Program-made: the position numbers and the translations under genes
In this document: piece by piece, positions 1 through 64,000 of the stretch
Numbering within the stretch: position 1 is the stretch's first letter
Layout of the letters: each line of letters begins with the position of its first letter
Notes under the pieces: generated by a model
What the model saw: only the letters and a program-made list of their open reading frames with translations
Database searches by the model: none
Told to the model about the DNA's origin: nothing
NCBI GenBank assembly: GCA_031291335.1
Contig: JARLJF010000074.1
Location: 1-64,000, forward strand
Length of the DNA: 64,000 bases
Direction of reading: 5' to 3'
Source: Pandoraea sp.
Lineage (GTDB): Bacteria; Pseudomonadota; Gammaproteobacteria; Burkholderiales; Burkholderiaceae

Positions 1-63
1 CCCACCGAGAGGGGAATGGATGGAGACCTTCCGGCCCCCGGGTCGATTCTGGAGAAGTTCGTC

Positions 64-1791
64 ATGGCCGCCGTGCCTACAGAAATTTCCGATCATCGCG
101 ATGCGCCCCCGCGTGCGCGACATCCCGATGTGCTGATGCGGCCCGAGCGTCTGGCCGCGTTGCAACCCAGCCGTTTGTCGATGACCCGCAGCTTCATGCG
201 TCAGGCGGTCGACGAGCGCTGGGACATCCAGCGCCTCGCGTTCGATATCGACGGGCAATCGCGTGGCACCGCGCATTACCGGATTGATGCGAACGGCATG
301 CCGCTCGACTTCGTGTTGAGTTCGTTCGCTTATCAGGAAGAAGGCCGCACCGGCCGCATCATCGGCCGCGCCTGGGACATGATGGGCGGCCTGCTCGATG
401 GCCCCGCCACCGACGCCCAGATCGCGCAGACCCGGGCCGAGTTGCCCAAGCTCTACGAGGGCCGCGCCACATCGAACACGCTCACTTGGGCACGCGCCAA
501 CCGAAGCTCGCGCGTTTTCGCCCATGCGGTCGATGCGCTGGCCGAGGGCCGCCAGCCCGACATCGAGACCGTGGCGCAGGTGTGCTACCTAATGCGCAAT
601 ACCGGCATCGACGGCAATGGCACGTTCGGCACCCGGTCGTACAAGGCGCTCGAGCGCCGTCACCCGTTGCGCAAGACGCTTGCGGCGCAAATGGCGTCGG
701 CGTACATGATGCGAGTCTTCGCGGTCGATCTGGTGAATCGCCTCGCGCATGCCCGCTCACCGAATGCGGCCGAACTGTCGCCTGAATATCAGCAGTTTCT
801 GGGCATTGGCAACGGTTCGGCGCTGGGACTCATCTTCTTCCTGCACAACCATCCCCATCTGATCAACCGCTGGCTCACGGCGCGCGAGCAGGCGATTGTG
901 GCGGCCAAGTCGCTCAAGGTGGATGCCGGTAGCCCGGCGGTATTGCATCTGCGCAACCTGCTCGATCGTGCGATCGCTTTCCGTCGCGAAGACCGCATGG
1001 AGTACGAGCACTTCGCACCGAGCGCGCTGGTGGCGAGCGAGTTGGCGAAGGCGCGCGAAGACGTCGATACTCTCTATCGCACCGGACTGGTTCGCGGTCG
1101 TCGCGTCACCTACGCGCTGAATGTGCTCGCCGACGCTCTCGAATCCGAGATCCATATCGAAGCGCACGAGACACTGCTCGCGCTGTATATCGAACTCGTG
1201 CCCGAACTGGCCGACCGTCTGGTTGCCGACGTGCTTGATGCCGAAGAAGAAATGCCGGTACAACCGGAAATGACGGCGGGCTATTTGCGCGACATCCTCC
1301 GTGCGGAATATGCGTGGGCGCTCGCGATGGACCTGACGACGGAAGCCTCGCGTCGCTACATCTGGTACAAGTCCGCCACCGCTGAGGAGCCGCGCCGTGG
1401 CCCGCGCGATGAAGTGGGTGACGCCCACCAATTGGGTCTCGACCTGCCGCGTTATGTGCAGCAGTTGGAAGCGGTGCTCGCCAGTGTGCCGCCGCAAACG
1501 CGCATGGCGCATGTGCTGCTGCGCCACCCGCATCTGCGCGCCATCGTGGCACGCATCCAGTCGCTGCGAGGGCTGCCGTATCACTCTCCGCAGATGAACA
1601 TCATGGGCGACGACTTCATCCCGATTCACATCGTGCGCCTGCTGAATGTTGCGATTCACGGCGTAGATCGTCCGCGCGATTACCTCGGCCGCAATCTGCG
1701 CGGCGTGCTGTTCCTCGGCGCACCCACGCCCGACACGCTTCGTGCCGGTGCCGATCACGACTGGTTCAGCCCTCTGGAGCCCAAGCAATGA
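64..1791 (+). CDS. Conserved protein of unknown function
   Basis: I do not recognise this 575-residue protein. It looks soluble and mostly helical, with no signal peptide, no clear membrane segment and no cofactor motif that I can see. The start at 64 is chosen because GGAGAAG lies six bases ahead of it; an in-frame ATG at 16 has a purine-rich GAGAGGGGA almost touching it and would add 16 residues. Its stop overlaps the start of the DUF3726 gene by four bases (ATGA), so the two are very probably translated together. The M19 dipeptidase-like and TPP-enzyme genes follow on the same strand, so the protein probably serves the same unknown pathway, perhaps as a partner of the DUF3726 protein. Confidence 0.8.
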   Translation: MAAVPTEISDHRDAPPRARHPDVLMRPERLAALQPSRLSMTRSFMRQAVDERWDIQRLAFDIDGQSRGTAHYRIDANGMPLDFVLSSFAYQEEGRTGRIIGRAWDMMGGLLDGPATDAQIAQTRAELPKLYEGRATSNTLTWARANRSSRVFAHAVDALAEGRQPDIETVAQVCYLMRNTGIDGNGTFGTRSYKALERRHPLRKTLAAQMASAYMMRVFAVDLVNRLAHARSPNAAELSPEYQQFLGIGNGSALGLIFFLHNHPHLINRWLTAREQAIVAAKSLKVDAGSPAVLHLRNLLDRAIAFRREDRMEYEHFAPSALVASELAKAREDVDTLYRTGLVRGRRVTYALNVLADALESEIHIEAHETLLALYIELVPELADRLVADVLDAEEEMPVQPEMTAGYLRDILRAEYAWALAMDLTTEASRRYIWYKSATAEEPRRGPRDEVGDAHQLGLDLPRYVQQLEAVLASVPPQTRMAHVLLRHPHLRAIVARIQSLRGLPYHSPQMNIMGDDFIPIHIVRLLNVAIHGVDRPRDYLGRNLRGVLFLGAPTPDTLRAGADHDWFSPLEPKQ

Positions 1792-2564
1792 GTTCGACCT
1801 GCACTACCATGGCGGGCACGCTGCAAATCAGCCTGCGCGAGGCGCGTCTGACCCTCGACCGCGCCCTGCTGGAGACCGGCATGCCGTACGGGTTCAATCA
1901 TGCCGTGCGCGAATGCGTGCTGATTTCCGAGGCACGTCGCAGCGCCGATCCGGCGCGTCCGATGGGCGGCTTTGCGCGCTACATGACCTTGCACGACGGC
2001 CTCAAACACGCCAAGCCCGACGCCCTGCAGATCGGCGCAGCGCAAGGCAGCACCCCGTTGCAGGTTGACTGCGCAGGGCAGCACGCGTGGGTCGTCGCGC
2101 AGATGTTGCTCGACTTGCTGCTCGCCGAGCACGCGGAGCGAGAGGCGACCACGCTCAACGCCATCGACGTCGCCGATCCGCACGAGCTTCAGGTGGCGAT
2201 ATGGCTGGCACAACGACACGGTGCGACGATCAGCGTCGCGTGCGGCGAGGCATGCAGCGCAACCGGCAACGTCACACTGACGCTGCACGGCCGCCGACTG
2301 CCACCGAAAGATGCCTCCGACGCGGCACTGCGCGACGTCATTCATCACGGACTGCCGGTGGACGCCACGCTGTGGTGGTCAATGTATCACCTCGCGCTCG
2401 GGGCGCTGGCCCCCGACAACATCGTCTCACGGCGTCATGCGGGCGCGAACATCGTCAACGAGAAGGGCCAGGTCATCGGCCGTCCCACGGATGACGACAC
2501 CGACTTCTCGTTGCTCACGCGTGTTGAGCGAAGCACCGAGGCTGCGGGCAAAACCACGGCCTGA
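1788..2564 (+). CDS. DUF3726 family protein
   Basis: A 258-residue protein that I assign to the uncharacterised DUF3726 family from its overall look, including an N-terminal segment SLREARLTLDRALLETGMPYG. It has no signal peptide, membrane segment or recognisable catalytic motif. Its start overlaps the stop of the upstream gene by four bases, which implies translational coupling. About 100 bases separate it from the M19 dipeptidase-like gene, and I see no terminator between them. The biochemical role is unknown. The neighbours suggest a support or regulatory role for an enzyme acting on a small amide or amino-acid-like substrate, but this is inference only. The family assignment is from memory. 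Confidence 0.75.
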   Translation: MSSTCTTMAGTLQISLREARLTLDRALLETGMPYGFNHAVRECVLISEARRSADPARPMGGFARYMTLHDGLKHAKPDALQIGAAQGSTPLQVDCAGQHAWVVAQMLLDLLLAEHAEREATTLNAIDVADPHELQVAIWLAQRHGATISVACGEACSATGNVTLTLHGRRLPPKDASDAALRDVIHHGLPVDATLWWSMYHLALGALAPDNIVSRRHAGANIVNEKGQVIGRPTDDDTDFSLLTRVERSTEAAGKTTA

Positions 2565-2667
2565 GTCGCCCGCAGACGACGACGGCAAAAGACAACGACA
2601 ACGACATCCGATTCAAAAGCGCGCTGGCGGCAAGGGGCTGACGGCGCGCTCCTCTGGAGCAAAGGCA

Positions 2668-3636
2668 ATGATTATCGACGGTCTGCAATGCGGTCACTTC
2701 ACGCGTGAAGTGTTCGAGAGCCTGAAGCGCGGCAATATTGGTTGCGTGACGAACACGCTCGGATTCTGGGAAGGCGCGGTCGCGTCGATGGACGCCATCG
2801 TGAAATGGCGCAACATGGCGATGGCGAACGCCGATGTCTTCGGCATCGCCACGACGGCCGCCGAAATCGAGGCGCTGATTGCCGCCGGCAAGGTCGCGGT
2901 GCTCATGGGTTTTCAGAACACCGACCATCTCGAAGGCCGTATCGGCTATGTCGAGCTGTTTGCCGACATGGGCGTGCGTGTCATGCAGCTCACGTACAAC
3001 AATCAGAACAGTCTCGGTGGCAGTTGCTACGAGGCGCACGATTCCGGCCTCGCCCGATTCGGCAAGGAAGTGATTCGCGAGATGAACCGCACGGGCGTGC
3101 TCATCGATGTCTCGCACGTGGGCAACCAGACCTCGCTCGAGGCCATTCGTCATTCCGAGAAGCCGGTGGCGATCACGCACGCGAATCCCGATTCGATATT
3201 CCCCCACAAGCGCAATAAGACGGACGACGTGCTGCATGCCTTGCGCGACAACGGCGGCGTGATCGGCTGCGCGGCGTATCGCAATATCGCGGGCGACTAC
3301 TTCTGCCTGACGGTGCGTAACTGGTGCGAACTGGTGGCCCGTACGGTGGATATCGCGGGCATCGACCATGTGGCGATCGGCACGGACCGCAGTCATAACA
3401 CGACACAGGTCGATCTCGACTGGATGCGGATGGGTCACTGGACCCGCGGCGTCGACTACGGTGCGGGATCTGCGGCCCGCCCGGGCAAGGCGGCACGTCC
3501 CGAGTGGTTCGAGGAAGTGCATCAATTGGGCGACGTTCATGGCGGCTTGCGCGAAGTCGGCTTCACGCCGGAAGAAGTCGACAAGATCACGCATGGCAAC
3601 TGGCTGCGCGTGTATCGGGAAGTCTTTGGCGCCTGA
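2668..3636 (+). CDS. M19 (renal dipeptidase-like) metallohydrolase, atypical
   Basis: A 322-residue protein of the membrane/renal dipeptidase family M19, a TIM-barrel zinc hydrolase fold. Recognisable blocks are DVSHVG (usually DLSHT), AITHANP (the SHSN histidine), HKRNKTDD (usually HPRNLTD), DNGGVIG and HVAIGTD. The N-terminal metal-binding HxD of classical members (DGHND) is replaced by DGLQCG, and the EGG block by GFQNTDHLEG. This matches a variant subclass that I recall beside dimethylglycine/sarcosine genes in Pseudomonas (PA5396-like). The start at 2668 follows CTGGAGCAAAGGCA. There is no signal peptide, so it should be cytosolic. The substrate is unlikely to be an ordinary dipeptide; a small C-N bond substrate is possible. 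Confidence 0.85.
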   Translation: MIIDGLQCGHFTREVFESLKRGNIGCVTNTLGFWEGAVASMDAIVKWRNMAMANADVFGIATTAAEIEALIAAGKVAVLMGFQNTDHLEGRIGYVELFADMGVRVMQLTYNNQNSLGGSCYEAHDSGLARFGKEVIREMNRTGVLIDVSHVGNQTSLEAIRHSEKPVAITHANPDSIFPHKRNKTDDVLHALRDNGGVIGCAAYRNIAGDYFCLTVRNWCELVARTVDIAGIDHVAIGTDRSHNTTQVDLDWMRMGHWTRGVDYGAGSAARPGKAARPEWFEEVHQLGDVHGGLREVGFTPEEVDKITHGNWLRVYREVFGA

Positions 3637-3814
3637 CGAAAGGCGCGCACCGGGCAACCGGCTGCGGCGCGGTGCTGGCGCGTGGTGTCGTGGGGACATC
3701 GCCCGGCCGGCCGCAGGTGGGTGCCTTTCCACCTCGTTGCGACGGTGATTCACTGTGGCAATGAGGTCGCGATAATGAAGCGATTGTGTGAATGGATGTG
3801 AGGAAAAGCGCGAG

Positions 3815-5377
3815 ATGAACGGTGCCGATGTCTTGTGCGACACGCTGTTGGCGGGCGATGTCGACGTGTGTTTCGCCAATCCCGGAACGTCGGAGATGCA
3901 TTTTGTCGCGGCGCTGGATCGCAAGCCTGCGATGCGTTGTGTACTCGGCTTGTTCGAGGGCGTGGTGACGGGGGCGGCGGACGGCTATGCGCGCATGGCC
4001 GACAAACCGGCCGCGACGCTAATGCACCTTGGCCCCGGCTTGGCAAACGGGCTGGCGAACCTGCACAACGCGCGCCGGGCGGGCACGCCGGTGGTCAATA
4101 TCGTGGGCGAGCACGCCACGTATCACCTGCCCTTCGATGCGCCGCTCACCAGCGATATTGAATCGCTCGCACGCCCCATGTCGGCATGGGTCGGACGCAT
4201 CGGACATAGCGACGACGTTGGCGAGCGTGCCGCCCAAGCGATTGCCGCCTCGCGCGCCAACGGCGGGAGCGTCGCCACCCTGATCCTGCCGGCGGATGCC
4301 GCATGGGGTGAGACGTCGCAGACCGCCCCCGGGGTGCCGCCCACGGCAGATGGCGGCATTCCGGACGACGCGGTATTGCGCGATGTCGCGTCGCGTCTAC
4401 GTAATGGTCTGCGCAATGGTCGGCGTACATTGCTGCTGCTTTCCGGACGCGCCTTGCGCGCCGATGCGCTGGTCGTCGCCGGGCGTATTGCGCAGGCGAC
4501 CGGCGCACGTTTGCTGGCGCAGCAATCGAATGCGCGGATCGAGCGCGGCGCGGGACGCGTGCCGATCGAGCGAGTGCTTTACAACATCGACGCGTGTACT
4601 GCGGATTTGGCGAACATCGAGCAGGTGGTGTTGATCGGTGCGAAGGCGCCGGTCGGTTTCTTCGCTTACCCGGGCAAGCCGAGCGACATGCTGCCGCCGG
4701 GATGCGACGTGGTGACATACACGACGCGCGGTCATGACGCGTTGGCGTCGCTGCGCGCCTTGGCCGAGGCGCTGGGCCTGAAGGCGGATGCGCCGGTAAC
4801 ACTGGCGGCGGCGGCAACACAGGAACGTCCCACGGGCGCACTGACACCGGCCGCCATTGCAGCGGTGGTCGGCCGTCACCTGCCCGAGGGCGCGATCGTG
4901 TGCGACGAGGCAATCACGTCGGGACACGCGTTCTTCAAGCTCACGATGGGCGCTGCGCCGCATGACTTCCTTGCCTTGACGGGCGGCGCGATCGGTGCCG
5001 GACAACCCATGGGCACGGGAGCTGCCGTGGCGTGTCCGGACCGCAAGGTGGTCTGTCTGCAGGCAGACGGCAGCGGCATGTTCACGCTTCAGGCGCTGTG
5101 GACACAGGCGCGCGAGCGATTGGACGTGGTGACGATCATCTTCGCGAATCGCGGCTACGCGATTCTTCACAATGAGCTGAAACAGGTGGGTGCGGGAGAG
5201 GCGGGACACAACGCGCGTCGCATGCTGGACCTCGTGGACCCGACACTGGACTGGGTAAAGCTCGCCGCCGGCATGGGCGTGGAAGCGACGTGTGTAGACA
5301 CGATCGAGCGCTTCAACGACGTCTTCGCCATGGCGATGCGCCGCCGCGGGCCGTTCTTGATCGAGGCACGAATTTAA
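3815..5377 (+). CDS. Thiamine pyrophosphate enzyme, acetolactate synthase/benzoylformate decarboxylase-like
   Basis: A 520-residue TPP-dependent enzyme of the POX/ALS/MdlC fold. The N-terminal PYR domain carries the activating glutamate in NPGTSEMHFV. A central domain follows. The C-terminal PP domain has the cofactor signature as ADGSG near residue 425 and the closing asparagine about 28 residues later in IIFANRGYAILHNEL. The start at 3815 is preceded by GAGGAAAAG; an ATG at 3788 is upstream but less well placed. No separate regulatory (ilvN-like) subunit is near, so biosynthetic acetolactate synthase is unlikely. A decarboxylase or carboligase for a catabolic 2-oxo acid is more probable. 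It is the last gene of the cluster and is followed by a strong terminator at 5440. Confidence 0.87.
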   Translation: MNGADVLCDTLLAGDVDVCFANPGTSEMHFVAALDRKPAMRCVLGLFEGVVTGAADGYARMADKPAATLMHLGPGLANGLANLHNARRAGTPVVNIVGEHATYHLPFDAPLTSDIESLARPMSAWVGRIGHSDDVGERAAQAIAASRANGGSVATLILPADAAWGETSQTAPGVPPTADGGIPDDAVLRDVASRLRNGLRNGRRTLLLLSGRALRADALVVAGRIAQATGARLLAQQSNARIERGAGRVPIERVLYNIDACTADLANIEQVVLIGAKAPVGFFAYPGKPSDMLPPGCDVVTYTTRGHDALASLRALAEALGLKADAPVTLAAAATQERPTGALTPAAIAAVVGRHLPEGAIVCDEAITSGHAFFKLTMGAAPHDFLALTGGAIGAGQPMGTGAAVACPDRKVVCLQADGSGMFTLQALWTQARERLDVVTIIFANRGYAILHNELKQVGAGEAGHNARRMLDLVDPTLDWVKLAAGMGVEATCVDTIERFNDVFAMAMRRRGPFLIEARI

Positions 5378-5439
5378 GTCTGACCGAACAATGACGGCGC
5401 GTCTCCGAACGTGCCATCCGAAGAGCACTGCAACCTTCC

Positions 5440-5466
5440 GAGCCGCCGCAAGCGGCTCTTTTTTTG
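5440..5466 (+). terminator. Rho-independent terminator after the TPP enzyme gene
   Basis: A perfect 7-bp stem, GAGCCGC / GCGGCTC with loop CGCAA, is followed by a run of seven T. It lies 60 bases after the TPP enzyme stop and closes the first operon. Confidence 0.9.
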
Positions 5467-5642
5467 ATCGCTTGGGAAGGCTCTTGAATACGTGGTTGAG
5501 GCGTGGAAATCAAGCGTGATAAGCCCTTGATTTATTGGGTTACCACGTCGAATCAGGGGCGATATAGCGACACGTGCTGCGCATTCGGGAGTCTCGGCGG
5601 ATATCGTCGTGCAAGTGCTTCGCATTGGAGAGATTCCCGATC

Positions 5643-5966
5643 ATGCAAACAACCTTATGGCTTTCCTACGATCTCGGCGTTCGGGCCGATTACACATCGC
5701 TTTATCAATGGCTGGACGACATGGATGCCGTCGAGTGCGGCAACAACCTCGCCTGTCTGAAACTTGAAATCACTGGCGAAAACACGATCCCTGAGTATGT
5801 GAAGTGTGAGTTGGAGGCCCATATGGCCTTCGGCAAGGGCGACCGCCTTTACCTCGTCTGGAGAAACGCTCAAGGCGTCAGCCAGGGTCGCTTTATCATC
5901 GGCAAACGCAAAGCACGACCGTGGCAGGGATTTGGAAAGGCCAGTTCAGATGAGGATGATGTGTGA
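5643..5966 (+). CDS. Small Cas2/VapD-like protein, putative partner of the PIN protein
   Basis: A 107-residue protein. It begins with a short beta strand and a conserved-looking SYDLGVRADY, then a helix (LYQWLDDMDAVECGNNLACL), then a segment with KGDRLYLVW and IIGKRKARPW. The N-terminal strand-D-L pattern and the later GDRLYLV strand recall the small ferredoxin-like fold of Cas2/VapD RNases; that comparison is mine and is tentative. The start at 5643 has GGAGAG upstream. Its stop overlaps the start of the PIN-domain gene by one base (TGATG), the arrangement expected of a toxin-antitoxin-like pair. The surrounding DNA is visibly less GC-rich than its neighbours, which suggests acquisition. An antitoxin role is inferred only from the pairing. 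Confidence 0.7.
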   Translation: MQTTLWLSYDLGVRADYTSLYQWLDDMDAVECGNNLACLKLEITGENTIPEYVKCELEAHMAFGKGDRLYLVWRNAQGVSQGRFIIGKRKARPWQGFGKASSDEDDV

Positions 5967-6388
5967 TGCAAAGAAGAATCCTCGTCGATACCGGCTACTG
6001 GATTGCCCTACTGAACGAAAGGGACAAACACCACGCCGCGGCTCAGGCAATGGAAAGCAATCTCACGCTGGGCCACCTTTTCGTACCGTGGCCAACGCTG
6101 TATGAATGCGTCAACACCAGAATTTCCCGCCGCAGGGATGCCGTAGCACGCTTCAGACAATTCATGCACCGGCCCAATACGGAATTTGTGGACGACGCCC
6201 CTTACCGCCATGATTCGCTCGACTGCGTTTTGGACGCTCCTTATCGTCGCCTGAGCCTGTCGGATCACGTCATCAGATCGATGCTTGAGGACGTAGACCT
6301 GTCGTTCGACGCTTTTATCGGTTTCAATGTCGACGATTTTTATGACGTCTGCGCGGCCCGAGGTGTGGAAATGCTGGACGGTAACTAA
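5966..6388 (+). CDS. PIN-domain protein, putative toxin RNase
   Basis: A 140-residue protein with the PIN nuclease layout. The first acidic residue is Asp8 in ILVDTGYWIALLNE, Glu47 lies in PTLYECVN, Asp100 in LSLSDHVI, and a C-terminal acidic cluster spans Asp115-Asp124 in DAFIGFNVDDF. PIN proteins are magnesium-dependent RNases, and many are VapC-type toxins. The start at 5966 overlaps the stop of the upstream gene by one base; a GTG one codon upstream is the alternative. The partner is not an obvious DNA-binding antitoxin, so this is not a textbook VapBC pair. The gene converges on the porin terminator. Its base composition differs from the neighbouring operons. Confidence 0.78.
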   Translation: MQRRILVDTGYWIALLNERDKHHAAAQAMESNLTLGHLFVPWPTLYECVNTRISRRRDAVARFRQFMHRPNTEFVDDAPYRHDSLDCVLDAPYRRLSLSDHVIRSMLEDVDLSFDAFIGFNVDDFYDVCAARGVEMLDGN

Positions 6389-6432
6389 GCGCCCTACACA
6401 CAGCCCCCGTCCATCGAAACCCGCGCGGCAAA

Positions 6433-6458
6433 CAAAAACGCGCGCCCGAAGGCGCGCG
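6433..6458 (-). terminator. Rho-independent terminator of the porin gene
   Basis: Read on the minus strand, CGCGCGCC TTCG GGCGCGCG is followed by TTTTTG. The perfect 8-bp GC stem with a TTCG tetraloop sits 30 bases after the porin stop. Confidence 0.9.
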
Positions 6459-6488
6459 TGAGGCGTTGCGGGTCAGAGCGCCGCCCCA

Positions 6489-7583
6489 TCAGAACGTGTG
6501 CCGAACCCCGAACTGCACACCAGTGGTGCTGTCCCCGGCATCCGGCCGGTTGAGCAGCGTGCCGCTGGGCGCTTGCGCAGCGCCCAGCGCATAACGCAGC
6601 CCCTTCGAGTTCGTGATGTACGCCGCCGACGCGTACAACGTGGTGCGTTTGGACAGCAAGTGCAGATACATCATGCCGAAGTGATTCGCGTGTCCCTTGC
6701 CCGGAAACGTTGCGACATCGCTGTTCGCCGCATCCGCCTTCACGTCGATATACGTGTAGCCCAGGCTCAGTTGATCCGCCGGCGTAATGAACCACGCCGC
6801 GCTCACGGAATACAGATCCTTGTTGATCGTGTCGTCCGATTGCTTGTTCTTGAAGTACCCGAGATACAGACGGAACGGCTGGATATCGTAGCTCCCGCCG
6901 ATCGCATACTGACGGTCCACCACACCCTTGTAGGTATTGGGCGCACTCACCAGCGGACGCGCCTCCACATACCCCGCCAGGAAATACGCGCCGTTGCCGC
7001 GATACTCGACAGCAACCTGCGACGACGTGCCGTTCGCCTTGTTCTGCGCATCGTTGCCCAGCGAATGATGCAGCTCCGCGCGCCAACCGGCCACACGCGG
7101 CGATGCGATCATGATGTCGTTGGAATTGCGGAAGTTGTAACCCGATTCCGTGCCCAGCCCCGCGCCGTACGTGCCGCCGTAGAACGCCGCAATATTCCCC
7201 AGAAACATGAAGAAGATGCTGTTCTGCTGGCCGATGCGGAATTCGCCGTAATTCTCATGGCTCATCCCCACCCACGCCTGACGGTTGAACATGCCCCCCG
7301 CCACCGACCCGGTGCCGTTGTTCATATTGAAGCCGTTCTCCAACTGGAAGTTGGCCTTCACGCCGCCGCCCAGCCCTTCCGACCCGCGCATGCCCCAGCG
7401 CGAGACCTGCAAGCCGCCGCTATCGACGCCATACGCCGAACGCCCGCTGCTGAAAATCCCCGTGACATAGGTGTCAATCACGCCATAGAGCTGAATATTC
7501 GTTTGCGCCCGTACCCCGGAGGCAAACGCTGCCGCCCCGGCCGCGAGACAAATCGCCGCTGTGCGGGCTCCCGTCGTTTTCAT
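6489..7583 (-). CDS. Outer membrane porin (Gram-negative general porin family)
   Basis: A 364-residue trimeric-porin-type protein that forms a diffusion channel in the outer membrane. The signal peptide is about residues 1-26 (hydrophobic core then VRA|QTNIQLYG). Mature strands start with the typical QLYGVIDTYV and include SRWGMRGSEGLGGG and FNRQAWVGM. The chain ends with a terminal phenylalanine in FGVRHTF, the assembly signal for the Bam machinery. The start at 7583 has AAGGAG eight bases upstream; the longer frame to 7652 would put residues ahead of the signal peptide. It is monocistronic with its own terminator. Substrate preference cannot be read from sequence; the neighbouring ABC importer is transcribed in the same direction but separated by about 300 bases. 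Confidence 0.93.
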   Translation of the reverse strand: MKTTGARTAAICLAAGAAAFASGVRAQTNIQLYGVIDTYVTGIFSSGRSAYGVDSGGLQVSRWGMRGSEGLGGGVKANFQLENGFNMNNGTGSVAGGMFNRQAWVGMSHENYGEFRIGQQNSIFFMFLGNIAAFYGGTYGAGLGTESGYNFRNSNDIMIASPRVAGWRAELHHSLGNDAQNKANGTSSQVAVEYRGNGAYFLAGYVEARPLVSAPNTYKGVVDRQYAIGGSYDIQPFRLYLGYFKNKQSDDTINKDLYSVSAAWFITPADQLSLGYTYIDVKADAANSDVATFPGKGHANHFGMMYLHLLSKRTTLYASAAYITNSKGLRYALGAAQAPSGTLLNRPDAGDSTTGVQFGVRHTF

Positions 7584-7879
7584 GGTCCTGCTCCTTGCAT
7601 AGGTGTGCTCTGGTAACTCGCTTACGCGAGGCTTGCTCTCAGGGCACAACAACCGGGCGGGCTTGTCTTTTGTTTTGCGTCTCGTCTACTCGCGGCCCTC
7701 ATGCGTGCGTTGACCACATCGCATGCACCACCGGCACCGGAACGAGCGCTGCCCTCCGCTTTTGCACAGGCAAAAGCGTTTCCACCGCCCCTCGTTTCGG
7801 GGGCGTTCTCTCCAACGTTTCACGACTCAGGAACGAAACCCGGACGAGGCCGCAAGTCCCCGTCCGGTCGGGATCAGGC

Positions 7880-9022
7880 TCAGTCGCCCAGTACGTGCGT
7901 ATGCACCGGATCCCAATGAATCGGATGACGACTGCCGACCGTCACCCCCTGCATATCGATGTTCGGCACCTTCACGCGCAGCGGCAGACCCGCGCTCTCA
8001 CCGATCACCAACGCGCTATCTCCGTAGTGAATGACGTTCTTCACTTCCAGATGCGCATCCTTCACGCCCGCGGAGCAGGCCGTCCCGCCGCCGGACCCGA
8101 GGCGAATCCACTCGGGTCGCAACAGCAACGCGACCGTCGCTCCCGCCGAGCGCTCGGACACCGCAGCGCGCACGCGTCCCAGCGCCGGCGACGCATACTC
8201 GCCCTTCGCACCGTCCACAACGCTCACATCGATGAAATTGCTCTCCCCGATGAACTCGCCCACGAACCGGGTGCACGGCGCCCCGTACAGATCCAACGGC
8301 GCAGCGAACTGCTCGACCCGCCCCGCGTTGAACACGGCAATCCGGTCGGACATGGTCATCGCCTCGCCCTGATCGTGCGTGACGAACACCGTGGTCATGC
8401 CCAGTTCCGTATGCAATCGCTTGATCTCGATCTGCATCTGTACGCGCAGGTTCTTGTCGAGCGCCGAGAGCGGCTCGTCGAGTAACAACACGTCCGGCTC
8501 GAACACCAGTGCACGGGCCAGCGCCACACGCTGCTGCTGTCCCCCCGAGAGCTGCGACGGCATACGCTGCCCGTGCTGCCCCAAGCCGACGATCTCCAGC
8601 GCGCGCTGCGCACGCTTGATCTGATCGGTCGAGTTGACCTTGCGCATGCGCAGCGGAAACGCCACGTTCTGCACGGCAGTCATGTGCGGAAACAACGCAT
8701 AACTCTGGAACACCAGGCCGATATTGCGTTGATGCACCGGAATCTGCACCAGCGAGCGTCCGTTCACACGAATATCGCCGGCCGTCGGTGACTCGAAGCC
8801 GGCAATCATCGACAGCGTGGTCGTTTTGCCCGAACCACTCGGCCCGAGGAACGTGATGAACTCACCTCGGCGAATCTCGAGGTTGACGTCGTCCACCACG
8901 CGATGAACGCCGTCGTATGACTTGCACAACTGGCTGACATGCAGATAGGCATCGCTCAGCGCGGGAGACGCCGCACTGGTCGTGGCCATGACACCGGCGG
9001 AATGCATCGACTTCATAAACAT
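7880..9022 (-). CDS. ABC transporter ATP-binding protein, PotA/spermidine-putrescine type
   Basis: A 380-residue ATPase of a polyamine-type importer. Walker A is GPSGSGKTT, the signature is LSGGQQQR, Walker B runs VLLLDEPLSALD, and the switch histidine is in VFVTHDQGEAM. A C-terminal TOBE-type regulatory domain follows. The start at 9022 is preferred because AGAGG lies seven bases upstream; an upstream ATG at 9064 would overlap the permease gene. It is the last gene of the operon, which is ordered binding protein, permease, permease, ATPase. The hydrolysis it drives powers uptake of a small cationic or acidic amine; the exact substrate is not visible. A long weak inverted repeat at 7840-7867 lies just downstream but has no T run. 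Confidence 0.92.
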   Translation of the reverse strand: MFMKSMHSAGVMATTSAASPALSDAYLHVSQLCKSYDGVHRVVDDVNLEIRRGEFITFLGPSGSGKTTTLSMIAGFESPTAGDIRVNGRSLVQIPVHQRNIGLVFQSYALFPHMTAVQNVAFPLRMRKVNSTDQIKRAQRALEIVGLGQHGQRMPSQLSGGQQQRVALARALVFEPDVLLLDEPLSALDKNLRVQMQIEIKRLHTELGMTTVFVTHDQGEAMTMSDRIAVFNAGRVEQFAAPLDLYGAPCTRFVGEFIGESNFIDVSVVDGAKGEYASPALGRVRAAVSERSAGATVALLLRPEWIRLGSGGGTACSAGVKDAHLEVKNVIHYGDSALVIGESAGLPLRVKVPNIDMQGVTVGSRHPIHWDPVHTHVLGD

Positions 9023-9056
9023 GGAAACCTCTGTGACATAGAGCGGGACGGCGTCG

Positions 9057-9872
9057 TCAAACAACAGCGACCGCCTGCATGGCCGAGCGCTGCAGCGCCG
9101 CCTGACGACGCGCCTTCATACGGCGCACCACGATCGGCGTGAGCGAGCCGATCACCACCAACGCAAGCAACAGCGTCGAGACCACCGAAATCACCGGATC
9201 GGCCTGCGTGCGCAAGCTGTCGAACATCTTGCGCGGCAACGTCGAGACATCGCGCCCCGAGATGAACAGCGACACGATCGCTTCGTCAAACGAATGAACG
9301 AACGCGAACATCCCCGCCGCGAGAAAACCCGGACGCAGCACAGGGAACGTCACCAGCCAGAAGGCCTGCAACGGGGTCGCACCGCAATTCGCCGCCGCAC
9401 GCTCCAGCGTCCGGTCGTAGCCCTTGAGGCTCGCCGATAGAATCAGATAGGCGATGGGTGTCGACAGACAGGTGTGCGCAAGAATCACCCCGAGGTACGT
9501 CTGCGTCAGACGCAGCGAACCGAAGTAATAGAAGTAACCCAGCGCGACCACGATGTTCGGCACGGTCAGCGGCAGCAAAATCAACAGACTGCCAAACGCA
9601 CGGCCACGGAATTCATAACGCACCAGCGCGAACGCGGCCGGAATGACCAGCGCCAGCGTGAGCGCCGCCGTACCCAAACCGATGAGCAGACTGTTGATCG
9701 CAGGGCCTGTCCAGGTCGGATCGGCGAAGAAGGCCGAGTAGTACTGCATCGACCATGCCGGCGGCGGAAACCGGAACGATTCCGAGGCCGAGAACGACAT
9801 CGGGATCACGACCAGTAGCGGCGCGCCGATCAGGATCGCCATGATGACGGCAAAGCACTTGAGCGCCTTCAT
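9057..9872 (-). CDS. ABC transporter inner-membrane permease, PotC-like
   Basis: A 271-residue permease with about six hydrophobic helices. The cytoplasmic coupling loop is the EAA motif, here ERAAANCGATPLQAFWLVTFP. It pairs with the upstream PotB-like permease to form the membrane channel. Its start overlaps the stop of that permease by four bases (9869-9872), showing translational coupling. It probably acts with the ATPase encoded 34 bases downstream. Family resemblance is to the polyamine/2-aminoethylphosphonate group; the substrate remains open. Confidence 0.92.
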   Translation of the reverse strand: MKALKCFAVIMAILIGAPLLVVIPMSFSASESFRFPPPAWSMQYYSAFFADPTWTGPAINSLLIGLGTAALTLALVIPAAFALVRYEFRGRAFGSLLILLPLTVPNIVVALGYFYYFGSLRLTQTYLGVILAHTCLSTPIAYLILSASLKGYDRTLERAAANCGATPLQAFWLVTFPVLRPGFLAAGMFAFVHSFDEAIVSLFISGRDVSTLPRKMFDSLRTQADPVISVVSTLLLALVVIGSLTPIVVRRMKARRQAALQRSAMQAVAVV

Positions 9873-10696
9873 TTGCCTTTGCTCCAGAGTTTGTCGAGAC
9901 CGAAGAAACGGTTGTAAAGCGCGTACAGACTGAGCGTCGCACAGGCCAGCACCACCGCCATCGCGGAGGCGTCGCCGAAGTTGCCGAACTCCTCCATCTG
10001 CTGACCGATGAGTCCGGCCATCATCTGCTCGCTCGGGCTACCGAGCAGCACCGGCATCACGTAGAAGCCCAGCGAGACGATGAACACCATCGTGCAACCG
10101 TTGACGATGCCCGGCAGCGACAGCGGCAAAAACACCGCACGAAAGGCCGCCAGACGATTCGCCCCAAGATTGGCGGCCGCCTTCACGAGCGCCGGATCAA
10201 TCTTCTTCATGACGGAATACAACGTGATGGTCATAAGCGGGAGCAACGCATGCACCATGCCCAGCGTCGACGAGAATCGGGTGAAGAGCAGCTCCGGCGG
10301 CGTCTCGACGCCCATCGCGCGCAGCAGACCGATGATCGGCCCGCTATTGCCCAGAATGATCATCCACGCGTAGCTGCGCACGAGGAAGCTCGTCCAGTAG
10401 CTCATGCCGACAACGAGCAGAATGCCCGCGCCGAACCGGGCGCTGGCCTGCGTGAGGCAGTACGCCAGCGGATAGCCCAGCGCCAGGCAACACACCGTGA
10501 CGAGCAGCGACGTGAGGAACGTCATGCCGAGCACGCGCAGATAGAACGGGTCGGCGAAGAAGTGCACGTAATTGGCGAAGCCCGGCGTCGGCTCGGTGAA
10601 ACTCAACCAGAGCACCTGCGCGAGCGGCACCAGAAAGAACGCCGCCAGAAACACGCTCAGTGGCGCCAACAACAGATAAGGGCGAAGCTTTTGCAT
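9869..10696 (-). CDS. ABC transporter inner-membrane permease, PotB-like
   Basis: A 275-residue permease with a hydrophobic N-terminal helix, a periplasmic segment of about 35 residues (LWLSFTEPTPGFANYVHFF) and the coupling EAA loop KAAANLGANRLAAFRAVFLP. These are standard for the PotB half of a polyamine-type importer. It begins 15 bases after the binding-protein stop and overlaps the PotC-like permease by four bases, so the operon is tightly packed. Both permeases have nearly the same length as family members, and no damage is visible. Confidence 0.92.
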   Translation of the reverse strand: MQKLRPYLLLAPLSVFLAAFFLVPLAQVLWLSFTEPTPGFANYVHFFADPFYLRVLGMTFLTSLLVTVCCLALGYPLAYCLTQASARFGAGILLVVGMSYWTSFLVRSYAWMIILGNSGPIIGLLRAMGVETPPELLFTRFSSTLGMVHALLPLMTITLYSVMKKIDPALVKAAANLGANRLAAFRAVFLPLSLPGIVNGCTMVFIVSLGFYVMPVLLGSPSEQMMAGLIGQQMEEFGNFGDASAMAVVLACATLSLYALYNRFFGLDKLWSKGK

Positions 10697-10711
10697 GACG
10701 TCAAAGCCCGC

Positions 10712-11779
10712 TCAGCGAACGACGAACTGGTCGAAGCGACGCGACAGTTCGTTCAACTGCGGCCCCATCTTCGCCAGATCCTGCTCGAAGGCGAGCCGGT
10801 AGTTCGCCGGGTAGGTCGGCATGCCCTTGGCTTGCGCTTCAGGAATGTACTGGAACACCCGCTGATCGACCGGACTGTAGTCGGCCTGCATGCAGAATTT
10901 GGCGAGTCGCTCGGCCTTGAGCGCCGACGCCACGAACTGCCACGCCTGCTTCGCACGCGGCGTGCCCTTGGCCACGACCCAATACGCGCGGTCGATCTCC
11001 CCTTGATTCCAGACGAGATCCACCGGCACGTTCTGACGGATCAGCGACAACGCACGGCCGTGCCAGATCGCGATCGCGTTGACTTCGCCGTCGCGCAGCA
11101 ATTGCTGCGATTGCTGGCCCTGGGTCCACCAGACACGCACGTCCTTCTTCAGACGGTCGAACGACTTGAACGCCCGATCCAGATCCATCGGATAGACCTT
11201 GTTCGTCGGCACGCCGTCGGCGAGCAACGCGAGCGGCACAACACGTGCGGCATACCGTTGCAAGCTGCGCGGCCCGGGGAAGCGCTGGGTGTCCCAGAAC
11301 TCGGCCCAGTTCTGCGGACCGCCGTTGGCGAACTTGTCCTTGCGCGACGCAATCACCGTCGCAAACGCATGGGTGGCAACGCCACTCAGATAAGCCTGTC
11401 CCGGCGGCAATTGCTTCATGTCGATGATGCTCGTGTCGATCTTCTCGACGAGACCGGCTTCGACCGCGCGAATCAGTTCGCCGCCGCCCAGCGTCGTGAC
11501 GTCGAACTCATACACGCCCGTGCGCGCCTGTGCTGCGAGCTTGGCGTACGAGACCGGCGACACGGTGCGAATCGGAATCCCCGACTCCTTCGTGAACGGC
11601 TCGAACAGATGCGTGGCGGCCGCCTTCTCCCAATCGCCGCCCCAGGTATTCACAAACAACGGATCGGCAGCACGTGCCGTATGAACGAACGGTGCGCACA
11701 CTGTGGCGCTAGCGGCGGCACCCAGCAATTTGATAACGGACCGGCGACCTGCCGACGGATTCGATGTTTCGTTTTTCAC
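10712..11779 (-). CDS. Periplasmic substrate-binding protein, PotD/PotF-like
   Basis: A 355-residue extracellular solute-binding protein that delivers ligand to the importer. The N-terminus has a twin-arginine look (GRRSVIKLLGAAASATV) and cleavage probably follows ARA|ADPLFVNTWGG, so Tat export is possible. The mature region has the type-2 binding-protein pattern (VNTWGGDWEKA, YEFDVTTLGGGELIRAVEAGLVEKID). It is the first gene of the importer operon and is divergent from the MocR regulator, with about 300 bases of AT-rich spacer between them. Polyamine or aminophosphonate ligands are the family norm; the ligand is not certain here. Confidence 0.9.
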   Translation of the reverse strand: MKNETSNPSAGRRSVIKLLGAAASATVCAPFVHTARAADPLFVNTWGGDWEKAAATHLFEPFTKESGIPIRTVSPVSYAKLAAQARTGVYEFDVTTLGGGELIRAVEAGLVEKIDTSIIDMKQLPPGQAYLSGVATHAFATVIASRKDKFANGGPQNWAEFWDTQRFPGPRSLQRYAARVVPLALLADGVPTNKVYPMDLDRAFKSFDRLKKDVRVWWTQGQQSQQLLRDGEVNAIAIWHGRALSLIRQNVPVDLVWNQGEIDRAYWVVAKGTPRAKQAWQFVASALKAERLAKFCMQADYSPVDQRVFQYIPEAQAKGMPTYPANYRLAFEQDLAKMGPQLNELSRRFDQFVVR

Positions 11780-11824
11780 GTGTTCCTCGCAATCATCTCA
11801 ACGCTCCTGAGGGAGCGATCGGGG

Positions 11825-12059
11825 TGGTACCAATCTGGCGCTTTGCACGTATTAGAATTTAAATTGGTCACATCAAATAGTGCCGATCAATTAATGTTTG
11901 ATGGGGCCAATTTTCGAGCAACGAACTCGGGTAATCCCTGCTTGCGCCTTATTTTTCTGATGTTTTGGCACTATCGTGCAGTATTATCCGCCGGTGACAT
12001 GGCTGTTATGTCGATTTTTTGCACCTCAATGGTGCAATTGCTCTTAATGTGGGGCCAAT
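11825..12059. promoter_or_regulatory. Divergent control region with repeated GGxxCCAAT elements
   Basis: The 302-base spacer between the importer operon and the MocR gene is AT-rich. It holds several copies of a CCAAT-type element: GGTACCAAT (11826-11834), its inverse ATTGGTCAC (11863-11871), GGGGCCAAT (11903-11911) and GGGGCCAAT (12051-12059). The last two are each preceded by TTAATGT, at 11891 and 12044. MocR-type regulators usually bind direct repeats in exactly this position, so these are good operator candidates. A small hairpin, GCACC-TCAAT-GGTGC, is at 12021-12035. Confidence 0.55.
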
Positions 12060-12081
12060 CGCGCTCCGAGGTGCCGCTTTC

Positions 12082-13548
12082 ATGCAGATTTTGCTGTCCG
12101 ATCTAATCCTTCAGCATCTCGAACCGAACGCGGAAATCCCGCGCAACCGGCAGCTTTACAACATCGTGCGGGCGTCCATTCTCGATGGACGACTGCCGGG
12201 TGGCACGCGGCTGCCGGCCTCACGCGACCTGGCGCACGAACTCTCGATCTCGCGCAATACCGTGCTCTATGCATACGAGCAGTTGCGCGCCGAAGGCTAT
12301 GTCCGCTCGCGCACGGGCGACGGCACCTTCGTCACCGATGCCATTCCGGAAGAGTCGATGGCGACCCGGCCCGGGCGCGCACCCGACGTGCCGCCCGATG
12401 CCGAAGTCACGCTCTCGCAGCGCGGGCGCGGACTCATCATGGATGCGCGTGCGTCGCGACGTCAGGCGGGCGCGTTCATGCCCGGCGTGCCCGATCTCGA
12501 AGCGTTTCCGCTCAAGCAATGGACACGCCTCGTCGAGCGTCACTGGCGTCGGCGCACGCCCGAGAACCTCACTTATGGATACGGCGGCGGTCATCCGGCA
12601 CTCAAGAAAGCCCTGGCGCAGCATCTGCGCAGCGCGCGCTCGGTCGAGTGCGAGCCGGAGCAGATCATCATCACGGAAGGGATTCACCAGGCGATCCACC
12701 TGTGTGTGCAGATGCTGACTGACGTGCGTCATCGCGCGTGGGTGGAAGACCCCGGCTACTGGGGAATTCACAAAGTGCTGCAGGCGTATGGAGTCGAGAC
12801 GATCTCGATTCCGGTTGACGGCGAAGGGCTGAACCCATCACCGGCCGACTGGCGCAAGCCGCCGAGACTGATCTTCGTCACGCCGTCGCATCAATATCCG
12901 CTGGGCCATGTGATGTCGCTCGCGCGGCGCAGGCAGTTGCTGCAATATGCGCGCAAGCACGACGCGTGGATCGTCGAGGACGACTACGACAGCGAATTCC
13001 GTTACGCCGGGCGGCCGATTGCGTCGTTGCAAGGGCTCGAATCGGGCGCGCGCGTGCTGTATGTCGGCACCTTCAGCAAGACGCTGTTCCCGGGCTTGCG
13101 TATCGGCTATCTCGTCGTGCCCAAGGCGATGGTGGAACCCCTGCAACTGGGCCTCGCCGAACTGTATCGCGAGGGCCGCTGGATGGAACAGGCGGTGCTG
13201 GCCGACTTCATCGGCGAAGGGTATTATTCCGCGCACATTCGCCGTATGAGACTCACGTACGGACGACGCCGCGCGCTGCTGCAAGACGCCATCCGGCGCC
13301 ATATGGGCGACGCGCGGCTGATCTCGGCCGACAGCAATGCGGGGCTGCATCTGACAGTACGGCTGCCGCCGGAGGTCGACGACGTGTCGCTATCGGCGCG
13401 CGCGCAGGAAGTCGGTCTGATTGCCCTGCCGCTATCCCGCTATTATCTGGAGCAACCACCGTTGCAGGGACTTGTCCTCGGCTATGGTTGCGTTCCCGAT
13501 GAAGCGATTGAACCGTCGCTCGCCAAGCTCGCGTCGCTGCTGACCTGA
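12082..13548 (+). CDS. MocR-family (GntR plus aminotransferase) transcription regulator
   Basis: A 488-residue fusion of an N-terminal winged helix (about residues 10-90: LPASRDLAHELSISRNTV then LRAEGYVRSRTGDGTFV) and a class-I aminotransferase-like domain. The PLP lysine is expected in GTFSKTLFPGLRIGY, and DDYDSEF carries the cofactor aspartate. MocR proteins sense PLP or an amine adduct and activate or repress a neighbouring operon. The start at 12082 has GAGGTG upstream; the frame extends 21 codons further but without a better signal. It is divergent from a polyamine-type importer, so it probably controls that uptake. A role in PLP synthesis (PdxR) is less likely because no pdxST genes are here. 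Confidence 0.9.
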   Translation: MQILLSDLILQHLEPNAEIPRNRQLYNIVRASILDGRLPGGTRLPASRDLAHELSISRNTVLYAYEQLRAEGYVRSRTGDGTFVTDAIPEESMATRPGRAPDVPPDAEVTLSQRGRGLIMDARASRRQAGAFMPGVPDLEAFPLKQWTRLVERHWRRRTPENLTYGYGGGHPALKKALAQHLRSARSVECEPEQIIITEGIHQAIHLCVQMLTDVRHRAWVEDPGYWGIHKVLQAYGVETISIPVDGEGLNPSPADWRKPPRLIFVTPSHQYPLGHVMSLARRRQLLQYARKHDAWIVEDDYDSEFRYAGRPIASLQGLESGARVLYVGTFSKTLFPGLRIGYLVVPKAMVEPLQLGLAELYREGRWMEQAVLADFIGEGYYSAHIRRMRLTYGRRRALLQDAIRRHMGDARLISADSNAGLHLTVRLPPEVDDVSLSARAQEVGLIALPLSRYYLEQPPLQGLVLGYGCVPDEAIEPSLAKLASLLT

Positions 13549-13602
13549 CACACGACGCCGCGCTTGGCGAGCCCGATCCCTCCCGACTCCGATGGATGTT
13601 GC

Positions 13603-14406
13603 GTGAACAAGAAGTCCAACCTGACTGCCGACGACGACAGCATTGCCAGCGGGAAGCCCGACGATGAAGGCGGCGTGCGCCCCCTGTCGTCCGCGCTCAA
13701 GACGCTCGAGGTACTCGACGTACTGGGCGCGTCCGATTCCCCCATGCGACTCATCGATCTGGCGCGTACGGTGGATGGCAGCCGTGCCACCGTCTATCAG
13801 CGGCTGCTTACGCTCGTGCGGGCAGGCTGGGTGGAACTCACCCATGATGGTCTGTACCGCCTGAGCCTGCATGCCGCGCGCGTGGGCGATGCGGCGCTCG
13901 CGCACGCGAGTCTCGGCGACCGAGCCGAAGCCGTGTTGCGTCAATTGGCGGACACCACAGGTGAGACCGCCTCACTGGCGGTGGTCGACGATGGATTGAT
14001 CCGGATTGCGCGCCGTGCGGAGCCCCATGGCGTGCTCAAGGCGGAATTGCGTGTGGGTGCGGTTCTCACGCTGGACGGCAGTGCGTCCGGGCGCATTCTT
14101 GCCGCCTTCTCGCCGCAAGGCACGCTCGACGCGCTAGTGCGCGCGGGCGGTGTGCTGGCCGACCGGCACGTGATCGAAGCGGCGCGTCAGACCGGGTACG
14201 CCACCTCCAGTCAGCGCGACATGCCGGACGTCATGGCAGTGGCAGTCCCCGTGGACGATGCCCAGCAGCAATGCTACGCCGCGCTGTCATTGGTCGGTCC
14301 GGTCTCACGATTTGATGCCCAGGCGCTGCTCGGCCCATTACGCGAGGCTGCCGCGGAACTCACCGCGATGCATCAGCGTCAGCACATCGACATACGCCGC
14401 CCCTGA
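13603..14406 (+). CDS. IclR-family transcription regulator
   Basis: A 267-residue regulator. A winged helix spans about residues 30-85 (MRLIDLARTVDGSRATVYQ then LVRAGWVELTHDGLYRLS), and an IclR effector domain follows, with DTTGETASLAV and ASGRILAAF. I start it at the GTG at 13603, which has GGATG upstream; a TTG at 13564 is the alternative. It is 54 bases after the MocR gene on the same strand, so co-transcription is possible. No clear target operon is adjacent: the nearest minus-strand gene converges on it. IclR proteins commonly control aromatic or small-acid catabolism; the ligand is unknown. Confidence 0.87.
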   Translation: MNKKSNLTADDDSIASGKPDDEGGVRPLSSALKTLEVLDVLGASDSPMRLIDLARTVDGSRATVYQRLLTLVRAGWVELTHDGLYRLSLHAARVGDAALAHASLGDRAEAVLRQLADTTGETASLAVVDDGLIRIARRAEPHGVLKAELRVGAVLTLDGSASGRILAAFSPQGTLDALVRAGGVLADRHVIEAARQTGYATSSQRDMPDVMAVAVPVDDAQQQCYAALSLVGPVSRFDAQALLGPLREAAAELTAMHQRQHIDIRRP

Positions 14407-14429
14407 GATTCTTCGGCAGGCGCTCGCGT

Positions 14430-15071
14430 CTATTCGGCCGCGGGAGTGCTTGCCGGTGAAGCCGTCGGGGCCTGCGATGCGGCGGGGGCCGAAGCTGCCG
14501 CGTCCTGCGCCGCCCCCAAACCATTCGTCTGCCCTCGCGCCGCGATGCGCCGGTCGAAAAACGCGGCGAGCGTCGGGTCGTTCACTTTGAGATCGAACTG
14601 AAGGTCGTCGACGGCGTTGAAATACCCGTCGCACAAGCCGGCTTTCTCGGCCTCGGTCGGTTGGTCGTCGATGCTGCGCGCGTACACAACGAACTGACGC
14701 TCGACCAGCATGGGCAACTGCGTCTGCAACAGGTCGTCGAAACGTTGCCGTGCCAGACTGTCGGTGTAGGTGGCCTGCAATTCGGCGCGTACCCGGCGGC
14801 CTTCCGCGAGATAGTCACGGTGACGGGCTTGCCACGCACGCAACGCCGCATTGCCGTGTGCCCGGGTCGGCTCACCGTAGAGGCCGCACTTCTGCACGAG
14901 CCGCTCCAGCACCCGCCCCACCCCTTCGGGCGACGCAATCGCCGCGCCCATCAGTTCGGCATCGTTCTTGTATTGCGGCGGCTGCGCGAGCGCCATCGCC
15001 GTCCACACGACACCCGCGCCTGCCAGTGCACAGGCGAGCAGGCGTCGCAATGCTTCGCCACGTAGGATCAT
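14430..15071 (-). CDS. Predicted secreted protein of unknown function
   Basis: A protein of about 213 residues with a signal peptide (RLLACALAGAGVVWTAMALA|QPPQY), so it is probably periplasmic. The mature part is helical and ends in a low-complexity Ala/Pro/Ser tail (AASAPAASQAPTASPAS). I start it at 15071, with GAG six bases upstream; an ATG two codons earlier is equally possible, and the frame runs open to 15167. I do not recognise a family. It has two cysteines (QKCGLYG and AGLCDG) that could form a disulfide in the periplasm. It is convergent with the IclR gene and has no obvious operon partner. Confidence 0.7.
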   Translation of the reverse strand: MILRGEALRRLLACALAGAGVVWTAMALAQPPQYKNDAELMGAAIASPEGVGRVLERLVQKCGLYGEPTRAHGNAALRAWQARHRDYLAEGRRVRAELQATYTDSLARQRFDDLLQTQLPMLVERQFVVYARSIDDQPTEAEKAGLCDGYFNAVDDLQFDLKVNDPTLAAFFDRRIAARGQTNGLGAAQDAAASAPAASQAPTASPASTPAAE

Positions 15072-15224
15072 CACCATCTCAAAGGGATGGCGGGCTCGGA
15101 CGGCCACGCTCTCAGAGATATCGCATCGGCCACGACGTCGATGGCTGCATCTTAGCCGATGTGACACCGGGACGTGCCGCAGCCGTGAGACGCGGCCCGC
15201 GATCGGACGAACGTCAGAGGGATA

Positions 15225-16163
15225 TCAAACCGACGTCGCGACCGGGCAAGCCTCCGGCCCGAGTTTCGCCACCATATGACGTACGAAATCCTCAAGCTTC
15301 GACGACACATAGCGTCCGGCCAGATGCACGAGATGCATCGGCTCGCTCAGTTGCGCATCGGCCTCTAGCACGCGCACTAGCCGCCCCGCCTGCACCTCGG
15401 GGGCGAGCAGATACTCCGGCAGCAGCGCAATGCCCATGCCGTGCACCGCCGCCTGCAATTGCGCGAGCGGATTGTGAGCGATGAGTCGTGCGTCACGAAC
15501 GGCACCGCCGCTCGCTCCCGCCTCGGTAAACAGCCAGCGGCCCAACACGTCGTCGTAACGGAACCCCAGGCAATCGTGCCCGGCCAGATCGGCGGGCTGG
15601 CGGGGCACCCCGCGCCGCGCGAGATAGTCCGGCGACGCGCACGCCACGCGCGTGACACCGCGCAAGGTGTGCGCCACGAGCCCTGGCTCGGGGTTCCCGC
15701 CCGCCTGAAAGGCCGCGTGAATCCCCTCCTCCTCGAGATCGACCGCGCGATCCTTGAGCGCGAGATCGAGTGCGACATCCGGATGCAGTTGCAGATACTC
15801 GGCAAAGATCGGCATGAGCAGATGCGAGCCCACGGTCGTCGGCGCGCTCACACGAAGCTGACCGACCGGCCGTGAAATCGCCGTCGACATCGACGATCCC
15901 GCAGGCCCGGTGTCACCCAGCGCGTCGGCGTTCTCCACCCGCGCCAGCACTTCGGCACACTCGGTGAAGTACCGCTCGCCGAGTTCGGTCGGCACCTGAC
16001 GCCGCCCGCTACGCCGCAGCAGTGGCTGCCCGAGGCGCGCCTCGAGCACCTGCACATGACGCGCCGCCGTCACCGCCGACATGCCGCAAGCCGCCGCGCC
16101 GGCCGACAGACTGCCGGCGCGCACGACCTGCACGAACACCTCCATGCATTTGAGGCGATCCAT
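15225..16163 (-). CDS. LysR-family transcription regulator
   Basis: A 312-residue LysR-type regulator with the N-terminal helix-turn-helix (LSAGAAACGMSAVTAARHVQ, then LEARLGQPLLRRSGRR) and a type-2 periplasmic-binding-like effector domain. It starts only two bases after the cyoD stop, on the same strand, with no terminator between them. It is therefore probably the fifth gene of the cyo transcript, an unusual place for a LysR gene, which is normally divergent from its target. Whether it controls cyo or a distant target cannot be told. Its ligand is unknown. Confidence 0.9.
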   Translation of the reverse strand: MDRLKCMEVFVQVVRAGSLSAGAAACGMSAVTAARHVQVLEARLGQPLLRRSGRRQVPTELGERYFTECAEVLARVENADALGDTGPAGSSMSTAISRPVGQLRVSAPTTVGSHLLMPIFAEYLQLHPDVALDLALKDRAVDLEEEGIHAAFQAGGNPEPGLVAHTLRGVTRVACASPDYLARRGVPRQPADLAGHDCLGFRYDDVLGRWLFTEAGASGGAVRDARLIAHNPLAQLQAAVHGMGIALLPEYLLAPEVQAGRLVRVLEADAQLSEPMHLVHLAGRYVSSKLEDFVRHMVAKLGPEACPVATSV

Positions 16164-16165
16164 GG

Positions 16166-16537
16166 TCAGTCGCGCAGCTTTGCCCGCTCGATGGACATGT
16201 GCGTCGGCATCATGTTGGTGTTGGCGTTATGCATCACCCAGAGCGAGCCCGCGACAATGATCGCGATCAACCCTGCGGTACACAGGAAGATCACCGAGTT
16301 CTGACGCTGGCTGCGCTTCGCGCCAATGTGCAGGAAGTACACCAGTTGCACGACCAGTTGCGCCACGCACAGCACGACGATGGTCACCAACCCCATTCCC
16401 GCCGGCACCAGCTTGAGCATGACCGCGCCGAACGACGCGAACGTCAGCACCAGCGAGAGGAAGAAGCCGATGACGTAATCGCGCAGGTGACTTTGCGAGG
16501 CATACGCCGCATGGTCGTGGACTTGAGCGCTCGTCAT
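16166..16537 (-). CDS. cyoD: Cytochrome o ubiquinol oxidase subunit IV
   Basis: A 123-residue inner-membrane protein with three hydrophobic helices ([19 protein letters not shown], then [20 protein letters not shown], then [21 protein letters not shown]). Length and pattern fit CyoD, the small subunit that helps assemble the copper B site. The start at 16537 overlaps the cyoC stop by four bases. It has no cofactor ligands of its own, as expected. Confidence 0.93.
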
Positions 16538-17169
16538 ACGAACTCCCGCAGATAGACGAAGGTGAAGACACAGATCCAGACGAGGTCCAGAAAGTGCCAG
16601 AACAGGCTGAGACATTGCAGACGGCGGCGCACCACGGCGTCGAAGCCGAAGCGGCCGATCTGATGGATCATCACGACGAGCCACAACAGACCACAGGTCA
16701 CGTGAAGGCCGTGCGTGCCCACGAGCGTGAAGAACGCCGACAGGAACGCGCTGCGTCCCGGGCCCGCGCCTTCGTGGAGCAATGCCGAGAACTCATAGAC
16801 TTCCATGGCGACGAAGGCCGCGCCGAGCGCGAACGTCACCCACAGCCAGCGCTGGACGATGGCCTCGTTGCCCGGACGCATCGACAGCGACGCGAGACCG
16901 AACGTGAAGCTCGAGAGCAGCAGCAGCATGGTCTCGCCGAGCACGAACGGCAGCTCGAAAAGCTCGCGGCCAGTCGGCCCGCCGGCCGTGTTCTGAACGA
17001 GTACACCGAAGGTGGCGAACAGCACGCAGAAGATGAGACAGTCGCTCATCAGGTAGATCCAGAAACCAAGCGTCGTGGTGACGCCGGTGTCGTGATGACC
17101 GTGAGCGTGATCGTTGGCCGACGCCGCAGCGCCGTGCCCGTGATGGGAATGAACGGATGCCGAGGACAT
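16534..17169 (-). CDS. cyoC: Cytochrome o ubiquinol oxidase subunit III
   Basis: A 211-residue protein of the heme-copper oxidase subunit III family with five helices. The first helix is [19 protein letters not shown]. The N-terminus has a short His-rich stretch ([10 protein letters not shown] and HAHGHHDTG) that could bind metal but is not part of the enzyme core. The [14 protein letters not shown] segment is typical of the family. It overlaps cyoD by four bases and cyoB by one base. Confidence 0.95.
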
Positions 17170-19175
17170 CAGGCGGCCTTTTGCAGGGATTGACGCGCAG
17201 GAAGCGCTGCACGCAGGTCGGCAAAGCGGGCGTTTTCGATACGCTCCACTTCAGCCGCCGGCACGTAGTAATCGACGTCGCGGTCGTAGGTGCGCCACAG
17301 GAAGACGGCGAGCGTGGCAATCAGGCTCGCGCCGGCCAGCCACCAGATGTGCCACACGAGCGCGAAGCACATGACACCGCTGAAGACCGAGACGAGGAAC
17401 CCGGTGCCGGTGTTGCGCGGCATATGGATGTCTTCGTATTGCTTGGGCTCGCGCCACGCGAGGCCGCGCTCTTTGTCGTCCCAGTGCTGCTCGAGCGAGT
17501 CGATGTGCGGCACATGCGCGAAGTTATAGAACGGCGCCGGCGACGACGTTGCCCACTCCAGGCTGCGCGCGTCCCACGGATCGCCCGTCAGGTCACGGTT
17601 GGCATTGCGCTCGCGAATGCTCACGACAAGTTGAACGATGAACGACAGAATGCCCAGACCGATCACGGCCGCGCCAACGGCGGCGACGATCAGATACGGC
17701 TGCCAGTCGGCCTGTACGTAGTGGTTCATGCGACGCGTCATACCCTTGAAGCCCAGCACGTACAGCGGCATGAAAGCCAGATAGAACCCCACCAGCCAGC
17801 AGGTGAACGAGATCTTTCCCCAGCGCTCGTTGAGCGTGAAACCGAACACTTTCGGGAACCAGAACGTGATGCCGGCAAGGCACCCGAACACCACGCCGCC
17901 GATGATGACGTTGTGGAAGTGGGCCACAAGGAACAGCGAGTTGTGCAGCACGAAGTCGGCCCCCGGCACGGCGAGCAGCACACCGGTCATGCCGCCAATG
18001 GCAAACGTCACCATGAAACCGATGGTCCAGAGCGTGGACGAGTGGTATCGAATGCGCCCCTGATACATGGTGAACAGCCAGTTGAACAGCTTCACACCGG
18101 TGGGGATCGAGATGATGGTGGTCATGATCCCGAAGAACGCGTTGACGTTTGCCCCGGAGCCCATGGTAAAGAAATGGTGCAGCCACACGAAGAACGACAG
18201 AATGCCGATCGACGAGGTGGCGTAGACCATGGACTTGTAGCCGAACAGGGGCTTGCGCGAGAACGTGGCGATGATTTCAGAGAACGCGCCGAATGCCGGC
18301 AGAATCAGGATATACACCTCGGGGTGACCCCAGATCCAGATGAGGTTCACGTACATCATGGCGTTGCCGCCCAGCTCGTTCGTGAAGAAGTGCATGCCGA
18401 GATAACGATCGGCGGTCAGCAGCGCGAGCGTGGCGGTCAGCACCGGGAACACGGCGACGATGAGGATGTTGGTGATGAGCGCGGTCCACGTGAACACGGG
18501 CATCTTCATCAGGTTCATGCCGGGCGCACGCATGCGCAGGATGGTGACGATGAAGTTGATGCCGGTCAGCGTGGTGCCCAACCCGGATATCTGTAGCGAC
18601 CAGATGTAGTAATCCACCCCGACGGTCGGGCTATACCCCAACTCGGAGAGCGGCGGATACGCGACCCAGCCGGTGGCGGCGAAGTCGCCCACGAACATGG
18701 ACATCATGACCAGCACAGCGCCCATGGCGGAGAGCCAGAACGACAGGGAGTTCACGAACGGGAAGGCCACGTCGCGCGCACCGATCTGCAACGGCACGAT
18801 CACGTTCATCAGGCCAAGCACGAGCGGTGTGGCCACGAAGAAGATCATGATGACGCCGTGCGCCGTGAAGATCTGATCGTAGTGATGCGGTGGCAGGTAG
18901 CCCGCTTCGCCGCCGGCGGCGACCGCCTGCTGTGCGCGCATCATGATGGCGTCGGCAAAGCCGCGCAGCATCATGATCAGCGCGAGCACGATGTACATCA
19001 CGCCAATGCGCTTGTGGTCGACGGAGGTGATCCACTCTGTCCAGAGGTAGCCCCACTTCCGGTAGTACGTGATGGCGCCGAGAAGCGCCGCGCCACCCAT
19101 CAGCACCACGGCAAGCGTGCCCATGATGATGGGCTCGTGCAGCGGAATGGCGTCGAGATCGAGTTTTCCGAACAT
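17169..19175 (-). CDS. cyoB: Cytochrome o ubiquinol oxidase subunit I, catalytic
   Basis: A 668-residue heme-copper oxidase subunit that reduces oxygen to water while pumping protons. Ligands are visible: the low-spin heme histidine in [11 protein letters not shown], the copper B histidine and cross-linked tyrosine in WGHPEVYIL, the copper B pair in WLHHFFTMG, and the high-spin/low-spin heme pair in FLVAHFHNV. Length matches Escherichia coli CyoB. It starts three bases after the cyoA stop. No cyoE (heme O synthase) gene is in this window, so heme O must be made from another locus. Confidence 0.97.
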
Positions 19176-19178
19176 GAC

Positions 19179-20252
19179 TTACTCCGTGAGCGCGCGCTGG
19201 ACAGCAGGCTGTGCACCGGCTCCGCGCTCGGGACGCTGCGCGAGAAGCGCGCGGCTGTCCAGTTGGCCGTCTACGCGGCAATTGGCGGCGGCGATGATGT
19301 CGTCGATGGCGTTGCCAGAGACACGCATCCCCTGTGAGCTGCCATCCATGGGGCCCATGTATTTGCCGACGATGGCGTCGAACAGGCCCGGCATGACGTT
19401 GGCGTAGATCGGCACGGGCGCACCGGTGCCCGGCTGCTCGAGCTTGACGTAGGTAGGCGCGTCGAGGGTGTCAGGCACGCCCTGCGCTTCCTTGACCCAT
19501 TTGTCGAAGTCGCCGCGCGAGGTCACGTGGGCCTTGAAGTGCATGTCCGAGAAACCTGCCCCGCTGTAAGCGGAGGACATGCCGTCATAGATGCCGCTCT
19601 GGTTGGCAATCAGGTGCAGCTTTGTCTCCATCCCCGACATGGCATAGACCATGCTGCCAAGCTGCGGAATGAAGAAGGCATTCATCAACGATTCGGCCGT
19701 GAGCTTGAACTCAACGGGCGTATCGACCGGCAACACGAGCTTGTTGACGGTGGCGACGTGGTAGTCCGAGTAGATGAAAAGCCACTTCCAGTTGAGTGCC
19801 ACGACTTCGACGCGCACAGGCGGCTTGTCAGACGCAATGGGCTCAATAGGGCGATAGGGATCGAGCTTGTGGGTCGTCTCCCAGATCATGACGGCAAGCG
19901 CCACGACGATGACGACAGGAATGCTCCACACGACGATTTCGATCTTCGTCGAGTGTGCCCATTTGGGCGAGTAGGTCGCCGAGGTGTTGGTTTCGCGGTA
20001 ACGCCAGAAGAACACCAGCGTGAGCACAATCACCGGAATGACAACGAGCAGCATGACGCCCAGGGCGATCAGGATCAGATGCTTTTCCTGTTCGCCAACG
20101 CTGCCCTTCGGGTCGAGCAACTCCAGCGTGCAACCGCTCATGGGGACCATCGCCAGCGCCGCTGCGACCCGCGCACACCACATGCGCCAACGCGCGCCGG
20201 GTGTCGTGTCTGCCCCTCCCCTCAGGGGGAGCGAGACGTTATGCATGGACAT
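19179..20252 (-). CDS. cyoA: Cytochrome o ubiquinol oxidase subunit II
   Basis: A 357-residue lipoprotein subunit. The lipobox MSGC is near residue 40 and two helices follow (LILIALGVMLLVVIPVIVL and IVVWSIPVVIVVALAVMIW). A cupredoxin domain carries the quinol-oxidase sequences LNWKWLFIYSDYHVATVN and SAYSGAGFSDMHFKA. The copper A cysteine motif of cytochrome c oxidases is absent, as expected for a quinol oxidase. The start at 20252 has AGAGG six bases upstream. It is the first gene of cyoABCD. The C-terminal tail after about residue 310 is longer than the core fold needs. Confidence 0.95.
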   Translation of the reverse strand: MSMHNVSLPLRGGADTTPGARWRMWCARVAAALAMVPMSGCTLELLDPKGSVGEQEKHLILIALGVMLLVVIPVIVLTLVFFWRYRETNTSATYSPKWAHSTKIEIVVWSIPVVIVVALAVMIWETTHKLDPYRPIEPIASDKPPVRVEVVALNWKWLFIYSDYHVATVNKLVLPVDTPVEFKLTAESLMNAFFIPQLGSMVYAMSGMETKLHLIANQSGIYDGMSSAYSGAGFSDMHFKAHVTSRGDFDKWVKEAQGVPDTLDAPTYVKLEQPGTGAPVPIYANVMPGLFDAIVGKYMGPMDGSSQGMRVSGNAIDDIIAAANCRVDGQLDSRALLAQRPERGAGAQPAVQRALTE

Positions 20253-20263
20253 CTTAAGCCTCT

Positions 20264-20319
20264 ATGTATGGATATACTATTTGCGTGACGAATGCTACGC
20301 ATACGCATATTCCATACAT
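20264..20319. promoter_or_regulatory. Inverted repeat upstream of cyoA
   Basis: ATGTATGGATAT (20264-20275) and ATATTCCATACAT (20307-20319) form an inverted repeat, with arms matching except for one inserted base, 12-67 bases upstream of cyoA. It could be an operator or a folded leader for the cyo transcript. The rest of the 315-base gap to 20567 holds pyrimidine-rich stretches and nothing else I can name. Confidence 0.4.
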
Positions 20320-20567
20320 CGCGACATAATGACGCAGGGCGGAACCTCGCTGGAGACTTCTGGTGCCGGTTTTTTCGTTCTTTCTTTGTTGACCGACAAC
20401 CTCCTTTTTATCTGTCCTTCTCCCTACTTACCCCCTCAGCAGCGCCAGACCGAGGCCCCCTTCCGCCACTCAGACAGTGACCCAACTCGCAGCAGAAGGG
20501 GGCCCCGGTCCGGCCTCATACGTCCTACTACCCCCCTTTGGCCCCCTGGCTTTGCCTGCTCCGACGC

Positions 20568-23500
20568 TCAGAACCGCCAGGTCGCCGATACCGAACCCGC
20601 TACGTCAGCATTCCCCGCCTTGTAGACGTTGCTCGATACCGCCGCCCCCAACACCACGCGCTGCGCCAGTCGATACGACACCCCAGCCTGCAACCCAAGG
20701 CTGTCTCGACCCACCACCTCACTGCGTGTCGTGAAGGTCGCGCCCGGATAACCCGCGAAGTAGGCACTCTGTGTCACCGCACCGCCCGTCAACTCATGGT
20801 TCCACGTGACCTGCAAATTCCCCGTCAACGCATTGCCCGTAATCATCGGCAACTCGAATCGCACCTCACCGCCAAGACGGCTGCGCAGCGAATTGAACGT
20901 CTTGCCGTCAACGTGCAAACGCACACCGTCAGCATTCCCCTCAGTCAGGCTCGGGCGATACAAGGCCGTGTAGTCGAGCGCCGCAACCGGCCCCGCACTC
21001 GTCGTGCTACTCAACTGCCAACGCCATCCCCCGCCCAGGGTCGCCGACGCCGTCGCACCCGTCCATGTCCCCCGCGGGCTGGCCGAATACCCGTTCACGG
21101 CAATCGTGCGGTCAACCCGGCCATCCTCCACCCCCGCCCGCACCGACGCAAACGCATGCGGCCCAGCACTCAGATCCGGCGCGTAACGCGCATGCACGCC
21201 GACGTCCAGTGCCGTGGTCCTGCCGGAGCCAGGCGTCTGTCCGTCCAGACGTGTCGACTGACCACTGACGGCACCATGCGCGCCAAACGTCCAGTCACGT
21301 CCCTCGCCTGCCACCTTCTCGACGCCGAACACCACGCCATACGTGTTGCCGCTCGCGCCCGCCATGTCGCCGTCGCGACTCCGCCAGTACCCGCTGCCGA
21401 ACGGCATCGCGAATGCCCGCCAATTTCCCTTGAGCGCGCCTTCACCTGCGCCCTTGACGCCATCGGCCCCCACTGCGGCCGCCACCATGTCGGTGATCTG
21501 GCGTTCGCGCAACAAGCCCCCGGTGAACATCGCCCCGTACGCCGCCGGTGTGAGTTGAGGCAACGTCTTGGCAATGCCGCTACCGTCGGCCGACGAAAAG
21601 TCGAGCGCGGTAACGAGGGGCTGCAAGTCCGCGCCAACACTCCCCGCAATCTTGTCGAGCGCCGCGCCGACCCGCTGGCCGTTACCGTCGGTGCCGTACT
21701 GGGAATAAGCATTCGCTACGCGCGCCACCGCCACACGATAGGTGTTGCCGCCGAGCGACGTCGCAGAGGACACGAGCGTCGGTGACGACAGCGAGGTCGT
21801 GACGTTGGCAAAGGCCCCCGTGATACTGGACGCACTGAGCCACTGGTCCGACGTGACGCTGAAACCGTTCGCGTACCAACTACGTTGCGGCGCGATCGCG
21901 AGCGTGCCGTCCAGAGTCGCGTTGCCAGAGACCAGCAATTTGCTGAAGCTGCCATCCCCCGAGAGTGCAGACAGCAGCCGTCCCGTGCTGGTTTGGGTAT
22001 AGCCGCCGTCGATACTGATGAAGCTCCCCACCAACAACGGCGCGACAGTGCCCTCGTTGACGAAGTGTCCGGCAGCGTTGAGCCGGTAGCGGCTGTTGCC
22101 GCTGAGCATCGCGCCGTTGGCGACAGCGACGTCGTAGACGGTATGGTCACCGTTGATCTGCGTGGTCCCGCCAACCATCGACACCGACAGGTTGTCACCC
22201 ACGATGTCGCCGTCGAAGCGCAGGTTGAAGGTTGAATCAGGCTGCGTGGTCGCTCGACCGTTCGCGTCGGGCGTCAGGCCGAATTTGAGTTGCGTCAGGC
22301 GCAGCGCACCGTTACCGTCACGCTGCGAGTAGGACGAGAGAATGTCGCCATAAAGCGCCGCCCCGCGCATGATATTGATCTGTCCGACATAGCCGCTCTC
22401 GGACATGTAGAGCGAGGCGAATTTTCCGGCGAGCCGGCCCGTGACATCGACTTGCGATACCAGCGGCCCGTCGATTTCGTCGGGCAACGCCAGCGCTTTG
22501 CCCGACTCTTCGCGAATGTACGAGCCACGATATTCGAGGTTCTGCCCTTCTCCGAGAGGGTTGTAACCGAAATCGAAACTCGCCGCGATGCCGTGCTCGC
22601 CCATTGCCTGAACGTCGCCACGCTGTACGAACGTGTGGTTTTTTCCGTAGGTAAACATCACGCCACGACCATAGGCGCCGTCGGCATACACACGGGTTCC
22701 AGGCAGCACGGTGACGGTATTGGCAACGCCGTCGACCCGAACGCCCGCGCCCCCGGGGCCGCTGGTCAACAGATCAGCCAGTTGCGAGACGTTGTTGTAG
22801 CTGCCGTAGATGTGCAGCCCCAACCCTTGCGTAGCGGTGTTGTAAGCGTTCGGCACGTAAGCCGTGCCATCCGCGTTGCGACCGAAGTAAGGTCTGTCGT
22901 TGACGAGTGTCAGGCCGTCGTTGTAGATCGAACGGCCAAAGAAATTGCGACGATCGATGTCATAGCCGAGGTCCTGAAGCGCCGCCAGTTCGGCTTCCAT
23001 GAACCCGGTGTAATTGCGATACGACTGATGACTCATCAAGCTGTTTTTCAACTCGATGTGGGACATGAATGGCAGGTCAGGGTACTTGACGTTGTCGGTC
23101 GTGGCCGTCGTGGACACGGGAATCCCCTTCATCGCGCCTGCCAGCACTTCGCTCACGTGATTGCCCGCAAAGTACCCACCCTCATCACTGACGTCGAACG
23201 GATTGGCTGACGGCGTAGCGACACAAACCGGACAATGGATCACCTGTCCCGGCTGGGCCGGATTGCCCTTACTGTCGCGCAAATGGGAGGTCCAGACATC
23301 GAGTTGGTCAGGGAAGGACGCGGTGTACGGTGCCGACCCCGAATAGTTCATGACGATATTGGCACCGATGCCCAGGCTGTGGGCCACCTCGTGAAAAATC
23401 ACCGCAGGCAGATCGGCCTGCCGATTGAGCGGGATCTGCGACGGGATGTACGGCGCCGTCGAGAACTTCATGTCGGTGATGGTGATTTCCCCGTGCGCTC

Positions 23501-23924
23501 CGTAAAATTTAGGCTCAGGAACCTCGTTTTTAAGCAGCATTGAAACCACGAGCGTGTTGGCGCCCTTCTCGTCGGCACCAAACGGACTGTAGGCATGGGT
23601 GCCTCCAGTGTCCGACAGGCCGATGTTGAGGATCGCTGGCGTCTGCCCCTGCGGGAACCTCAGGATTTCGCCCCAATAGCGCAATGCCGCCACCGTCTGA
23701 GCCCTTTGCGTTGCCGAAATAATACCGCTGGACGGCACCCCTTCCTCACCCGCTTTGTCCGGCGCCCGATAGTTGCCAAAGGAAGGCGTCACAAAGCGCG
23801 CAGTGATGAATGGCACTCCGTTTGCATCAGTGATGTACTCGATATCGTCGTCTGCGTCGGCCACTGGCGACACCATCATGCAAAGCGCCGCAAACGCGAC
23901 GCCAGTCATCCGAATCGTCTTCAT
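20568..23924 (-). CDS. Autotransporter with an N-terminal zinc-metalloprotease motif
   Basis: An 1118-residue type V secreted protein. The signal peptide is about residues 1-24. The N-terminal region has a zinc-protease motif, [10 protein letters not shown], at residues 178-187; the metzincin third histidine is not in place, so the third ligand must come from elsewhere. A Cys pair follows in VIHCPVCV. From about 340 to 760 the sequence is rich in G/N/D/V repeats typical of a beta-helix passenger. The last 280 or so residues form the autotransporter barrel, which ends in SATWRF with the terminal phenylalanine. The protease domain may be displayed or released. It is transcribed divergently from the tiny-peptide genes, with about 300 bases between them. 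Confidence 0.87.
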
Positions 23925-24103
23925 TCAGTACTCCGTATCCATTTTTGGCTTTTGTAATGCTTTGAAATACGAAGCGAATGGTACGGAGTACCCCTGGGAG
24001 AGTCACTGCGATTTATACGGGGTTTGAAACTCATCGCCCGCAAGCCATTGTTAAGCAAAGACTTTTTCAGTCTCCCTACCGCCGATTTCCGGAAAACCGG
24101 CCC

Positions 24104-24121
24104 AACTTGTACTAATCACAG
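24104..24121. promoter_or_regulatory. Candidate operator, copy 1 (AACTTGTACTAATCACAG)
   Basis: This 18-base element lies 103 bases before the first tiny peptide ORF. It matches 17 of 18 bases of the element at 32393-32410 near the other peptide ORF. Its core resembles the dyad TTGTACAA. A weak -10-like GATACT follows at 24145-24150, placing the element near the -35 position. The rest of the 23925-24224 gap also holds the divergent autotransporter promoter, which I cannot place. Confidence 0.5.
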
Positions 24122-24224
24122 TTTCGCCAGGAAGGGCCGGTGACGATACTTCACTCACCGACTGACGCAACACAGCGGCAGCCGAAACCCGAAACCACGA
24201 CACACCGAATCAAGGAGAAACACC

Positions 24225-24299
24225 ATGCCCGCCATCATCACCTACGGCTTTCCCGCACTCCTCGGCCTCGTCGGCGTCATCGCCCCGATCTTCGGCTGA
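24225..24299 (+). CDS. Tiny hydrophobic peptide 1 (24 aa)
   Basis: A 24-codon ORF behind a near-ideal ribosome-binding site (ATCAAGGAGAAACACC then ATG). The peptide is almost wholly apolar: MPAIITYGFP, then ALLGLVGVIAPIFG. It has no charged residue and could insert in a membrane or assemble with others. The ending GLVGVIAPIFG resembles GLVAIFPFIG of the peptide at 32198-32275. The strong ribosome-binding site, GC-rich codon use and following related ORFs argue that it is expressed. It is the first of a series closed by a terminator at 24701. The function is unknown; a secreted surfactant, signal or bacteriocin-like peptide, or a membrane-acting toxin, are all possible. Confidence 0.65.
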   Translation: MPAIITYGFPALLGLVGVIAPIFG

Positions 24300-24349
24300 A
24301 CCGCCGCTCCCCCGCCCCTAAACCCGACCTGAACCCGGAGAACGACACC

Positions 24350-24454
24350 ATGAGCCACCTCTACGACTTCATCGAGAGCCTTCTGACCAACGACACCTGC
24401 GTCGAGGCCGGCATGCAGTGCGCCATCACCGTCGGCCACGTCTTCGGCTACTGA
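24350..24454 (+). CDS. Small peptide 2 (34 aa, two cysteines)
   Basis: A 34-codon ORF with GGAG nine bases ahead of its ATG. The peptide is MSHLYDFIESLLTNDTC followed by VEAGMQCAITVGHVFGY. The first half is an acidic amphipathic helix; the second is apolar. Cys17 and Cys24 could pair. It lies 50 bases after peptide 1 in the same direction, with peptide 3 following. It is less hydrophobic than peptide 1, so it may be a partner peptide or an immunity/regulatory element. No family is known to me. Confidence 0.55.
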   Translation: MSHLYDFIESLLTNDTCVEAGMQCAITVGHVFGY

Positions 24455-24507
24455 GCCACTGACAGGCCGAACACGATTACCCAACTCGTTCATCAAGGAG
24501 AAGCAAC

Positions 24508-24582
24508 ATGCTGGAAATCCTCGCTCGCGGCGTCATCGAACTGTATGAAAAGGTCGCTCCGCTCCTGCCGATCCACTTCTGA
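24508..24582 (+). CDS. Tiny amphipathic peptide 3 (24 aa)
   Basis: A 24-codon ORF with the same leader as peptide 1 (ATCAAGGAGAAGCAAC then ATG). The peptide, MLEILARGVIELYEK then VAPLLPIHF, would form an amphipathic helix with apolar residues spaced three or four apart and charged residues (Glu3, Arg7, Glu11, Glu14, Lys15) on the other face. This shape is shared by phenol-soluble-modulin-like and other membrane-active peptides, an analogy only. The following sequence at 24606 is a clear sister copy. Confidence 0.65.
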   Translation: MLEILARGVIELYEKVAPLLPIHF

Positions 24583-24605
24583 ATCACGGCTCCAGGAGAA
24601 ACAAC

Positions 24606-24689
24606 AGGGTCGACGTCCTCATTCGCCTGGGTACGGAACTGTTTGAAAAATTCGGTCATCTTCTGCCCTTCGCCCGTGAATCAATATGA
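24606..24689 (+). pseudogene. Sister copy of peptide 3 without a start codon
   Basis: After AGGAGAAACAAC, matching the leader of peptide 3, the position of ATG reads AGG. The frame then continues open for 27 codons: VDVLIRLGTELFEKF, then GHLLPFARESI. It aligns with peptide 3 without gaps (LEILARGVIELYEK against VDVLIRLGTELFEK; LLP in both). The ribosome-binding site and reading frame are intact, so only the start codon seems lost. Either it is a recent pseudogene, a sequence error, or an unusual start is used. Confidence 0.6.
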
Positions 24690-24700
24690 ATGCCACGAAG

Positions 24701-24728
24701 AAAGGACCGCCCCGGAGCGGTCCTTTTT
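24701..24728 (+). terminator. Rho-independent terminator after the peptide ORFs
   Basis: AAGGACCGC / GCGGTCCTT stem around CCCGGA with a T run, 12 bases after the last peptide frame. It marks 24225-24700 as one transcription unit separate from the response regulator. Confidence 0.9.
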
Positions 24729-24750
24729 CTTTGCGCTTCAAGGCGAAGCC

Positions 24751-24840
24751 ATGTCGCAGAACCGATATGTCACCGATGTGGCATTAGAGGAAATTTCGCC
24801 GCACGGTGATTTTTTAGTAGGATTTCACTATTCCATATAA
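24751..24840 (+). CDS. Possible 29-codon ORF
   Basis: An ATG with AAGG eight bases upstream opens a 29-codon frame (MSQNRYVTDVALEEIS, then PHGDFLVGFHYSI). Its codons are AT-richer than the neighbours. It ends 18 bases before the response regulator. It may be a leader peptide or chance; the AT-rich end (CCATATAAAAA) looks more like the promoter of the regulator. Confidence 0.25.
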   Translation: MSQNRYVTDVALEEISPHGDFLVGFHYSI

Positions 24841-24858
24841 AAAAACGGGGCCAAAGGG

Positions 24859-25461
24859 ATGTCATCTCCCACCAAAGTTTTCTGCATCGAAGACGACCGT
24901 GATTCGGCAGACCTGATTCGCGAGGATCTGACGGATCGGGGCTATGTCGTCAAAGTGGCGCACGACTTTACGACGGCACTGGCGACGCTCGCGTCATTCA
25001 TGCCGGATGTCATCCTGTGCGACGTCAATGTGCCGGGCATGACCGGCTTCGAGTTTCTGGAAAGCGCCCGCAGCATCATTCAGGGCGAACGCAAGATCCC
25101 CTTCATCTTCCTGACAGGCAACGCGGACAAGGAATCGATCATGCGCGGGCACAGCACCGGCGCCGACGAGTACATGCTCAAGCCGGTCGACTTCGACGTG
25201 CTCGACACCGTCATCCGCAAGTACACCGAGCACGAGGAAATGCCCGATGGCACGCCGCTGCCGTTCGGCCTGACCAAGCGGGAGGTGGAGGTGCTGCAAT
25301 GGTCGGCACGCGGCAAGACATCGGCCGAAATCTCGATCATTCTCGATCTGGGCAAACGCACGGTGGACTTCCACATCGACAACGCCCGCGAGAAGCTCAA
25401 TGTCGCCACGCGCACCGAAGCCGTGGTACGCGCCGCACTGCTCAATATCATCCAGCTTTGA
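24859..25461 (+). CDS. Response regulator, receiver plus LuxR-type HTH
   Basis: A 200-residue two-component regulator. The receiver has the acidic pocket Glu11-Asp12-Asp13, phosphoacceptor Asp55 in ILCDVNVPG, Thr86 in FLTGNAD and Lys108 in YMLKPVD. The C-terminal LuxR/NarL-type HTH begins LTKREVEVLQWSARGKTSAE and contains KRTVDFHIDNAREKL. The linker is short. The histidine kinase gene starts 36 bases downstream. It is 130 bases after the terminator of the tiny-peptide series, so the peptide genes and the candidate operators at 24104 and 32393 are natural targets, though this is inferred. Confidence 0.93.
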   Translation: MSSPTKVFCIEDDRDSADLIREDLTDRGYVVKVAHDFTTALATLASFMPDVILCDVNVPGMTGFEFLESARSIIQGERKIPFIFLTGNADKESIMRGHSTGADEYMLKPVDFDVLDTVIRKYTEHEEMPDGTPLPFGLTKREVEVLQWSARGKTSAEISIILDLGKRTVDFHIDNAREKLNVATRTEAVVRAALLNIIQL

Positions 25462-25497
25462 TCGCCTCAGATCTCATTTCCGCGACGGATCGCCCGC

Positions 25498-27081
25498 ATG
25501 GCTAAAGCGTCTTCATCACCCAACAAGCAACTCCCGATCCGGCGCAGGATGTACCTCCTGCTCGCCCTCTGCCTCATCGCCATGATCGCGGTGGGCGTGG
25601 TGGTGCACCGCGAAGTCGACACCTCCCAGCGCCGTGCCATCGAGGCCGAACGCACGCAGATCGAACACCTCACGGTGCTTGAGGAACTCAACGACTACAT
25701 CTCGGACTTCCGCACCGTCGAGTCGGAAGCCCTGGCCCCGATGTCGCCCAAGGCGCTCGCCGATATTCGCGCCGCCGCCGCAGAATTCGACGACAAGATC
25801 AAAACGGCCGCCGAGCGCTATCAGAAGGTGCTCGTCCACGACGAATTCCGCCTGGCTTTCTCGAAATTCCAGACGCAATGGGCCCAATACCGGCGCGCTT
25901 CGAATCAGGTGTTTCAACTCGCGCAGGCCGGCAAACTGAACGACGCCGCGAAGCTCTATCGCGGCGAGTCGAACAACAAATACACGCAAGCGAACAGCAC
26001 CTTCGGTTCGCTGGTGTTTCGCAGCACCGAAGCCCTGATCAAGGAAGTCGAGGCCAAGAACAAGACGGCCCGCAACCGTCTGCTGCAAATCGACGGCCTG
26101 ATCGCCGCGATGATCGTTGTCACGCTGCTCTGTCTGATCTATGTGGATACGGTCATCCTGAAACCGCTCACGCGCCTGATTCGGCTGTCCGGCAGCGCCG
26201 TGACAGGCAAGGAAAAGCTGCGCCTGCCGTGGCTGTCGCGTGGCGATGAAATCGGCACGCTCTCGCGCTCGCTGGCCAAGTTCCAGGAGAGCACGTCGTC
26301 GCTCGTGCGCAACCAGAAGCTCGCCACGGCCAAGAACACGATCCTGCAACGCGCGCTGGCCAACGAAGAACGCCTCAACAACTTCCAGAAGACCTTCAGG
26401 TCGATGGCCACGCACGAGTTCCGCACGCTGCTCAACGTGATCGACGGCCATGCGCAACGCCTGCTGAGCCCGCGCAACGAGGAAACGGATTCGAGCCCCC
26501 GCTATACGAAGATTCGCGAAGCGGTCGGCAAGCTCAACAATCTGATTCAGAACTGGCTGGATGCCGCGCAAAGCGCATCGCTCGACGATCCGAAGTTCGG
26601 CAAACGCACGGAGCTGTCACTCGTCGCGCTGCTCGAGGACGTGCGCGGCGTCGGCTCGGACATGTTCCCGAGCGCGACGATCACCGTGCAAGCCGCGCAG
26701 GGTCTCGACAGTCGCATGATCGGCGACAGCAACGTGCTGTTCCATGCCTTCATCAACCTGATCAGCAACGCCACCAAGTACACACTGGCGGCGCCCGCCA
26801 TCGACATCGGCGTGTCCGACGCCGGCGAAGCCTTGCGTGTGGTCTTGCGCGACAACGGCACCGGGATTCCGGAGGACGAACTCAAGGAGATCTTCCAGAT
26901 GTCGTTCCGCTCGCGCAGCAATGCCGTGCTGGAGGACGGTTCCGGCGTGGGACTTGCAGTGGTTCACGCCGCCATCGAGTTCCATAAGGGCACGATCGAA
27001 GTGACGAGTCAGGTCGGTGTCGGCACCACGTTCACGATCATGCTGCCGAAATCGCCTCAGACCAACGAGGCCACCGCCTGA
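25498..27081 (+). CDS. Membrane sensor histidine kinase
   Basis: A 527-residue kinase. TM1 is about residues 19-37 and TM2 about 200-217. Between them is a helical periplasmic domain of about 160 residues with the look of a four-helix-bundle (chemoreceptor-like) sensor. A HAMP-like region follows (residues 218-270). The phosphoacceptor His306 lies in MATHEFRTLLNVI. The ATPase domain has the N box in NLISNATKYT, G1 in DNGTGIPEDE and G2 in GSGVGLAVVHA. The periplasmic bundle could detect a small ligand or membrane state. It forms a pair with the regulator 36 bases upstream and ends at a strong hairpin. Confidence 0.93.
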   Translation: MAKASSSPNKQLPIRRRMYLLLALCLIAMIAVGVVVHREVDTSQRRAIEAERTQIEHLTVLEELNDYISDFRTVESEALAPMSPKALADIRAAAAEFDDKIKTAAERYQKVLVHDEFRLAFSKFQTQWAQYRRASNQVFQLAQAGKLNDAAKLYRGESNNKYTQANSTFGSLVFRSTEALIKEVEAKNKTARNRLLQIDGLIAAMIVVTLLCLIYVDTVILKPLTRLIRLSGSAVTGKEKLRLPWLSRGDEIGTLSRSLAKFQESTSSLVRNQKLATAKNTILQRALANEERLNNFQKTFRSMATHEFRTLLNVIDGHAQRLLSPRNEETDSSPRYTKIREAVGKLNNLIQNWLDAAQSASLDDPKFGKRTELSLVALLEDVRGVGSDMFPSATITVQAAQGLDSRMIGDSNVLFHAFINLISNATKYTLAAPAIDIGVSDAGEALRVVLRDNGTGIPEDELKEIFQMSFRSRSNAVLEDGSGVGLAVVHAAIEFHKGTIEVTSQVGVGTTFTIMLPKSPQTNEATA

Positions 27082-27103
27082 GGCCTTCGGGCTCGCGCTG
27101 GAC

Positions 27104-27144
27104 GGACACGCAAAAGGCCGGCAATGCCGGCCTTTTGCGTGTCC
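27104..27144. terminator. Perfect 19-bp hairpin, bidirectional terminator
   Basis: GGACACGCAAAAGGCCGGC is repeated exactly in reverse complement after an AAT loop. Each arm has AAAA or TTTT beside a GC block, so it can terminate both the kinase transcript and the convergent efflux operon. Confidence 0.9.
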
Positions 27145-27186
27145 TGCTGATGTCTTCCGACTCCCGCTGCTGCGGGGCCATCCCCT

Positions 27187-28632
27187 TCAGGCGGGCGGCG
27201 CCACATCCGCAGGATCGTTCGAACCGCCCAGCGCCTTGTAAAGCGCCATACGGTTGTTCAGCCGGTTCAGGCGCACCCGCGCGTCGGCGGTCTGCGCGTC
27301 GCGCAGGCTCTTTTGCTGAACAAGCCAGGGTTGAATGTCGATGGCGCCCGCCAGGTAGCGTGATCGAAAGAGCGCTTCCGCGCGCTGGGCCTGCGCCAGC
27401 GACAAGGCCCGCTGCTCGCCCTCCTTCGTCAGTTGCTCTTTTGCCGAGAGCGCATTCTCGACCTCGCTCAGGGCCGTGAAGAGGCTCTTCCGGAAGTCCA
27501 CCGCCGCTTCGTCAAATTGCGTTTGCGACACCTTGATCTGCAATTGCATGGTGTTCCACTGGATGAACGGCAGCGCGAGTCCCAGTCCCACGGTTCCCAA
27601 GGGATTGGACAGCACGCGTTCGAGCGACGAACTCGTCGTGCCGAGGGTGCCCGTGAGCGTGAACGTCGGATAGAAACTCGTGCGTGCGACGTCGACATTG
27701 GCGAGCATCTTTCGCAGCCGCAACTCGGCGGCGCGCAGATCCGGCCGGTGGCTCAGCAGTTCGGCCGGCAACCCGGCCGGCACGATCGGCAACGCCTGCG
27801 TGGGCAGCGCAGACGGCTCGGCAGCCGCCTGCTGCGGTGGCCGGTCGAACAGGATCGCCAGTGCGTTACGGTTCTCGGTGCGTTGTTGCAACAGGAGCGT
27901 GAGCGCTGCGCGCTGGTCCGACAGCGACTGCTCGGCTTGCGCCACGTCCAGCGCCGAGACGGCGCCTGCGGCAAAGCGCGAGCGAACCAGCGCGAGAACT
28001 TGCGCGCTGTACGCGATATCGCTTTCGGCGTAAGCGATCACCTGATTCAAATACCCGATCTGCCAGTAGTACTGCGCCGTCTGGCTGATCACCGCCAGCC
28101 GCGCCGTTTCGCGGTCGGCCTCGGTGGCCTCGAACTCCCAGCGGGCGGAATCGCGTTGCGCGGCGAGTTTGCCCCACAGATCCAGTTCGTAGCTCGCCGT
28201 GCCCGTGAGGCCACTGGTTTGCGTCATCGCGTGGTTATCCAGCCTGCGCGACACGCTGCCCTGACCTTGCACCGTCACACCGGGGGTGAGATTGGTATCC
28301 GCCAGACCCGCTTGCAACTGGGCGCGATACGCCCGGATACCCGCCATGGCGAGATCGTTGTTGACAGCCAGCGCGTCGGCGATCAGACGGTCGAGCACCG
28401 GGTCGCCAAACGCACGCCAGAAGTCAGGCGCGATCGTGTCGGCTGTAGCGAGTGGCGCCGCAGCGGTAGCGGACGCTACCGGCGCCCCCGTCCACTGCGT
28501 CGGGACCGGCACGGCCGGCAGCGGATCGTGACGCACGCCGGCGCAACCTGCCAGTAGTGTGGCTGCGCTGGCGAGCGCGAGTACCGTGCGGGTCAGCGCC
28601 GGGATTCGGATCGTAGAAAATTCTCGAGTCAT
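27187..28632 (-). CDS. TolC/NodT-family outer membrane efflux lipoprotein
   Basis: A 481-residue outer membrane factor. The signal peptide ends in a lipobox (LLAGC), so it is lipidated. Two duplicated TolC halves follow, with the typical DFWRAFGDPVLDRLIADAL at the start and long helical hairpins later (AELRLRKMLANVDVARTSFYP in the second half). It forms the channel of a tripartite pump. The start at 28632 lies 11 bases after the macB stop, and GAGGT overlaps that stop; the frame extends to 28854 but only by overlapping macB. It is the last gene of the macA-macB-tolC operon. Confidence 0.92.
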   Translation of the reverse strand: MTREFSTIRIPALTRTVLALASAATLLAGCAGVRHDPLPAVPVPTQWTGAPVASATAAAPLATADTIAPDFWRAFGDPVLDRLIADALAVNNDLAMAGIRAYRAQLQAGLADTNLTPGVTVQGQGSVSRRLDNHAMTQTSGLTGTASYELDLWGKLAAQRDSARWEFEATEADRETARLAVISQTAQYYWQIGYLNQVIAYAESDIAYSAQVLALVRSRFAAGAVSALDVAQAEQSLSDQRAALTLLLQQRTENRNALAILFDRPPQQAAAEPSALPTQALPIVPAGLPAELLSHRPDLRAAELRLRKMLANVDVARTSFYPTFTLTGTLGTTSSSLERVLSNPLGTVGLGLALPFIQWNTMQLQIKVSQTQFDEAAVDFRKSLFTALSEVENALSAKEQLTKEGEQRALSLAQAQRAEALFRSRYLAGAIDIQPWLVQQKSLRDAQTADARVRLNRLNNRMALYKALGGSNDPADVAPPA

Positions 28633-28643
28633 CAGACAGTACC

Positions 28644-30728
28644 TCAATCGCGTGCAAGGGCTTCGACCGGGTCCAGCCGCGCCGCATTGCGCGCAGGCAT
28701 GAAACCGAACACGACGCCGATGAGCGTCGAACACAGGAAAGCCGTGACCACGGACCCCATCGAAAACACCATTTTCCATTTCTCGACAAACAACGAGAAG
28801 ATGAAACTCGCGCCGAAGGACAGCGCGATACCGATAGCGCCGCCCATCAGACACACCATGACGGCCTCCACCAGGAACTGCTGCATGATGTCGCTCTGCC
28901 GGGCCCCCACCGCCATGCGGATTCCGATTTCGCGCGTGCGCTCGGTGACCGACACGATCATGATGTTCATCACGCCGATGCCGCCCACGACGAGCGAAAT
29001 CACGGCAATCAGCGAGAGCAGCAGGGTGAGCGACTGGCTCGTCTTCTCGACGGTCTTCACCACGCTATCCATGTTGTAGGTGAAGAAGTCCTTGCGCCCG
29101 TGGCGTTGCGTCATGAGCGTTTCAAGACTCTTCTCGGCCGCCTTGCTCGGCTGACCGTCACGCACCCGCACCGTAATGCTGTCGACATTGCGCTGCCCGA
29201 ACAGACGGCCAGCCGCCGTGGTGTACGGCACCCAGATGTTCAGGCTCTTCATGTCGCCAAAGGCGCTCTTCTTCTCTGCCGTCACGCCAATCACCACGCA
29301 CGGCAGGTTGCCCACGAAGATCACCTCGCCCAGCGGGTTCCGATTCGTGCCGAACAGTTTGCGACGCGTGTTCTGGTCGATCACCGCGACCTGCGCCTGG
29401 CGACGCACCTCGTCCGGCCCGAAGGCAATACCCTGCGCGATCTTCATGCCGCGCACCTGGAAGAAGTGCTCGCCCACACCCGTCACCATCGCGCTGCCAT
29501 CGATATTGCGATACCGCAGCAACAGGCTGCGCGCCGTCTCCGGCGTGACGCTGTCGACATAGACCTGCTCGGACAGCGCACTCACGTCTTCGGGCACGAG
29601 CGTCTGAATCGTGGTGGCGCGATTGTCGCCCCAGTCCTTGCCGGGATAGATGTTGATCGTGTTCGTGCCAATGCTGCCGATCTCGGCCAGCATGTAGCGC
29701 TTCGCCCCTTCGCCGATCGCCACGATGGAGACGACCGACATAATGCCGATGATGATCCCGAGCATCGTCAGGAAGGTGCGCAGACGGTGCGACACCAGCG
29801 CGATCCATGCCATGCGGAATGCCTCGGCAAACCGGCCGATACCGCCGTGCCAGAGGTGCGGCGGCAACGCCCCGCCGTGACTGGCGTCTGCCGCAGCGGG
29901 ATCGGCTGAGCGTGCGATCGAGGTAACGCGCCCGCCGGGGGCTGCCGCCTCGCCTGCCTCGCTTGTACCCTCCGCTGCCACCACGTCGGGAACATCGACC
30001 ACGGGCGTGTTCGCCCGGTCGGCCACGACCTCGCCGTCGCGAATCTCGATGATGCGGCGGGCGTGCGCGGCGACCTTCTCGTCGTGGGTCACGATGATGA
30101 CGGTGTGCCCGAGCGCGTTGAGTTCCTTCAGAATCCGGATGACTTCCTTGCCGCTGCGCGTATCGAGTGCGCCAGTCGGCTCATCAGCCAGAATCACCTC
30201 GCCACCATTCATCAACGCGCGTGCAATACTCACACGCTGCTGCTGACCGCCCGACAACTGGCTCGGCCGATGACCGGTACGGTCGGCGAGTCCCAGCCGT
30301 TCGAGCAACTTCTCCGAGCGCGCGCGACGCGCCGCGTGCGGCATGCCGGTGTAGACCGACGGCATCTCGACGTTGGAGGCGGCGTCCAGGTGCGGCAACA
30401 AGTGATACCGCTGGAAGATGAAACCGAAGTGTTCGCGGCGCAACTGGGCCAGCGCGTCGGCGTCGAGATCGCGCGTTTCACTGCCCGCCACGCGGTAGCT
30501 GCCCTCGCTCGGGTGATCGAGACACCCCAGAATGTTCATCAGTGTCGACTTGCCCGAGCCCGACGCGCCCATGATGGCGACGATCTCGCCCGCATCGATG
30601 GTGAGATTCACATCGCGCAGCACGACGACATCGCGGTCCCCCGCCGGAAAGCGCCGGGTGATGCCGGTTAGCTCCAGCATGGGGTGCGGGCTGGCGTTCA
30701 AGGGGGATTGGGCAATGGCGCTCGACAT
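28644..30728 (-). CDS. macB: MacB-type ABC exporter (ATPase fused to permease)
   Basis: A 694-residue MacB-type mechanotransmission transporter. The N-terminal ATPase has Walker A GASGSGKST, signature LSGGQQQR and Walker B VILADEPTGALD. A linker of about 80 residues follows (rich in Ala, Gly and Pro, longer than usual). TM1 is near TFLTMLGIIIGIMSVVSIVAI, then a large periplasmic domain, and three C-terminal helices (LLLSLIAVISLVVGGIGVM, ILVEAVMVCLMGGAIGIAL-like, and VVTAFLCSTLIGVVFGFM). MacB exports macrolides, peptides, lipopeptides and siderophores. The macA gene is 30 bases upstream. A nearby tiny peptide gene makes a peptide substrate plausible, but this is inferred. Confidence 0.94.
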   Translation of the reverse strand: MSSAIAQSPLNASPHPMLELTGITRRFPAGDRDVVVLRDVNLTIDAGEIVAIMGASGSGKSTLMNILGCLDHPSEGSYRVAGSETRDLDADALAQLRREHFGFIFQRYHLLPHLDAASNVEMPSVYTGMPHAARRARSEKLLERLGLADRTGHRPSQLSGGQQQRVSIARALMNGGEVILADEPTGALDTRSGKEVIRILKELNALGHTVIIVTHDEKVAAHARRIIEIRDGEVVADRANTPVVDVPDVVAAEGTSEAGEAAAPGGRVTSIARSADPAAADASHGGALPPHLWHGGIGRFAEAFRMAWIALVSHRLRTFLTMLGIIIGIMSVVSIVAIGEGAKRYMLAEIGSIGTNTINIYPGKDWGDNRATTIQTLVPEDVSALSEQVYVDSVTPETARSLLLRYRNIDGSAMVTGVGEHFFQVRGMKIAQGIAFGPDEVRRQAQVAVIDQNTRRKLFGTNRNPLGEVIFVGNLPCVVIGVTAEKKSAFGDMKSLNIWVPYTTAAGRLFGQRNVDSITVRVRDGQPSKAAEKSLETLMTQRHGRKDFFTYNMDSVVKTVEKTSQSLTLLLSLIAVISLVVGGIGVMNIMIVSVTERTREIGIRMAVGARQSDIMQQFLVEAVMVCLMGGAIGIALSFGASFIFSLFVEKWKMVFSMGSVVTAFLCSTLIGVVFGFMPARNAARLDPVEALARD

Positions 30729-30758
30729 CCTCGGCTTCCTCTTCCTTTTCCTTTGCCT

Positions 30759-31946
30759 TCACTGACCCGCGCTGGCCGAATCTGCGACCGGCGTGGACTC
30801 GCCCGCCTCGCCGATCACGACACGCTCGCCAGCCTTGAGCCCCTCGCGCACCTCGACCTGCACGTTGTTGTTCAGACCGGTGACGACCTGACGCGTCACC
30901 GCTTTGCCGTCGTCACCCAACACACGGACCTCATAACGGTCGGCGCCGACCTTCTTGCCGAGCGCCGCCACCGGCACGCTCAGCGCCTGCTTGGCCGTGC
31001 CGAGCAACACATTGACCTGCGCCGTCATCGAGATGCGCAGGCGATGATCCGCGTTCGGCACCTCGAACAGGGCGTTGTAGAACACGGCCGTGTTGTTGCG
31101 CGTAGCACCGCCGCCGAGCGTGCTCTGCGTATCGAGGAAGTTCTGCGGAGCGGGTTCGATCGCGCGCAGCTTGCCGTAGTAGCGCTTGTCCGGGTCGCCC
31201 AGGATCGTGAAGTACGCCGTCTGCCCCGGCGCCACACGGATCACGTCGGCCTCCGAGACCTGCGCCTTCACCGTAATCGTGTCCAGATCGGCAAGCTTCA
31301 GGATCACCGGCGCCTGCTGCTGCGCAATCACGGTCTGGCCTTCCTGCGTGACGATCGCGACGACCTCACCGTCGATGGGGGCGTCGATGCGCGTGTAGCC
31401 GACGTTGGCTCGGGCCGACTCGATGGCCACACCGGCCTTGCGCAGTTGCGCATCGAGCGCCGCGAGCGTGGCACGCTGCGTGTCGAGCGCGGCTTGTGCC
31501 GACTCGAAGTCCTGACGCGAGGTCGAGTTGTCGGGCAGCATCTGCTGTTGACGCACAAACGCCAGTTCCGCCTGCTTGAGCTGCGCGGCGGTGGAACGCT
31601 TCTGCGCCTGAAGGTTCTGTTCGTCGGCCTCGGCCTGACGCAGACTGTTCTGCGCCAGCACCGGGTCGATCTGCGCGAGCCATTGCCCCTTCTTCACCTT
31701 GTCGCCGAGCTTGACCTTGAGCGACTTCAACTGCCCCGAGACCTGCGCGCCGACGTCGACCTGCTGGAACGCCTGAAGCGTGCCGGTGGCGAGAACGGTG
31801 TTTTCGAGATCGTTGCGCTCGACCTTGGCGCTGATGTACTGCGGCGGCTTCGGGGCCGCAAGACTACGCAGACCGAGCACCACGAGAACGACGAGCACGA
31901 CAAGGCTGGCGACAAGATAGCGTCGGCGGCGAATGAACTGGATCAT
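30759..31946 (-). CDS. macA: MacA-type periplasmic adaptor (membrane fusion protein)
   Basis: A 395-residue adaptor with an N-terminal membrane anchor (YLVASLVVLVVLVVLGLRSL). A barrel-sandwich hybrid domain follows (ATGTLQAFQQVDVGAQVSGQ, then VKLGDKVKKGQWLAQID), then a helical hairpin of about 90 residues, then the lipoyl return arm (YTRIDAPIDGEVVAI). It links MacB to the TolC channel and stimulates the ATPase. It is the first gene of the pump operon. The gap to the upstream peptide ORF is about 250 bases; I see no clear terminator in it, so read-through from the peptide gene is possible. Confidence 0.94.
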   Translation of the reverse strand: MIQFIRRRRYLVASLVVLVVLVVLGLRSLAAPKPPQYISAKVERNDLENTVLATGTLQAFQQVDVGAQVSGQLKSLKVKLGDKVKKGQWLAQIDPVLAQNSLRQAEADEQNLQAQKRSTAAQLKQAELAFVRQQQMLPDNSTSRQDFESAQAALDTQRATLAALDAQLRKAGVAIESARANVGYTRIDAPIDGEVVAIVTQEGQTVIAQQQAPVILKLADLDTITVKAQVSEADVIRVAPGQTAYFTILGDPDKRYYGKLRAIEPAPQNFLDTQSTLGGGATRNNTAVFYNALFEVPNADHRLRISMTAQVNVLLGTAKQALSVPVAALGKKVGADRYEVRVLGDDGKAVTRQVVTGLNNNVQVEVREGLKAGERVVIGEAGESTPVADSASAGQ

Positions 31947-32197
31947 GGAACGAAGTAGGCGATCAAAGAGGCACGTCGAAAAAAACGCTGCGCAAATCCG
32001 TTGCCACTGGCTGGCCGGTTGGTCTGCCGGTCGAACGGACCGGCTCGATCACCGCCCCGAGGCACCGTTCGGAGCACAAAAAGTTGAGAGTTTAAGACGT
32101 TTGGCGGCTTTACAGACCATCCTTACCAAAGACCGCAGCAAAGATATCCCGCCAACAACGACGACGAACAGGCTGTGACACTGAAAAAGAACGCGCA

Positions 32198-32275
32198 TCA
32201 ATGCGTGCCGATGAAGGGGAAAATGGCGACCAGACCGTCGATGAGGTTGGACAGCAGACCGGGAACGTAAGGCAT
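32198..32275 (-). CDS. Tiny hydrophobic peptide 5 (25 aa), upstream of macA
   Basis: A 25-codon ORF on the minus strand with a strong ribosome-binding site (ATCAAGGAGTCCGTC then ATG). The first nine bases equal the leader of peptides 1 and 3. The peptide is MPYVPGLLSNLIDG then LVAIFPFIGTH. Apart from Asp13 and the final His it is apolar. Its GLVAIFPFIG resembles GLVGVIAPIFG of peptide 1, seven kilobases away. It is the nearest coding frame upstream of macA, in the same direction. It may be a substrate of the pump or a co-regulated paralogue of the other peptides. Confidence 0.65.
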   Translation of the reverse strand: MPYVPGLLSNLIDGLVAIFPFIGTH

Positions 32276-32392
32276 GACGGACTCCTTGATGTAGTAGAAA
32301 GACGACTGGCTTCTCTCGTCCCGACGCCCGGAAGACCTGTCTGCGGGCGTCGTTTCGTTGGAAGCAGTGTCGCACCGCCCCACCCCCTTGAA

Positions 32393-32410
32393 AACTTGTA
32401 CAAATCACAG
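32393..32410. promoter_or_regulatory. Candidate operator, copy 2 (AACTTGTACAAATCACAG)
   Basis: The element differs at one base from the one at 24104-24121. It contains the perfect dyad TTGTACAA. It lies 118 bases ahead of peptide 5 (minus) and 90 bases ahead of the plus-strand TRIC-type gene. Its written orientation agrees with the plus strand, so it may serve either side. On the minus strand GACACT (32371-32366) follows GGTGC, like GATACT after GGTGAC near copy 1. TATATT at 32471-32476 is the likely -10 of the plus-strand gene. Confidence 0.5.
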
Positions 32411-32499
32411 CGCGCACGCCTGAGCGCCTGCGCCGCACGGGTCAAAAATCGGGAAAATCGCACGAAGTGATATATTCCCCCGGCACCTGAAGGGACATT

Positions 32500-33135
32500 A
32501 TGAAAACAGAGATCTTCTACGCCCTCTACCTGATCGCCATCGTGACCGAGGCGATGTCAGGCGCGATCATGGGGATGCAACGCGGCATGGACCGCTTCGG
32601 ACTCGCCTTCATCGGCATGGTGACGGCGCTGGGCGGCGGCACCATCCGCGACGTGCTGTTCGGCCGCCATCCCCTGGTCTGGATCGCCCACCCGGAGTAT
32701 TTGCTGCTCACGCTGGGGGCGGCGACGCTCACGTCCATCGTCGCGCGCCACGTGCACCGGCTGCGCATGACCTTCATCACCGTCGACGCCATCGGGCTCG
32801 CCGCCTTCACCATCCTGGGCTGCGACATCGGCATGACGGTCAGCACGAGTCCGATCATCGTCGTGCTGGCGGGGGTGCTCACGGGAATTGGCGGCGGTAT
32901 GCTGCGCGACCTGCTGTGCGGTCAGGTACCGCTGGTGCTGCGCCGGGAGATGTATGCGAGCGTGGCGTGTATCGCGGGCGCGATGTACGTGGTCATGCTG
33001 CGTCTGGGGGTCGAGAATGGCCTTGCAACGGGGATCTGCTTCGCCGCAGGCTTCATCATCCGGATGCTTGCCGTGTGGTTCGGCTGGCGTTTCCGCACGT
33101 TCGAGAACGAAGCACCGGCCGAGCCGATGCATTGA
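32500..33135 (+). CDS. TRIC-type (UPF0126) small membrane protein
   Basis: A 211-residue inner-membrane protein of the prokaryotic TRIC cation channel / UPF0126 family. It has a repeat of two three-helix units, each with a glycine motif: GGGTIRDVLFGRHPL in the first and IGGGMLRDLLCGQVPLVL in the second. Six or seven hydrophobic helices are visible. Some relatives conduct monovalent cations; others have been linked to glycine uptake, so the substrate is open. A -10-like TATATT lies 24-29 bases upstream of the start. The gene is alone on this strand. Confidence 0.9.
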   Translation: MKTEIFYALYLIAIVTEAMSGAIMGMQRGMDRFGLAFIGMVTALGGGTIRDVLFGRHPLVWIAHPEYLLLTLGAATLTSIVARHVHRLRMTFITVDAIGLAAFTILGCDIGMTVSTSPIIVVLAGVLTGIGGGMLRDLLCGQVPLVLRREMYASVACIAGAMYVVMLRLGVENGLATGICFAAGFIIRMLAVWFGWRFRTFENEAPAEPMH

Positions 33136-33189
33136 CTGAGGGCGCTCGGCAGGTGCTACCACTCAGACATCTGCGTGGGAGTGCGGCGG

Positions 33190-33834
33190 TCACTGAGACG
33201 TCGCCGGAGCATCGGCGCGCTTGACCGGACGCCGCGACTCGCTGATTCCCCCGGACGCTTGCCGCCCGGTCTGGATAGCGCAGTAATCGAGCGTCTGGCG
33301 CAGCAGCGTATCGACCTTGCGCAACGACAGACCGTGACGCGCGGCGACTTCTTCGCGCGTGAGGTCATCGATCCTCAGCTCCACCAGCACGCGGCGATGG
33401 TGCCCGGACATCTCCTCCAGTGCGCGGCCCAGCGCCGCCAGCTCCGAGCGAGCGCCCGCGACCGCCTCGGGCCCCGGCCCACGGTCCGGCAGCACGTCAA
33501 ACACTTCGTTCTCATCGGCCAGCGACGCCCACATGCTGCGACCGCGCATCTGGTCCACCGCCAGGTTGTAAGCCATCCGAAACACATAAGTCTCGGCGCT
33601 GTGGACCGCGTCCGGCAGCGTAGCGCTGCCAAGCCGCACCCACGCTTCGTGCAAGCTGTCGCTGGCCGTGTCGGAACAGCCGATGCGGCGCGACAGCCGA
33701 CGCAGCAACCGGTCGTAGTTCGACTCCAGGCACCCGCGCAGCATCTGGGTCGCCGCACTTGTCTGCTCGCCCCAGCCACCTTCCTGTGCTTCTGCCAGGG
33801 CGACGCCGACGTTGCTTACTGTGCTCAGTTCCAC
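33190..33834 (-). CDS. ECF-type RNA polymerase sigma factor (FecI-like), orphan
   Basis: A sigma-70 protein of the ECF class, about 214 residues. Region 2 is at YDRLLRRLSRRIGCSDTASD through YVFRMAYNLAVDQMRGRS. Region 4 is at LEEMSGHHRRVLVELRIDDL then LTREEVAARHGLSLRKVDTLL. I start it at the GTG at 33834, which has GGGAGA upstream; the frame stays open to an ATG at 33966. FecI-like factors usually sit with an anti-sigma FecR and a TonB-dependent receptor. Neither is here, so its control is unknown. It is followed by a convergent TRIC-type gene and preceded by the citrate-synthase-like gene. Confidence 0.82.
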   Translation of the reverse strand: MELSTVSNVGVALAEAQEGGWGEQTSAATQMLRGCLESNYDRLLRRLSRRIGCSDTASDSLHEAWVRLGSATLPDAVHSAETYVFRMAYNLAVDQMRGRSMWASLADENEVFDVLPDRGPGPEAVAGARSELAALGRALEEMSGHHRRVLVELRIDDLTREEVAARHGLSLRKVDTLLRQTLDYCAIQTGRQASGGISESRRPVKRADAPATSQ

Positions 33835-34039
33835 GTCAGCGTCTCCCGTGCCCCACTTTCCCCGTCCATCTTCTGCGCGAACATTGTGTGCCCCCCGATA
33901 CCCATGAACGCTTTGATCTGTCGGCCAACTGCAAGCCTCAATGACAAGACGGATATCGAAGGGCAAATCCGCAGATTATTTTGTAACGGGGCGTCCAAGC
34001 GTCACGGTGTCCGAGCGCAATGGCCAAGATATCCGAAGG

Positions 34040-35356
34040 TCATCTCGTTTTAGGCGCCTCGAACACCTCGGCCGCGACAGGGCCGCCAAACCCGTATTTC
34101 GCGCGCGGGCGCAGCATGAAGGCCTGCGTGCGTTGCTCCATCACGTGCGCGACCCATCCCGCCGAGCGGCCGATGATCCAGAGCGCCGTCGACGTCCCGT
34201 CAGGCAATCCCAGCGCCCGTGAAAGCGCAACGAGCCCGGTCGCCAAGCCCGGGTGCGCGTTCACTTCGGTCCGCATGCGTTCAAGAAAATCGAGCGTCAA
34301 CCATGTGTTTTCCCGCAGTTTGTCGTCAATCGCAACGTCGTCCGTCTCGTCCATCAACTCGCCCGCGATCTGCATCATCAGATCCGCGCGCGCATCGCCG
34401 CCGGGATACAACGGGTGATTGAAACCGAGCAGGCTCGCACCGTACTCGCGCACCCGACCGACACGTGTGTCGAGCGCATCGAACGGCTCGCACAACAACA
34501 GCGTCTCGATCTTCTCTGTGCTGGTGCCCGTGGTGAAGCCGATGTGCGAGCCGATCGCCGCCGCCACACAACCGAACAGGTCCGCATTGGTGGACGCCGC
34601 GACACGCGCCGAAAAAGTCGCTGGGGCCAGTTCGTTGTCAGCGAGCACAACGAGCGCCGCATTCATCGCCCGCAGTCTCGCAGGGGTGACCGCGCTGCCC
34701 GCCGCACGCAGAATATGCGCCGCGACGCTTTCACTGTCGGCACGCGCGGCAAAGCACCGCTGCGGCCCGATAAAGCCGACGCATCCGGCCATGCAGTGCA
34801 GCATCGCCCGCGCGGCCTGCACGGCAGTCCCATCGGCAAGCTCACGTGCGCCGCGTCCGTGCATCGCCAGCGCGAACGGCACCATGCCCAGCAGGTTGCC
34901 GATATCGGCACTCGCCACCTCCCCGTCGTAGGTGGACAGGAAGCGCAACACATCCGGCGGGACTTCCTGCACCGGCCATTCGGGAATGCTGTCCTGCCAG
35001 ATCCCCGTCATCAACAGATGCACCACCGACTCGAACGACGCCCCGCCACTCGCCAGATCGATCGCCAGCCGGTTGCGATAGCGCGGGCCATGCGGCGTGA
35101 TCTGGGTAATGGCCGAGTGCAACACGGGGTCGCCGAAGCGCATGGTCGATTCGGCCACGGCGCCCGTGGGTGCGCGCCCGCGCTTGCGCGTAGCCAGACG
35201 CTCCACGTCACGTCGGAGATAGAGACTCTTGCGTCCGTCCTCGTGCGGCCGCGCCCGGATCAATCCCCGGCTCACATAGGCATAGAGCGTGGCCGGCTTG
35301 ATGTCGAGAACGCTCAATACTTCCTCGCGCGTCATCAGATCGTTCTGCTGCGTCAT
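34040..35356 (-). CDS. HTH plus citrate-synthase-like protein with altered active site
   Basis: A 438-residue fusion of a MerR/AlpA-type DNA-binding helix-turn-helix (residues 8-55: TREEVLSVLDIKPATLYAYV) and a citrate-synthase fold. The fold is recognised from LADNELAPATFSARVAAST, GFNHPLYPGGDARADLM and GWVAHVMEQRTQAFMLRP. The first catalytic histidine (DHELN in active enzymes) is Asn241, and the aspartate of the HPNVDF block is Ala372 (HPGLATG). His271 in GSHIGFTTG may align with the second histidine. It is therefore probably not a working citrate synthase, and may be a ligand sensor. It is divergent from an MFS carrier gene, with about 220 bases between them. Confidence 0.8.
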   Translation of the reverse strand: MTQQNDLMTREEVLSVLDIKPATLYAYVSRGLIRARPHEDGRKSLYLRRDVERLATRKRGRAPTGAVAESTMRFGDPVLHSAITQITPHGPRYRNRLAIDLASGGASFESVVHLLMTGIWQDSIPEWPVQEVPPDVLRFLSTYDGEVASADIGNLLGMVPFALAMHGRGARELADGTAVQAARAMLHCMAGCVGFIGPQRCFAARADSESVAAHILRAAGSAVTPARLRAMNAALVVLADNELAPATFSARVAASTNADLFGCVAAAIGSHIGFTTGTSTEKIETLLLCEPFDALDTRVGRVREYGASLLGFNHPLYPGGDARADLMMQIAGELMDETDDVAIDDKLRENTWLTLDFLERMRTEVNAHPGLATGLVALSRALGLPDGTSTALWIIGRSAGWVAHVMEQRTQAFMLRPRAKYGFGGPVAAEVFEAPKTR

Positions 35357-35580
35357 TGTCTGCCTCGGTCGTCCCCATCGTTCCTATTGCCCCTCCCGAC
35401 GGGCGAATACTCACGATTTCATCGAAATTGCGAGACATGATGCCATAGGTATATTGACTTTAATAATCAATATTGATAAACAAAAAAACGCCCAGTAAAG
35501 TCAACTCCGGATAGCACAACAAAGACACTGCGGACCGGTCTTCCCGGCACCCGACAGGTCGCCCCATTCGGAGACAAGGC

Positions 35581-36945
35581 ATGGCCCAAGACATCCCGTC
35601 GCGGCAATCGGAACGCATCGACGTTCGCGACGCGCTGCAATCCGCCCCGCTCGGCGCGTTTCATTACTGGCTGGCCACGCTGCTGGCACTGATCCTGCTC
35701 TTCGACGGCTTCGATCTCTACAACGCGGCCTATATCGTTCACGACGTCACCGCGCTCTGGCATCTGTCGCCGAGCCAGATCGGTGTGCTGCTGTCTTGCG
35801 GACTGGCAGGGTTCGCCGCCGGGTCTGCCGCCTCGGGGCCGTTCAGCGATCGGATCGGGCGACGTCGCGTGCTGCTCACCGGCATCTGGCTCTCCGGCCT
35901 GATGAGCCTCGCCATCGCGCTGTTCGCTCACGATCTGCGCACCTTCATCGCACTGCGCTTTTTGATGGGCATTTCGCTGGGTCTGCTGATGCCGGTCGCC
36001 GTCACCTACATCAACGAGATCGCGCCCAAGCGCAGCGCCAACGTCTTCACCATCGTGTTCTTCTCGTGCGGCTGGATCGGCGGCGCAACAGCGTCCGGTT
36101 TCATCGCCGCGTGGCTGATTCCGCAGCACGGCTGGCAGAGCATGTACTACGTCGGCGCGCTGTCGGTTGTGCTGGCGCTGGCATTGCAATTCGTGCTGCC
36201 CGAGTCGGTCTCGTTCCTCGCTAGCCGTGGCCGTCAGGACGAAGTGCGGGCACAGCTCACGCGCCTTTGGCCGGCACGTGCAGGCGAGTTTGCGAACGCG
36301 ACCTTCACGTCACCGGATGCCGGCGTGAAAGCCGGCTCGGTAGCGGCGCTCTTTTCGAGCGAATTCCGCCGTCAGACGATCTGCCTGTGGGCCATGGGTG
36401 CGCTGTCGCTCTTCTCCTCGTACGGTCTGTCGGGCTGGCTGCCGACGATCATGCTCAAGCGCGGTGAAAACCTCTCGACGAGCTTTGCTTACGGCTCGCT
36501 GCTGGTCTTCGCCTCCGCGTTCGGCAGCCTGCTCACCGGCGTGGTGGCAGACCGCATCGGCAATCGCCGCCTGGCCATGTCGCTCGCCTGGTTGTGTGGG
36601 GCGGCCGCCATCGGCGTCCTGGGGACGATCACCGGTGGCTCCGTGACGTTCGTGGGCATCGTGGTCGCGGGCATGTTCGTCATCGGCACGCAAACGGTGC
36701 TCAACAATCTCGTTGCCGTGAGCTACCCGACGGAGATTCGCAGCACCGGCGTCGGCCTCTACCTCGGCATTGCCCGCGTTGGCGCGATGTGCGGACCAGC
36801 GATTGCCGGCGTGCTGCAACAGGCGACCGGCGGGGCCGGCGTGATGTTCGTGGTGCTGGGCGCCGCGCTCGTGACCGCCGCCGCGCTGGTGTTCCTCGTG
36901 GCCCGCCCCGAAAGCCTGCCCAAGGCCCCGGCGTTTGGTCACTAA
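35581..36945 (+). CDS. MFS transporter, aromatic acid:H+ symporter-like
   Basis: A 454-residue major facilitator with 12 hydrophobic helices. The loop 2-3 motif is GPFSDRIGRRRVLL, and DGFDLYNAAYIV early in helix 1 is like the aspartate motif of the AAHS (PcaK/MhpT) group. The repeat motif in loop 8-9 is GVVADRIGNRRLAM. It probably imports an aromatic or other small organic acid with protons. It is the first of three plus-strand genes, followed by the dihydroxyphthalate-decarboxylase-like and class II aldolase genes, and is divergent from the citrate-synthase-like putative regulator. Confidence 0.92.
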   Translation: MAQDIPSRQSERIDVRDALQSAPLGAFHYWLATLLALILLFDGFDLYNAAYIVHDVTALWHLSPSQIGVLLSCGLAGFAAGSAASGPFSDRIGRRRVLLTGIWLSGLMSLAIALFAHDLRTFIALRFLMGISLGLLMPVAVTYINEIAPKRSANVFTIVFFSCGWIGGATASGFIAAWLIPQHGWQSMYYVGALSVVLALALQFVLPESVSFLASRGRQDEVRAQLTRLWPARAGEFANATFTSPDAGVKAGSVAALFSSEFRRQTICLWAMGALSLFSSYGLSGWLPTIMLKRGENLSTSFAYGSLLVFASAFGSLLTGVVADRIGNRRLAMSLAWLCGAAAIGVLGTITGGSVTFVGIVVAGMFVIGTQTVLNNLVAVSYPTEIRSTGVGLYLGIARVGAMCGPAIAGVLQQATGGAGVMFVVLGAALVTAAALVFLVARPESLPKAPAFGH

Positions 36946-37008
36946 TTTCGGTCACTGACTTTCTGCGGATGGGCGGGCAATGCGCGCCTCCGCGCATTGG
37001 AACGCGTC

Positions 37009-37998
37009 ATGCCCAAGCTCACCCTCTCGCTCGCCGTCAACGATTACGACCATGTGCGCGACCTGCTCGACGGCCGCGTTGTCGCGCAAGGTATCGACCT
37101 CGTGCCCTCGGTGCTGCCGGTCGAAGAAATCTTCTATCGCACGACCCATTTTCAGGAGTGGGATCTCTCGGAAATGTCGCTCGCGAAGTACGCGTCGCTG
37201 CGCTCGCAAGGCGACGATCGTCTGATCGGCCTGCCGGTGTTTCCCTCGCGGGTGTTCCGGCTGTCCTCGCTCTATGTGCGAAGTGATGGCAGCGTGGCGT
37301 CGCCGGCCGATCTGCGTGGCAAGCGGATCGGTGTGCCGGAGTGGGCGCAAACGGCATCCGTCTACTCGCGCGGGTGGCTCACGCACGATCAGGGCGTCGC
37401 GCTGGCAGACGTCGAATGGCGGCAAGGCGGCGTCAATCAGGCAGGGCGGCAGGAGAAGGTCGCCGTGCGTGTGCCCGACGGCGTGCGCTACCGACCGTCC
37501 CCCGAGAAGTCGCTCACGGCCATGCTGCTCGACGGCGAGATCGATGCGATTCTCAGTGCCCGTCCGCCAGCGCCGCCACCGGGGCGCGAGCATGAAGTCG
37601 TGCGATTGCTGACGGACTTCGAGACCGCCGAGCGCGATTACTTCGAGCGGACCGGCGTCTTCCCGATCATGCATCTGATCGTCATGCGACGCGACGTTTT
37701 CACCGCCAATCGCTGGATCGCGGGCAATTTGCTCAAAGCCTTCACACAAGCGAAGGACGCCAGCATCGCCCGCCTCGAAGACATTACCTGCTCACACTTT
37801 CCGCTGCCGTGGATGAGTCAACGCGCCGCGCAGGCTCGCGCGATGTTTGGCGGCGATCCGTGGCCGTACGGCATTGCACCGAACCGCGTCACGCTCGACG
37901 CCTTCCTGCGCTTCGCGTTCGAGCAGGGCGTGTGCCACCGTCTGATGCAGGCCGACAAACTCTTTCCTCCGGAGATGGCGGCCGCCGTGCGGGTCTGA
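37009..37998 (+). CDS. 4,5-dihydroxyphthalate decarboxylase-like protein
   Basis: A 329-residue protein with a type-2 periplasmic-binding fold (NMT1-like), like 4,5-dihydroxyphthalate decarboxylase Pht5. Recognisable segments are LSLAVNDYDHVRDLLDGRV at the start, EEIFYRTTHFQEWDLSEMS and LRGKRIGVPEWAQTASVYSRG. There is no signal peptide, which separates it from transport binding proteins and agrees with a cytosolic enzyme. The start at 37009 is preferred; a TTG four codons upstream is possible. It is 63 bases after the MFS gene. The substrate may be an aromatic acid other than phthalate, since no phthalate dioxygenase gene is in the window. Confidence 0.85.
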   Translation: MPKLTLSLAVNDYDHVRDLLDGRVVAQGIDLVPSVLPVEEIFYRTTHFQEWDLSEMSLAKYASLRSQGDDRLIGLPVFPSRVFRLSSLYVRSDGSVASPADLRGKRIGVPEWAQTASVYSRGWLTHDQGVALADVEWRQGGVNQAGRQEKVAVRVPDGVRYRPSPEKSLTAMLLDGEIDAILSARPPAPPPGREHEVVRLLTDFETAERDYFERTGVFPIMHLIVMRRDVFTANRWIAGNLLKAFTQAKDASIARLEDITCSHFPLPWMSQRAAQARAMFGGDPWPYGIAPNRVTLDAFLRFAFEQGVCHRLMQADKLFPPEMAAAVRV

Positions 37999-38060
37999 CA
38001 CCTGCACGCCGCCTACGCCACGCTTCGCCCTTCCTCTTTGGTATTTCATTTGTCACGATC

Positions 38061-38825
38061 ATGACGCAAGCTGCTACCCCCTACACGCCGGCGGTCACTG
38101 AACACGATGCCCGTTCGATGGCCCAATTGCTCGAAGACCTCGCCGCCGCGAACCACATCCTCGCGCATCACGAAGTCCTCGACGGCTTTGGCCATGTGAG
38201 CGTTCGCGACCCGCGCAATCCGGCACATTTTCTGATCGCCCAATCGATGGCGCCCGAGCTGGTCACGCCGGACGACATTCTCACGCTCGACCTCGATTGC
38301 CAGCCGGTCGACGGCGACACCCGCAAGCGCTATCTCGAAACGTGGATTCACAGCGAGATCTACCGCGCGCGGCCAGACGTGGCGGCCATCGTGCACAGCC
38401 ACTCGCCGTCGGTGATTCCGTTTGCGGCGTCGGCGGTGCGTCTGCGCCCGGTCTATCACATGGCGGGCTTTCTCGGCAGCGGCGCGCCGGTGTTCGACAT
38501 CCGCCATTGTTTCGGCTGCACCGACATGCTCGTGCGCAACGGCGATCAGGGCAAAGCGCTGGCGGAGTCGCTGGGCGACTCGGATATCGCCCTCATGCGC
38601 GGACACGGCTTCGTGGCAACCGCCCCGTCACTGCCCGCTGCGGTGTACCGCGCCATCTACACCGAACTGAACGCGGGCATGCAGTCCAAGGCCATCGCAC
38701 TCGGCGGCGAAGTGACGTATCTCGACCCGGAAGAAGGAAAGCGCTCGAACGCCACGAACCTCGGCGTGATCGAGCGTCCCTGGACGCTGTGGAAGCGTCA
38801 GGTGGCGGCACTGCGCGGCAGTTGA
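38061..38825 (+). CDS. Class II aldolase/adducin-family protein
   Basis: A 254-residue protein of the class II aldolase/adducin fold, with zinc-binding histidines in IVHSHSPSVI and HGFVAT, and the start GFGHVSVRDP. Family members include fuculose-phosphate aldolase and aromatic hydroxy-acid decarboxylases/aldolases. Given the decarboxylase-like gene just upstream (62 bases), an aldolase or decarboxylase acting on an aromatic-derived acid is likely. The start at 38061 is an ATG following an AT-rich spacer. No terminator is obvious before the convergent dehydrogenase gene. Confidence 0.9.
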   Translation: MTQAATPYTPAVTEHDARSMAQLLEDLAAANHILAHHEVLDGFGHVSVRDPRNPAHFLIAQSMAPELVTPDDILTLDLDCQPVDGDTRKRYLETWIHSEIYRARPDVAAIVHSHSPSVIPFAASAVRLRPVYHMAGFLGSGAPVFDIRHCFGCTDMLVRNGDQGKALAESLGDSDIALMRGHGFVATAPSLPAAVYRAIYTELNAGMQSKAIALGGEVTYLDPEEGKRSNATNLGVIERPWTLWKRQVAALRGS

Positions 38826-38857
38826 ACAGCCGTCGATCTACGCAACGGTGTCCGGCA

Positions 38858-39577
38858 TCACCACGGCACCGTTCGACCGAGGTAGTCGACGTAATGCAAT
38901 CCGGCGCGGCCGCTGTGCGCCGCGATGGTATCGACCAGATGCGGAATGCTCTCGTCGATGCTCAGCCGTGCATCGGGCCCGCCCATCTCCGTGCGCACCC
39001 AGCCGGGCGCCATCAGCAGCAACGTGCGCGGGTCGTCGCTGTGTCGCGCGGCGAAGCTGCGCATGAACATGTTGAGCGCCGCCTTGCTGCCCCGGTACAC
39101 CTCGTAGTGACCGTTGGTGTTGTTGGTCAGACTGCCCTGCCCCGACGACATCACGCCAAGGGTGCCGCCGGGGGGCACCAACGCCTCGAACGCTTCGATC
39201 ACTCGCATCGGGCTGAGCGAATTCGTCACCATCACACGCACGAACTCGTCGGTCGACACGTCGGCGATGGTCTCGCGGTCGTCATTCTTGACCCCGGCGT
39301 TCACGAACACCAGATCGAGATGGCGGCCCGCGAGTCGCTCGCGCAATGCGGCGATCTGCACCGGAATCGTGATATCGACGGTTTCGACCTCGAGCGTGCC
39401 GCCCGCAGTTGCCGCCAACAAATCGAGTTTTCCAGACGATCCTTCTCGCGCCGTGGCGATGACCTGCCAGCCTCGCTTGAGATATTCCTCGACCATCGCG
39501 AAGCCCAGACCGCGAGACGCGCCGATCAGCAAGACGGTTTTCGATGGCGATGCGATGGGGGTCGATGTGTTTTGCAT
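38858..39577 (-). CDS. Short-chain dehydrogenase/reductase
   Basis: A 239-residue NAD(P)-dependent oxidoreductase of the SDR family. The Rossmann motif is LLIGASRGLG and the catalytic pair is EVYRGSKAA (Tyr...Lys). FVNAGV and MSSGQGS are typical supporting segments. The start at 39577 has AGGAAAG upstream. It is divergent from a LysR-type regulator gene, with 168 bases between them, so it is very probably the target of that regulator. The substrate is unknown. Confidence 0.92.
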   Translation of the reverse strand: MQNTSTPIASPSKTVLLIGASRGLGFAMVEEYLKRGWQVIATAREGSSGKLDLLAATAGGTLEVETVDITIPVQIAALRERLAGRHLDLVFVNAGVKNDDRETIADVSTDEFVRVMVTNSLSPMRVIEAFEALVPPGGTLGVMSSGQGSLTNNTNGHYEVYRGSKAALNMFMRSFAARHSDDPRTLLLMAPGWVRTEMGGPDARLSIDESIPHLVDTIAAHSGRAGLHYVDYLGRTVPW

Positions 39578-39694
39578 ACGTCTTTCCTCGTGTCGAACGC
39601 CGCTCACTCGTGCCCGACGAAATGCGGGGCAGCGAAGCGACGTGATCTGTCAGGAAATATAGGATGATCGGACACATGGCGGAAGGCGCAGCCC

Positions 39695-39713
39695 ATGCAC
39701 TGATAACATGCAT
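39695..39713. promoter_or_regulatory. Candidate LysR box between the SDR and LysR genes
   Basis: ATGCA-CTGATAACA-TGCAT is a dyad of 5-bp arms spaced by nine bases, in the divergent gap 33 bases before the LysR start. This size and symmetry fit a LysR-type site. It is the only strong dyad I see in the gap. Confidence 0.4.
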
Positions 39714-39745
39714 GCAACGCCATATCTCACGCCAGCGAAATCGCC

Positions 39746-40693
39746 ATGTCCGATCCCGATCTGAATTTGCTCATCGCGTTGGACGCCTTGCTCGCCGAAG
39801 CCAGCGTGGCGGGCGCGTCGCGCCGGCTGGGCCTGAGTGCGTCGGCGATGAGCCGCACACTGAGCCGCCTGCGCGAGGCCACCGGCGATCCGTTGCTGGT
39901 TCGGGCTGGCCGCCACATGGTGCTCACGCCGCACGCCGAGCAGCTACGTGCGCGTAGCCGAGGCGCTGTCGACGAAGCACGCACGCTGCTCACGCCTGCC
40001 ACCGCCGCCCCCGACTTTGCGACGCTGCGCCGTACTTTCACCCTGCGCACCAACGATGGCTTCGTGGAGGCCTTCGGCGCATCATTGATCGCCGCCGTCA
40101 CGCGAGAAGCGCCGTTTGTGAGCTTGCGTTTTTTGCCCAAAGCCGAGAAGACGGCCGCACCTTTGCGCGACGGGCGGACCGATCTGGAAATCGGTGTCCT
40201 TGGTGAGATCGGGGAGACGAGCAACATGGGCCCGGAGATTCGTGTACAGGCGCTGTTCCGCGACCACTTCGTCGGGGCAGTACGTGTGGGCCATCCGCTG
40301 GCGACCGAAGCCGCACCAAGCGCAGAGCGATATGTGGCCTTCGGGCACGTCGTGGCGTCGCGTCATGGCAATGGCGAGGGACCGGTAGACACCGCACTCG
40401 CCGCACTCGGCTTGCATCGCGAGACTGTCGCGGTCGTGCCCAGCTTTCCGGCCGCGTTATCCGTGGCGCAGGCGTCTGATCTGATCGCGCTCGTGCCCGC
40501 GTCGCTCATGAACGAACGCGCGGCACGGCGTGCTTCGACCTCGCCCGAGGCATTTCATGTGTTCGACTTGCCCGTGGCGACTGCGCAGATCACGGTATCG
40601 CTAATGTGGCATCCGCGTCTGGAGGCAGATCCAGCGCATCGCTGGCTACGTCAACGCGTGTTGTCGGTGTGTCGTGGCTCGTCGCCCGCCTGA
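39746..40693 (+). CDS. LysR-family transcription regulator
   Basis: A 315-residue LysR-type regulator. The HTH runs LLAEASVAGASRRLGLSASAMSR, with a following ATGDPLLVRAGRHMVLT. It is divergent from the short-chain dehydrogenase gene and probably controls it and itself. The start at 39746 has GCCAGCG upstream, a modest ribosome-binding site. Its effector is unknown. Confidence 0.92.
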   Translation: MSDPDLNLLIALDALLAEASVAGASRRLGLSASAMSRTLSRLREATGDPLLVRAGRHMVLTPHAEQLRARSRGAVDEARTLLTPATAAPDFATLRRTFTLRTNDGFVEAFGASLIAAVTREAPFVSLRFLPKAEKTAAPLRDGRTDLEIGVLGEIGETSNMGPEIRVQALFRDHFVGAVRVGHPLATEAAPSAERYVAFGHVVASRHGNGEGPVDTALAALGLHRETVAVVPSFPAALSVAQASDLIALVPASLMNERAARRASTSPEAFHVFDLPVATAQITVSLMWHPRLEADPAHRWLRQRVLSVCRGSSPA

Positions 40694-40727
40694 CGAAGTA
40701 ACGCCACGCGATACGCTGCCCCTGGTC

Positions 40728-40755
40728 GCGCTGTTGCGCTGTTGCGCTGTTGCGC
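40728..40755. repeat. Short tandem repeat, GCGCTGTT x3.5
   Basis: Three complete and one partial copy of the 8-base unit GCGCTGTT lie just after the LysR stop. It is outside genes, so copy-number changes would not shift a frame; a role is not evident. Confidence 0.85.
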
Positions 40756-40785
40756 GAGCGAGATAACGACGTCTGTGCGCCGCCG

Positions 40786-41226
40786 TTATCTCCCGGACAT
40801 TGCGCCGCATTGCACCTGCCCCGACACCGGGTCCTTCCTGCAAGCCGTTTGTCCCTGCTCGCTGAAGTAGACGGCGCCCTCAGCATTCACCGGTGCGCCG
40901 GGATAGCGGCCTTGCGGCGCGCGTTGCGGGTCGGTCAGGTTTTTCATCTGCATATCGCTCATGGCGGACGTTTCGCGTTGACGTTGCGTCTGTCGCTCGC
41001 CCTCTGCCATTCCCTGATTGAACTGAGCGCTGACGCCCCCTGCGTTGTCTGGTCGAGGTGCGGGCGGGGTGAGCATGACGCCCGGCTGGCCAACTGGCGT
41101 CGCCTGATTCGACTGGCGAATGCTGTTGAGATCGCCGCCCTGCAAGTACGACTGGGCGGCAGCGCTGCCTGCTATGCCCACCCCTGCCGTCACCATGCAG
41201 GCGATCAGCACTGTTCTGAATGCCAT
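40786..41226 (-). CDS. Predicted secreted protein of unknown function
   Basis: A 146-residue protein with a signal peptide (MAFRTVLIACMVTAGVGIAG then SAAA|QSYLQ). The mature part is polar and Gln/Gly/Pro-rich and ends with two cysteines (TACRKDPVSGQVQC), likely a disulfide. I do not recognise a family. The start at 41226 has GGGGGAC upstream. It is downstream of the AtoE-type carrier gene in the reverse sense and seems monocistronic. Confidence 0.75.
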   Translation of the reverse strand: MAFRTVLIACMVTAGVGIAGSAAAQSYLQGGDLNSIRQSNQATPVGQPGVMLTPPAPRPDNAGGVSAQFNQGMAEGERQTQRQRETSAMSDMQMKNLTDPQRAPQGRYPGAPVNAEGAVYFSEQGQTACRKDPVSGQVQCGAMSGR

Positions 41227-41338
41227 GTTTTGAGTCCCCCGTGAAGTGCAAATCTCGTTGCGTTTTCGGGGCATAGTGTAGCGTCATTCCGGTAACCTTC
41301 GATATCCGAAGCTTGTGGAATGACGCCTTTCACGACGA

Positions 41339-42787
41339 TTACGGCATGACCGGCGGATGGTACGTCAACGTTTGCGCCAGCAGCCACAACATGACGATCA
41401 CCACCGGGAAGTGCACCAGCAGTTGCGTGAACGTGTAGCCGACCACATCGCGGGCGCGCAGACCGAGCACGCCGAGCAGCGGCAGCATCCAGAACGGATT
41501 GATCAGGTTCGGCAACGCTTCGGCGGCGTTGTACACCGTGACCGCCCATCCCAGATGCACGTGCAGATCGTTTGCCGCTTGCATCACGTATGGGGCTTCG
41601 ATGATCCATTTGCCGCCGCCCGACGGCACGAAGAAGCCGAGCACCGCCGAATACACGCCCATCACCGCGGGGAAAGACGACTGCGACGAGATTGCCACGA
41701 AGAAGCTCGACAGATGGTGCGACAGCGTCTGCCCATCGATGCCCGGCGCCTTGGTGAGCAGATAGGCGATGCCGCCATAAAGCGGGAACTGGATCAGCAC
41801 GCCCGCCACCGACGGTACAGACTTCGCGATCGCATCGAGAAAGCGACGGGGACGCCAGTTGAGCAGCATGCCCAGCATCAGAAACACGAAGTTGTACGTG
41901 TTCAGATTCGAAATCGCGATCAACGGGTCTTTCGTGGTGAACTCGTTCCCGATCCAGAGCACGCCCAACACCACGATCAGCACGGTGACGATCGGGCTGA
42001 ACTCGAGCCAGTCGCCCGGGCGTTGCGGCTTCGCATACGTCTTCGTCGTATCGTCGAGCGACACCCCGAGGTCGGTAGCGACCGTCGCGCGCGCATCGCG
42101 CGGTGCCGAGAAATACGCCAGCAAGACGGACACCGCCGTCAGCACGGCCGCAATCGCCATCGACTGCGGCAAGAAAATCGTGTCCGAGAACGGAATCACG
42201 CCGGTGATCTCGACCAGCGCCTTCGGCAGACTCGCCGGATTGGCCTGCAACTGCGCCGCCGACGAACTCAGCCCCAGCGCCCACGTCGCGCCCATGCCCA
42301 GATAGGCCGCCGCGCCACCGGCACGGTAGTCCATGCGAATGTCTTCGCGCCGTGCAATGGCCCGCACCAGCAAGCCGCTGAACACCAGGCTGATCGCCCA
42401 GTTGAACAGTGAAAGCACAATGCTCACGAACGCCACGTACGCGACCGCGCTACGACCGCTGCGCGGCAACGCCGCCATCTTGCGGATGAGCAGCGCGGCG
42501 GGCGGCGAGACCGCCACCACGTAGCCCGAGATCGCCACGATAGCCATCTGCATCGTGAACGGGATCAGGCTCCAGAAGCCGTCGCCGAAAGCCACGCCCA
42601 CTTTGACCGCCGGTACACCGATGGCCAGCGCGCCGCCCGCGCACACGATGACGGCGAGCGCCGCGAACAGATAGGCGTCCGGAAACCAGCGTTCGGACCA
42701 ACGTGTGACCGACGCCGCCAGACGTTCAAGCAGTCCGCCGTCTTGCGGCGCCTGCGTCGTGCTCGATAGTGAAGTTCCCGGTTTCAT
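41339..42787 (-). CDS. Short-chain fatty acid carrier, AtoE family
   Basis: A 482-residue inner-membrane carrier with about 12 helices. Typical family segments are SERWFPDAYLFAALAVIVC, FGDGFWSLIPFTMQMAIV, and GVYSAVLGFFVPSGGGKWIIEAPY. Family members take up short-chain fatty acids such as acetoacetate or butyrate. The start at 42787 follows AGGAA. It lies downstream of the ornithine-cyclodeaminase-like gene with about 170 bases between, all on the minus strand. In this context its substrate may be another small carboxylate. Confidence 0.9.
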   Translation of the reverse strand: MKPGTSLSSTTQAPQDGGLLERLAASVTRWSERWFPDAYLFAALAVIVCAGGALAIGVPAVKVGVAFGDGFWSLIPFTMQMAIVAISGYVVAVSPPAALLIRKMAALPRSGRSAVAYVAFVSIVLSLFNWAISLVFSGLLVRAIARREDIRMDYRAGGAAAYLGMGATWALGLSSSAAQLQANPASLPKALVEITGVIPFSDTIFLPQSMAIAAVLTAVSVLLAYFSAPRDARATVATDLGVSLDDTTKTYAKPQRPGDWLEFSPIVTVLIVVLGVLWIGNEFTTKDPLIAISNLNTYNFVFLMLGMLLNWRPRRFLDAIAKSVPSVAGVLIQFPLYGGIAYLLTKAPGIDGQTLSHHLSSFFVAISSQSSFPAVMGVYSAVLGFFVPSGGGKWIIEAPYVMQAANDLHVHLGWAVTVYNAAEALPNLINPFWMLPLLGVLGLRARDVVGYTFTQLLVHFPVVIVMLWLLAQTLTYHPPVMP

Positions 42788-42957
42788 TTCCTGCGTTCCC
42801 TTATGTGTGTATTGATACGGCGCCGCAGCACCCCGCGTTGCTCGCCCCGCCCTTGCCCTCTTGCCTCTTGCCGCTTTCTGTCTTACCGCCTTGCCCCTGC
42901 CCCTCGGTGGCGACACCCCGTCGCCACCTTCCACTGCGATTTGCTGCCTATGCCGCG

Positions 42958-43902
42958 TCAGGCGTGCTGTGCCGTCTGCCAGACGAGCGTGGCCGCCGCC
43001 AGATCTTCAAGCGCCGTGCCAACGGCCTTGAAGACCGTCCGCTCAGTCGCGCTTTCACGACGCAGGCTTCCGGTGCGGCACAGATCGGCCAACGTGCCGC
43101 GCACATCCTGTGCCGAGAAAACGCCGCGCGACATCGGGCCGAGCAACTCGCCCGATTTCGCCAACGCTTCTTCGGTGTCGACGAACAGCGATGCGCCAGA
43201 GAAACAGGTGTCGCTCGCCTCGCGCATTTGCGGCGTGAAGCTGCCGATCAGATCCAGATGCACGCCAGGCGCAAGCCACTCGCCATGCACCACAGGCTCG
43301 GTGGCAAGCGTCGCGCAGGTGACGATGTCCGCGCCGTCGACAGCCGCTTGGGCGGTCTCGCAAACCACCGCCTCGAGATCTTGCGCACGCAGGCTATCGA
43401 CCAGACGCCCTGCCGCCTGCGCATCGCGGTCCCACACGCTTACCCGCGTAATCGGACGCACCGCACGGTAGGCCAGCGGCACCAGCGACCCGACTCGCCC
43501 CGCGCCAAGCAGCGCCAGGTGCGAGGCCTCTTCACGCGCCAGATACGAGGCGGCCAGCGCCGAAGCGGCTGCTGTGCGGCGCGACGTAATCTCGTTGCCG
43601 TCCATCTGCGCGAGCGGCACGCCGGTCTTGGCGTCGTAGAGCAGATAGGTCGAATGCAGCCCCGGCACGCCACGCTGCCCATTGGCCGGGGCGATGTTCA
43701 CGGTCTTGATGCCGAGATAGCCGCCCGGCTGCCATGCCGGCATGATGAGTACCGTCATGGCAGCGTCCGTCTCCGGCTCGGGGATAACATGCGTGTGGCG
43801 CAGCGGCACTTCGCAGCCTTCCACGAACAGGGTGCGCAGGGCGTCGAGCAACGGGCGGAACGCCAGAGCGTCTCGGGTGGCGGCAGCGTCGATAATTTTC
43901 AT
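42958..43902 (-). CDS. Ornithine cyclodeaminase / mu-crystallin family protein
   Basis: A 314-residue NAD(P)-binding protein. The Rossmann motif is LALLGAGRVGS, and PGGYLGIKTVNIAP and the later DLIGSFTPQMREASD are family blocks. Members deaminate ornithine to proline or reduce cyclic imino acids (pyrroline-2-carboxylate). The start at 43902 has AGAGGAAC upstream. It lies 34 bases after the molybdoenzyme gene and probably shares its transcript. The reaction here is not certain. Confidence 0.88.
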   Translation of the reverse strand: MKIIDAAATRDALAFRPLLDALRTLFVEGCEVPLRHTHVIPEPETDAAMTVLIMPAWQPGGYLGIKTVNIAPANGQRGVPGLHSTYLLYDAKTGVPLAQMDGNEITSRRTAAASALAASYLAREEASHLALLGAGRVGSLVPLAYRAVRPITRVSVWDRDAQAAGRLVDSLRAQDLEAVVCETAQAAVDGADIVTCATLATEPVVHGEWLAPGVHLDLIGSFTPQMREASDTCFSGASLFVDTEEALAKSGELLGPMSRGVFSAQDVRGTLADLCRTGSLRRESATERTVFKAVGTALEDLAAATLVWQTAQHA

Positions 43903-43936
43903 GGATACGGTTCCTCTCTGAATTGGGATGGAAATC

Positions 43937-46900
43937 TCAGGCGTCGATGACGATGGCTTCGCGCGGCACCGCCTGACAGGCCAGGCACATGCCCGGCTCA
44001 TCGAACGCGAGGTCGCCCATGTGATCGACCTCGCCCAATAGCACGCGCACCGCGCAGCTCTCGCATTGACCGACACGGCATCCGCTCGGCAATGACAGCC
44101 CCAGCGACTCGGCAAACGACAGCAGGCTGCCATGCGAAGGGGTCCATACGGCTTCGCGCCCCGAACGGGCGAACGTGACCGGCCATGCGGCGTCGGCGTC
44201 GACACGCGGTGCGCTCGGCGAACGGAAGGCCTCTTTGAACATGTCGAACGCCGGCACGCCGCGCTCGGCAAGCGCCCCCATCACCGCCACCATCATGGGC
44301 TCCGGACCACACAGGTAGAAGCGTGCACGACGCGCGATCAGTTCGTCTGACACCACAGCAGCGGACAGTCGCTGCGTCGTGGCATAGTCGCGGCCGAGCA
44401 CATCCGTCTCGCGCGGCGCATCGTAGTAATTGACGATGTGGACGCCGGGCAAACGCTGCGCCAGCGCCGCCAGTCGCACCTGAAACGCGTGCGTGGCGCC
44501 ATTGCGGTTCGCGTAATGCAGCCAGACTTCGGGCGTTGGCGTCGGCATACGGTCCGCTTGCTCTGCCAGCGACTCCAGATGGCAAAGGAACGGCGTGATG
44601 CCGATACCGCCCGCGAAGCAGACAATCGGCTGACGGCTTTGCAGCGGCATCACGAAGCGCCCTGAAGGGGCGCCCAATTCAATGACATCGCCCACGCGCG
44701 CGCCGGTGTTGAGCCAACTGGAGACAAGGCCCTCAAACGGCTCGCCTTCGCGCGTGCGCCCCTGCTGATGCCGCACGGCGATGCGATAGCCACGACGCTC
44801 GCGTTCGTTGGCCGGTCCGGTGAGCGAGTAAGCCCGCGTCACGGGCTGCGCCTGCCCCGGAATCGGTACGCGCACGGTGACGTGCTGTCCCGCCAGATAG
44901 TCGGGCAGCCCCACGTCATCAAGCGGTTCGAACGCGATGGCGCGCACGCCATCGGCCGCCGCGTCGAGTGCGGCAATGCGAAAGCGCGCCAAGCCACTCC
45001 ACGGGCGGCGTGCCGGATCGCTCGCCGCATCGCGCGCGATGTCGCAGCGGAACGAGCGCAACGGCGACGATCCACTGATCGGATCGATGTCTTGTGTCGT
45101 CACCAACGCGTTGTAATTACTCGACTGCTCGCCCGCCATCGTAAAGCCGCGACGGCCGACACTGTCGCAGGCCTGCCACCAGCCGTACTCGGCGAGCAGC
45201 ACATCGAGGCCCAGCCCGGCGTCGAAGCTGGCACGAAAGCGCGCAACACCGGCCGGTGTCGTCACCCTCACCCAGTCACCTTCCGCAATGGCTTTCTGCT
45301 TCGCCAGCGACGGGTGCAGATGCACCACGGGATCGGGCGCGCGCATGCGCAAGCTGGCGAGTCCGCGATGCTGGCTGTGACAGTAGTAGCCGTTCTTTGT
45401 CGACCCGAGCAGCAGCGGGAAACGCTTCGCGTCGTCCTCGGTGACGGCACGCGCTGCCACATGCACCGGCACCGGCGGATAGCCGTGACGCAGCAGACGT
45501 TCGGAATATAGCTCGAGGCGGCGGGTTTCGGTGGCGAATCCGCGCGCGCCGCCCGCCTCGGCACGAGCGTACTTGCGCTCGTACTGCGGTTGTGGACGCG
45601 AAATCCCCTCGGGATGCGCACGCAGCGTCTGCACGTCGAGCCCGGTCGGGGCAAGCTGGTGATTCCAGCCCGCTTCGAGGCTCCCGCCGAAGAAGGCGTC
45701 GCCCATCCCCAAACGTACTGCGAGATCGAACACGATGTCGTTGTCGCTGCGCGATTCGCCGCGCGGCGACACCATGCGTTGACGCAACTGGATCAATGCG
45801 TCGGCCCGGTCGTCGATCTCGAAACCGGCCCGCAATCCTTCGCGCTCCCACGGCGTATTCACGGGTAGCACGATGTCGGCGTAACGCGCCGACGGGGTTT
45901 CGAACAGATCGCAATGAACGTGGAATTCAAGCGCTTCAAGGGCGTCGCGCGCCATCTCGTAATCGGCTTGCGACGCCAGCACATTAGTCCCGAAGCAGAA
46001 CAGCGCCCGCACGCGATAGGGATCGCCGTCGAGAATCGCCCGATAGGTATCGCGTGCGGTCACCCAGCCGCGTGCGGGCGGCCCCAGCGGACGCTCGTCG
46101 ATACCCAACGCCTTCGCCTGTTGTTCAGCGCTCAACAAATCGTGCTGACTGACGGCATTCACCGGTTGCCGCGTCATCACGCGATTGCCGCCGCGCCGGT
46201 CGAAACTGCCGGTCAGCGCATAGAGCACAGCGATGGCGCGCTCGATTTGCGTGGCATTCGCGTGCTGCGCCACGCCTGACCATGCGTGATACGCCACACG
46301 CTGGGCGCCGGTAAAAAGGCCGGCGGCGGCGTCGAGTTGTTCCGGAGAAACACCGCAAAGCTCACTCACCGTCTCCGGATCGTAGGCCGCCAGCCCTTCG
46401 CACAGATGATCGAAGGCCGGCCGGCAGACGATGTGCGCGCCGTCATCGGCAGTCAGTGTGAACTCGCCGCGCAAGGCCGCGTGGTTGGCGATGTCGCGTC
46501 CCAACGCTTGAGTGGTGTCATAGCAATGCGGTGCGCAAGCGTCCTCGTTCCAGACGACGAAGGCCTCGGGCGACGAGCCAGTTGGCGACGTCACCAGATC
46601 CCGCGCGCGCAGGAAAAGACCATTGTCGTTACGCACGAGCAATGGCGCGTTGGTCCACCGTCGCACGAACGTCTCGTCATACCGCCCGGTATCGATCAGA
46701 CGACGAGCGAGACCGAGCGCCAATGCCGCGTCGGTGCCGGGGCGCACGGGCAGCCATGCATCGGCGTCGGCGGCAAGCGGTGTCTTGCGCGGATCGACGA
46801 CGAGCAACCTGGCGCCTCGGACACGCCCGCGGCCGATGGCGTTGGCCTGACTCAGCCATGTGCTCGTCGGATTGTGGCCCCAGAGCATGATGACGTCCGC

Positions 46901-47398
46901 CTGCGCGTAGTCGGCCGTCGGCATACCGCAGCCAAACGTGAACGCATGCGCGAAGTCCTTGTGCCAGTTGCAGATTTCCGTCGCGTAGACGGTGTTCGGG
47001 CTGCCGAATACCCGGATGAAGCGCTCGATCCAGTCGATGCTGTCGGACAGCGGCGTGCCGCTCGGGGTGGTCACACCGAACGCCACGGCATGCGCGCCAC
47101 TTTCACGGCGGATGTCGCCCAGGCGTGATGCGATCTCGGTCAGCGCCTCGTCCCACGAGACGGGCTCCCAGCCCGGATCGTCCGCGCCCTTCGGGGCCGT
47201 GCGGCGCAGCGGCGTGGTCAGCCGGTCGGGGTGGTGCACCAGCTCCGGCGCGGCCTTCCCCTTGCGGCACATGGCGGCGCCATTCGGATGCGACGGATCG
47301 GGTTCGACCGCGATCAGTGCATCGTTTTCCACGCGATTGAGCGTGCCGCAGCGGGATCTGCACAGCGTACAGAACCCGGGCTTGACCTCCTGAACCAT
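43937..47398 (-). CDS. Molybdopterin oxidoreductase fused to flavin and 2Fe-2S reductase
   Basis: A 1153-residue fusion. Residues 10-44 hold a 4Fe-4S site (Cys10-x2-Cys13-x3-Cys17 and Cys44). A bis-MGD domain follows; Cys143 in ATEICNWHK is a good molybdenum ligand candidate. The molybdenum part ends about residue 790. A ferredoxin-reductase-like FAD domain (TRAYSLTGPANE) and NAD-binding domain (CFAGGIGITPFLCHL) follow, then a plant-type 2Fe-2S domain (SGCRVGQCESCAVRV, CLACQAV). Electrons could pass from substrate to NAD(P) or the reverse in a single chain. There is no Tat signal, so it is cytosolic. The fusion order is unusual. The gene is divergent from a LysR regulator. Confidence 0.88.
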   Translation of the reverse strand: MVQEVKPGFCTLCRSRCGTLNRVENDALIAVEPDPSHPNGAAMCRKGKAAPELVHHPDRLTTPLRRTAPKGADDPGWEPVSWDEALTEIASRLGDIRRESGAHAVAFGVTTPSGTPLSDSIDWIERFIRVFGSPNTVYATEICNWHKDFAHAFTFGCGMPTADYAQADVIMLWGHNPTSTWLSQANAIGRGRVRGARLLVVDPRKTPLAADADAWLPVRPGTDAALALGLARRLIDTGRYDETFVRRWTNAPLLVRNDNGLFLRARDLVTSPTGSSPEAFVVWNEDACAPHCYDTTQALGRDIANHAALRGEFTLTADDGAHIVCRPAFDHLCEGLAAYDPETVSELCGVSPEQLDAAAGLFTGAQRVAYHAWSGVAQHANATQIERAIAVLYALTGSFDRRGGNRVMTRQPVNAVSQHDLLSAEQQAKALGIDERPLGPPARGWVTARDTYRAILDGDPYRVRALFCFGTNVLASQADYEMARDALEALEFHVHCDLFETPSARYADIVLPVNTPWEREGLRAGFEIDDRADALIQLRQRMVSPRGESRSDNDIVFDLAVRLGMGDAFFGGSLEAGWNHQLAPTGLDVQTLRAHPEGISRPQPQYERKYARAEAGGARGFATETRRLELYSERLLRHGYPPVPVHVAARAVTEDDAKRFPLLLGSTKNGYYCHSQHRGLASLRMRAPDPVVHLHPSLAKQKAIAEGDWVRVTTPAGVARFRASFDAGLGLDVLLAEYGWWQACDSVGRRGFTMAGEQSSNYNALVTTQDIDPISGSSPLRSFRCDIARDAASDPARRPWSGLARFRIAALDAAADGVRAIAFEPLDDVGLPDYLAGQHVTVRVPIPGQAQPVTRAYSLTGPANERERRGYRIAVRHQQGRTREGEPFEGLVSSWLNTGARVGDVIELGAPSGRFVMPLQSRQPIVCFAGGIGITPFLCHLESLAEQADRMPTPTPEVWLHYANRNGATHAFQVRLAALAQRLPGVHIVNYYDAPRETDVLGRDYATTQRLSAAVVSDELIARRARFYLCGPEPMMVAVMGALAERGVPAFDMFKEAFRSPSAPRVDADAAWPVTFARSGREAVWTPSHGSLLSFAESLGLSLPSGCRVGQCESCAVRVLLGEVDHMGDLAFDEPGMCLACQAVPREAIVIDA

Positions 47399-47470
47399 GT
47401 CCCGTGCGTCTCTATATAGGAATCGATGTTCCGATGCTATACAGCCGCTTGTTTTATTACTAATATAAAA

Positions 47471-47488
47471 AATATAGTTTGCAATATT
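47471..47488. promoter_or_regulatory. Candidate LysR box in the divergent gap
   Basis: AATAT-N8-ATATT in an AT-rich 100-base gap between the molybdoenzyme and LysR genes. The dyad fits a LysR-type site but the low complexity of this stretch makes chance possible. Confidence 0.3.
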
Positions 47489-47498
47489 GATTTTTTAA

Positions 47499-48425
47499 AT
47501 GAAGCCAACCCTGCGTCAGATCGAGTATTTCGTGGCCGTGGCCGAGACCGGGCAGGTCATGCGGGCCGCCGAGCGGTGCAGTGCGTCGCAGTCGTCGCTG
47601 ACGATTGCGTTGCAGAATCTGGAGGTAATCGTCGGTGCGCCGCTGTTCATCCGGCATGCGAAGGGACTGCGGCCGACAGATGCCGGCGAGCGGTTTCTGC
47701 GTCACGCGTACCGCATCCTGAACGCGACCGACGACGCGCTGCACGAAGCCCGCACGCTGCCCGACGATGCGGGCGGCCGGCTGCGGCTTGCCGTCACGGA
47801 GACGATCTCGGCCTACTTGCTGCCCTCGGTGGCGAGCACCTTGTCCAAGCGCTTTCCGAACGTGGAACTCACCTTGATCGAAGGCGAGCGTCGTGAGCTG
47901 GAAACGGCGCTGCTCGCGGGCGACGTCGATCTGGCGTTGCTGCTGGTATCGAATGTGGTCGCCGACGGACTCGTCTCGCACACGCTACTGCGTTCAACGC
48001 GGCGGTTGTGGACCAGCCCCGGGCATCCGCTGCTCGACAAACCGAGTGTCACCCTCGACGACGTGCGCGGGCAGCGCTTCCTGCTACTGGATATGGACGA
48101 ACACGTGCAGACGGTCGAGCGCTACTGGCACGCGGCGCAGGTCGAACCGGTCGTGCACTTCCGTACGCGCTCGATCGAATCGATTCGCAGTCTTGTCGCG
48201 CAGGGGTATGGGGTATCGATTCTTTCGGATCTCGTCTATCGCCCATGGTCCATCGATGGCGGGCGGATCTTGCGACGGGATCTGGGCACGGGCGTGCCGT
48301 CGATGGATGTGGGATTGGTGTGGGCAGAACGACGTCCGCCGCAGGGCTTGACCGAGCGCATCGTCAGCGCGCTGCGCTCGCTCATCCGCGAAATCAATGA
48401 TCGCGGACATATGGGCGTCGAATGA
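47499..48425 (+). CDS. LysR-family transcription regulator
   Basis: A 308-residue LysR-type regulator. The HTH is MRAAERCSASQSSLTIALQN, and the linker/effector part begins GAPLFIRHAKGLRPTDAG. It is divergent from the molybdoenzyme operon, with 100 bases between, and so probably controls it. The start at 47499 lies in AT-rich DNA without a strong ribosome-binding site. Its effector is unknown. Confidence 0.93.
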   Translation: MKPTLRQIEYFVAVAETGQVMRAAERCSASQSSLTIALQNLEVIVGAPLFIRHAKGLRPTDAGERFLRHAYRILNATDDALHEARTLPDDAGGRLRLAVTETISAYLLPSVASTLSKRFPNVELTLIEGERRELETALLAGDVDLALLLVSNVVADGLVSHTLLRSTRRLWTSPGHPLLDKPSVTLDDVRGQRFLLLDMDEHVQTVERYWHAAQVEPVVHFRTRSIESIRSLVAQGYGVSILSDLVYRPWSIDGGRILRRDLGTGVPSMDVGLVWAERRPPQGLTERIVSALRSLIREINDRGHMGVE

Positions 48426-48475
48426 TCGACTGACGGCAACGCACGCGACTGACGCGGCGTCGCCGTCTGCAACGC

Positions 48476-49477
48476 TTACGCGCGACGCGTGGCCAGTTCG
48501 GCGCCTTGACGCAGGGCTTCGAGCAGACTGCCCTCGTCGGCAATGCCCTTGCCTGCGATGTCGAACGCCGTGCCGTGATCGACCGACGTGCGCACCACTT
48601 GCAGACCTACGGTGACGTTCACGCCGGCTTCGAGACCCAGCACCTTCACGGGACCGTGACCCTGATCGTGATACATCGCGACCACGAGATCGAAGTCACC
48701 GCGACCGGCACGGAAGAACAGCGTGTCGGCCGGCAGCGGGCCTTCGATGTCCCAGCCGCGTTCCCGCAGCAGTTGCACCGCCGGCACGATCTTCTCTTCT
48801 TCTTCGCCGTAACCGAACAGGCCGTTCTCGCCCGCGTGCGGATTGATGCCGCATACGGCAATGCGCGGATTGGCGATGCCCGCCTTGACCAGCGTGGCAT
48901 GGCCGCGCTCGATCGTACGCTGCACCAGACCCGGCTCGATCTTGCGAATCGCGTCGATGATGCCGATGTGGGTCGTCACGTGAATCACGCGCAGTTGCGG
49001 CGCGACGAGCATCATCGACACTTCGTCGACGCCCGTCAGGTGAGCCAGCATCTCGGTATGGCCCGGGAACTTGTGGCCGCCGGCGTGCAGGGCTTCCTTG
49101 TTCAGCGGGGCCGTGCAGATCGCGTCGATTTCACCGGCCTCGGCAAGCTTCGCAGCGTGTGCAATGTATTGATACGCCGCATCGCCCGCGATGGCGGACA
49201 GTTGACCGAACGGCAGGTCTTCCGGAATCAGATCGAGGTCGATGCACTCGATCACGCCCGGCGTGAATGTCGCTTGCGAGACCGTCTGGATGCGTCGCAC
49301 GCTCAGCGGCTTCTTGACGATGGCGATGGCTTGTTCCAGACGTCGCGCGTCGCCGATCACCATCGGACGGCACTGTTGATAGACGCTGTCGTGCGCCAGG
49401 CTCTTGACGATGATTTCCGGGCCGACGCCAGCCGCATCACCCATGGTGATGCCAATGACAGGGAGATATTGATTCAT
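48476..49477 (-). CDS. pdxA2: PdxA2-type 4-phospho-D-threonate dehydrogenase
   Basis: A 333-residue member of the PdxA family. Metal-binding histidines are in KFPGHTEML, GINPHAGENG and AMYHDQGHGP, and the start is GITMGDAAGVGPEII. It is probably the catabolic PdxA2 rather than PdxA of vitamin B6 synthesis, because the DUF1537 kinase and KdgT-type carrier are the next upstream genes. Known PdxA2 enzymes oxidise D-threonate 4-phosphate (or an erythronate) and release carbon dioxide and dihydroxyacetone phosphate. It is the last gene of the cluster. The gap to the kinase gene is about 120 bases and pyrimidine-rich. Confidence 0.85.
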   Translation of the reverse strand: MNQYLPVIGITMGDAAGVGPEIIVKSLAHDSVYQQCRPMVIGDARRLEQAIAIVKKPLSVRRIQTVSQATFTPGVIECIDLDLIPEDLPFGQLSAIAGDAAYQYIAHAAKLAEAGEIDAICTAPLNKEALHAGGHKFPGHTEMLAHLTGVDEVSMMLVAPQLRVIHVTTHIGIIDAIRKIEPGLVQRTIERGHATLVKAGIANPRIAVCGINPHAGENGLFGYGEEEEKIVPAVQLLRERGWDIEGPLPADTLFFRAGRGDFDLVVAMYHDQGHGPVKVLGLEAGVNVTVGLQVVRTSVDHGTAFDIAGKGIADEGSLLEALRQGAELATRRA

Positions 49478-49599
49478 GGCGTTGCGTTGATATCCGTTTC
49501 GTTGGGGTGATGCCCGGAACGTGTTGCGTGTTCCGGATCGTTGTCCTGTTGTCCTGCTTGCTGCTTGCTACCTGCTATTCGCTATCCGCTTGCCCCGCC

Positions 49600-50874
49600 T
49601 CAATGGGCGTCGCAGACCTTCGCCGCGGCGCGCAGATGCCGGTAGGCGCTGTGCAATGCCGCTTCTCCGCCAAAGGCACCCGCCTTGGTCACGATGCGCA
49701 TCGGCGAACCGCCGGCAGGTCGTCCCACGGCCACGCCCGGCTCGACTTCCGAGAGCAACTCCAGCGCGCCGATACCGGCTTCGCTCAACATCGCGCGCGC
49801 CGTTTCGCCGCCCGTCACGATGAGGCCCGACAGCCGCGAGAAATGCGGCGCGATCAACGTCGCCAGCGCTGCCGACAATTGCGCGCCCTCGGCGGGATCG
49901 AACGCGTCGTCGCGGCCGATTCGCACCAGCAGATCGGTACCGGCTTCGATGGCGTCGCCAATGCGCTCACGCCAGAGCGCACGCTCGGCATGCGCCTCAC
50001 CGGCACGCAACACCGCAGGCGGCACGATCCATTCGAGTACGTCGTTGTCTTCGCACAGGCGCGCGCATTGCTGCTGCGACACGGCGGACAAACTGCCGAC
50101 CAGCGTCAGCACGCGGCCGCTCGCAACGTCTTGCGTCGTCGCGCCCGCATGGCCCTGCCCATCGTCTGAAGGTTCCGGCGACTCGAACAATGCAGGCAAT
50201 TCGGCCAGCTCGCGCGCGAGTCCCCCCGAGCCAACCCAGAAAATATCCGTTAGCGCCACACTGGCACGCGCCAGCATGGCGAGATCGTCGTCCGTCGTCG
50301 CATCGACGATCAACGCCGTCACGCCATTGGCGCGCGCTTGGGCGATCACAGCGTTCAGCGCTGAATGGACCTTGGCGAAATCGCCGCGCAATACGTCGAC
50401 CGGCACCGTCTGCGTCGTCATGCCGGCAGCCGCCAGCATGGGCGCGAGACGCGCCTCCTGAGCGTCATGCTCCAGCCGCCACGTGTCCGTCTCGGCGAGC
50501 GGCACGCCGCGCACGAAGACTTCGCCGCCCTGCACGGTGCGTCCCGTGGCGGGGAATGCGGGCGCCACGATGGCGAGTCCCGCGAGCGGCTGCAATGCCG
50601 CGACTTCCGCCACCCAGTTACCACGCAACGTTGAGTCGATTTTCTTGTACAGACGACGGCCTGGCGCGGCAAGGCGCTGCCACGCCGCAACCGCACGTGC
50701 GGCTGCCTCGGAGGGCGCGAGACGACGCGTGTCCGTGTCGATCGCCACCACTTGGGCTGCCGCATTGAAGCCGTCGACGTCGAGCGACACGACGCTGCGA
50801 CGGCCGGCGTTGGTAAAGCCGATCGCGCAGTCGGCGGCGCCAGACAGATCGTCGGCGACAATCAGAATGCTCAC
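49600..50874 (-). CDS. DUF1537 four-carbon acid sugar kinase
   Basis: A 424-residue kinase of the DUF1537 (DtnK/OtnK/DenD) family. The N-terminal motif is [17 protein letters not shown], with [11 protein letters not shown] as the substrate loop, and the C-terminal ATP site shows [11 protein letters not shown]. The family phosphorylates D-threonate, L-threonate or erythronate. With PdxA2 downstream, D-threonate kinase (DtnK) is the best guess. Its start overlaps the stop of the carrier gene by four bases. Confidence 0.87.
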
Positions 50875-51860
50875 CGCACCGCCCCCTTGGCTGCCGCCCC
50901 TGCCTCACGCGCCATCGCACGTTTGGCGACAGCCGCCGTGAGGATCGGAGAGACGATGGCCGTCACCACCACGCAGGCGGCGACGAGCAGCGTGGCGCTC
51001 TTGGCCGCTTCCTCATAGACCGGGTTTGCGGCCGCAATCAGCGCTGGCACCGCGGCGGCGTTACCCGCCGTGTTGGCGGCAGCCGTACCCGCCACGCCGG
51101 TGCCGCCCGTCAGACGGTCAACGATGTACAGCGGAATGCCCGTCACGACGACAACGGCGAAACCGAGCAGAATGCCCAACAGGCCGGCCTGCCACACCTT
51201 GTGCAGATCGAGGCCCGCGCCAAGCGCCAGCGCGAAGAACGGAATCATCACCGGCACGGCGCGGCCCAGGAAGTCACGCATTTCACGGTCGAGATTGCCC
51301 AGCAGCATGCCGACGGCCAGCGGCAGAATGCTGCCCACCAGCGTCGGCCACGGGAAGGCGGACAGCCCCGCAACACCCAGCGTGACCATCGTCAGGAACG
51401 GGCCCGACTCCAGCGACATGATCGTGTACGCGCCCACGTCTTCCGAGCGGCCGTACTGCCCCATCAGCGCCATGTACAGGCCGCCGTTGGTGTCGTTCAT
51501 CGCTGCCACCACAGCCAGCGTGGAAATGCCGGCGAACATGCCCGACGTGATCGGCGCTTCACCCAGGAAGTGCCCCAGCACAACGCCAACGACGATTGCC
51601 GCGCCCACCTTGGCTCCGAACAACGCGCCGCCCTTCTTGATCAGGTAAGGCGTTGCCTTGACATCGATGCTCGCGCCCATGCAGACGTAGAACACCGCGA
51701 GAATCGGCAGCGCGCCCGTGAACAGGGCATTGGTAAACGAGCCGAAGAACTTCGGCATACCCGGCATGAACGTGGCAATCAACGAACCGATCAGCAGGGG
51801 AACGATCATCATCCCGCCCGGTACGCGCTCGATTGCACGCTTGATATGAATTTGAGCCAT
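50871..51860 (-). CDS. KdgT-type 2-keto-3-deoxygluconate/sugar acid permease
   Basis: A 329-residue carrier with ten hydrophobic segments. The KdgT-family pattern includes [40 protein letters not shown] and [20 protein letters not shown]. The start at 51860 has GGGAGAC upstream; the ORF is open to 51956 but the extra residues are not like the family. It is the first gene of the operon and probably imports the four-carbon sugar acid used by the kinase. The operator-like repeats lie directly upstream. Confidence 0.9.
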
Positions 51861-51883
51861 TGTTGTCTCCCGACTGGTATAGA

Positions 51884-51916
51884 TTTTGATCAATCGATCA
51901 TTATTTTGATCGTTTT
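51884..51916. promoter_or_regulatory. Operator-like repeats before the permease gene
   Basis: TGATCAATCGATCA (51887-51900) is followed by TTTTGATCG (51904-51912). The element TGATCGA/TCGATCA is shared with the palindrome at 52030-52052. The two sets flank the start of the operon and the DeoR gene, as expected for sites bound by that regulator. Confidence 0.55.
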
Positions 51917-52029
51917 GAGCAGACGGAAGTCTAATCTCTGCCAGAAAAATGTGCAAATTTTGTGACTAAGGGTTTATCCTCGGCAGAAATCGGTCAAATC
52001 TGCTCTGCCACGGGCTTCGATTTCCACCC

Positions 52030-52052
52030 AAAATGATCGATTCGATCATTTT
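52030..52052. promoter_or_regulatory. Perfect palindrome in the DeoR control region
   Basis: AAAATGATCGA, T, TCGATCATTTT is a perfect 23-base dyad. It sits 155 bases ahead of the DeoR gene and 170 bases ahead of the permease gene, and shares its core with repeats at 51884-51916. The rest of the 347-base gap has no other feature I can name. Confidence 0.6.
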
Positions 52053-52207
52053 CGAGACACCTGACGATCACGGCGAGGCCGAGCGGCCTCTTTACCTCGT
52101 ATCGGACGATTTCCGTACGCGGCAAGCTACACTATGCGCGCCGCGCGGCGAACACGCTGTGCGCCCGCGTGACTCCACGATTCGTTCTGCTCAGCTTCGA
52201 TTCATCC

Positions 52208-52972
52208 ATGAAAGTTGCGAACCGCCGCGAGGCGATTTTCAAAGCCGTCCTGTCGGGCATGACCGATGTTGCCGCGCTATGCGCGCATTTCGGCATGTCG
52301 GAAGCCACTGTGCGTCGCGATCTGCGCGCGCTGGCCGACGAGCGCCGCATCGTGCGCACGTACGGTGGCGCCGCCGCCCCCGTACGCATGCATGAACCCG
52401 AGGAGTCGCTGGAGTTGCGTCGCGAGAGCTTCCGCGAGCAGAAGGACGCCATCGCGCGGGCTGCGGTGGCACACGTCGACGACGGCGACACGATCTTTCT
52501 GGACGGCGGCACCACGACCGAAGCCATGGCGCGCTTTCTTGCCGGACGCGAAGGGGTGCACGTCGTGACGAACAACCTGCTCGCCGTAGGAGCGCTGGCC
52601 GCCAACAAGGTCCCCGTGACGCTGATCGGCGGCGACGTACGGCCGTCGAGCATGAGTGTGCTCGGGCCGTTGGCGCAACTGGCGCTCTCGCGGGTGTCCG
52701 TCGACAAGGCATTTCTGGGTGCGGACGGCGTCGTGGCCGGGCGCGGCCTGTGCGAGGCCTCGGCCGAACAGGCGTGGCTCAAGGAGTGCATCATCCGTCA
52801 GTCGGCCAGCGTGTATGTGCTGGTCACCGCCAACAAGCTCGACCGCGCCAGCCAGCAGCATTGGACTCCGCTCGAGCGTGCCTGGACGCTCGTCACCGAG
52901 GCCCGCACCGACGATGACGCGCTCACGGAATTCCGCAAGCACGCCGAGATCACGATCGAGTCGGTGAGCTGA
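52208..52972 (+). CDS. DeoR-family transcription regulator
   Basis: A 254-residue DeoR-type repressor. The N-terminal winged helix is MTDVAALCAHFGMSEATVRRD, then LADERRIVRTYGGA. The C-terminal sensor domain has FLDGGTTTEAMARF, VVTNNLLAVGAL, GGDVRPSSMSV and FLGADGV, typical of sugar-phosphate-sensing members. It is divergent from the permease-kinase-PdxA2 operon and probably represses it until a phosphorylated intermediate appears. The start at 52208 is chosen to fit family length; a GTG at 52169 is an alternative. Confidence 0.9.
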   Translation: MKVANRREAIFKAVLSGMTDVAALCAHFGMSEATVRRDLRALADERRIVRTYGGAAAPVRMHEPEESLELRRESFREQKDAIARAAVAHVDDGDTIFLDGGTTTEAMARFLAGREGVHVVTNNLLAVGALAANKVPVTLIGGDVRPSSMSVLGPLAQLALSRVSVDKAFLGADGVVAGRGLCEASAEQAWLKECIIRQSASVYVLVTANKLDRASQQHWTPLERAWTLVTEARTDDDALTEFRKHAEITIESVS

Positions 52973-53101
52973 CGTTGTAATCTGTCGAGACATGTACGTG
53001 CCTCAATGCGTCGTGAATCCTCGCCCGGACGCTAACGAAATTTGCCTGTCGCAAAATGTCCCCCATGGCGCATTTCGCGCATTTGCCAAGGCAAGACCCG
53101 T

Positions 53102-54043
53102 ATGACGATGAATCGACGCACCCTGCTCATGGCAGCCGGCATGACCTTGATGGCGGGATCGCTGCGCGCCGCAGCGGCTGGCGGCATTGCGCCCGCGTCA
53201 CGCATCCCCTTGTGGCCTGACGTGCCGCCGGGCGGCGGCGGGCCGCGCGGCCCGATAGACACCAGCGCCAAGGGCGCCGTCACCAACGTCGCCGCCCCGT
53301 TTCTGGAAGTGTTCGCACCGCAACGGCCCAATGGCGCCGCGATGCTCATCGCAGCCGGCGGCGGATACAAGCGCATGGAGATCGGTTCGGAAGCCCGGCC
53401 TGCGGCACAGTGGCTGGCGGCACGCGGCATCACCGCATTCGTGCTCGCCTACCGTCTGCCCATCGAAGGATGGAACGACGGTCCCCTCGCCCCATTACAG
53501 GATGCGCAACGCGCGCTGCGCGTGATCCGTGCCGAAGCGCCCCGACGGGGGCTGGATGCCGATCGCCTGGGCGTACTCGGCTTCTCGGCGGGCGGGCACC
53601 TCATGGGAATGGCGGCGGCGCGCTCTGCGTTCCCGTCGTATCGCCCGATCGACGACATCGACACGCAATCCGCCCGCCCGGAGAATGCGGCGCTGATCTA
53701 CCCCGTCATCACGCTGATGCCGCCATACGATCACACATCGACGCGACGCTCGCTCGTCGGCCAGCATCCCAGCGAAAGGGCAAGTGAAATGTGGTCGGTA
53801 GAAACGCATGTGAAAGCGGGCTGCCCGCCGGTCTTCCTGACACAAGCGGACGACGATCCCATCTCGAACCCCGAGAACACGCGCATCATGCAGCGGGCTT
53901 GCGAGCGGGCGGGTGTGCCGGTCGAGCGTCATCCGCTCGCAAGCGGCGGTCACAGTTTCGGTATGGGACGGCCCGGCACGCCAACGGCGCAATGGCCGAC
54001 CTTCTATGAAGCCTGGTTACGCAATCGTCAGATGATCGCGTGA
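53102..54043 (+). CDS. Exported alpha/beta-hydrolase (acetyl-esterase-like)
   Basis: A 313-residue hydrolase. The N-terminus has a twin-arginine-like signal (NRRTLLMAAGMTLMAGSLRA), so it is probably exported. The catalytic set is visible: serine in LGFSAGGHL, aspartate in QADDDPIS, histidine in SGGHSFGMG; AAGGGYKRM is the oxyanion loop. The group includes acetyl-xylan and sialic-acid-type esterases. The start at 53102 is the ATG just ahead of a second in-frame ATG. It stands alone between the DeoR and LysR genes. Confidence 0.88.
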   Translation: MTMNRRTLLMAAGMTLMAGSLRAAAAGGIAPASRIPLWPDVPPGGGGPRGPIDTSAKGAVTNVAAPFLEVFAPQRPNGAAMLIAAGGGYKRMEIGSEARPAAQWLAARGITAFVLAYRLPIEGWNDGPLAPLQDAQRALRVIRAEAPRRGLDADRLGVLGFSAGGHLMGMAAARSAFPSYRPIDDIDTQSARPENAALIYPVITLMPPYDHTSTRRSLVGQHPSERASEMWSVETHVKAGCPPVFLTQADDDPISNPENTRIMQRACERAGVPVERHPLASGGHSFGMGRPGTPTAQWPTFYEAWLRNRQMIA

Positions 54044-54091
54044 CTGCGGGACAGACACCACGGCGAGGCAGCAGAACGCCTCGCATGCGTG

Positions 54092-55024
54092 TCAGCCGGC
54101 GGTATTCCTCGCCGCCGGCCCGTGAACCAGCCGGGAGTAGGAGACCAGCATCGTCACCAACTCCTGCGTGGCCAACGTGAACGGCGCCGAGCGGCGCGCC
54201 ACGAGACACACATCGCGCGGATCGAACGCCTCGCGAATCGGGATGCTGGTCAGCGCGCCGGAAAACAGCTTCAGCTCGGAAAGCACTCGCGGCTCGATCG
54301 TCAGATAGTCGGATTCGCAGACGATATGCAACGTCTCGAGCAGCGACTCCGCTGTCAGCACGATCTTCGGCGCGCCCAGATTCTCGGTATTGAACAGACT
54401 GATCAGCCGGTTCTCCGCGCCGCCGACGATGCCGGCGGGTCGGATACTCACCCACTCGCAATCGACCAGATCGCGGATCGACGTCACAGTGGCCTTCGGG
54501 TGGCCCTTGCGGGCGATCACGCTCGGCACCGACCGGTAGAGCCGCTCGATGGAGAGATCGACGTCGCTCACCTGCGGCGCCAGCGGTGCCAGCGCGAAAT
54601 CGAGCCGGCCGTCGCGAATTCGCTCGATCAGCATCTTCGTGTAGCCGCTCGTCACATGCACCTGCACGCGCGGGAAACGCTCGACGAAGCGCTTGACCAC
54701 CGGCAACAGCAATTCCGCCAGCGGCTCCGAAGTCACGCCGAGCGTGATGTTGCCCTCCTCCTCGCCACGCGACTGCATCACGTCCTGCGACGCCAGTTCG
54801 CAGTCACGGAGGATGGCGTTTGCGCGCACGAGAAAGCGCTCGCCCACGGGCGTGAGGCTAATGCCCTGATGCGAGCGGTTGAGCAACGTCACGCCAAGTT
54901 CGCCTTCCAACCCCTGAATTGCCTGCGTGAGCGTGCTTTGCGCGATGTCGAGCGTGCGAGCCGCCGCGCGAAAGCTGCCCTGCTCGACCACAGCGCAGAA
55001 CACACGAAGCTGGACTAATGTCAT
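54092..55024 (-). CDS. LysR-family transcription regulator
   Basis: A 310-residue LysR-type regulator. The HTH is SFRAAARTLDIAQSTLTQAI, then LEGELGVTLLNRSHQGISL. The start at 55024 has AGAGG four bases upstream; the frame is open to 55123. It is transcribed in the same direction as, and 200 bases downstream of, the ornithine-cyclodeaminase gene. It may control that cluster. The 55025-55226 gap holds no clear hairpin. Confidence 0.92.
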   Translation of the reverse strand: MTLVQLRVFCAVVEQGSFRAAARTLDIAQSTLTQAIQGLEGELGVTLLNRSHQGISLTPVGERFLVRANAILRDCELASQDVMQSRGEEEGNITLGVTSEPLAELLLPVVKRFVERFPRVQVHVTSGYTKMLIERIRDGRLDFALAPLAPQVSDVDLSIERLYRSVPSVIARKGHPKATVTSIRDLVDCEWVSIRPAGIVGGAENRLISLFNTENLGAPKIVLTAESLLETLHIVCESDYLTIEPRVLSELKLFSGALTSIPIREAFDPRDVCLVARRSAPFTLATQELVTMLVSYSRLVHGPAARNTAG

Positions 55025-55226
55025 TGGACCTCTCATCGTCTCGATCGGCCGCGTAACCACGCGGCGCCAGATAGCTCGCCCGGCCGCAACGCCGTAGCAC
55101 TTGCTACGGCTTGCGCCAGTCACGCGCCATCGTACCCCAGGGCATATCAGGCGGAAAAGGCTGAAAAGGCGGACGAGCCAGGCGGGTCAGCCGCGCATGG
55201 GCGCGCTCCGTGCGCAATGGGTCGAC

Positions 55227-56273
55227 TTACGCCGCGCGCACCACCGCCGACGGCCCGGCCGGCGCAACGAGTTGATACAGGTCTTTGCAGTTCACCGGTG
55301 CCGGGATCAGATCGATGACCCGACCTATCCCTGCGTCACGCGCGAGGTCGTACAGATAGCGCAGCGTCGAGAAATCTTCGAGTGCGAAGCCCACGGAATC
55401 GAACACCGTCACTTGCTCGGCGGTCTCGCGGCCGGCCACATCGCCTGCCAGCACTTGCCAGAAGTGGATCACCGGTGAATCAGCCGGCAGATGTTGAATC
55501 TCGCCTTCGATGCGCGTCTGCGGTTCAAACTCCACCATCACACGAGCATTCGTCACGATGTCCGCATGCAGTTCAGTCTTGCCCGGGCAGTCGCCGCCCA
55601 CGGCATTCAGATGCATGCCCGCCTCGATCATGTCGGGCGTGAGAATCGTGGCATTTGCCTTGTCCGCCGTCACGGTCGTCACGATGTCGGCCCCCCGCAC
55701 GGCTTCGCGTGCCGAGCTGGTGCACGTGAGCCGCAGATCGGGAACGTGGGAGAGATTGCGCACGAGCTTGGCCGTGGCCGCCGGATCGACGTCGAACAGA
55801 CGGATCTCGCGAATACCCAGCATCGCGTGGAACGCGAGCGCCTGAAACTCGCTCTGCGCACCGTTACCGATCAACGCCATCACGCGGCTGTCGGGGCGCG
55901 CCTGCATCCTGGCGGCCAGCGCCGACGTTGCCGCGGTGCGCAGCGCCGTCATCAAGGTGAACTCGGAGAGCAGCAGCGGATAGCCGGTCTGCACGTCTGC
56001 CAGCACCGAAAACGCCATCACGGTGAGCAGATTGCGACGCGTATTGATCGGGTGGCCGTTGACGTACTTGAAGCCGTACAGCCGGTCGTCGGAGACGGGC
56101 ATCAGTTCGATGACACCGTCCTGGGAGTGGTTTGCCACGCGCGCCGATTTGTCGAAATCGTGCCAGCGCAGATAATCGTCGCGGATGTAAGTCGCCAGCG
56201 TCTCGATGAACGGGGCGACGCCGGTTTTTCGTAACAGCTTTTGAACGTCGTGAATGTCGATATAGCGAGTCAT
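55227..56273 (-). CDS. Ornithine cyclodeaminase family protein
   Basis: A 348-residue enzyme of the ornithine cyclodeaminase/mu-crystallin family, closer to true ornithine cyclodeaminase length than the copy at 42958. The Rossmann motif is VMALIGNGAQSEFQAL, and GFKYVNGHPINTRRNLLTV and LNAVGGDCPGKTELH are family blocks. It converts ornithine to proline and ammonia in characterised relatives. It is in line with the M14 deacylase-like gene, 66 bases upstream, and may use an amino acid released by that enzyme. Confidence 0.9.
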   Translation of the reverse strand: MTRYIDIHDVQKLLRKTGVAPFIETLATYIRDDYLRWHDFDKSARVANHSQDGVIELMPVSDDRLYGFKYVNGHPINTRRNLLTVMAFSVLADVQTGYPLLLSEFTLMTALRTAATSALAARMQARPDSRVMALIGNGAQSEFQALAFHAMLGIREIRLFDVDPAATAKLVRNLSHVPDLRLTCTSSAREAVRGADIVTTVTADKANATILTPDMIEAGMHLNAVGGDCPGKTELHADIVTNARVMVEFEPQTRIEGEIQHLPADSPVIHFWQVLAGDVAGRETAEQVTVFDSVGFALEDFSTLRYLYDLARDAGIGRVIDLIPAPVNCKDLYQLVAPAGPSAVVRAA

Positions 56274-56339
56274 AAAGAGTCTCGTTGTCAGAATGAGGTT
56301 CGGCCTACATTGGCGTAAAGAAGTCTCGGGATCGATGGA

Positions 56340-57458
56340 TCAGGCACCGAGCAACATGCCGGTACGTTGTGAACGCTGACCGGTGACGCGGCCAAGCGGA
56401 TCGCCCGCGTTGACGAAGCGCACATCGCGTCGCATGTACATCACGCCTTCCGTGCGGCTCACGAGCGTGGTGACATCGCCCGTCAGCGGATCGACGATGT
56501 CGAACACCGGCTGGCCGACTTCGACCAACGCGCCGAGCGCGGCACGATGCACGAGCACCCCGGGACAAGGCGCGCGAAACTGCTCGCTGCCGGCCAGGGG
56601 CGTGGCCGGATAAGGCAGATCCGGCAGTGGTGCCGCGTCGCCTTCGATGTCGCCGGTATAGGTCAGGTATTGCAGAATGGCATTGGCATCGGCGTCGGCT
56701 TGCTCGTACGTCACATCGCGCTGCCCGCGATGCTCGACCGTCACCGAGACCGGCCCGGCCGGCATGGGGTACTTCGCGCCGAAACGCTGACGCACCTGCC
56801 ACCACGTATAGCTTTGTGCCTCGTCGAACGAATGCGCCCCCGAGTCGAGCGCCAGCAGACTGGCCTGCGAGCCCAGATAGCGCGCCAGCGGCTCGGCGGC
56901 CGGCCAGCATTCGTCGCCGGTGTAGATGTGCATCGTCGCTTCGCGCGAGCAGTGCAGATCGAGCACGATGTCGGCATCGTGCGCCGCGAGCATCAGCGTG
57001 GCTTGCAGCGCACTGAACGCGTCGGTCACCGGGCGATCGAGCAACGCTTCGCGCCACGCAGTGCGCACGCACTCACGGTTTCGCGCGACGTCGTCCGTCA
57101 GTCGGCCTTCGAGCTTCGCGGCGATGGCCTCGAACAGCATCGGGAAGTTGCGGTTGTAGTTGCGACCGCTGGCTAGCTCGAAGCGTCCCTGCGGCGCGCC
57201 CATCAGCCATTGATTGAGACCGAGCGGGTTGGCCACGCTCACCAGCACGACTTCGGCGCGCAGGCGGTCTTCGGCCTCGAGCGCGAGCAGCTTTTCGCGA
57301 AGCCGGGTGGCGACCAGCATGGCCGGGGTTTCGTCAGCGTGCAGCGACGCCTGCACGTAGACCTTGCGGGCGCGGTTCGCGCCGCCGAAATGCTGCGCCA
57401 CGACGGATTGCGCGGTTCCGGTACACACGTGCGGCAGGGAGTGGATAACGCTTTGCAT
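56340..57458 (-). CDS. M14-type succinylglutamate desuccinylase/aspartoacylase-like hydrolase
   Basis: A 372-residue zinc hydrolase. The metal site is His40 and Glu43 in SLHADETPA and the third histidine in LDLHCSREA. Arg/Asn substrate residues appear in GRNYNRNFP. A C-terminal barrel-like domain follows (PGVLVHRAALGALVEVGQPV), which is found in the larger members of the family. It should remove an acyl group from an acylated amino acid. It lies upstream of the ornithine cyclodeaminase gene and downstream of the ABC importer, which supports import then deacylation. Confidence 0.9.
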   Translation of the reverse strand: MQSVIHSLPHVCTGTAQSVVAQHFGGANRARKVYVQASLHADETPAMLVATRLREKLLALEAEDRLRAEVVLVSVANPLGLNQWLMGAPQGRFELASGRNYNRNFPMLFEAIAAKLEGRLTDDVARNRECVRTAWREALLDRPVTDAFSALQATLMLAAHDADIVLDLHCSREATMHIYTGDECWPAAEPLARYLGSQASLLALDSGAHSFDEAQSYTWWQVRQRFGAKYPMPAGPVSVTVEHRGQRDVTYEQADADANAILQYLTYTGDIEGDAAPLPDLPYPATPLAGSEQFRAPCPGVLVHRAALGALVEVGQPVFDIVDPLTGDVTTLVSRTEGVMYMRRDVRFVNAGDPLGRVTGQRSQRTGMLLGA

Positions 57459-57591
57459 GATGAAAATCGAATCAGGTCTTTCTAAGGTGTGGCGCGCAAG
57501 AATCGCAATGCCTTACGAGCCAGTGTATGCACTCATTAATGGCGCCGGAATGCGGCCACACCGATCGGGATCACGAATGTCAATCACCCGG

Positions 57592-59424
57592 TCAATCACC
57601 GAGGACTGCCACCCGGTGTGCCGGGTCGACGCTGCCCGCCACCCGCACGAGCCGCGGCTGGACCTGTGGCGAACGCTCCGGGTCGAAGTACGACAGCGAC
57701 GCGTCGTGCGGCCCCAGCGAGCGGGTATGCACGGCAAAGCCCTCGTCGCGGTTGCCGCGCAGCTCTGGCACCGCTTGCAGCAAACGCCGCGTGTACGGAT
57801 GCGCCGGCATGTCGAACAGCGCGTCGCGTGTACCCGCCTCCACCACATGCCCGCGAAACATCACGATCACCTGGTCGGACAACTGCTCGACCACGCCGAG
57901 ATCGTGCGAAATCAGCAGGCAGGCGAAGCGGTAGCGGGCCTGCAACGCGACGAGCATCTCCAGCACCTGCTTCTGGACGGTCACGTCCAGCGCAGACACG
58001 GGCTCATCCGCCACGATGATCGCCGGATGACTGGCCAGCGCGCGCGCAATGGCCACTCGCTGACGCTGACCGCCCGACAGTTGGTGTACAAAGCGCGGCC
58101 CGAAGCCGGTCAGACCGACGTCGTCGAGCACCTGCGCAACGCGCGCGCGCCGCTCGGCGGACGTCAGCGAGTTATCGAGACGAAGCGCCTCGTGCACCAG
58201 CGCCTCGACGCGCATGCGCGGGTCCAGCGACGAGTACGGGTCCTGAAACACCATCTGGATCGAGCGTCGCGCCTCGCGCAACTGGCTGCGCGCCCCCTCG
58301 CCGGGGAACGGTTGACCAAGCACCTTTACCTGTCCCCCCGCCAACGGCAGCAATCCCATGATCGCCTTGGCCATCGTGGTCTTGCCGCTGCCCGACTCGC
58401 CGACGATGGCCAGCGTCTGGCCGGCACGCAGCGTGAAGGAACAAGGGAAAACGGTCGGCACCCGCTTCTGCCCGAACAGACGGCTCGGCACCAGATAGTC
58501 GATGGCGACGTTGTCCACCTCCAGCACGCAATCGCCCGCGGGAATCGCGGCTTCCGGCGAGGTATCCCGCGCATCGCGGCGCGGCAACGACTCAAGCAAG
58601 CGCTGCGTGTAGTCGTTCGACGGGTGTGCGAGCACCCGCCCGACCGGCCCCGTCTCGATCAGGTCGCCGCGTCGCACGACCATTACGCGCTCCGTATAAG
58701 CGGCGACCAGTGCGAGGTCATGGCTCACGAAGATCAGCGCGGTGCCCTCTTCGCGCGTGAGGCCGATCATGACGTCGAGCACTTCCTTCTGCACGACGCA
58801 GTCGAGGGCGGTCGTCGGCTCGTCGGCAATCAGCAGACGTGGCTTGAGCAACATGACGGCAGCGAGCAGAATCCGCTGACGCATGCCGCCCGAGAACTCA
58901 TGCGGATAGCGGTCCATACAGCCCTTCGGGTTCCGCACTCGCACGCGTTCGAGCATCGCGATGGCCCGCTGGCGCGCCTGCGCCTGCGGCACACCACGAC
59001 GCCGCACCAGCGCTTCGACCATCTGCTCGCCAATGCGGATCGCCGGGTTCAGCGAGACCATCGGCTCCTGAAACACCATGCCGATATCGGTGCCGCGCAA
59101 CTCGCGCCACGCCTGTGGCGACAGATCGAGCAACGATCGGCCGTCGAAACGCATCGACGCCGCTTGCACCGTGGCCGACTCCGGCAGCAAGCCGAGCAGT
59201 GCCTTGCCGATGAGTGTCTTGCCACTCCCCGATTCGCCGACGATGGCGAGCGACTCGCCAGCGCGCAGGCTCAGATCGATATCGCGCACGACATCGCGCC
59301 GACCGCCCTGTCCATCGGGAAATGCGATGGACAGCCCTTCGATGCCGAGCAAGGAAGGCGCCTGCGCAACGATCGTCGGATCATTGGCCGGCGCGGCTTC
59401 TAGGGTATCGAACGTTGTCGTCAT
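57592..59424 (-). CDS. Fused dipeptide-type ABC ATPase (two ATPase domains)
   Basis: A 610-residue protein with two ATP-binding cassettes in one chain, equivalent to DppD and DppF joined. The first half has Walker A GESGSGKTL, signature SGGMRQR and Walker B LLIADEPTTALD. The second half has GESGSGKTT, SGGQRQR and IIVADEPVSALD. Each half has the oligopeptide-type C-terminal tail with HPYTRRLL or its like. The start at 59424 has AAGGAGG upstream; the frame open to 60270 overlaps the permease gene and is a shadow. It is the last of the four importer genes. Confidence 0.93.
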   Translation of the reverse strand: MTTTFDTLEAAPANDPTIVAQAPSLLGIEGLSIAFPDGQGGRRDVVRDIDLSLRAGESLAIVGESGSGKTLIGKALLGLLPESATVQAASMRFDGRSLLDLSPQAWRELRGTDIGMVFQEPMVSLNPAIRIGEQMVEALVRRRGVPQAQARQRAIAMLERVRVRNPKGCMDRYPHEFSGGMRQRILLAAVMLLKPRLLIADEPTTALDCVVQKEVLDVMIGLTREEGTALIFVSHDLALVAAYTERVMVVRRGDLIETGPVGRVLAHPSNDYTQRLLESLPRRDARDTSPEAAIPAGDCVLEVDNVAIDYLVPSRLFGQKRVPTVFPCSFTLRAGQTLAIVGESGSGKTTMAKAIMGLLPLAGGQVKVLGQPFPGEGARSQLREARRSIQMVFQDPYSSLDPRMRVEALVHEALRLDNSLTSAERRARVAQVLDDVGLTGFGPRFVHQLSGGQRQRVAIARALASHPAIIVADEPVSALDVTVQKQVLEMLVALQARYRFACLLISHDLGVVEQLSDQVIVMFRGHVVEAGTRDALFDMPAHPYTRRLLQAVPELRGNRDEGFAVHTRSLGPHDASLSYFDPERSPQVQPRLVRVAGSVDPAHRVAVLGD

Positions 59425-60242
59425 TTCGCCTCCTTCATGCGGGGGTCCAGCAGATCGCGCACAGCGTCTCCCAGCAAGTTGATGCCGAACAAGGCCAGCG
59501 AAATGGCCGTGCCGGGGAACAGCACGAGCCAGAACGCCTGCTCGATCGCAGAGCGTCCGTCGGCGAGCATGCCGCCCCAGGTCGGTTCGGGCGCAGGCAC
59601 GCCCAGACCGAGAAAGCTCAGTGCGCTCTCGGCCAGCAGGGCCGAGCCGAACAGCGACGTCGAGAAGATCAGAAGCGGCTGCACACAATGCGGCAGCACG
59701 TGACGCACGAAGGTCCAGGCTTCGGAATTGCCCATCGTGCGCGAGGCGACAACGTAATCGCGGGTGCGCAGCGACAGCACGGCACCGCGTGCGATACGGC
59801 TGACGGACGGCGTGTAGGCCAGCCCGAGCGCGAGCACCACGCCCCACTTCGACGGTCCGAGCACGGTCATGATGCCCAGCGCGAGCAGCAGGCCCGGGAA
59901 CGCCATGAGCGCATCGACGAACATACCGGCGATCCGGTCGAGCCAGCCGCCGACGTATCCGCAAATGGCGCCGATCAGCGTGCCGCCAGCGAGCGCCAGC
60001 AGCACCGACGCCAGACTCACGGTAATGCTCACGCCGGCACCGGCCATGAGACGCGAGAGCACGTCGCGACCGAAGGCGTCCGTGCCGAACCAGTGCTGCA
60101 TGCTCGGTGCGGCGTAGCGTGCATAGAGATCCACGTCGAGCGGGTTGTAGGGCGTGTACACAAGGTCGACCGCGGCGATCAACACCAGCAGTCCGACCAG
60201 AATGCCGCCAATCCAGAGGTTGGCGCGATGTAAGGAGATCAT
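59421..60242 (-). CDS. Dipeptide-type ABC permease, DppC-like
   Basis: A 273-residue permease of the DppC/OppC group. The family start ANLWIGGILVGLLVLIAAVDL, the phrase HWFGTDAFGRDVLSRL and the coupling loop SRTMGNSEAWTFVRHVLPH are clear. It overlaps the fused ATPase by four bases and follows the DppB-like permease by five bases. It imports peptides or acylated amino acids with the neighbouring binding protein. Confidence 0.94.
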   Translation of the reverse strand: MISLHRANLWIGGILVGLLVLIAAVDLVYTPYNPLDVDLYARYAAPSMQHWFGTDAFGRDVLSRLMAGAGVSITVSLASVLLALAGGTLIGAICGYVGGWLDRIAGMFVDALMAFPGLLLALGIMTVLGPSKWGVVLALGLAYTPSVSRIARGAVLSLRTRDYVVASRTMGNSEAWTFVRHVLPHCVQPLLIFSTSLFGSALLAESALSFLGLGVPAPEPTWGGMLADGRSAIEQAFWLVLFPGTAISLALFGINLLGDAVRDLLDPRMKEAK

Positions 60243-60247
60243 GGCGT

Positions 60248-61189
60248 TCAGTGTTTGAGTCGGGGATCAAACAGCGGGTAGAGCAGATCCACCAGCAGAT
60301 TGATGACGACGTAAATCAAGGCGATCACCAGCAGGCACCCTTGCACGACGGGGTAGTCGCGCGCATAGATGCTCTCGACCAGCAAACGCCCCATGCCCGG
60401 CAACGTGAAGACGGTCTCGATGACTGCCCCGCCTGCAAGCAAGTGGCCCACCACGAGGCCGATCACGGTGAGCGCCGGGCCGAACGCATTCGGCAGCGTG
60501 TGGCGCGCCAGCACGCGTGCCTCACTGAGTCCTTTGGCACGGGCATGCGCGATGTATTCGAGACGCAGCACGTCGATGCTGCTCGCGCGAATCATCCGCA
60601 TGACGACCGCGATCTCGCCCAGACTCACGGCGATGACCGGCAGCACGAGATAGCGCAACGAGCCCCAGCCCGCCTGAGCGAACGTCTGGTAACCGAACGT
60701 CGGCAACCAATGCAGCTTCACGCCGAACACCCAGATGAGCAGAATGCCGGACCAGAAGCTGGGGATCGACACCAGCAGAATGGTCGTCATCACGACCGCG
60801 AGATCACTGCGGCGGTTCTGACGCCATGCGGCGAACAGCCCCGCCGGAATCGCTACGAGACAGGCGATGACCGTGGCACTCAGTACGATCTGTGCCGTCA
60901 CCGGGAAGGCTTCAGCGATGAGCGTACTCACCGGCCGATGACGCGCGATCGACATGCCGAGATCGCCGCGCAACAGATGCTCGACCCAGTGCAGGAACTG
61001 GATCGGCAGCGACTCGTCGAGCCCGAACGAATGGCGCAGGTGCGCGAGCAATGCGGGGTCGTTGACGTCGCCCAGCATCAGCGTGGCAGGGTCGCCCGGG
61101 ATCGCACGGATCATGCCGAAGACGAGCACCGCCACGATGAGCACCGTGGGGAACGCCATCGCGAGGCGTTTGAACAGATACGTCGGCAT
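60248..61189 (-). CDS. Dipeptide-type ABC permease, DppB-like
   Basis: A 313-residue permease of the DppB/OppB group, with PGDPATLMLGD and the coupling loop ARAKGLSEARVLARHTLPNA. Six hydrophobic helices are visible. It begins four bases after the binding-protein stop. Typical length for the family. Confidence 0.94.
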   Translation of the reverse strand: MPTYLFKRLAMAFPTVLIVAVLVFGMIRAIPGDPATLMLGDVNDPALLAHLRHSFGLDESLPIQFLHWVEHLLRGDLGMSIARHRPVSTLIAEAFPVTAQIVLSATVIACLVAIPAGLFAAWRQNRRSDLAVVMTTILLVSIPSFWSGILLIWVFGVKLHWLPTFGYQTFAQAGWGSLRYLVLPVIAVSLGEIAVVMRMIRASSIDVLRLEYIAHARAKGLSEARVLARHTLPNAFGPALTVIGLVVGHLLAGGAVIETVFTLPGMGRLLVESIYARDYPVVQGCLLVIALIYVVINLLVDLLYPLFDPRLKH

Positions 61190-61193
61190 GGGC

Positions 61194-62855
61194 TCAGTCC
61201 TTCGTCACGTTATAGAAGCGCTTCAGACGCATGGGCCAGGCCGTCACGCCATGCAGACGGGAACTGACCAGAATCAGATCGGGCGAGTCGTAGAGCACGA
61301 GCATCGGCGCGTCGGCCAGCATGCGTTCGTGCAGTTCGGCCAGCACCTTGGCCCGCACGGTGTCGTCGGTTTCTCCCGCGATGCTGCGCAGCAAGGCCAG
61401 CGCATCGGGGTCCTCCCACTGCACCAGCGCATTACGCGACTTGTCGCCCAGCACGTCGGCATAGATCAGTGCCGGATCGGTCCGAGACGTGTAGCCGAAG
61501 GCCATCAACTGGAATCGCCCGGCGCGGTAATCGGCCAGTTGCTTGCCCCACTCCACCACCTGCAACTTGACGTTGATGCCGGCGCGCGAGAGCAGCGATT
61601 GCAGGTACACCGCCATCGTGAACATGTGCGAATAGCGACGATTGGTTTCCAGCGTGATGGTCTGGCCGCGATACCCCGCCTCGGCGAGCAGACGCTTGAC
61701 CTCGGGCAGCGACTGAACGTAACCGCCTTTCGTCGTGGCGCTGGCCAGCGCGCTGGCGTTCGGCACCAGCGATGGGTTGTAGCCGGTGCGTCCCTCCGTC
61801 ACGGCGTTGGCTATACCCGGAAGGTCGGCCGCCAGCGCGATGGCGCGGCGAATGCGCACGTCGGAGAGCAGCGGGTCGCGGTTCTGAATGAGCAACACCG
61901 CCGGATCGGCGCCCGGTCCGGACAGGATGTGCCAGCGTGGGTCGCTCGGCGGCACGATCTGCTCGGACATGTTCATCGCATCGATCTGGCCCGACATGAG
62001 CGCCGACATCTGCGACGTTTCATCCGGGATCACGACGAAGCGCACGTCGGCATGGGCGACCTTGGTGCCCGCCAGACCACTCGCCTCTTCCTTGCGGGGA
62101 CGGTAGCCGTCAAACGGTTTGAGCAAGACGTATTGGCCGGGCTGCCAGTCACTGAAGACGTACGGACCGGTGCCGACCGGATGCACCCATTTGCCCTGCG
62201 TATCGACGCTATCGCGACTGAGCACCGCCATCGGGCAGCGCGGGTCGGTCATGTGATTGAGAAACAGCGCCGAGGGCTTGTCGAGCGAAAACACCACGGT
62301 GTTGCGATCAGGGGCCTGTACACCAAGCACCTTGGCGCCAGCGTGACCGTCGTAGGCCCGGCGGCAATAGAACCCGGTGTGCGGATTCATGAAGTATTCG
62401 TAGCTCCACTTCACATCGGCCGCCGTGACGGTCTGACCATTGTGAAAGCGCACGCCGTGGCGCAGATGGAACGTATAGGTCTTGCCGTCAGGCGAGATGT
62501 CCCATGAGTCGGCGAGCATCGGCCCGATGCTCATGTCCGCGCGCAATGCAACGAGTGATTCGACCACGTGCGCGAGGATCGTGTCGGTGGCCGTATTGCG
62601 CATGACGCTGCCGGGCATCGACGTCGGCGTATCGGAGCTGATGGCGAAGCGGATCTCGCGATGCGGCGCGGAAGCCGACGGCGCTGGCGACGAAGGCGTC
62701 GTCGGCACCGTCGACACTACTGACGCTGCTGACGCGGCAGACGACGTCTGCGCCGAAGCGGTGCCCGAGAGCACGACGGCCGCCGCGATCATGGCGCCGA
62801 CCAGACGACATCGCCCACGGAATCGCTGAGGTGGCGTAGTTGTTGTAGGGAACAT
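61194..62855 (-). CDS. Dipeptide-type periplasmic substrate-binding protein
   Basis: A 553-residue solute-binding protein of the SBP_bac_5 group. The signal peptide reaches about ASA|QTSSA. A Ser/Ala/Thr/Pro-rich spacer of about 30 residues follows. The core has SWDISPDGKTYTFHLRHGVRFHNG, VKWSYEYFMNP and IRRAIALAADLPGI. It delivers peptides or related compounds to the permeases just downstream. The start at 62855 lacks a strong ribosome-binding site. The C45 gene lies 88 bases upstream, on the same strand. Confidence 0.9.
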   Translation of the reverse strand: MFPTTTTPPQRFRGRCRLVGAMIAAAVVLSGTASAQTSSAASAASVVSTVPTTPSSPAPSASAPHREIRFAISSDTPTSMPGSVMRNTATDTILAHVVESLVALRADMSIGPMLADSWDISPDGKTYTFHLRHGVRFHNGQTVTAADVKWSYEYFMNPHTGFYCRRAYDGHAGAKVLGVQAPDRNTVVFSLDKPSALFLNHMTDPRCPMAVLSRDSVDTQGKWVHPVGTGPYVFSDWQPGQYVLLKPFDGYRPRKEEASGLAGTKVAHADVRFVVIPDETSQMSALMSGQIDAMNMSEQIVPPSDPRWHILSGPGADPAVLLIQNRDPLLSDVRIRRAIALAADLPGIANAVTEGRTGYNPSLVPNASALASATTKGGYVQSLPEVKRLLAEAGYRGQTITLETNRRYSHMFTMAVYLQSLLSRAGINVKLQVVEWGKQLADYRAGRFQLMAFGYTSRTDPALIYADVLGDKSRNALVQWEDPDALALLRSIAGETDDTVRAKVLAELHERMLADAPMLVLYDSPDLILVSSRLHGVTAWPMRLKRFYNVTKD

Positions 62856-62943
62856 CAGGAATCGTTTGAATAGGGAGAGCCTTCGCCGGGACGCCGTCTC
62901 CTGATGGCGTTACCCGGCGCGCTTGAGCAACTGGCCAGCGAAC

Positions 62944-64000
62944 TCAGCGCAGGCGGTATTCCATGAACTCGCGGGATTCGTAAGGCTTGCGCGCGATCCA
63001 GATCACCCCTTCGGCGGCATCCATCAACGTGGTCGACACGGTGGCGGCGATGCTGTCGAAGCTGACCTTGCGCGGCACGCGCAGCACACCTACGGGCGCA
63101 CCGAAATCGTCGGCGAGCGCCGCCTTGATCACCGCCCAGTCGATCTTGCCGTGCGTGCGGCGGGCGTCTTGCAGCGCCTGTGTCACGCGACGCTGGCGAT
63201 AGATCGAGTCGGGGCTCTTGGCCAGACCGAGGTCGCGCAACTTGCCGCGCGCCACCGGACACAGCCAGTGATTGGCGTGCACGAGCACGTCGTCTTCCGG
63301 CGTCAGCCAGAAGATTTCATCGGGCGCGCACTCGAGGTCGACGGCTTCGCCCTTCGCATCGGCCAGCATCAGGTTGTTCGATGCGTAGCGACGCGTGCTC
63401 CACAGCGCCTTCATGGCGTCGGCCATGCTGGCCGAGTCGAGCATGCGGCGGCGAATCAGCGCGAGCGGCGTGTCGGCCTGACTGGCGTTCAGGTAATCGC
63501 GATCGGACGTCAGGAAGTTGCCCGAGAGCGAGAGTCCGGCGCTGTTGATGCCATGACGGCCGAGCGTGCCCGCTTCCGTGAACACGAGCAGGTCAGGGCC
63601 GTCATCGCGACGCATGCGCAGCACGATACCGGTATCGGCGCACTCGGCACGCCAGTCCCAGTTATGCGCGTGCATCAGGCGGTCGGTGGCACTCGCCTGC
63701 GGCATGACGATCAGGCCGGTACAGCCGTCGTCGAGCGCCTTGCGTGCCTCGTCGATTTCGTTATGGCCGTACATCATTTCCGTGCGGCAGTTGATCAACA
63801 CGATGTCTTCGATCGTCAGACCTGCGCCTTCGGCGATACCGCGCATTTCCTCGAGATAGCCGGCGTCGAACGCTTCGATGATCGGCACCATGCGCGCCGA
63901 CAACGCACGCTGACGCTCATGCGATACGCCCCGCCGGTCGAGCTGCGAGCGATATAGGGCCAGGCTGCGAGCAACGCGCTCGGGCACCTGGCGGCCATGC
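62944..64000 (-). CDS. C45-family acyltransferase/hydrolase, 5' end outside the window
   Basis: The visible part (347 residues from a GTG at 63987) belongs to the C45 family of self-processing Ntn hydrolases, like fungal penicillin acyltransferase. The expected nucleophile is the cysteine of DDGCTGLIV, which becomes N-terminal after cleavage; HAHNWDWRAE and EAGTLGRHGINSAG support this. The frame stays open to the edge (HGRQVPERV), so the true start is beyond 64000. It begins the minus-strand cluster with the peptide importer, and probably splits or transfers an acyl group on the imported compound. Confidence 0.87.
   Translation of the reverse strand, partial: HGRQVPERVARSLALYRSQLDRRGVSHERQRALSARMVPIIEAFDAGYLEEMRGIAEGAGLTIEDIVLINCRTEMMYGHNEIDEARKALDDGCTGLIVMPQASATDRLMHAHNWDWRAECADTGIVLRMRRDDGPDLLVFTEAGTLGRHGINSAGLSLSGNFLTSDRDYLNASQADTPLALIRRRMLDSASMADAMKALWSTRRYASNNLMLADAKGEAVDLECAPDEIFWLTPEDDVLVHANHWLCPVARGKLRDLGLAKSPDSIYRQRRVTQALQDARRTHGKIDWAVIKAALADDFGAPVGVLRVPRKVSFDSIAATVSTTLMDAAEGVIWIARKPYESREFMEYRLR

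What the first reader, a model, noticed from the sequence alone, without database searches (positions are those of the whole stretch)
24104..32410. Candidate peptide system: tiny ORFs, two-component pair, MacAB-TolC pump, shared operator
In 8.3 kb I see tiny peptide ORFs with strong ribosome-binding sites (24225-24689), a response regulator/kinase pair (24859-27081), a convergent MacA-MacB-TolC pump (27187-31946) and another tiny peptide upstream of macA (32198-32275). An 18-base element with one mismatch lies near both peptide loci. MacB pumps are known to export peptides and lipopeptides. The layout suggests that peptides are made, exported by the pump and sensed by the kinase, or act as surfactants or toxins. 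No one of these parts alone shows this. It is inference from layout plus a sequence-level match.
Basis: partly seen in the sequence, partly recalled or inferred. Interest (0 to 1): 0.88.

Follow-up and report, generated by a model that had tools for sequence, protein, structure and literature searches.

The report
Bacterial mini-peptide regulon with export pump
In the bacterium Pandoraea, a set of unrecognised very short, membrane-loving peptides appears to be switched on by the same DNA signal as a neighbouring export pump and a surface protein, which suggests a secreted-peptide system that still has to be tested.

Summary
The window is Pandoraea. The tiny ORFs are genes: they recur across the genus with fixed lengths and match no Pfam or NCBIfam family. 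The 18-base element is half of a rigid promoter: a dyad operator plus a -10-like hexamer at fixed spacing, 22 of 22 elements on the peptide side and 23 of 23 on the macA side. The macA-side copy points to macA, also in the 14 of 23 loci without the tiny ORF there. A looser third copy faces the autotransporter. The promoter led to unlinked peptide genes: 12 of 13 fetched unlinked elements have a Shine-Dalgarno-led ORF of 26-29 codons 98-117 nt downstream (null 88 of 2804). Two megaplasmids carry P1 and P2 fused.

So this is a genus-restricted regulon of leaderless, mostly amphipathic, near-neutral peptides, a MacAB-TolC pump and probably an autotransporter, most likely driven by the adjacent response regulator. 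Export and surfactant- or bacteriocin-like action are inference; sensing is untested. Co-occurrence across genomes reflects only one or two events, and one genome (G031) keeps kinase and pump without peptides found.

The parts
20568..23924 (-). autotransporter (1118 aa), C-terminal autotransporter beta-domain; passenger contains one HExxH motif (HEVAHSLGI)
   Evidence: Pfam PF03797 E 7.4e-36; motif seen directly; no NCBIfam or PDB match at E <= 1
24006..24023 (-). operator copy facing the autotransporter (ACCCCGTATAAATCGCAG)
   Evidence: 0 mismatches to the laxer pattern RNCYYGTAYWAATCRCAG; a copy on this strand upstream of the regulator gene in 22 of 24 loci at <=2 mismatches
23978..23983 (-). 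-10-like hexamer TACCAT, 40 nt downstream of the start of that operator
   Evidence: CTCCGTAnCAT kept in 16 of 24 loci
24104..24121 (+). operator 1, dyad YTGT-N7-ACAG
   Evidence: in the window's own copy the right arm is ACAG and the left TTGT
24145..24150 (+). -10-like GATACT, 41 nt after the start of operator 1, 17 nt after a poor -35 (TTTCGC)
   Evidence: 22 of 22 elements at exactly this spacing; alignment A5
24225..24299 (+). P1, 24-aa peptide MPAIITYGFPALLGLVGVIAPIFG
   Evidence: SD AAGGAGA; 17 of 32 genus genomes at E < 1e-12
24350..24454 (+). P2, 34-aa peptide with two Cys
   Evidence: SD GGAGA; 23 of 32 genus genomes at E < 1e-10, one of them (G012) on a plasmid only
24508..24582 (+). 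P3, 24-aa amphipathic peptide
   Evidence: SD AAGGAGA; 11 of 32 genus genomes at E < 1e-11
24606..24689 (+). diverged copy of P3 without a start codon in the matching place; probably not translated
   Evidence: E 3.8e-7 to the P3 profile; sequence
24701..24726 (+). intrinsic terminator of the peptide operon
   Evidence: inverted repeat followed by a T run
24859..25461 (+). NarL/FixJ-type response regulator (GerE/LuxR-type HTH), proposed activator
   Evidence: Pfam; 92-99% identical in the 23 relatives that carry it
25498..27081 (+). sensor histidine kinase with 4HB_MCP domain
   Evidence: Pfam; 24 of 32 genus genomes
27187..28635 (-). TolC-like outer-membrane factor
   Evidence: PF02321
28644..30728 (-). 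MacB
   Evidence: PF12704/PF00005/PF02687; PRK10535 955 bits against a cut-off of 966; PDB 5nik
30759..31946 (-). MacA
   Evidence: HlyD family; 24 orthologues at 79-100% identity in 32 genomes; a further 49% match in G029 is not counted as one
32198..32275 (-). P5, 25-aa peptide MPYVPGLLSNLIDGLVAIFPFIGTH, between the promoter and macA
   Evidence: SD AAGGAG; 9 of 24 loci
32366..32371 (-). -10-like GACACT facing P5/macA
   Evidence: 23 of 23 elements at exactly 39 nt
32393..32410 (-). operator 2, reads towards P5/macA on the minus strand

Best explanation
A Pandoraea-specific regulon for making and handling short leaderless peptides. Shown by sequence: one rigid promoter type (dyad operator YTGT-N7-ACAR centred 31-32 bp upstream of a -10-like hexamer, poor -35) stands before (i) the operon of tiny peptide genes, (ii) the macA-macB-tolC operon, with P5 in front of macA in some species, and (iii) unlinked peptide mini-genes elsewhere in the genome; a looser version faces the autotransporter. 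Inferred: the adjacent kinase/response-regulator pair responds to an unknown envelope or external cue, and the phosphorylated regulator binds the dyad at about -43 as a class II activator. The peptides (23-34 aa, hydrophobic, mostly amphipathic, net charge 0 to -1 except P2) insert into or cross the inner membrane and MacAB-TolC expels them. Outside they act as a mixed surfactant- or bacteriocin-like cocktail, much as phenol-soluble modulins do with their Pmt exporter. My estimates: peptides are real genes 0.95; shared regulon 0.9; the adjacent regulator is the activator 0.75; the pump exports or clears the peptides 0.5; surfactant/bacteriocin action rather than signalling 0.45.
For: Fixed-length conserved peptides, mostly with an SD. 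pN/pS below column-shuffled controls for P2 (0 of 200 as low), P3 (0 of 200), P5 (4 of 200) and the unlinked family E (0 of 200, only 5 distinct sequences). Element-to-hexamer spacing invariant, 22 of 22 and 23 of 23. The macA-side promoter is kept in 23 of 24 loci, 14 of these 23 without P5, and also in the 10 loci where 1.1-27 kb lie between kinase and tolC. Pattern matches in 14 relatives' loci: 36 of 37 in the three expected regions, reversed-pattern control 0. Unlinked elements: 12 of 13 fetched are followed by a peptide ORF against 88 of 2804 non-coding-like random positions; a further 5 of 5 unlinked hits not used to build the model (L291-L295). A terminator within the 430 nt searched behind 8 of 12 unlinked mini-genes against 9 of 150 random stretches, so these do not look like leaders of downstream genes. 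All 40 strong promoter hits lie in genomes with the kinase. P1-P2 fusion on two megaplasmids. Helical hydrophobic moment at or above the 90th percentile of shuffles for 12 of 16 peptides tried. Distant relatives of the pair (RR 45-52% identical) also sit beside another tripartite-type pump (pump type by my reading, no profile search).
Against: No expression, secretion or binding data. G031 keeps the pair and pump with no intact peptide gene found; the linked peptides of G012 look decayed. P1 pN/pS is not below control (44 of 200). P2 is preceded by only a weak SD in the window and in G005. Presence/absence of kinase, pump and element is explained by 1-2 events on a gyrB tree, so the 24-versus-8 pattern is not independent support. 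Peptides lack an evident signal sequence, while MacB is thought to work from the periplasm (PMC5985334). AlphaFold of P2 was low confidence (pLDDT 64.8).
Confidence: 0.6

Rival explanations
1. The peptides stay in the cell envelope as small membrane proteins that adjust the pump or the kinase (like AcrZ with AcrB, CydX with CydAB or MgrB with PhoQ, names from recall); P5 would be a pump accessory subunit.
For: P5 lies between the promoter and macA in 9 of 24 loci; hydrophobic 24-26 aa peptides fit a single membrane pass; same promoter type as the pump.
Against: P5 is missing from 15 of 24 loci that hold macA, macB and tolC; several unlike peptide families per genome, some unlinked and some on plasmids, turn over fast while the regulator stays 92-99% identical.
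Confidence: 0.2
2. The peptides are signals: exported, sensed by the 4HB_MCP kinase, and feeding back on their own promoter (peptide quorum sensing).
For: Kinase with a 4HB_MCP sensor domain next to the peptide operon; positive-feedback layout through the shared operator; megaplasmids with the same -10 region but another dyad (ACTTCAGGT-N4-ACCTGA) look like a circuit with changed specificity.
Against: Five dissimilar peptides under one promoter type in the own genome are unlike a single pheromone; kinases 82-97% identical to the window's face peptides 36-96% identical; G031 keeps the kinase without peptides found.
Confidence: 0.2
3. The pump and autotransporter are a general envelope-stress response; the peptides are a co-regulated stress product (for example inner-membrane depolarising peptides like type I toxins) and are not pump substrates.
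For: MacB is close to the ordinary macrolide pump; pump and pair persist without peptides found in G031; relatives of the pair sit beside a different tripartite-type pump.
Against: In the loci and genomes searched the promoter was seen almost solely before peptides, pump and autotransporter. Antisense RNAs were not looked for.
Confidence: 0.25
4. Another LuxR-family regulator (an acyl-homoserine-lactone regulator) rather than the adjacent response regulator binds the dyad, which resembles a lux box.
For: Dyad ACCTGT...ACAG centred near -43 recalls a lux box (recall, not tested); GerE-type HTHs are shared by both groups.
Against: The spacer is 7, not 8 (the 8 from recall); strong promoter hits occur only in genomes with this pair; the regulator lies within the locus.
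Confidence: 0.15
5. Tiny ORFs and element are chance or an artefact of a GC-rich sequence.
For: SD-led short ORFs at that distance do occur by chance at 3.1% of non-coding-like positions.
Against: Conservation of length, frame and spacing; prospective hits.
Confidence: 0.02

Closest known systems
Staphylococcal phenol-soluble modulins with the Pmt exporter and its regulator PmtR (PMC5080381, passages seen; peptide properties partly from recall)
   Same: Several short leaderless amphipathic peptides per cell, from operons and separate genes; exporter expression tied to the peptides.
   Different: No family match for these peptides; Gram-negative; MacAB-TolC instead of Pmt; a two-component pair and shared operator instead of a GntR repressor released by the peptides; no activity known.
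Multi-peptide leaderless bacteriocins such as aureocin A70 (from recall)
   Same: An operon of several short leaderless peptides near an ABC transporter.
   Different: Those are cationic; these are neutral or slightly acidic; no immunity gene recognised; activity untested.
MacAB-TolC pumps exporting peptides or secondary metabolites (STII enterotoxin, pyoverdine PvdRT-OpmQ; PMC5985334, passages seen)
   Same: Same pump family; peptide cargo has precedent.
   Different: STII reaches the periplasm by Sec; these peptides have no evident signal; here the pump shares its promoter type with many peptide genes.
Class II activator promoters of LuxR/NarL-type regulators (lux-box type, from recall)
   Same: Dyad centred about -43, weak -35, fixed spacing.
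   Different: 15-bp dyad with 7-bp spacer; regulator and start site unproven.

Membership tests
MacAB-TolC tripartite pump | MacB with N-terminal ABC domain, MacB_PCD periplasmic domain and FtsX permease; HlyD-type adaptor; OEP outer-membrane factor | tested here: met
   MacB 955 bits to PRK10535, just under its cut-off of 966; PDB 5nik/5gko
MacAB-TolC tripartite pump | exports these peptides | not testable with these tools
   needs a deletion mutant and mass spectrometry
Phenol-soluble modulins | sequence membership in a described peptide family | tested here: not met
   no NCBIfam match at E <= 1 and no Pfam match at E <= 5 except one row at E 0.15 taken as chance, 7 peptides each
Phenol-soluble modulins | short, leaderless, amphipathic helix, several paralogues | tested here: met
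   (12 of 16 at or above the 90th percentile of shuffles; helix assumed, leader judged by inspection)
Phenol-soluble modulins | secretion and membrane activity | not testable with these tools
Leaderless bacteriocins | no leader peptide and no modification enzymes in the locus | tested here: met
   none among the eight window proteins scanned in Pfam or the ORFs listed, by inspection; in L101 (G020) a D-Ala-D-Ala-ligase-like gene is inserted nearby
Leaderless bacteriocins | antibacterial activity and self-immunity | not testable with these tools
   needs activity assays
Peptide quorum sensing | kinase senses the peptide | not testable with these tools
   only layout and domain content
Type I toxin-antitoxin | antisense RNA against the peptide mRNA | not tested
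   not looked for
Leader-peptide attenuator | tiny ORF precedes and controls a downstream gene | tested here: not met
   terminator within 430 nt behind 8 of 12 unlinked mini-genes and behind the window operon (none found for 4 of 12); codon-level constraint for four of five families
NarL/FixJ response regulator and histidine kinase pair | receiver + GerE HTH; HisKA/HATPase kinase | tested here: met
   (HisKA at 25.0 bits, just below its cut-off of 26.9)

The most novel reading that the evidence does not exclude
A Gram-negative counterpart of the phenol-soluble modulin system: one two-component pair drives a genus-wide, multi-locus and partly plasmid-borne set of leaderless amphipathic peptides together with a dedicated MacAB-TolC exporter and a surface protein with a protease-like motif; P1 and P2 act as one two-part peptide, and megaplasmid copies with a different dyad form a second specificity group.
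Probability: 0.33. Interest if true: 0.88.

Novelty: new variant of a known kind. Interest (0 to 1): 0.74.

Why it matters
If right, a class of secreted peptides in a genus known from cystic-fibrosis patients has been overlooked because its genes are so short, and their promoter is a tag that finds them. It would give MacAB-TolC a natural peptide cargo and make the question of how signal-less peptides reach a periplasm-fed pump directly testable. The promoter-first search that worked here could be used to find similar mini-gene regulons elsewhere.

Tried and rejected
Rejected: operator 2 as the promoter of the downstream glycine-transporter-like gene (32500-33135): the conserved -10 lies on the other side, towards macA, in 23 of 23 loci. 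Rejected: the DNA between kinase and tolC in other species as a biosynthetic cluster: it holds genes that vary between species (judged by eye on ORF starts, no profile search). Rejected as support: the 24-of-32 co-occurrence, since the gyrB tree needs only 1-2 changes (30 of 32 genomes, G020 and G021 had no locus; a first tree, used wrong frames for several rows and was discarded). Conserved RNA structure in the promoter/UTR stretch: 4 weak pairs, none with a compensatory change. Peptide families in Pfam/NCBIfam: none. Structure of P2: low confidence, not used. P2 outside Pandoraea: none in 366 other genomes of the family (drawn from a larger group) at E < 1e-3 except one match with a stop inside (G032), taken as chance. 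Model hits at E 0.018-0.09 in four genomes without the kinase (G011, G028, G029, G018) were taken as chance, as were L296 and L297, which have no like peptide ORF. The partial model hits (E 1e-7 to 0.02) on replicons of G012 and G019 were not counted among the 40 strong ones; some lie before peptide-like ORFs of 23-51 codons, others look truncated. Literature: searches showed, in the rows listed (for example 15 of 907 and 10 of 851), no paper on these peptides or on a Pandoraea peptide/MacAB system; the library is open-access only, listings were seen as titles and abstract starts, and two papers (PMC5985334, PMC5080381) as passages.
Full report
Setting. The window lies in a 73-kb contig (C139) of a 5.56-Mb Pandoraea genome (completeness 89%); the closest named record with the kinase is Pandoraea sp. 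ASV26 (97% identity).

The tiny ORFs are genes. I fetched the locus from the 24 Pandoraea genomes that carry the kinase, out of 32 examined. Upstream of the response regulator the same short ORFs recur with the same lengths, mostly with a Shine-Dalgarno: P1 24 codons, P2 34 codons (a 28-codon relative in one clade), P3 24 codons, plus other 23-25-codon ORFs in some species. Profile searches found P1 in 17 of 32 genomes (E < 1e-12), P2 in 23 of 32 (E < 1e-10; in G012 on a plasmid only) and P3 in 11 of 32 (E < 1e-11). P2 had no match better than E = 0.4 in the 8 genomes without the kinase and, apart from one match with an internal stop, none below E = 1e-3 in 366 other genomes of the family. P5 before macA is present in 9 of 24 loci. 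pN/pS is below column-shuffled controls for P2, P3, P5 and the unlinked family E, but not for P1 (44 of 200 shuffles as low). No Pfam or NCBIfam family matches.

The element is part of a promoter. On the peptide side 22 of 22 elements are followed by GATACT exactly 41 nt from their first base; on the macA side, read in reverse, 23 of 23 are followed by GACACT at exactly 39 nt. Two of the 24 loci (G012, G031) have no peptide-side element and one (G017) no macA-side element. The element contains a dyad YTGT-N7-ACAR; its centre lies 31 or 32 nt from the hexamer on the two sides, which would explain why it works in either direction (my reading). With a transcription start about 7 nt after the hexamer the dyad is centred near -43, over a poor -35 with a 17-nt spacer: the usual place of a class II activator (established knowledge; start site not measured). 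The macA-side promoter is kept in 23 of 24 loci, 14 of which lack P5, and also in the 10 loci where 1.1-27 kb lie between kinase and tolC, so it serves macA.

A third copy. A looser pattern finds a divergent copy on the autotransporter side in 22 of 24 loci, followed in 16 of 24 by CTCCGTAnCAT at the matching distance. In the window it lies at 24006-24023. Over 14 relatives' loci (L061-L074) the pattern matched 37 times, 36 of them in the three expected regions; the reversed pattern matched 0 times. In four loci of one clade (L097, L098, L101, L104) this copy faces a small lipoprotein-like gene instead and lacks that -10, so this branch of the regulon is less certain.

Prediction and test. One unlinked element in G020 had a peptide ORF behind it. 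I then searched the genus with a 23-base pattern: 24 of 32 genomes matched and none of the 8 without the kinase. It listed 14 unlinked places, one of them the plasmid place already seen in L171 (a 49-codon ORF follows); I fetched the other 13. Of these, 12 have an SD-led ORF of 26-29 codons starting 98-117 nt downstream, including one in the own genome (C151, MPALIYAAEYAFQGLILLSSAAPFFQ); the exception, L242, lacks the rest of the promoter. One of the 12 (L247) is the place that prompted the test, so the strictly prospective count is 11 of 12. Random positions give 907 of 200000, non-coding-like positions 88 of 2804. Several sites are homologous between species, so they are not independent draws. 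A sequence model of the promoter gave 40 strong hits (E <= 4e-13), all in 23 of the 24 kinase-bearing genomes: 22 linked and 18 unlinked. Five unlinked hits not used to build the model (L291-L295) each have such an ORF. Eight of 12 unlinked mini-genes have a terminator within the 430 nt searched, against 9 of 150 random stretches.

Plasmids. The 387-kb plasmid of P. faecigallinarum DSM 23572 and the 633-kb plasmid of P. oxalativorans DSM 23570, both typed conjugative, carry ORFs of 49 codons in which P1-like and P2-like sequences are fused. Fusion suggests that P1 and P2 act together. Some mini-genes there, and one on the G012 chromosome, have the same -10 region but a different dyad (ACTTCAGGT-N4-ACCTGA), found 9 and 21 times in those two genomes and at most once in each of the other 30. 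Of the nine places in these two genomes whose surroundings I looked at, four have a 49-51-codon ORF behind the -10 (L301, L302, L310, L312), one has the -10 without a like ORF and four have neither.

Mechanism. Shared regulation of peptides and pump is well supported. That the adjacent response regulator is the activator is inference from its GerE domain, position, 92-99% conservation and the restriction of strong promoter hits to genomes with the pair. Export is inference from co-regulation and from MacB precedents (PMC5985334, passages), with the unsolved problem that MacB is thought to work from the periplasm. The peptides are hydrophobic, mostly amphipathic and near neutral, more like surfactant peptides than cationic antimicrobials; the nearest analogue in design is the phenol-soluble modulin/Pmt system (PMC5080381, passages).

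Against. The presence/absence pattern reflects 1-2 events. G031 retains pair and pump but no intact linked peptide and no promoter-model hit, and the linked operon of G012 looks decayed. Nothing here measures expression, export or activity.

Verdict. A real mini-peptide regulon that I found in no listing searched; function inferred, not shown.

Noticed in passing
20568-23924 (-): Autotransporter whose passenger contains an HEVAHSLGI (HExxH) motif but matches no protease family; it is less conserved between species (43-84% over the parts aligned) than the neighbouring regulator (92-99%).
   Followed up: partly
L302, L310, L312 (G019:C2) and L301 (G012:C1): A second dyad, ACTTCAGGT-N4-ACCTGA, stands before the same -10/UTR and 49-51-codon ORFs in the two species with megaplasmids (9 and 21 pattern matches; at most 1 in each of the other 30 genomes); it looks like a parallel regulon with another regulator.
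   Followed up: partly
L101 (G020), between the peptide operon and the response regulator: An inserted cassette on the minus strand with a D-Ala-D-Ala-ligase-like gene (Pfam), an MFS-like and a dehydratase-like gene (by eye) and a 210-aa protein whose first 120 residues of a homologue match no Pfam family; L098 and L104 keep only the 210-aa protein among minus-strand ORFs there.
   Followed up: partly
L199 (G054) and L200 (G108): Distant relatives of the regulator/kinase pair lie beside a different, RND-looking tripartite pump (by eye), hinting that this family of pairs generally controls tripartite pumps.
   Followed up: partly
L298, 7983-8429 (P. faecigallinarum plasmid): A short (148 aa) response-regulator gene lies about 570 bp upstream of the fused P1-P2 ORF, near an IS481 transposase.
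   Followed up: no
27112-27136: Symmetric hairpin with T runs on both strands between kinase and tolC, apparently a shared two-way terminator (read by eye).
   Followed up: no
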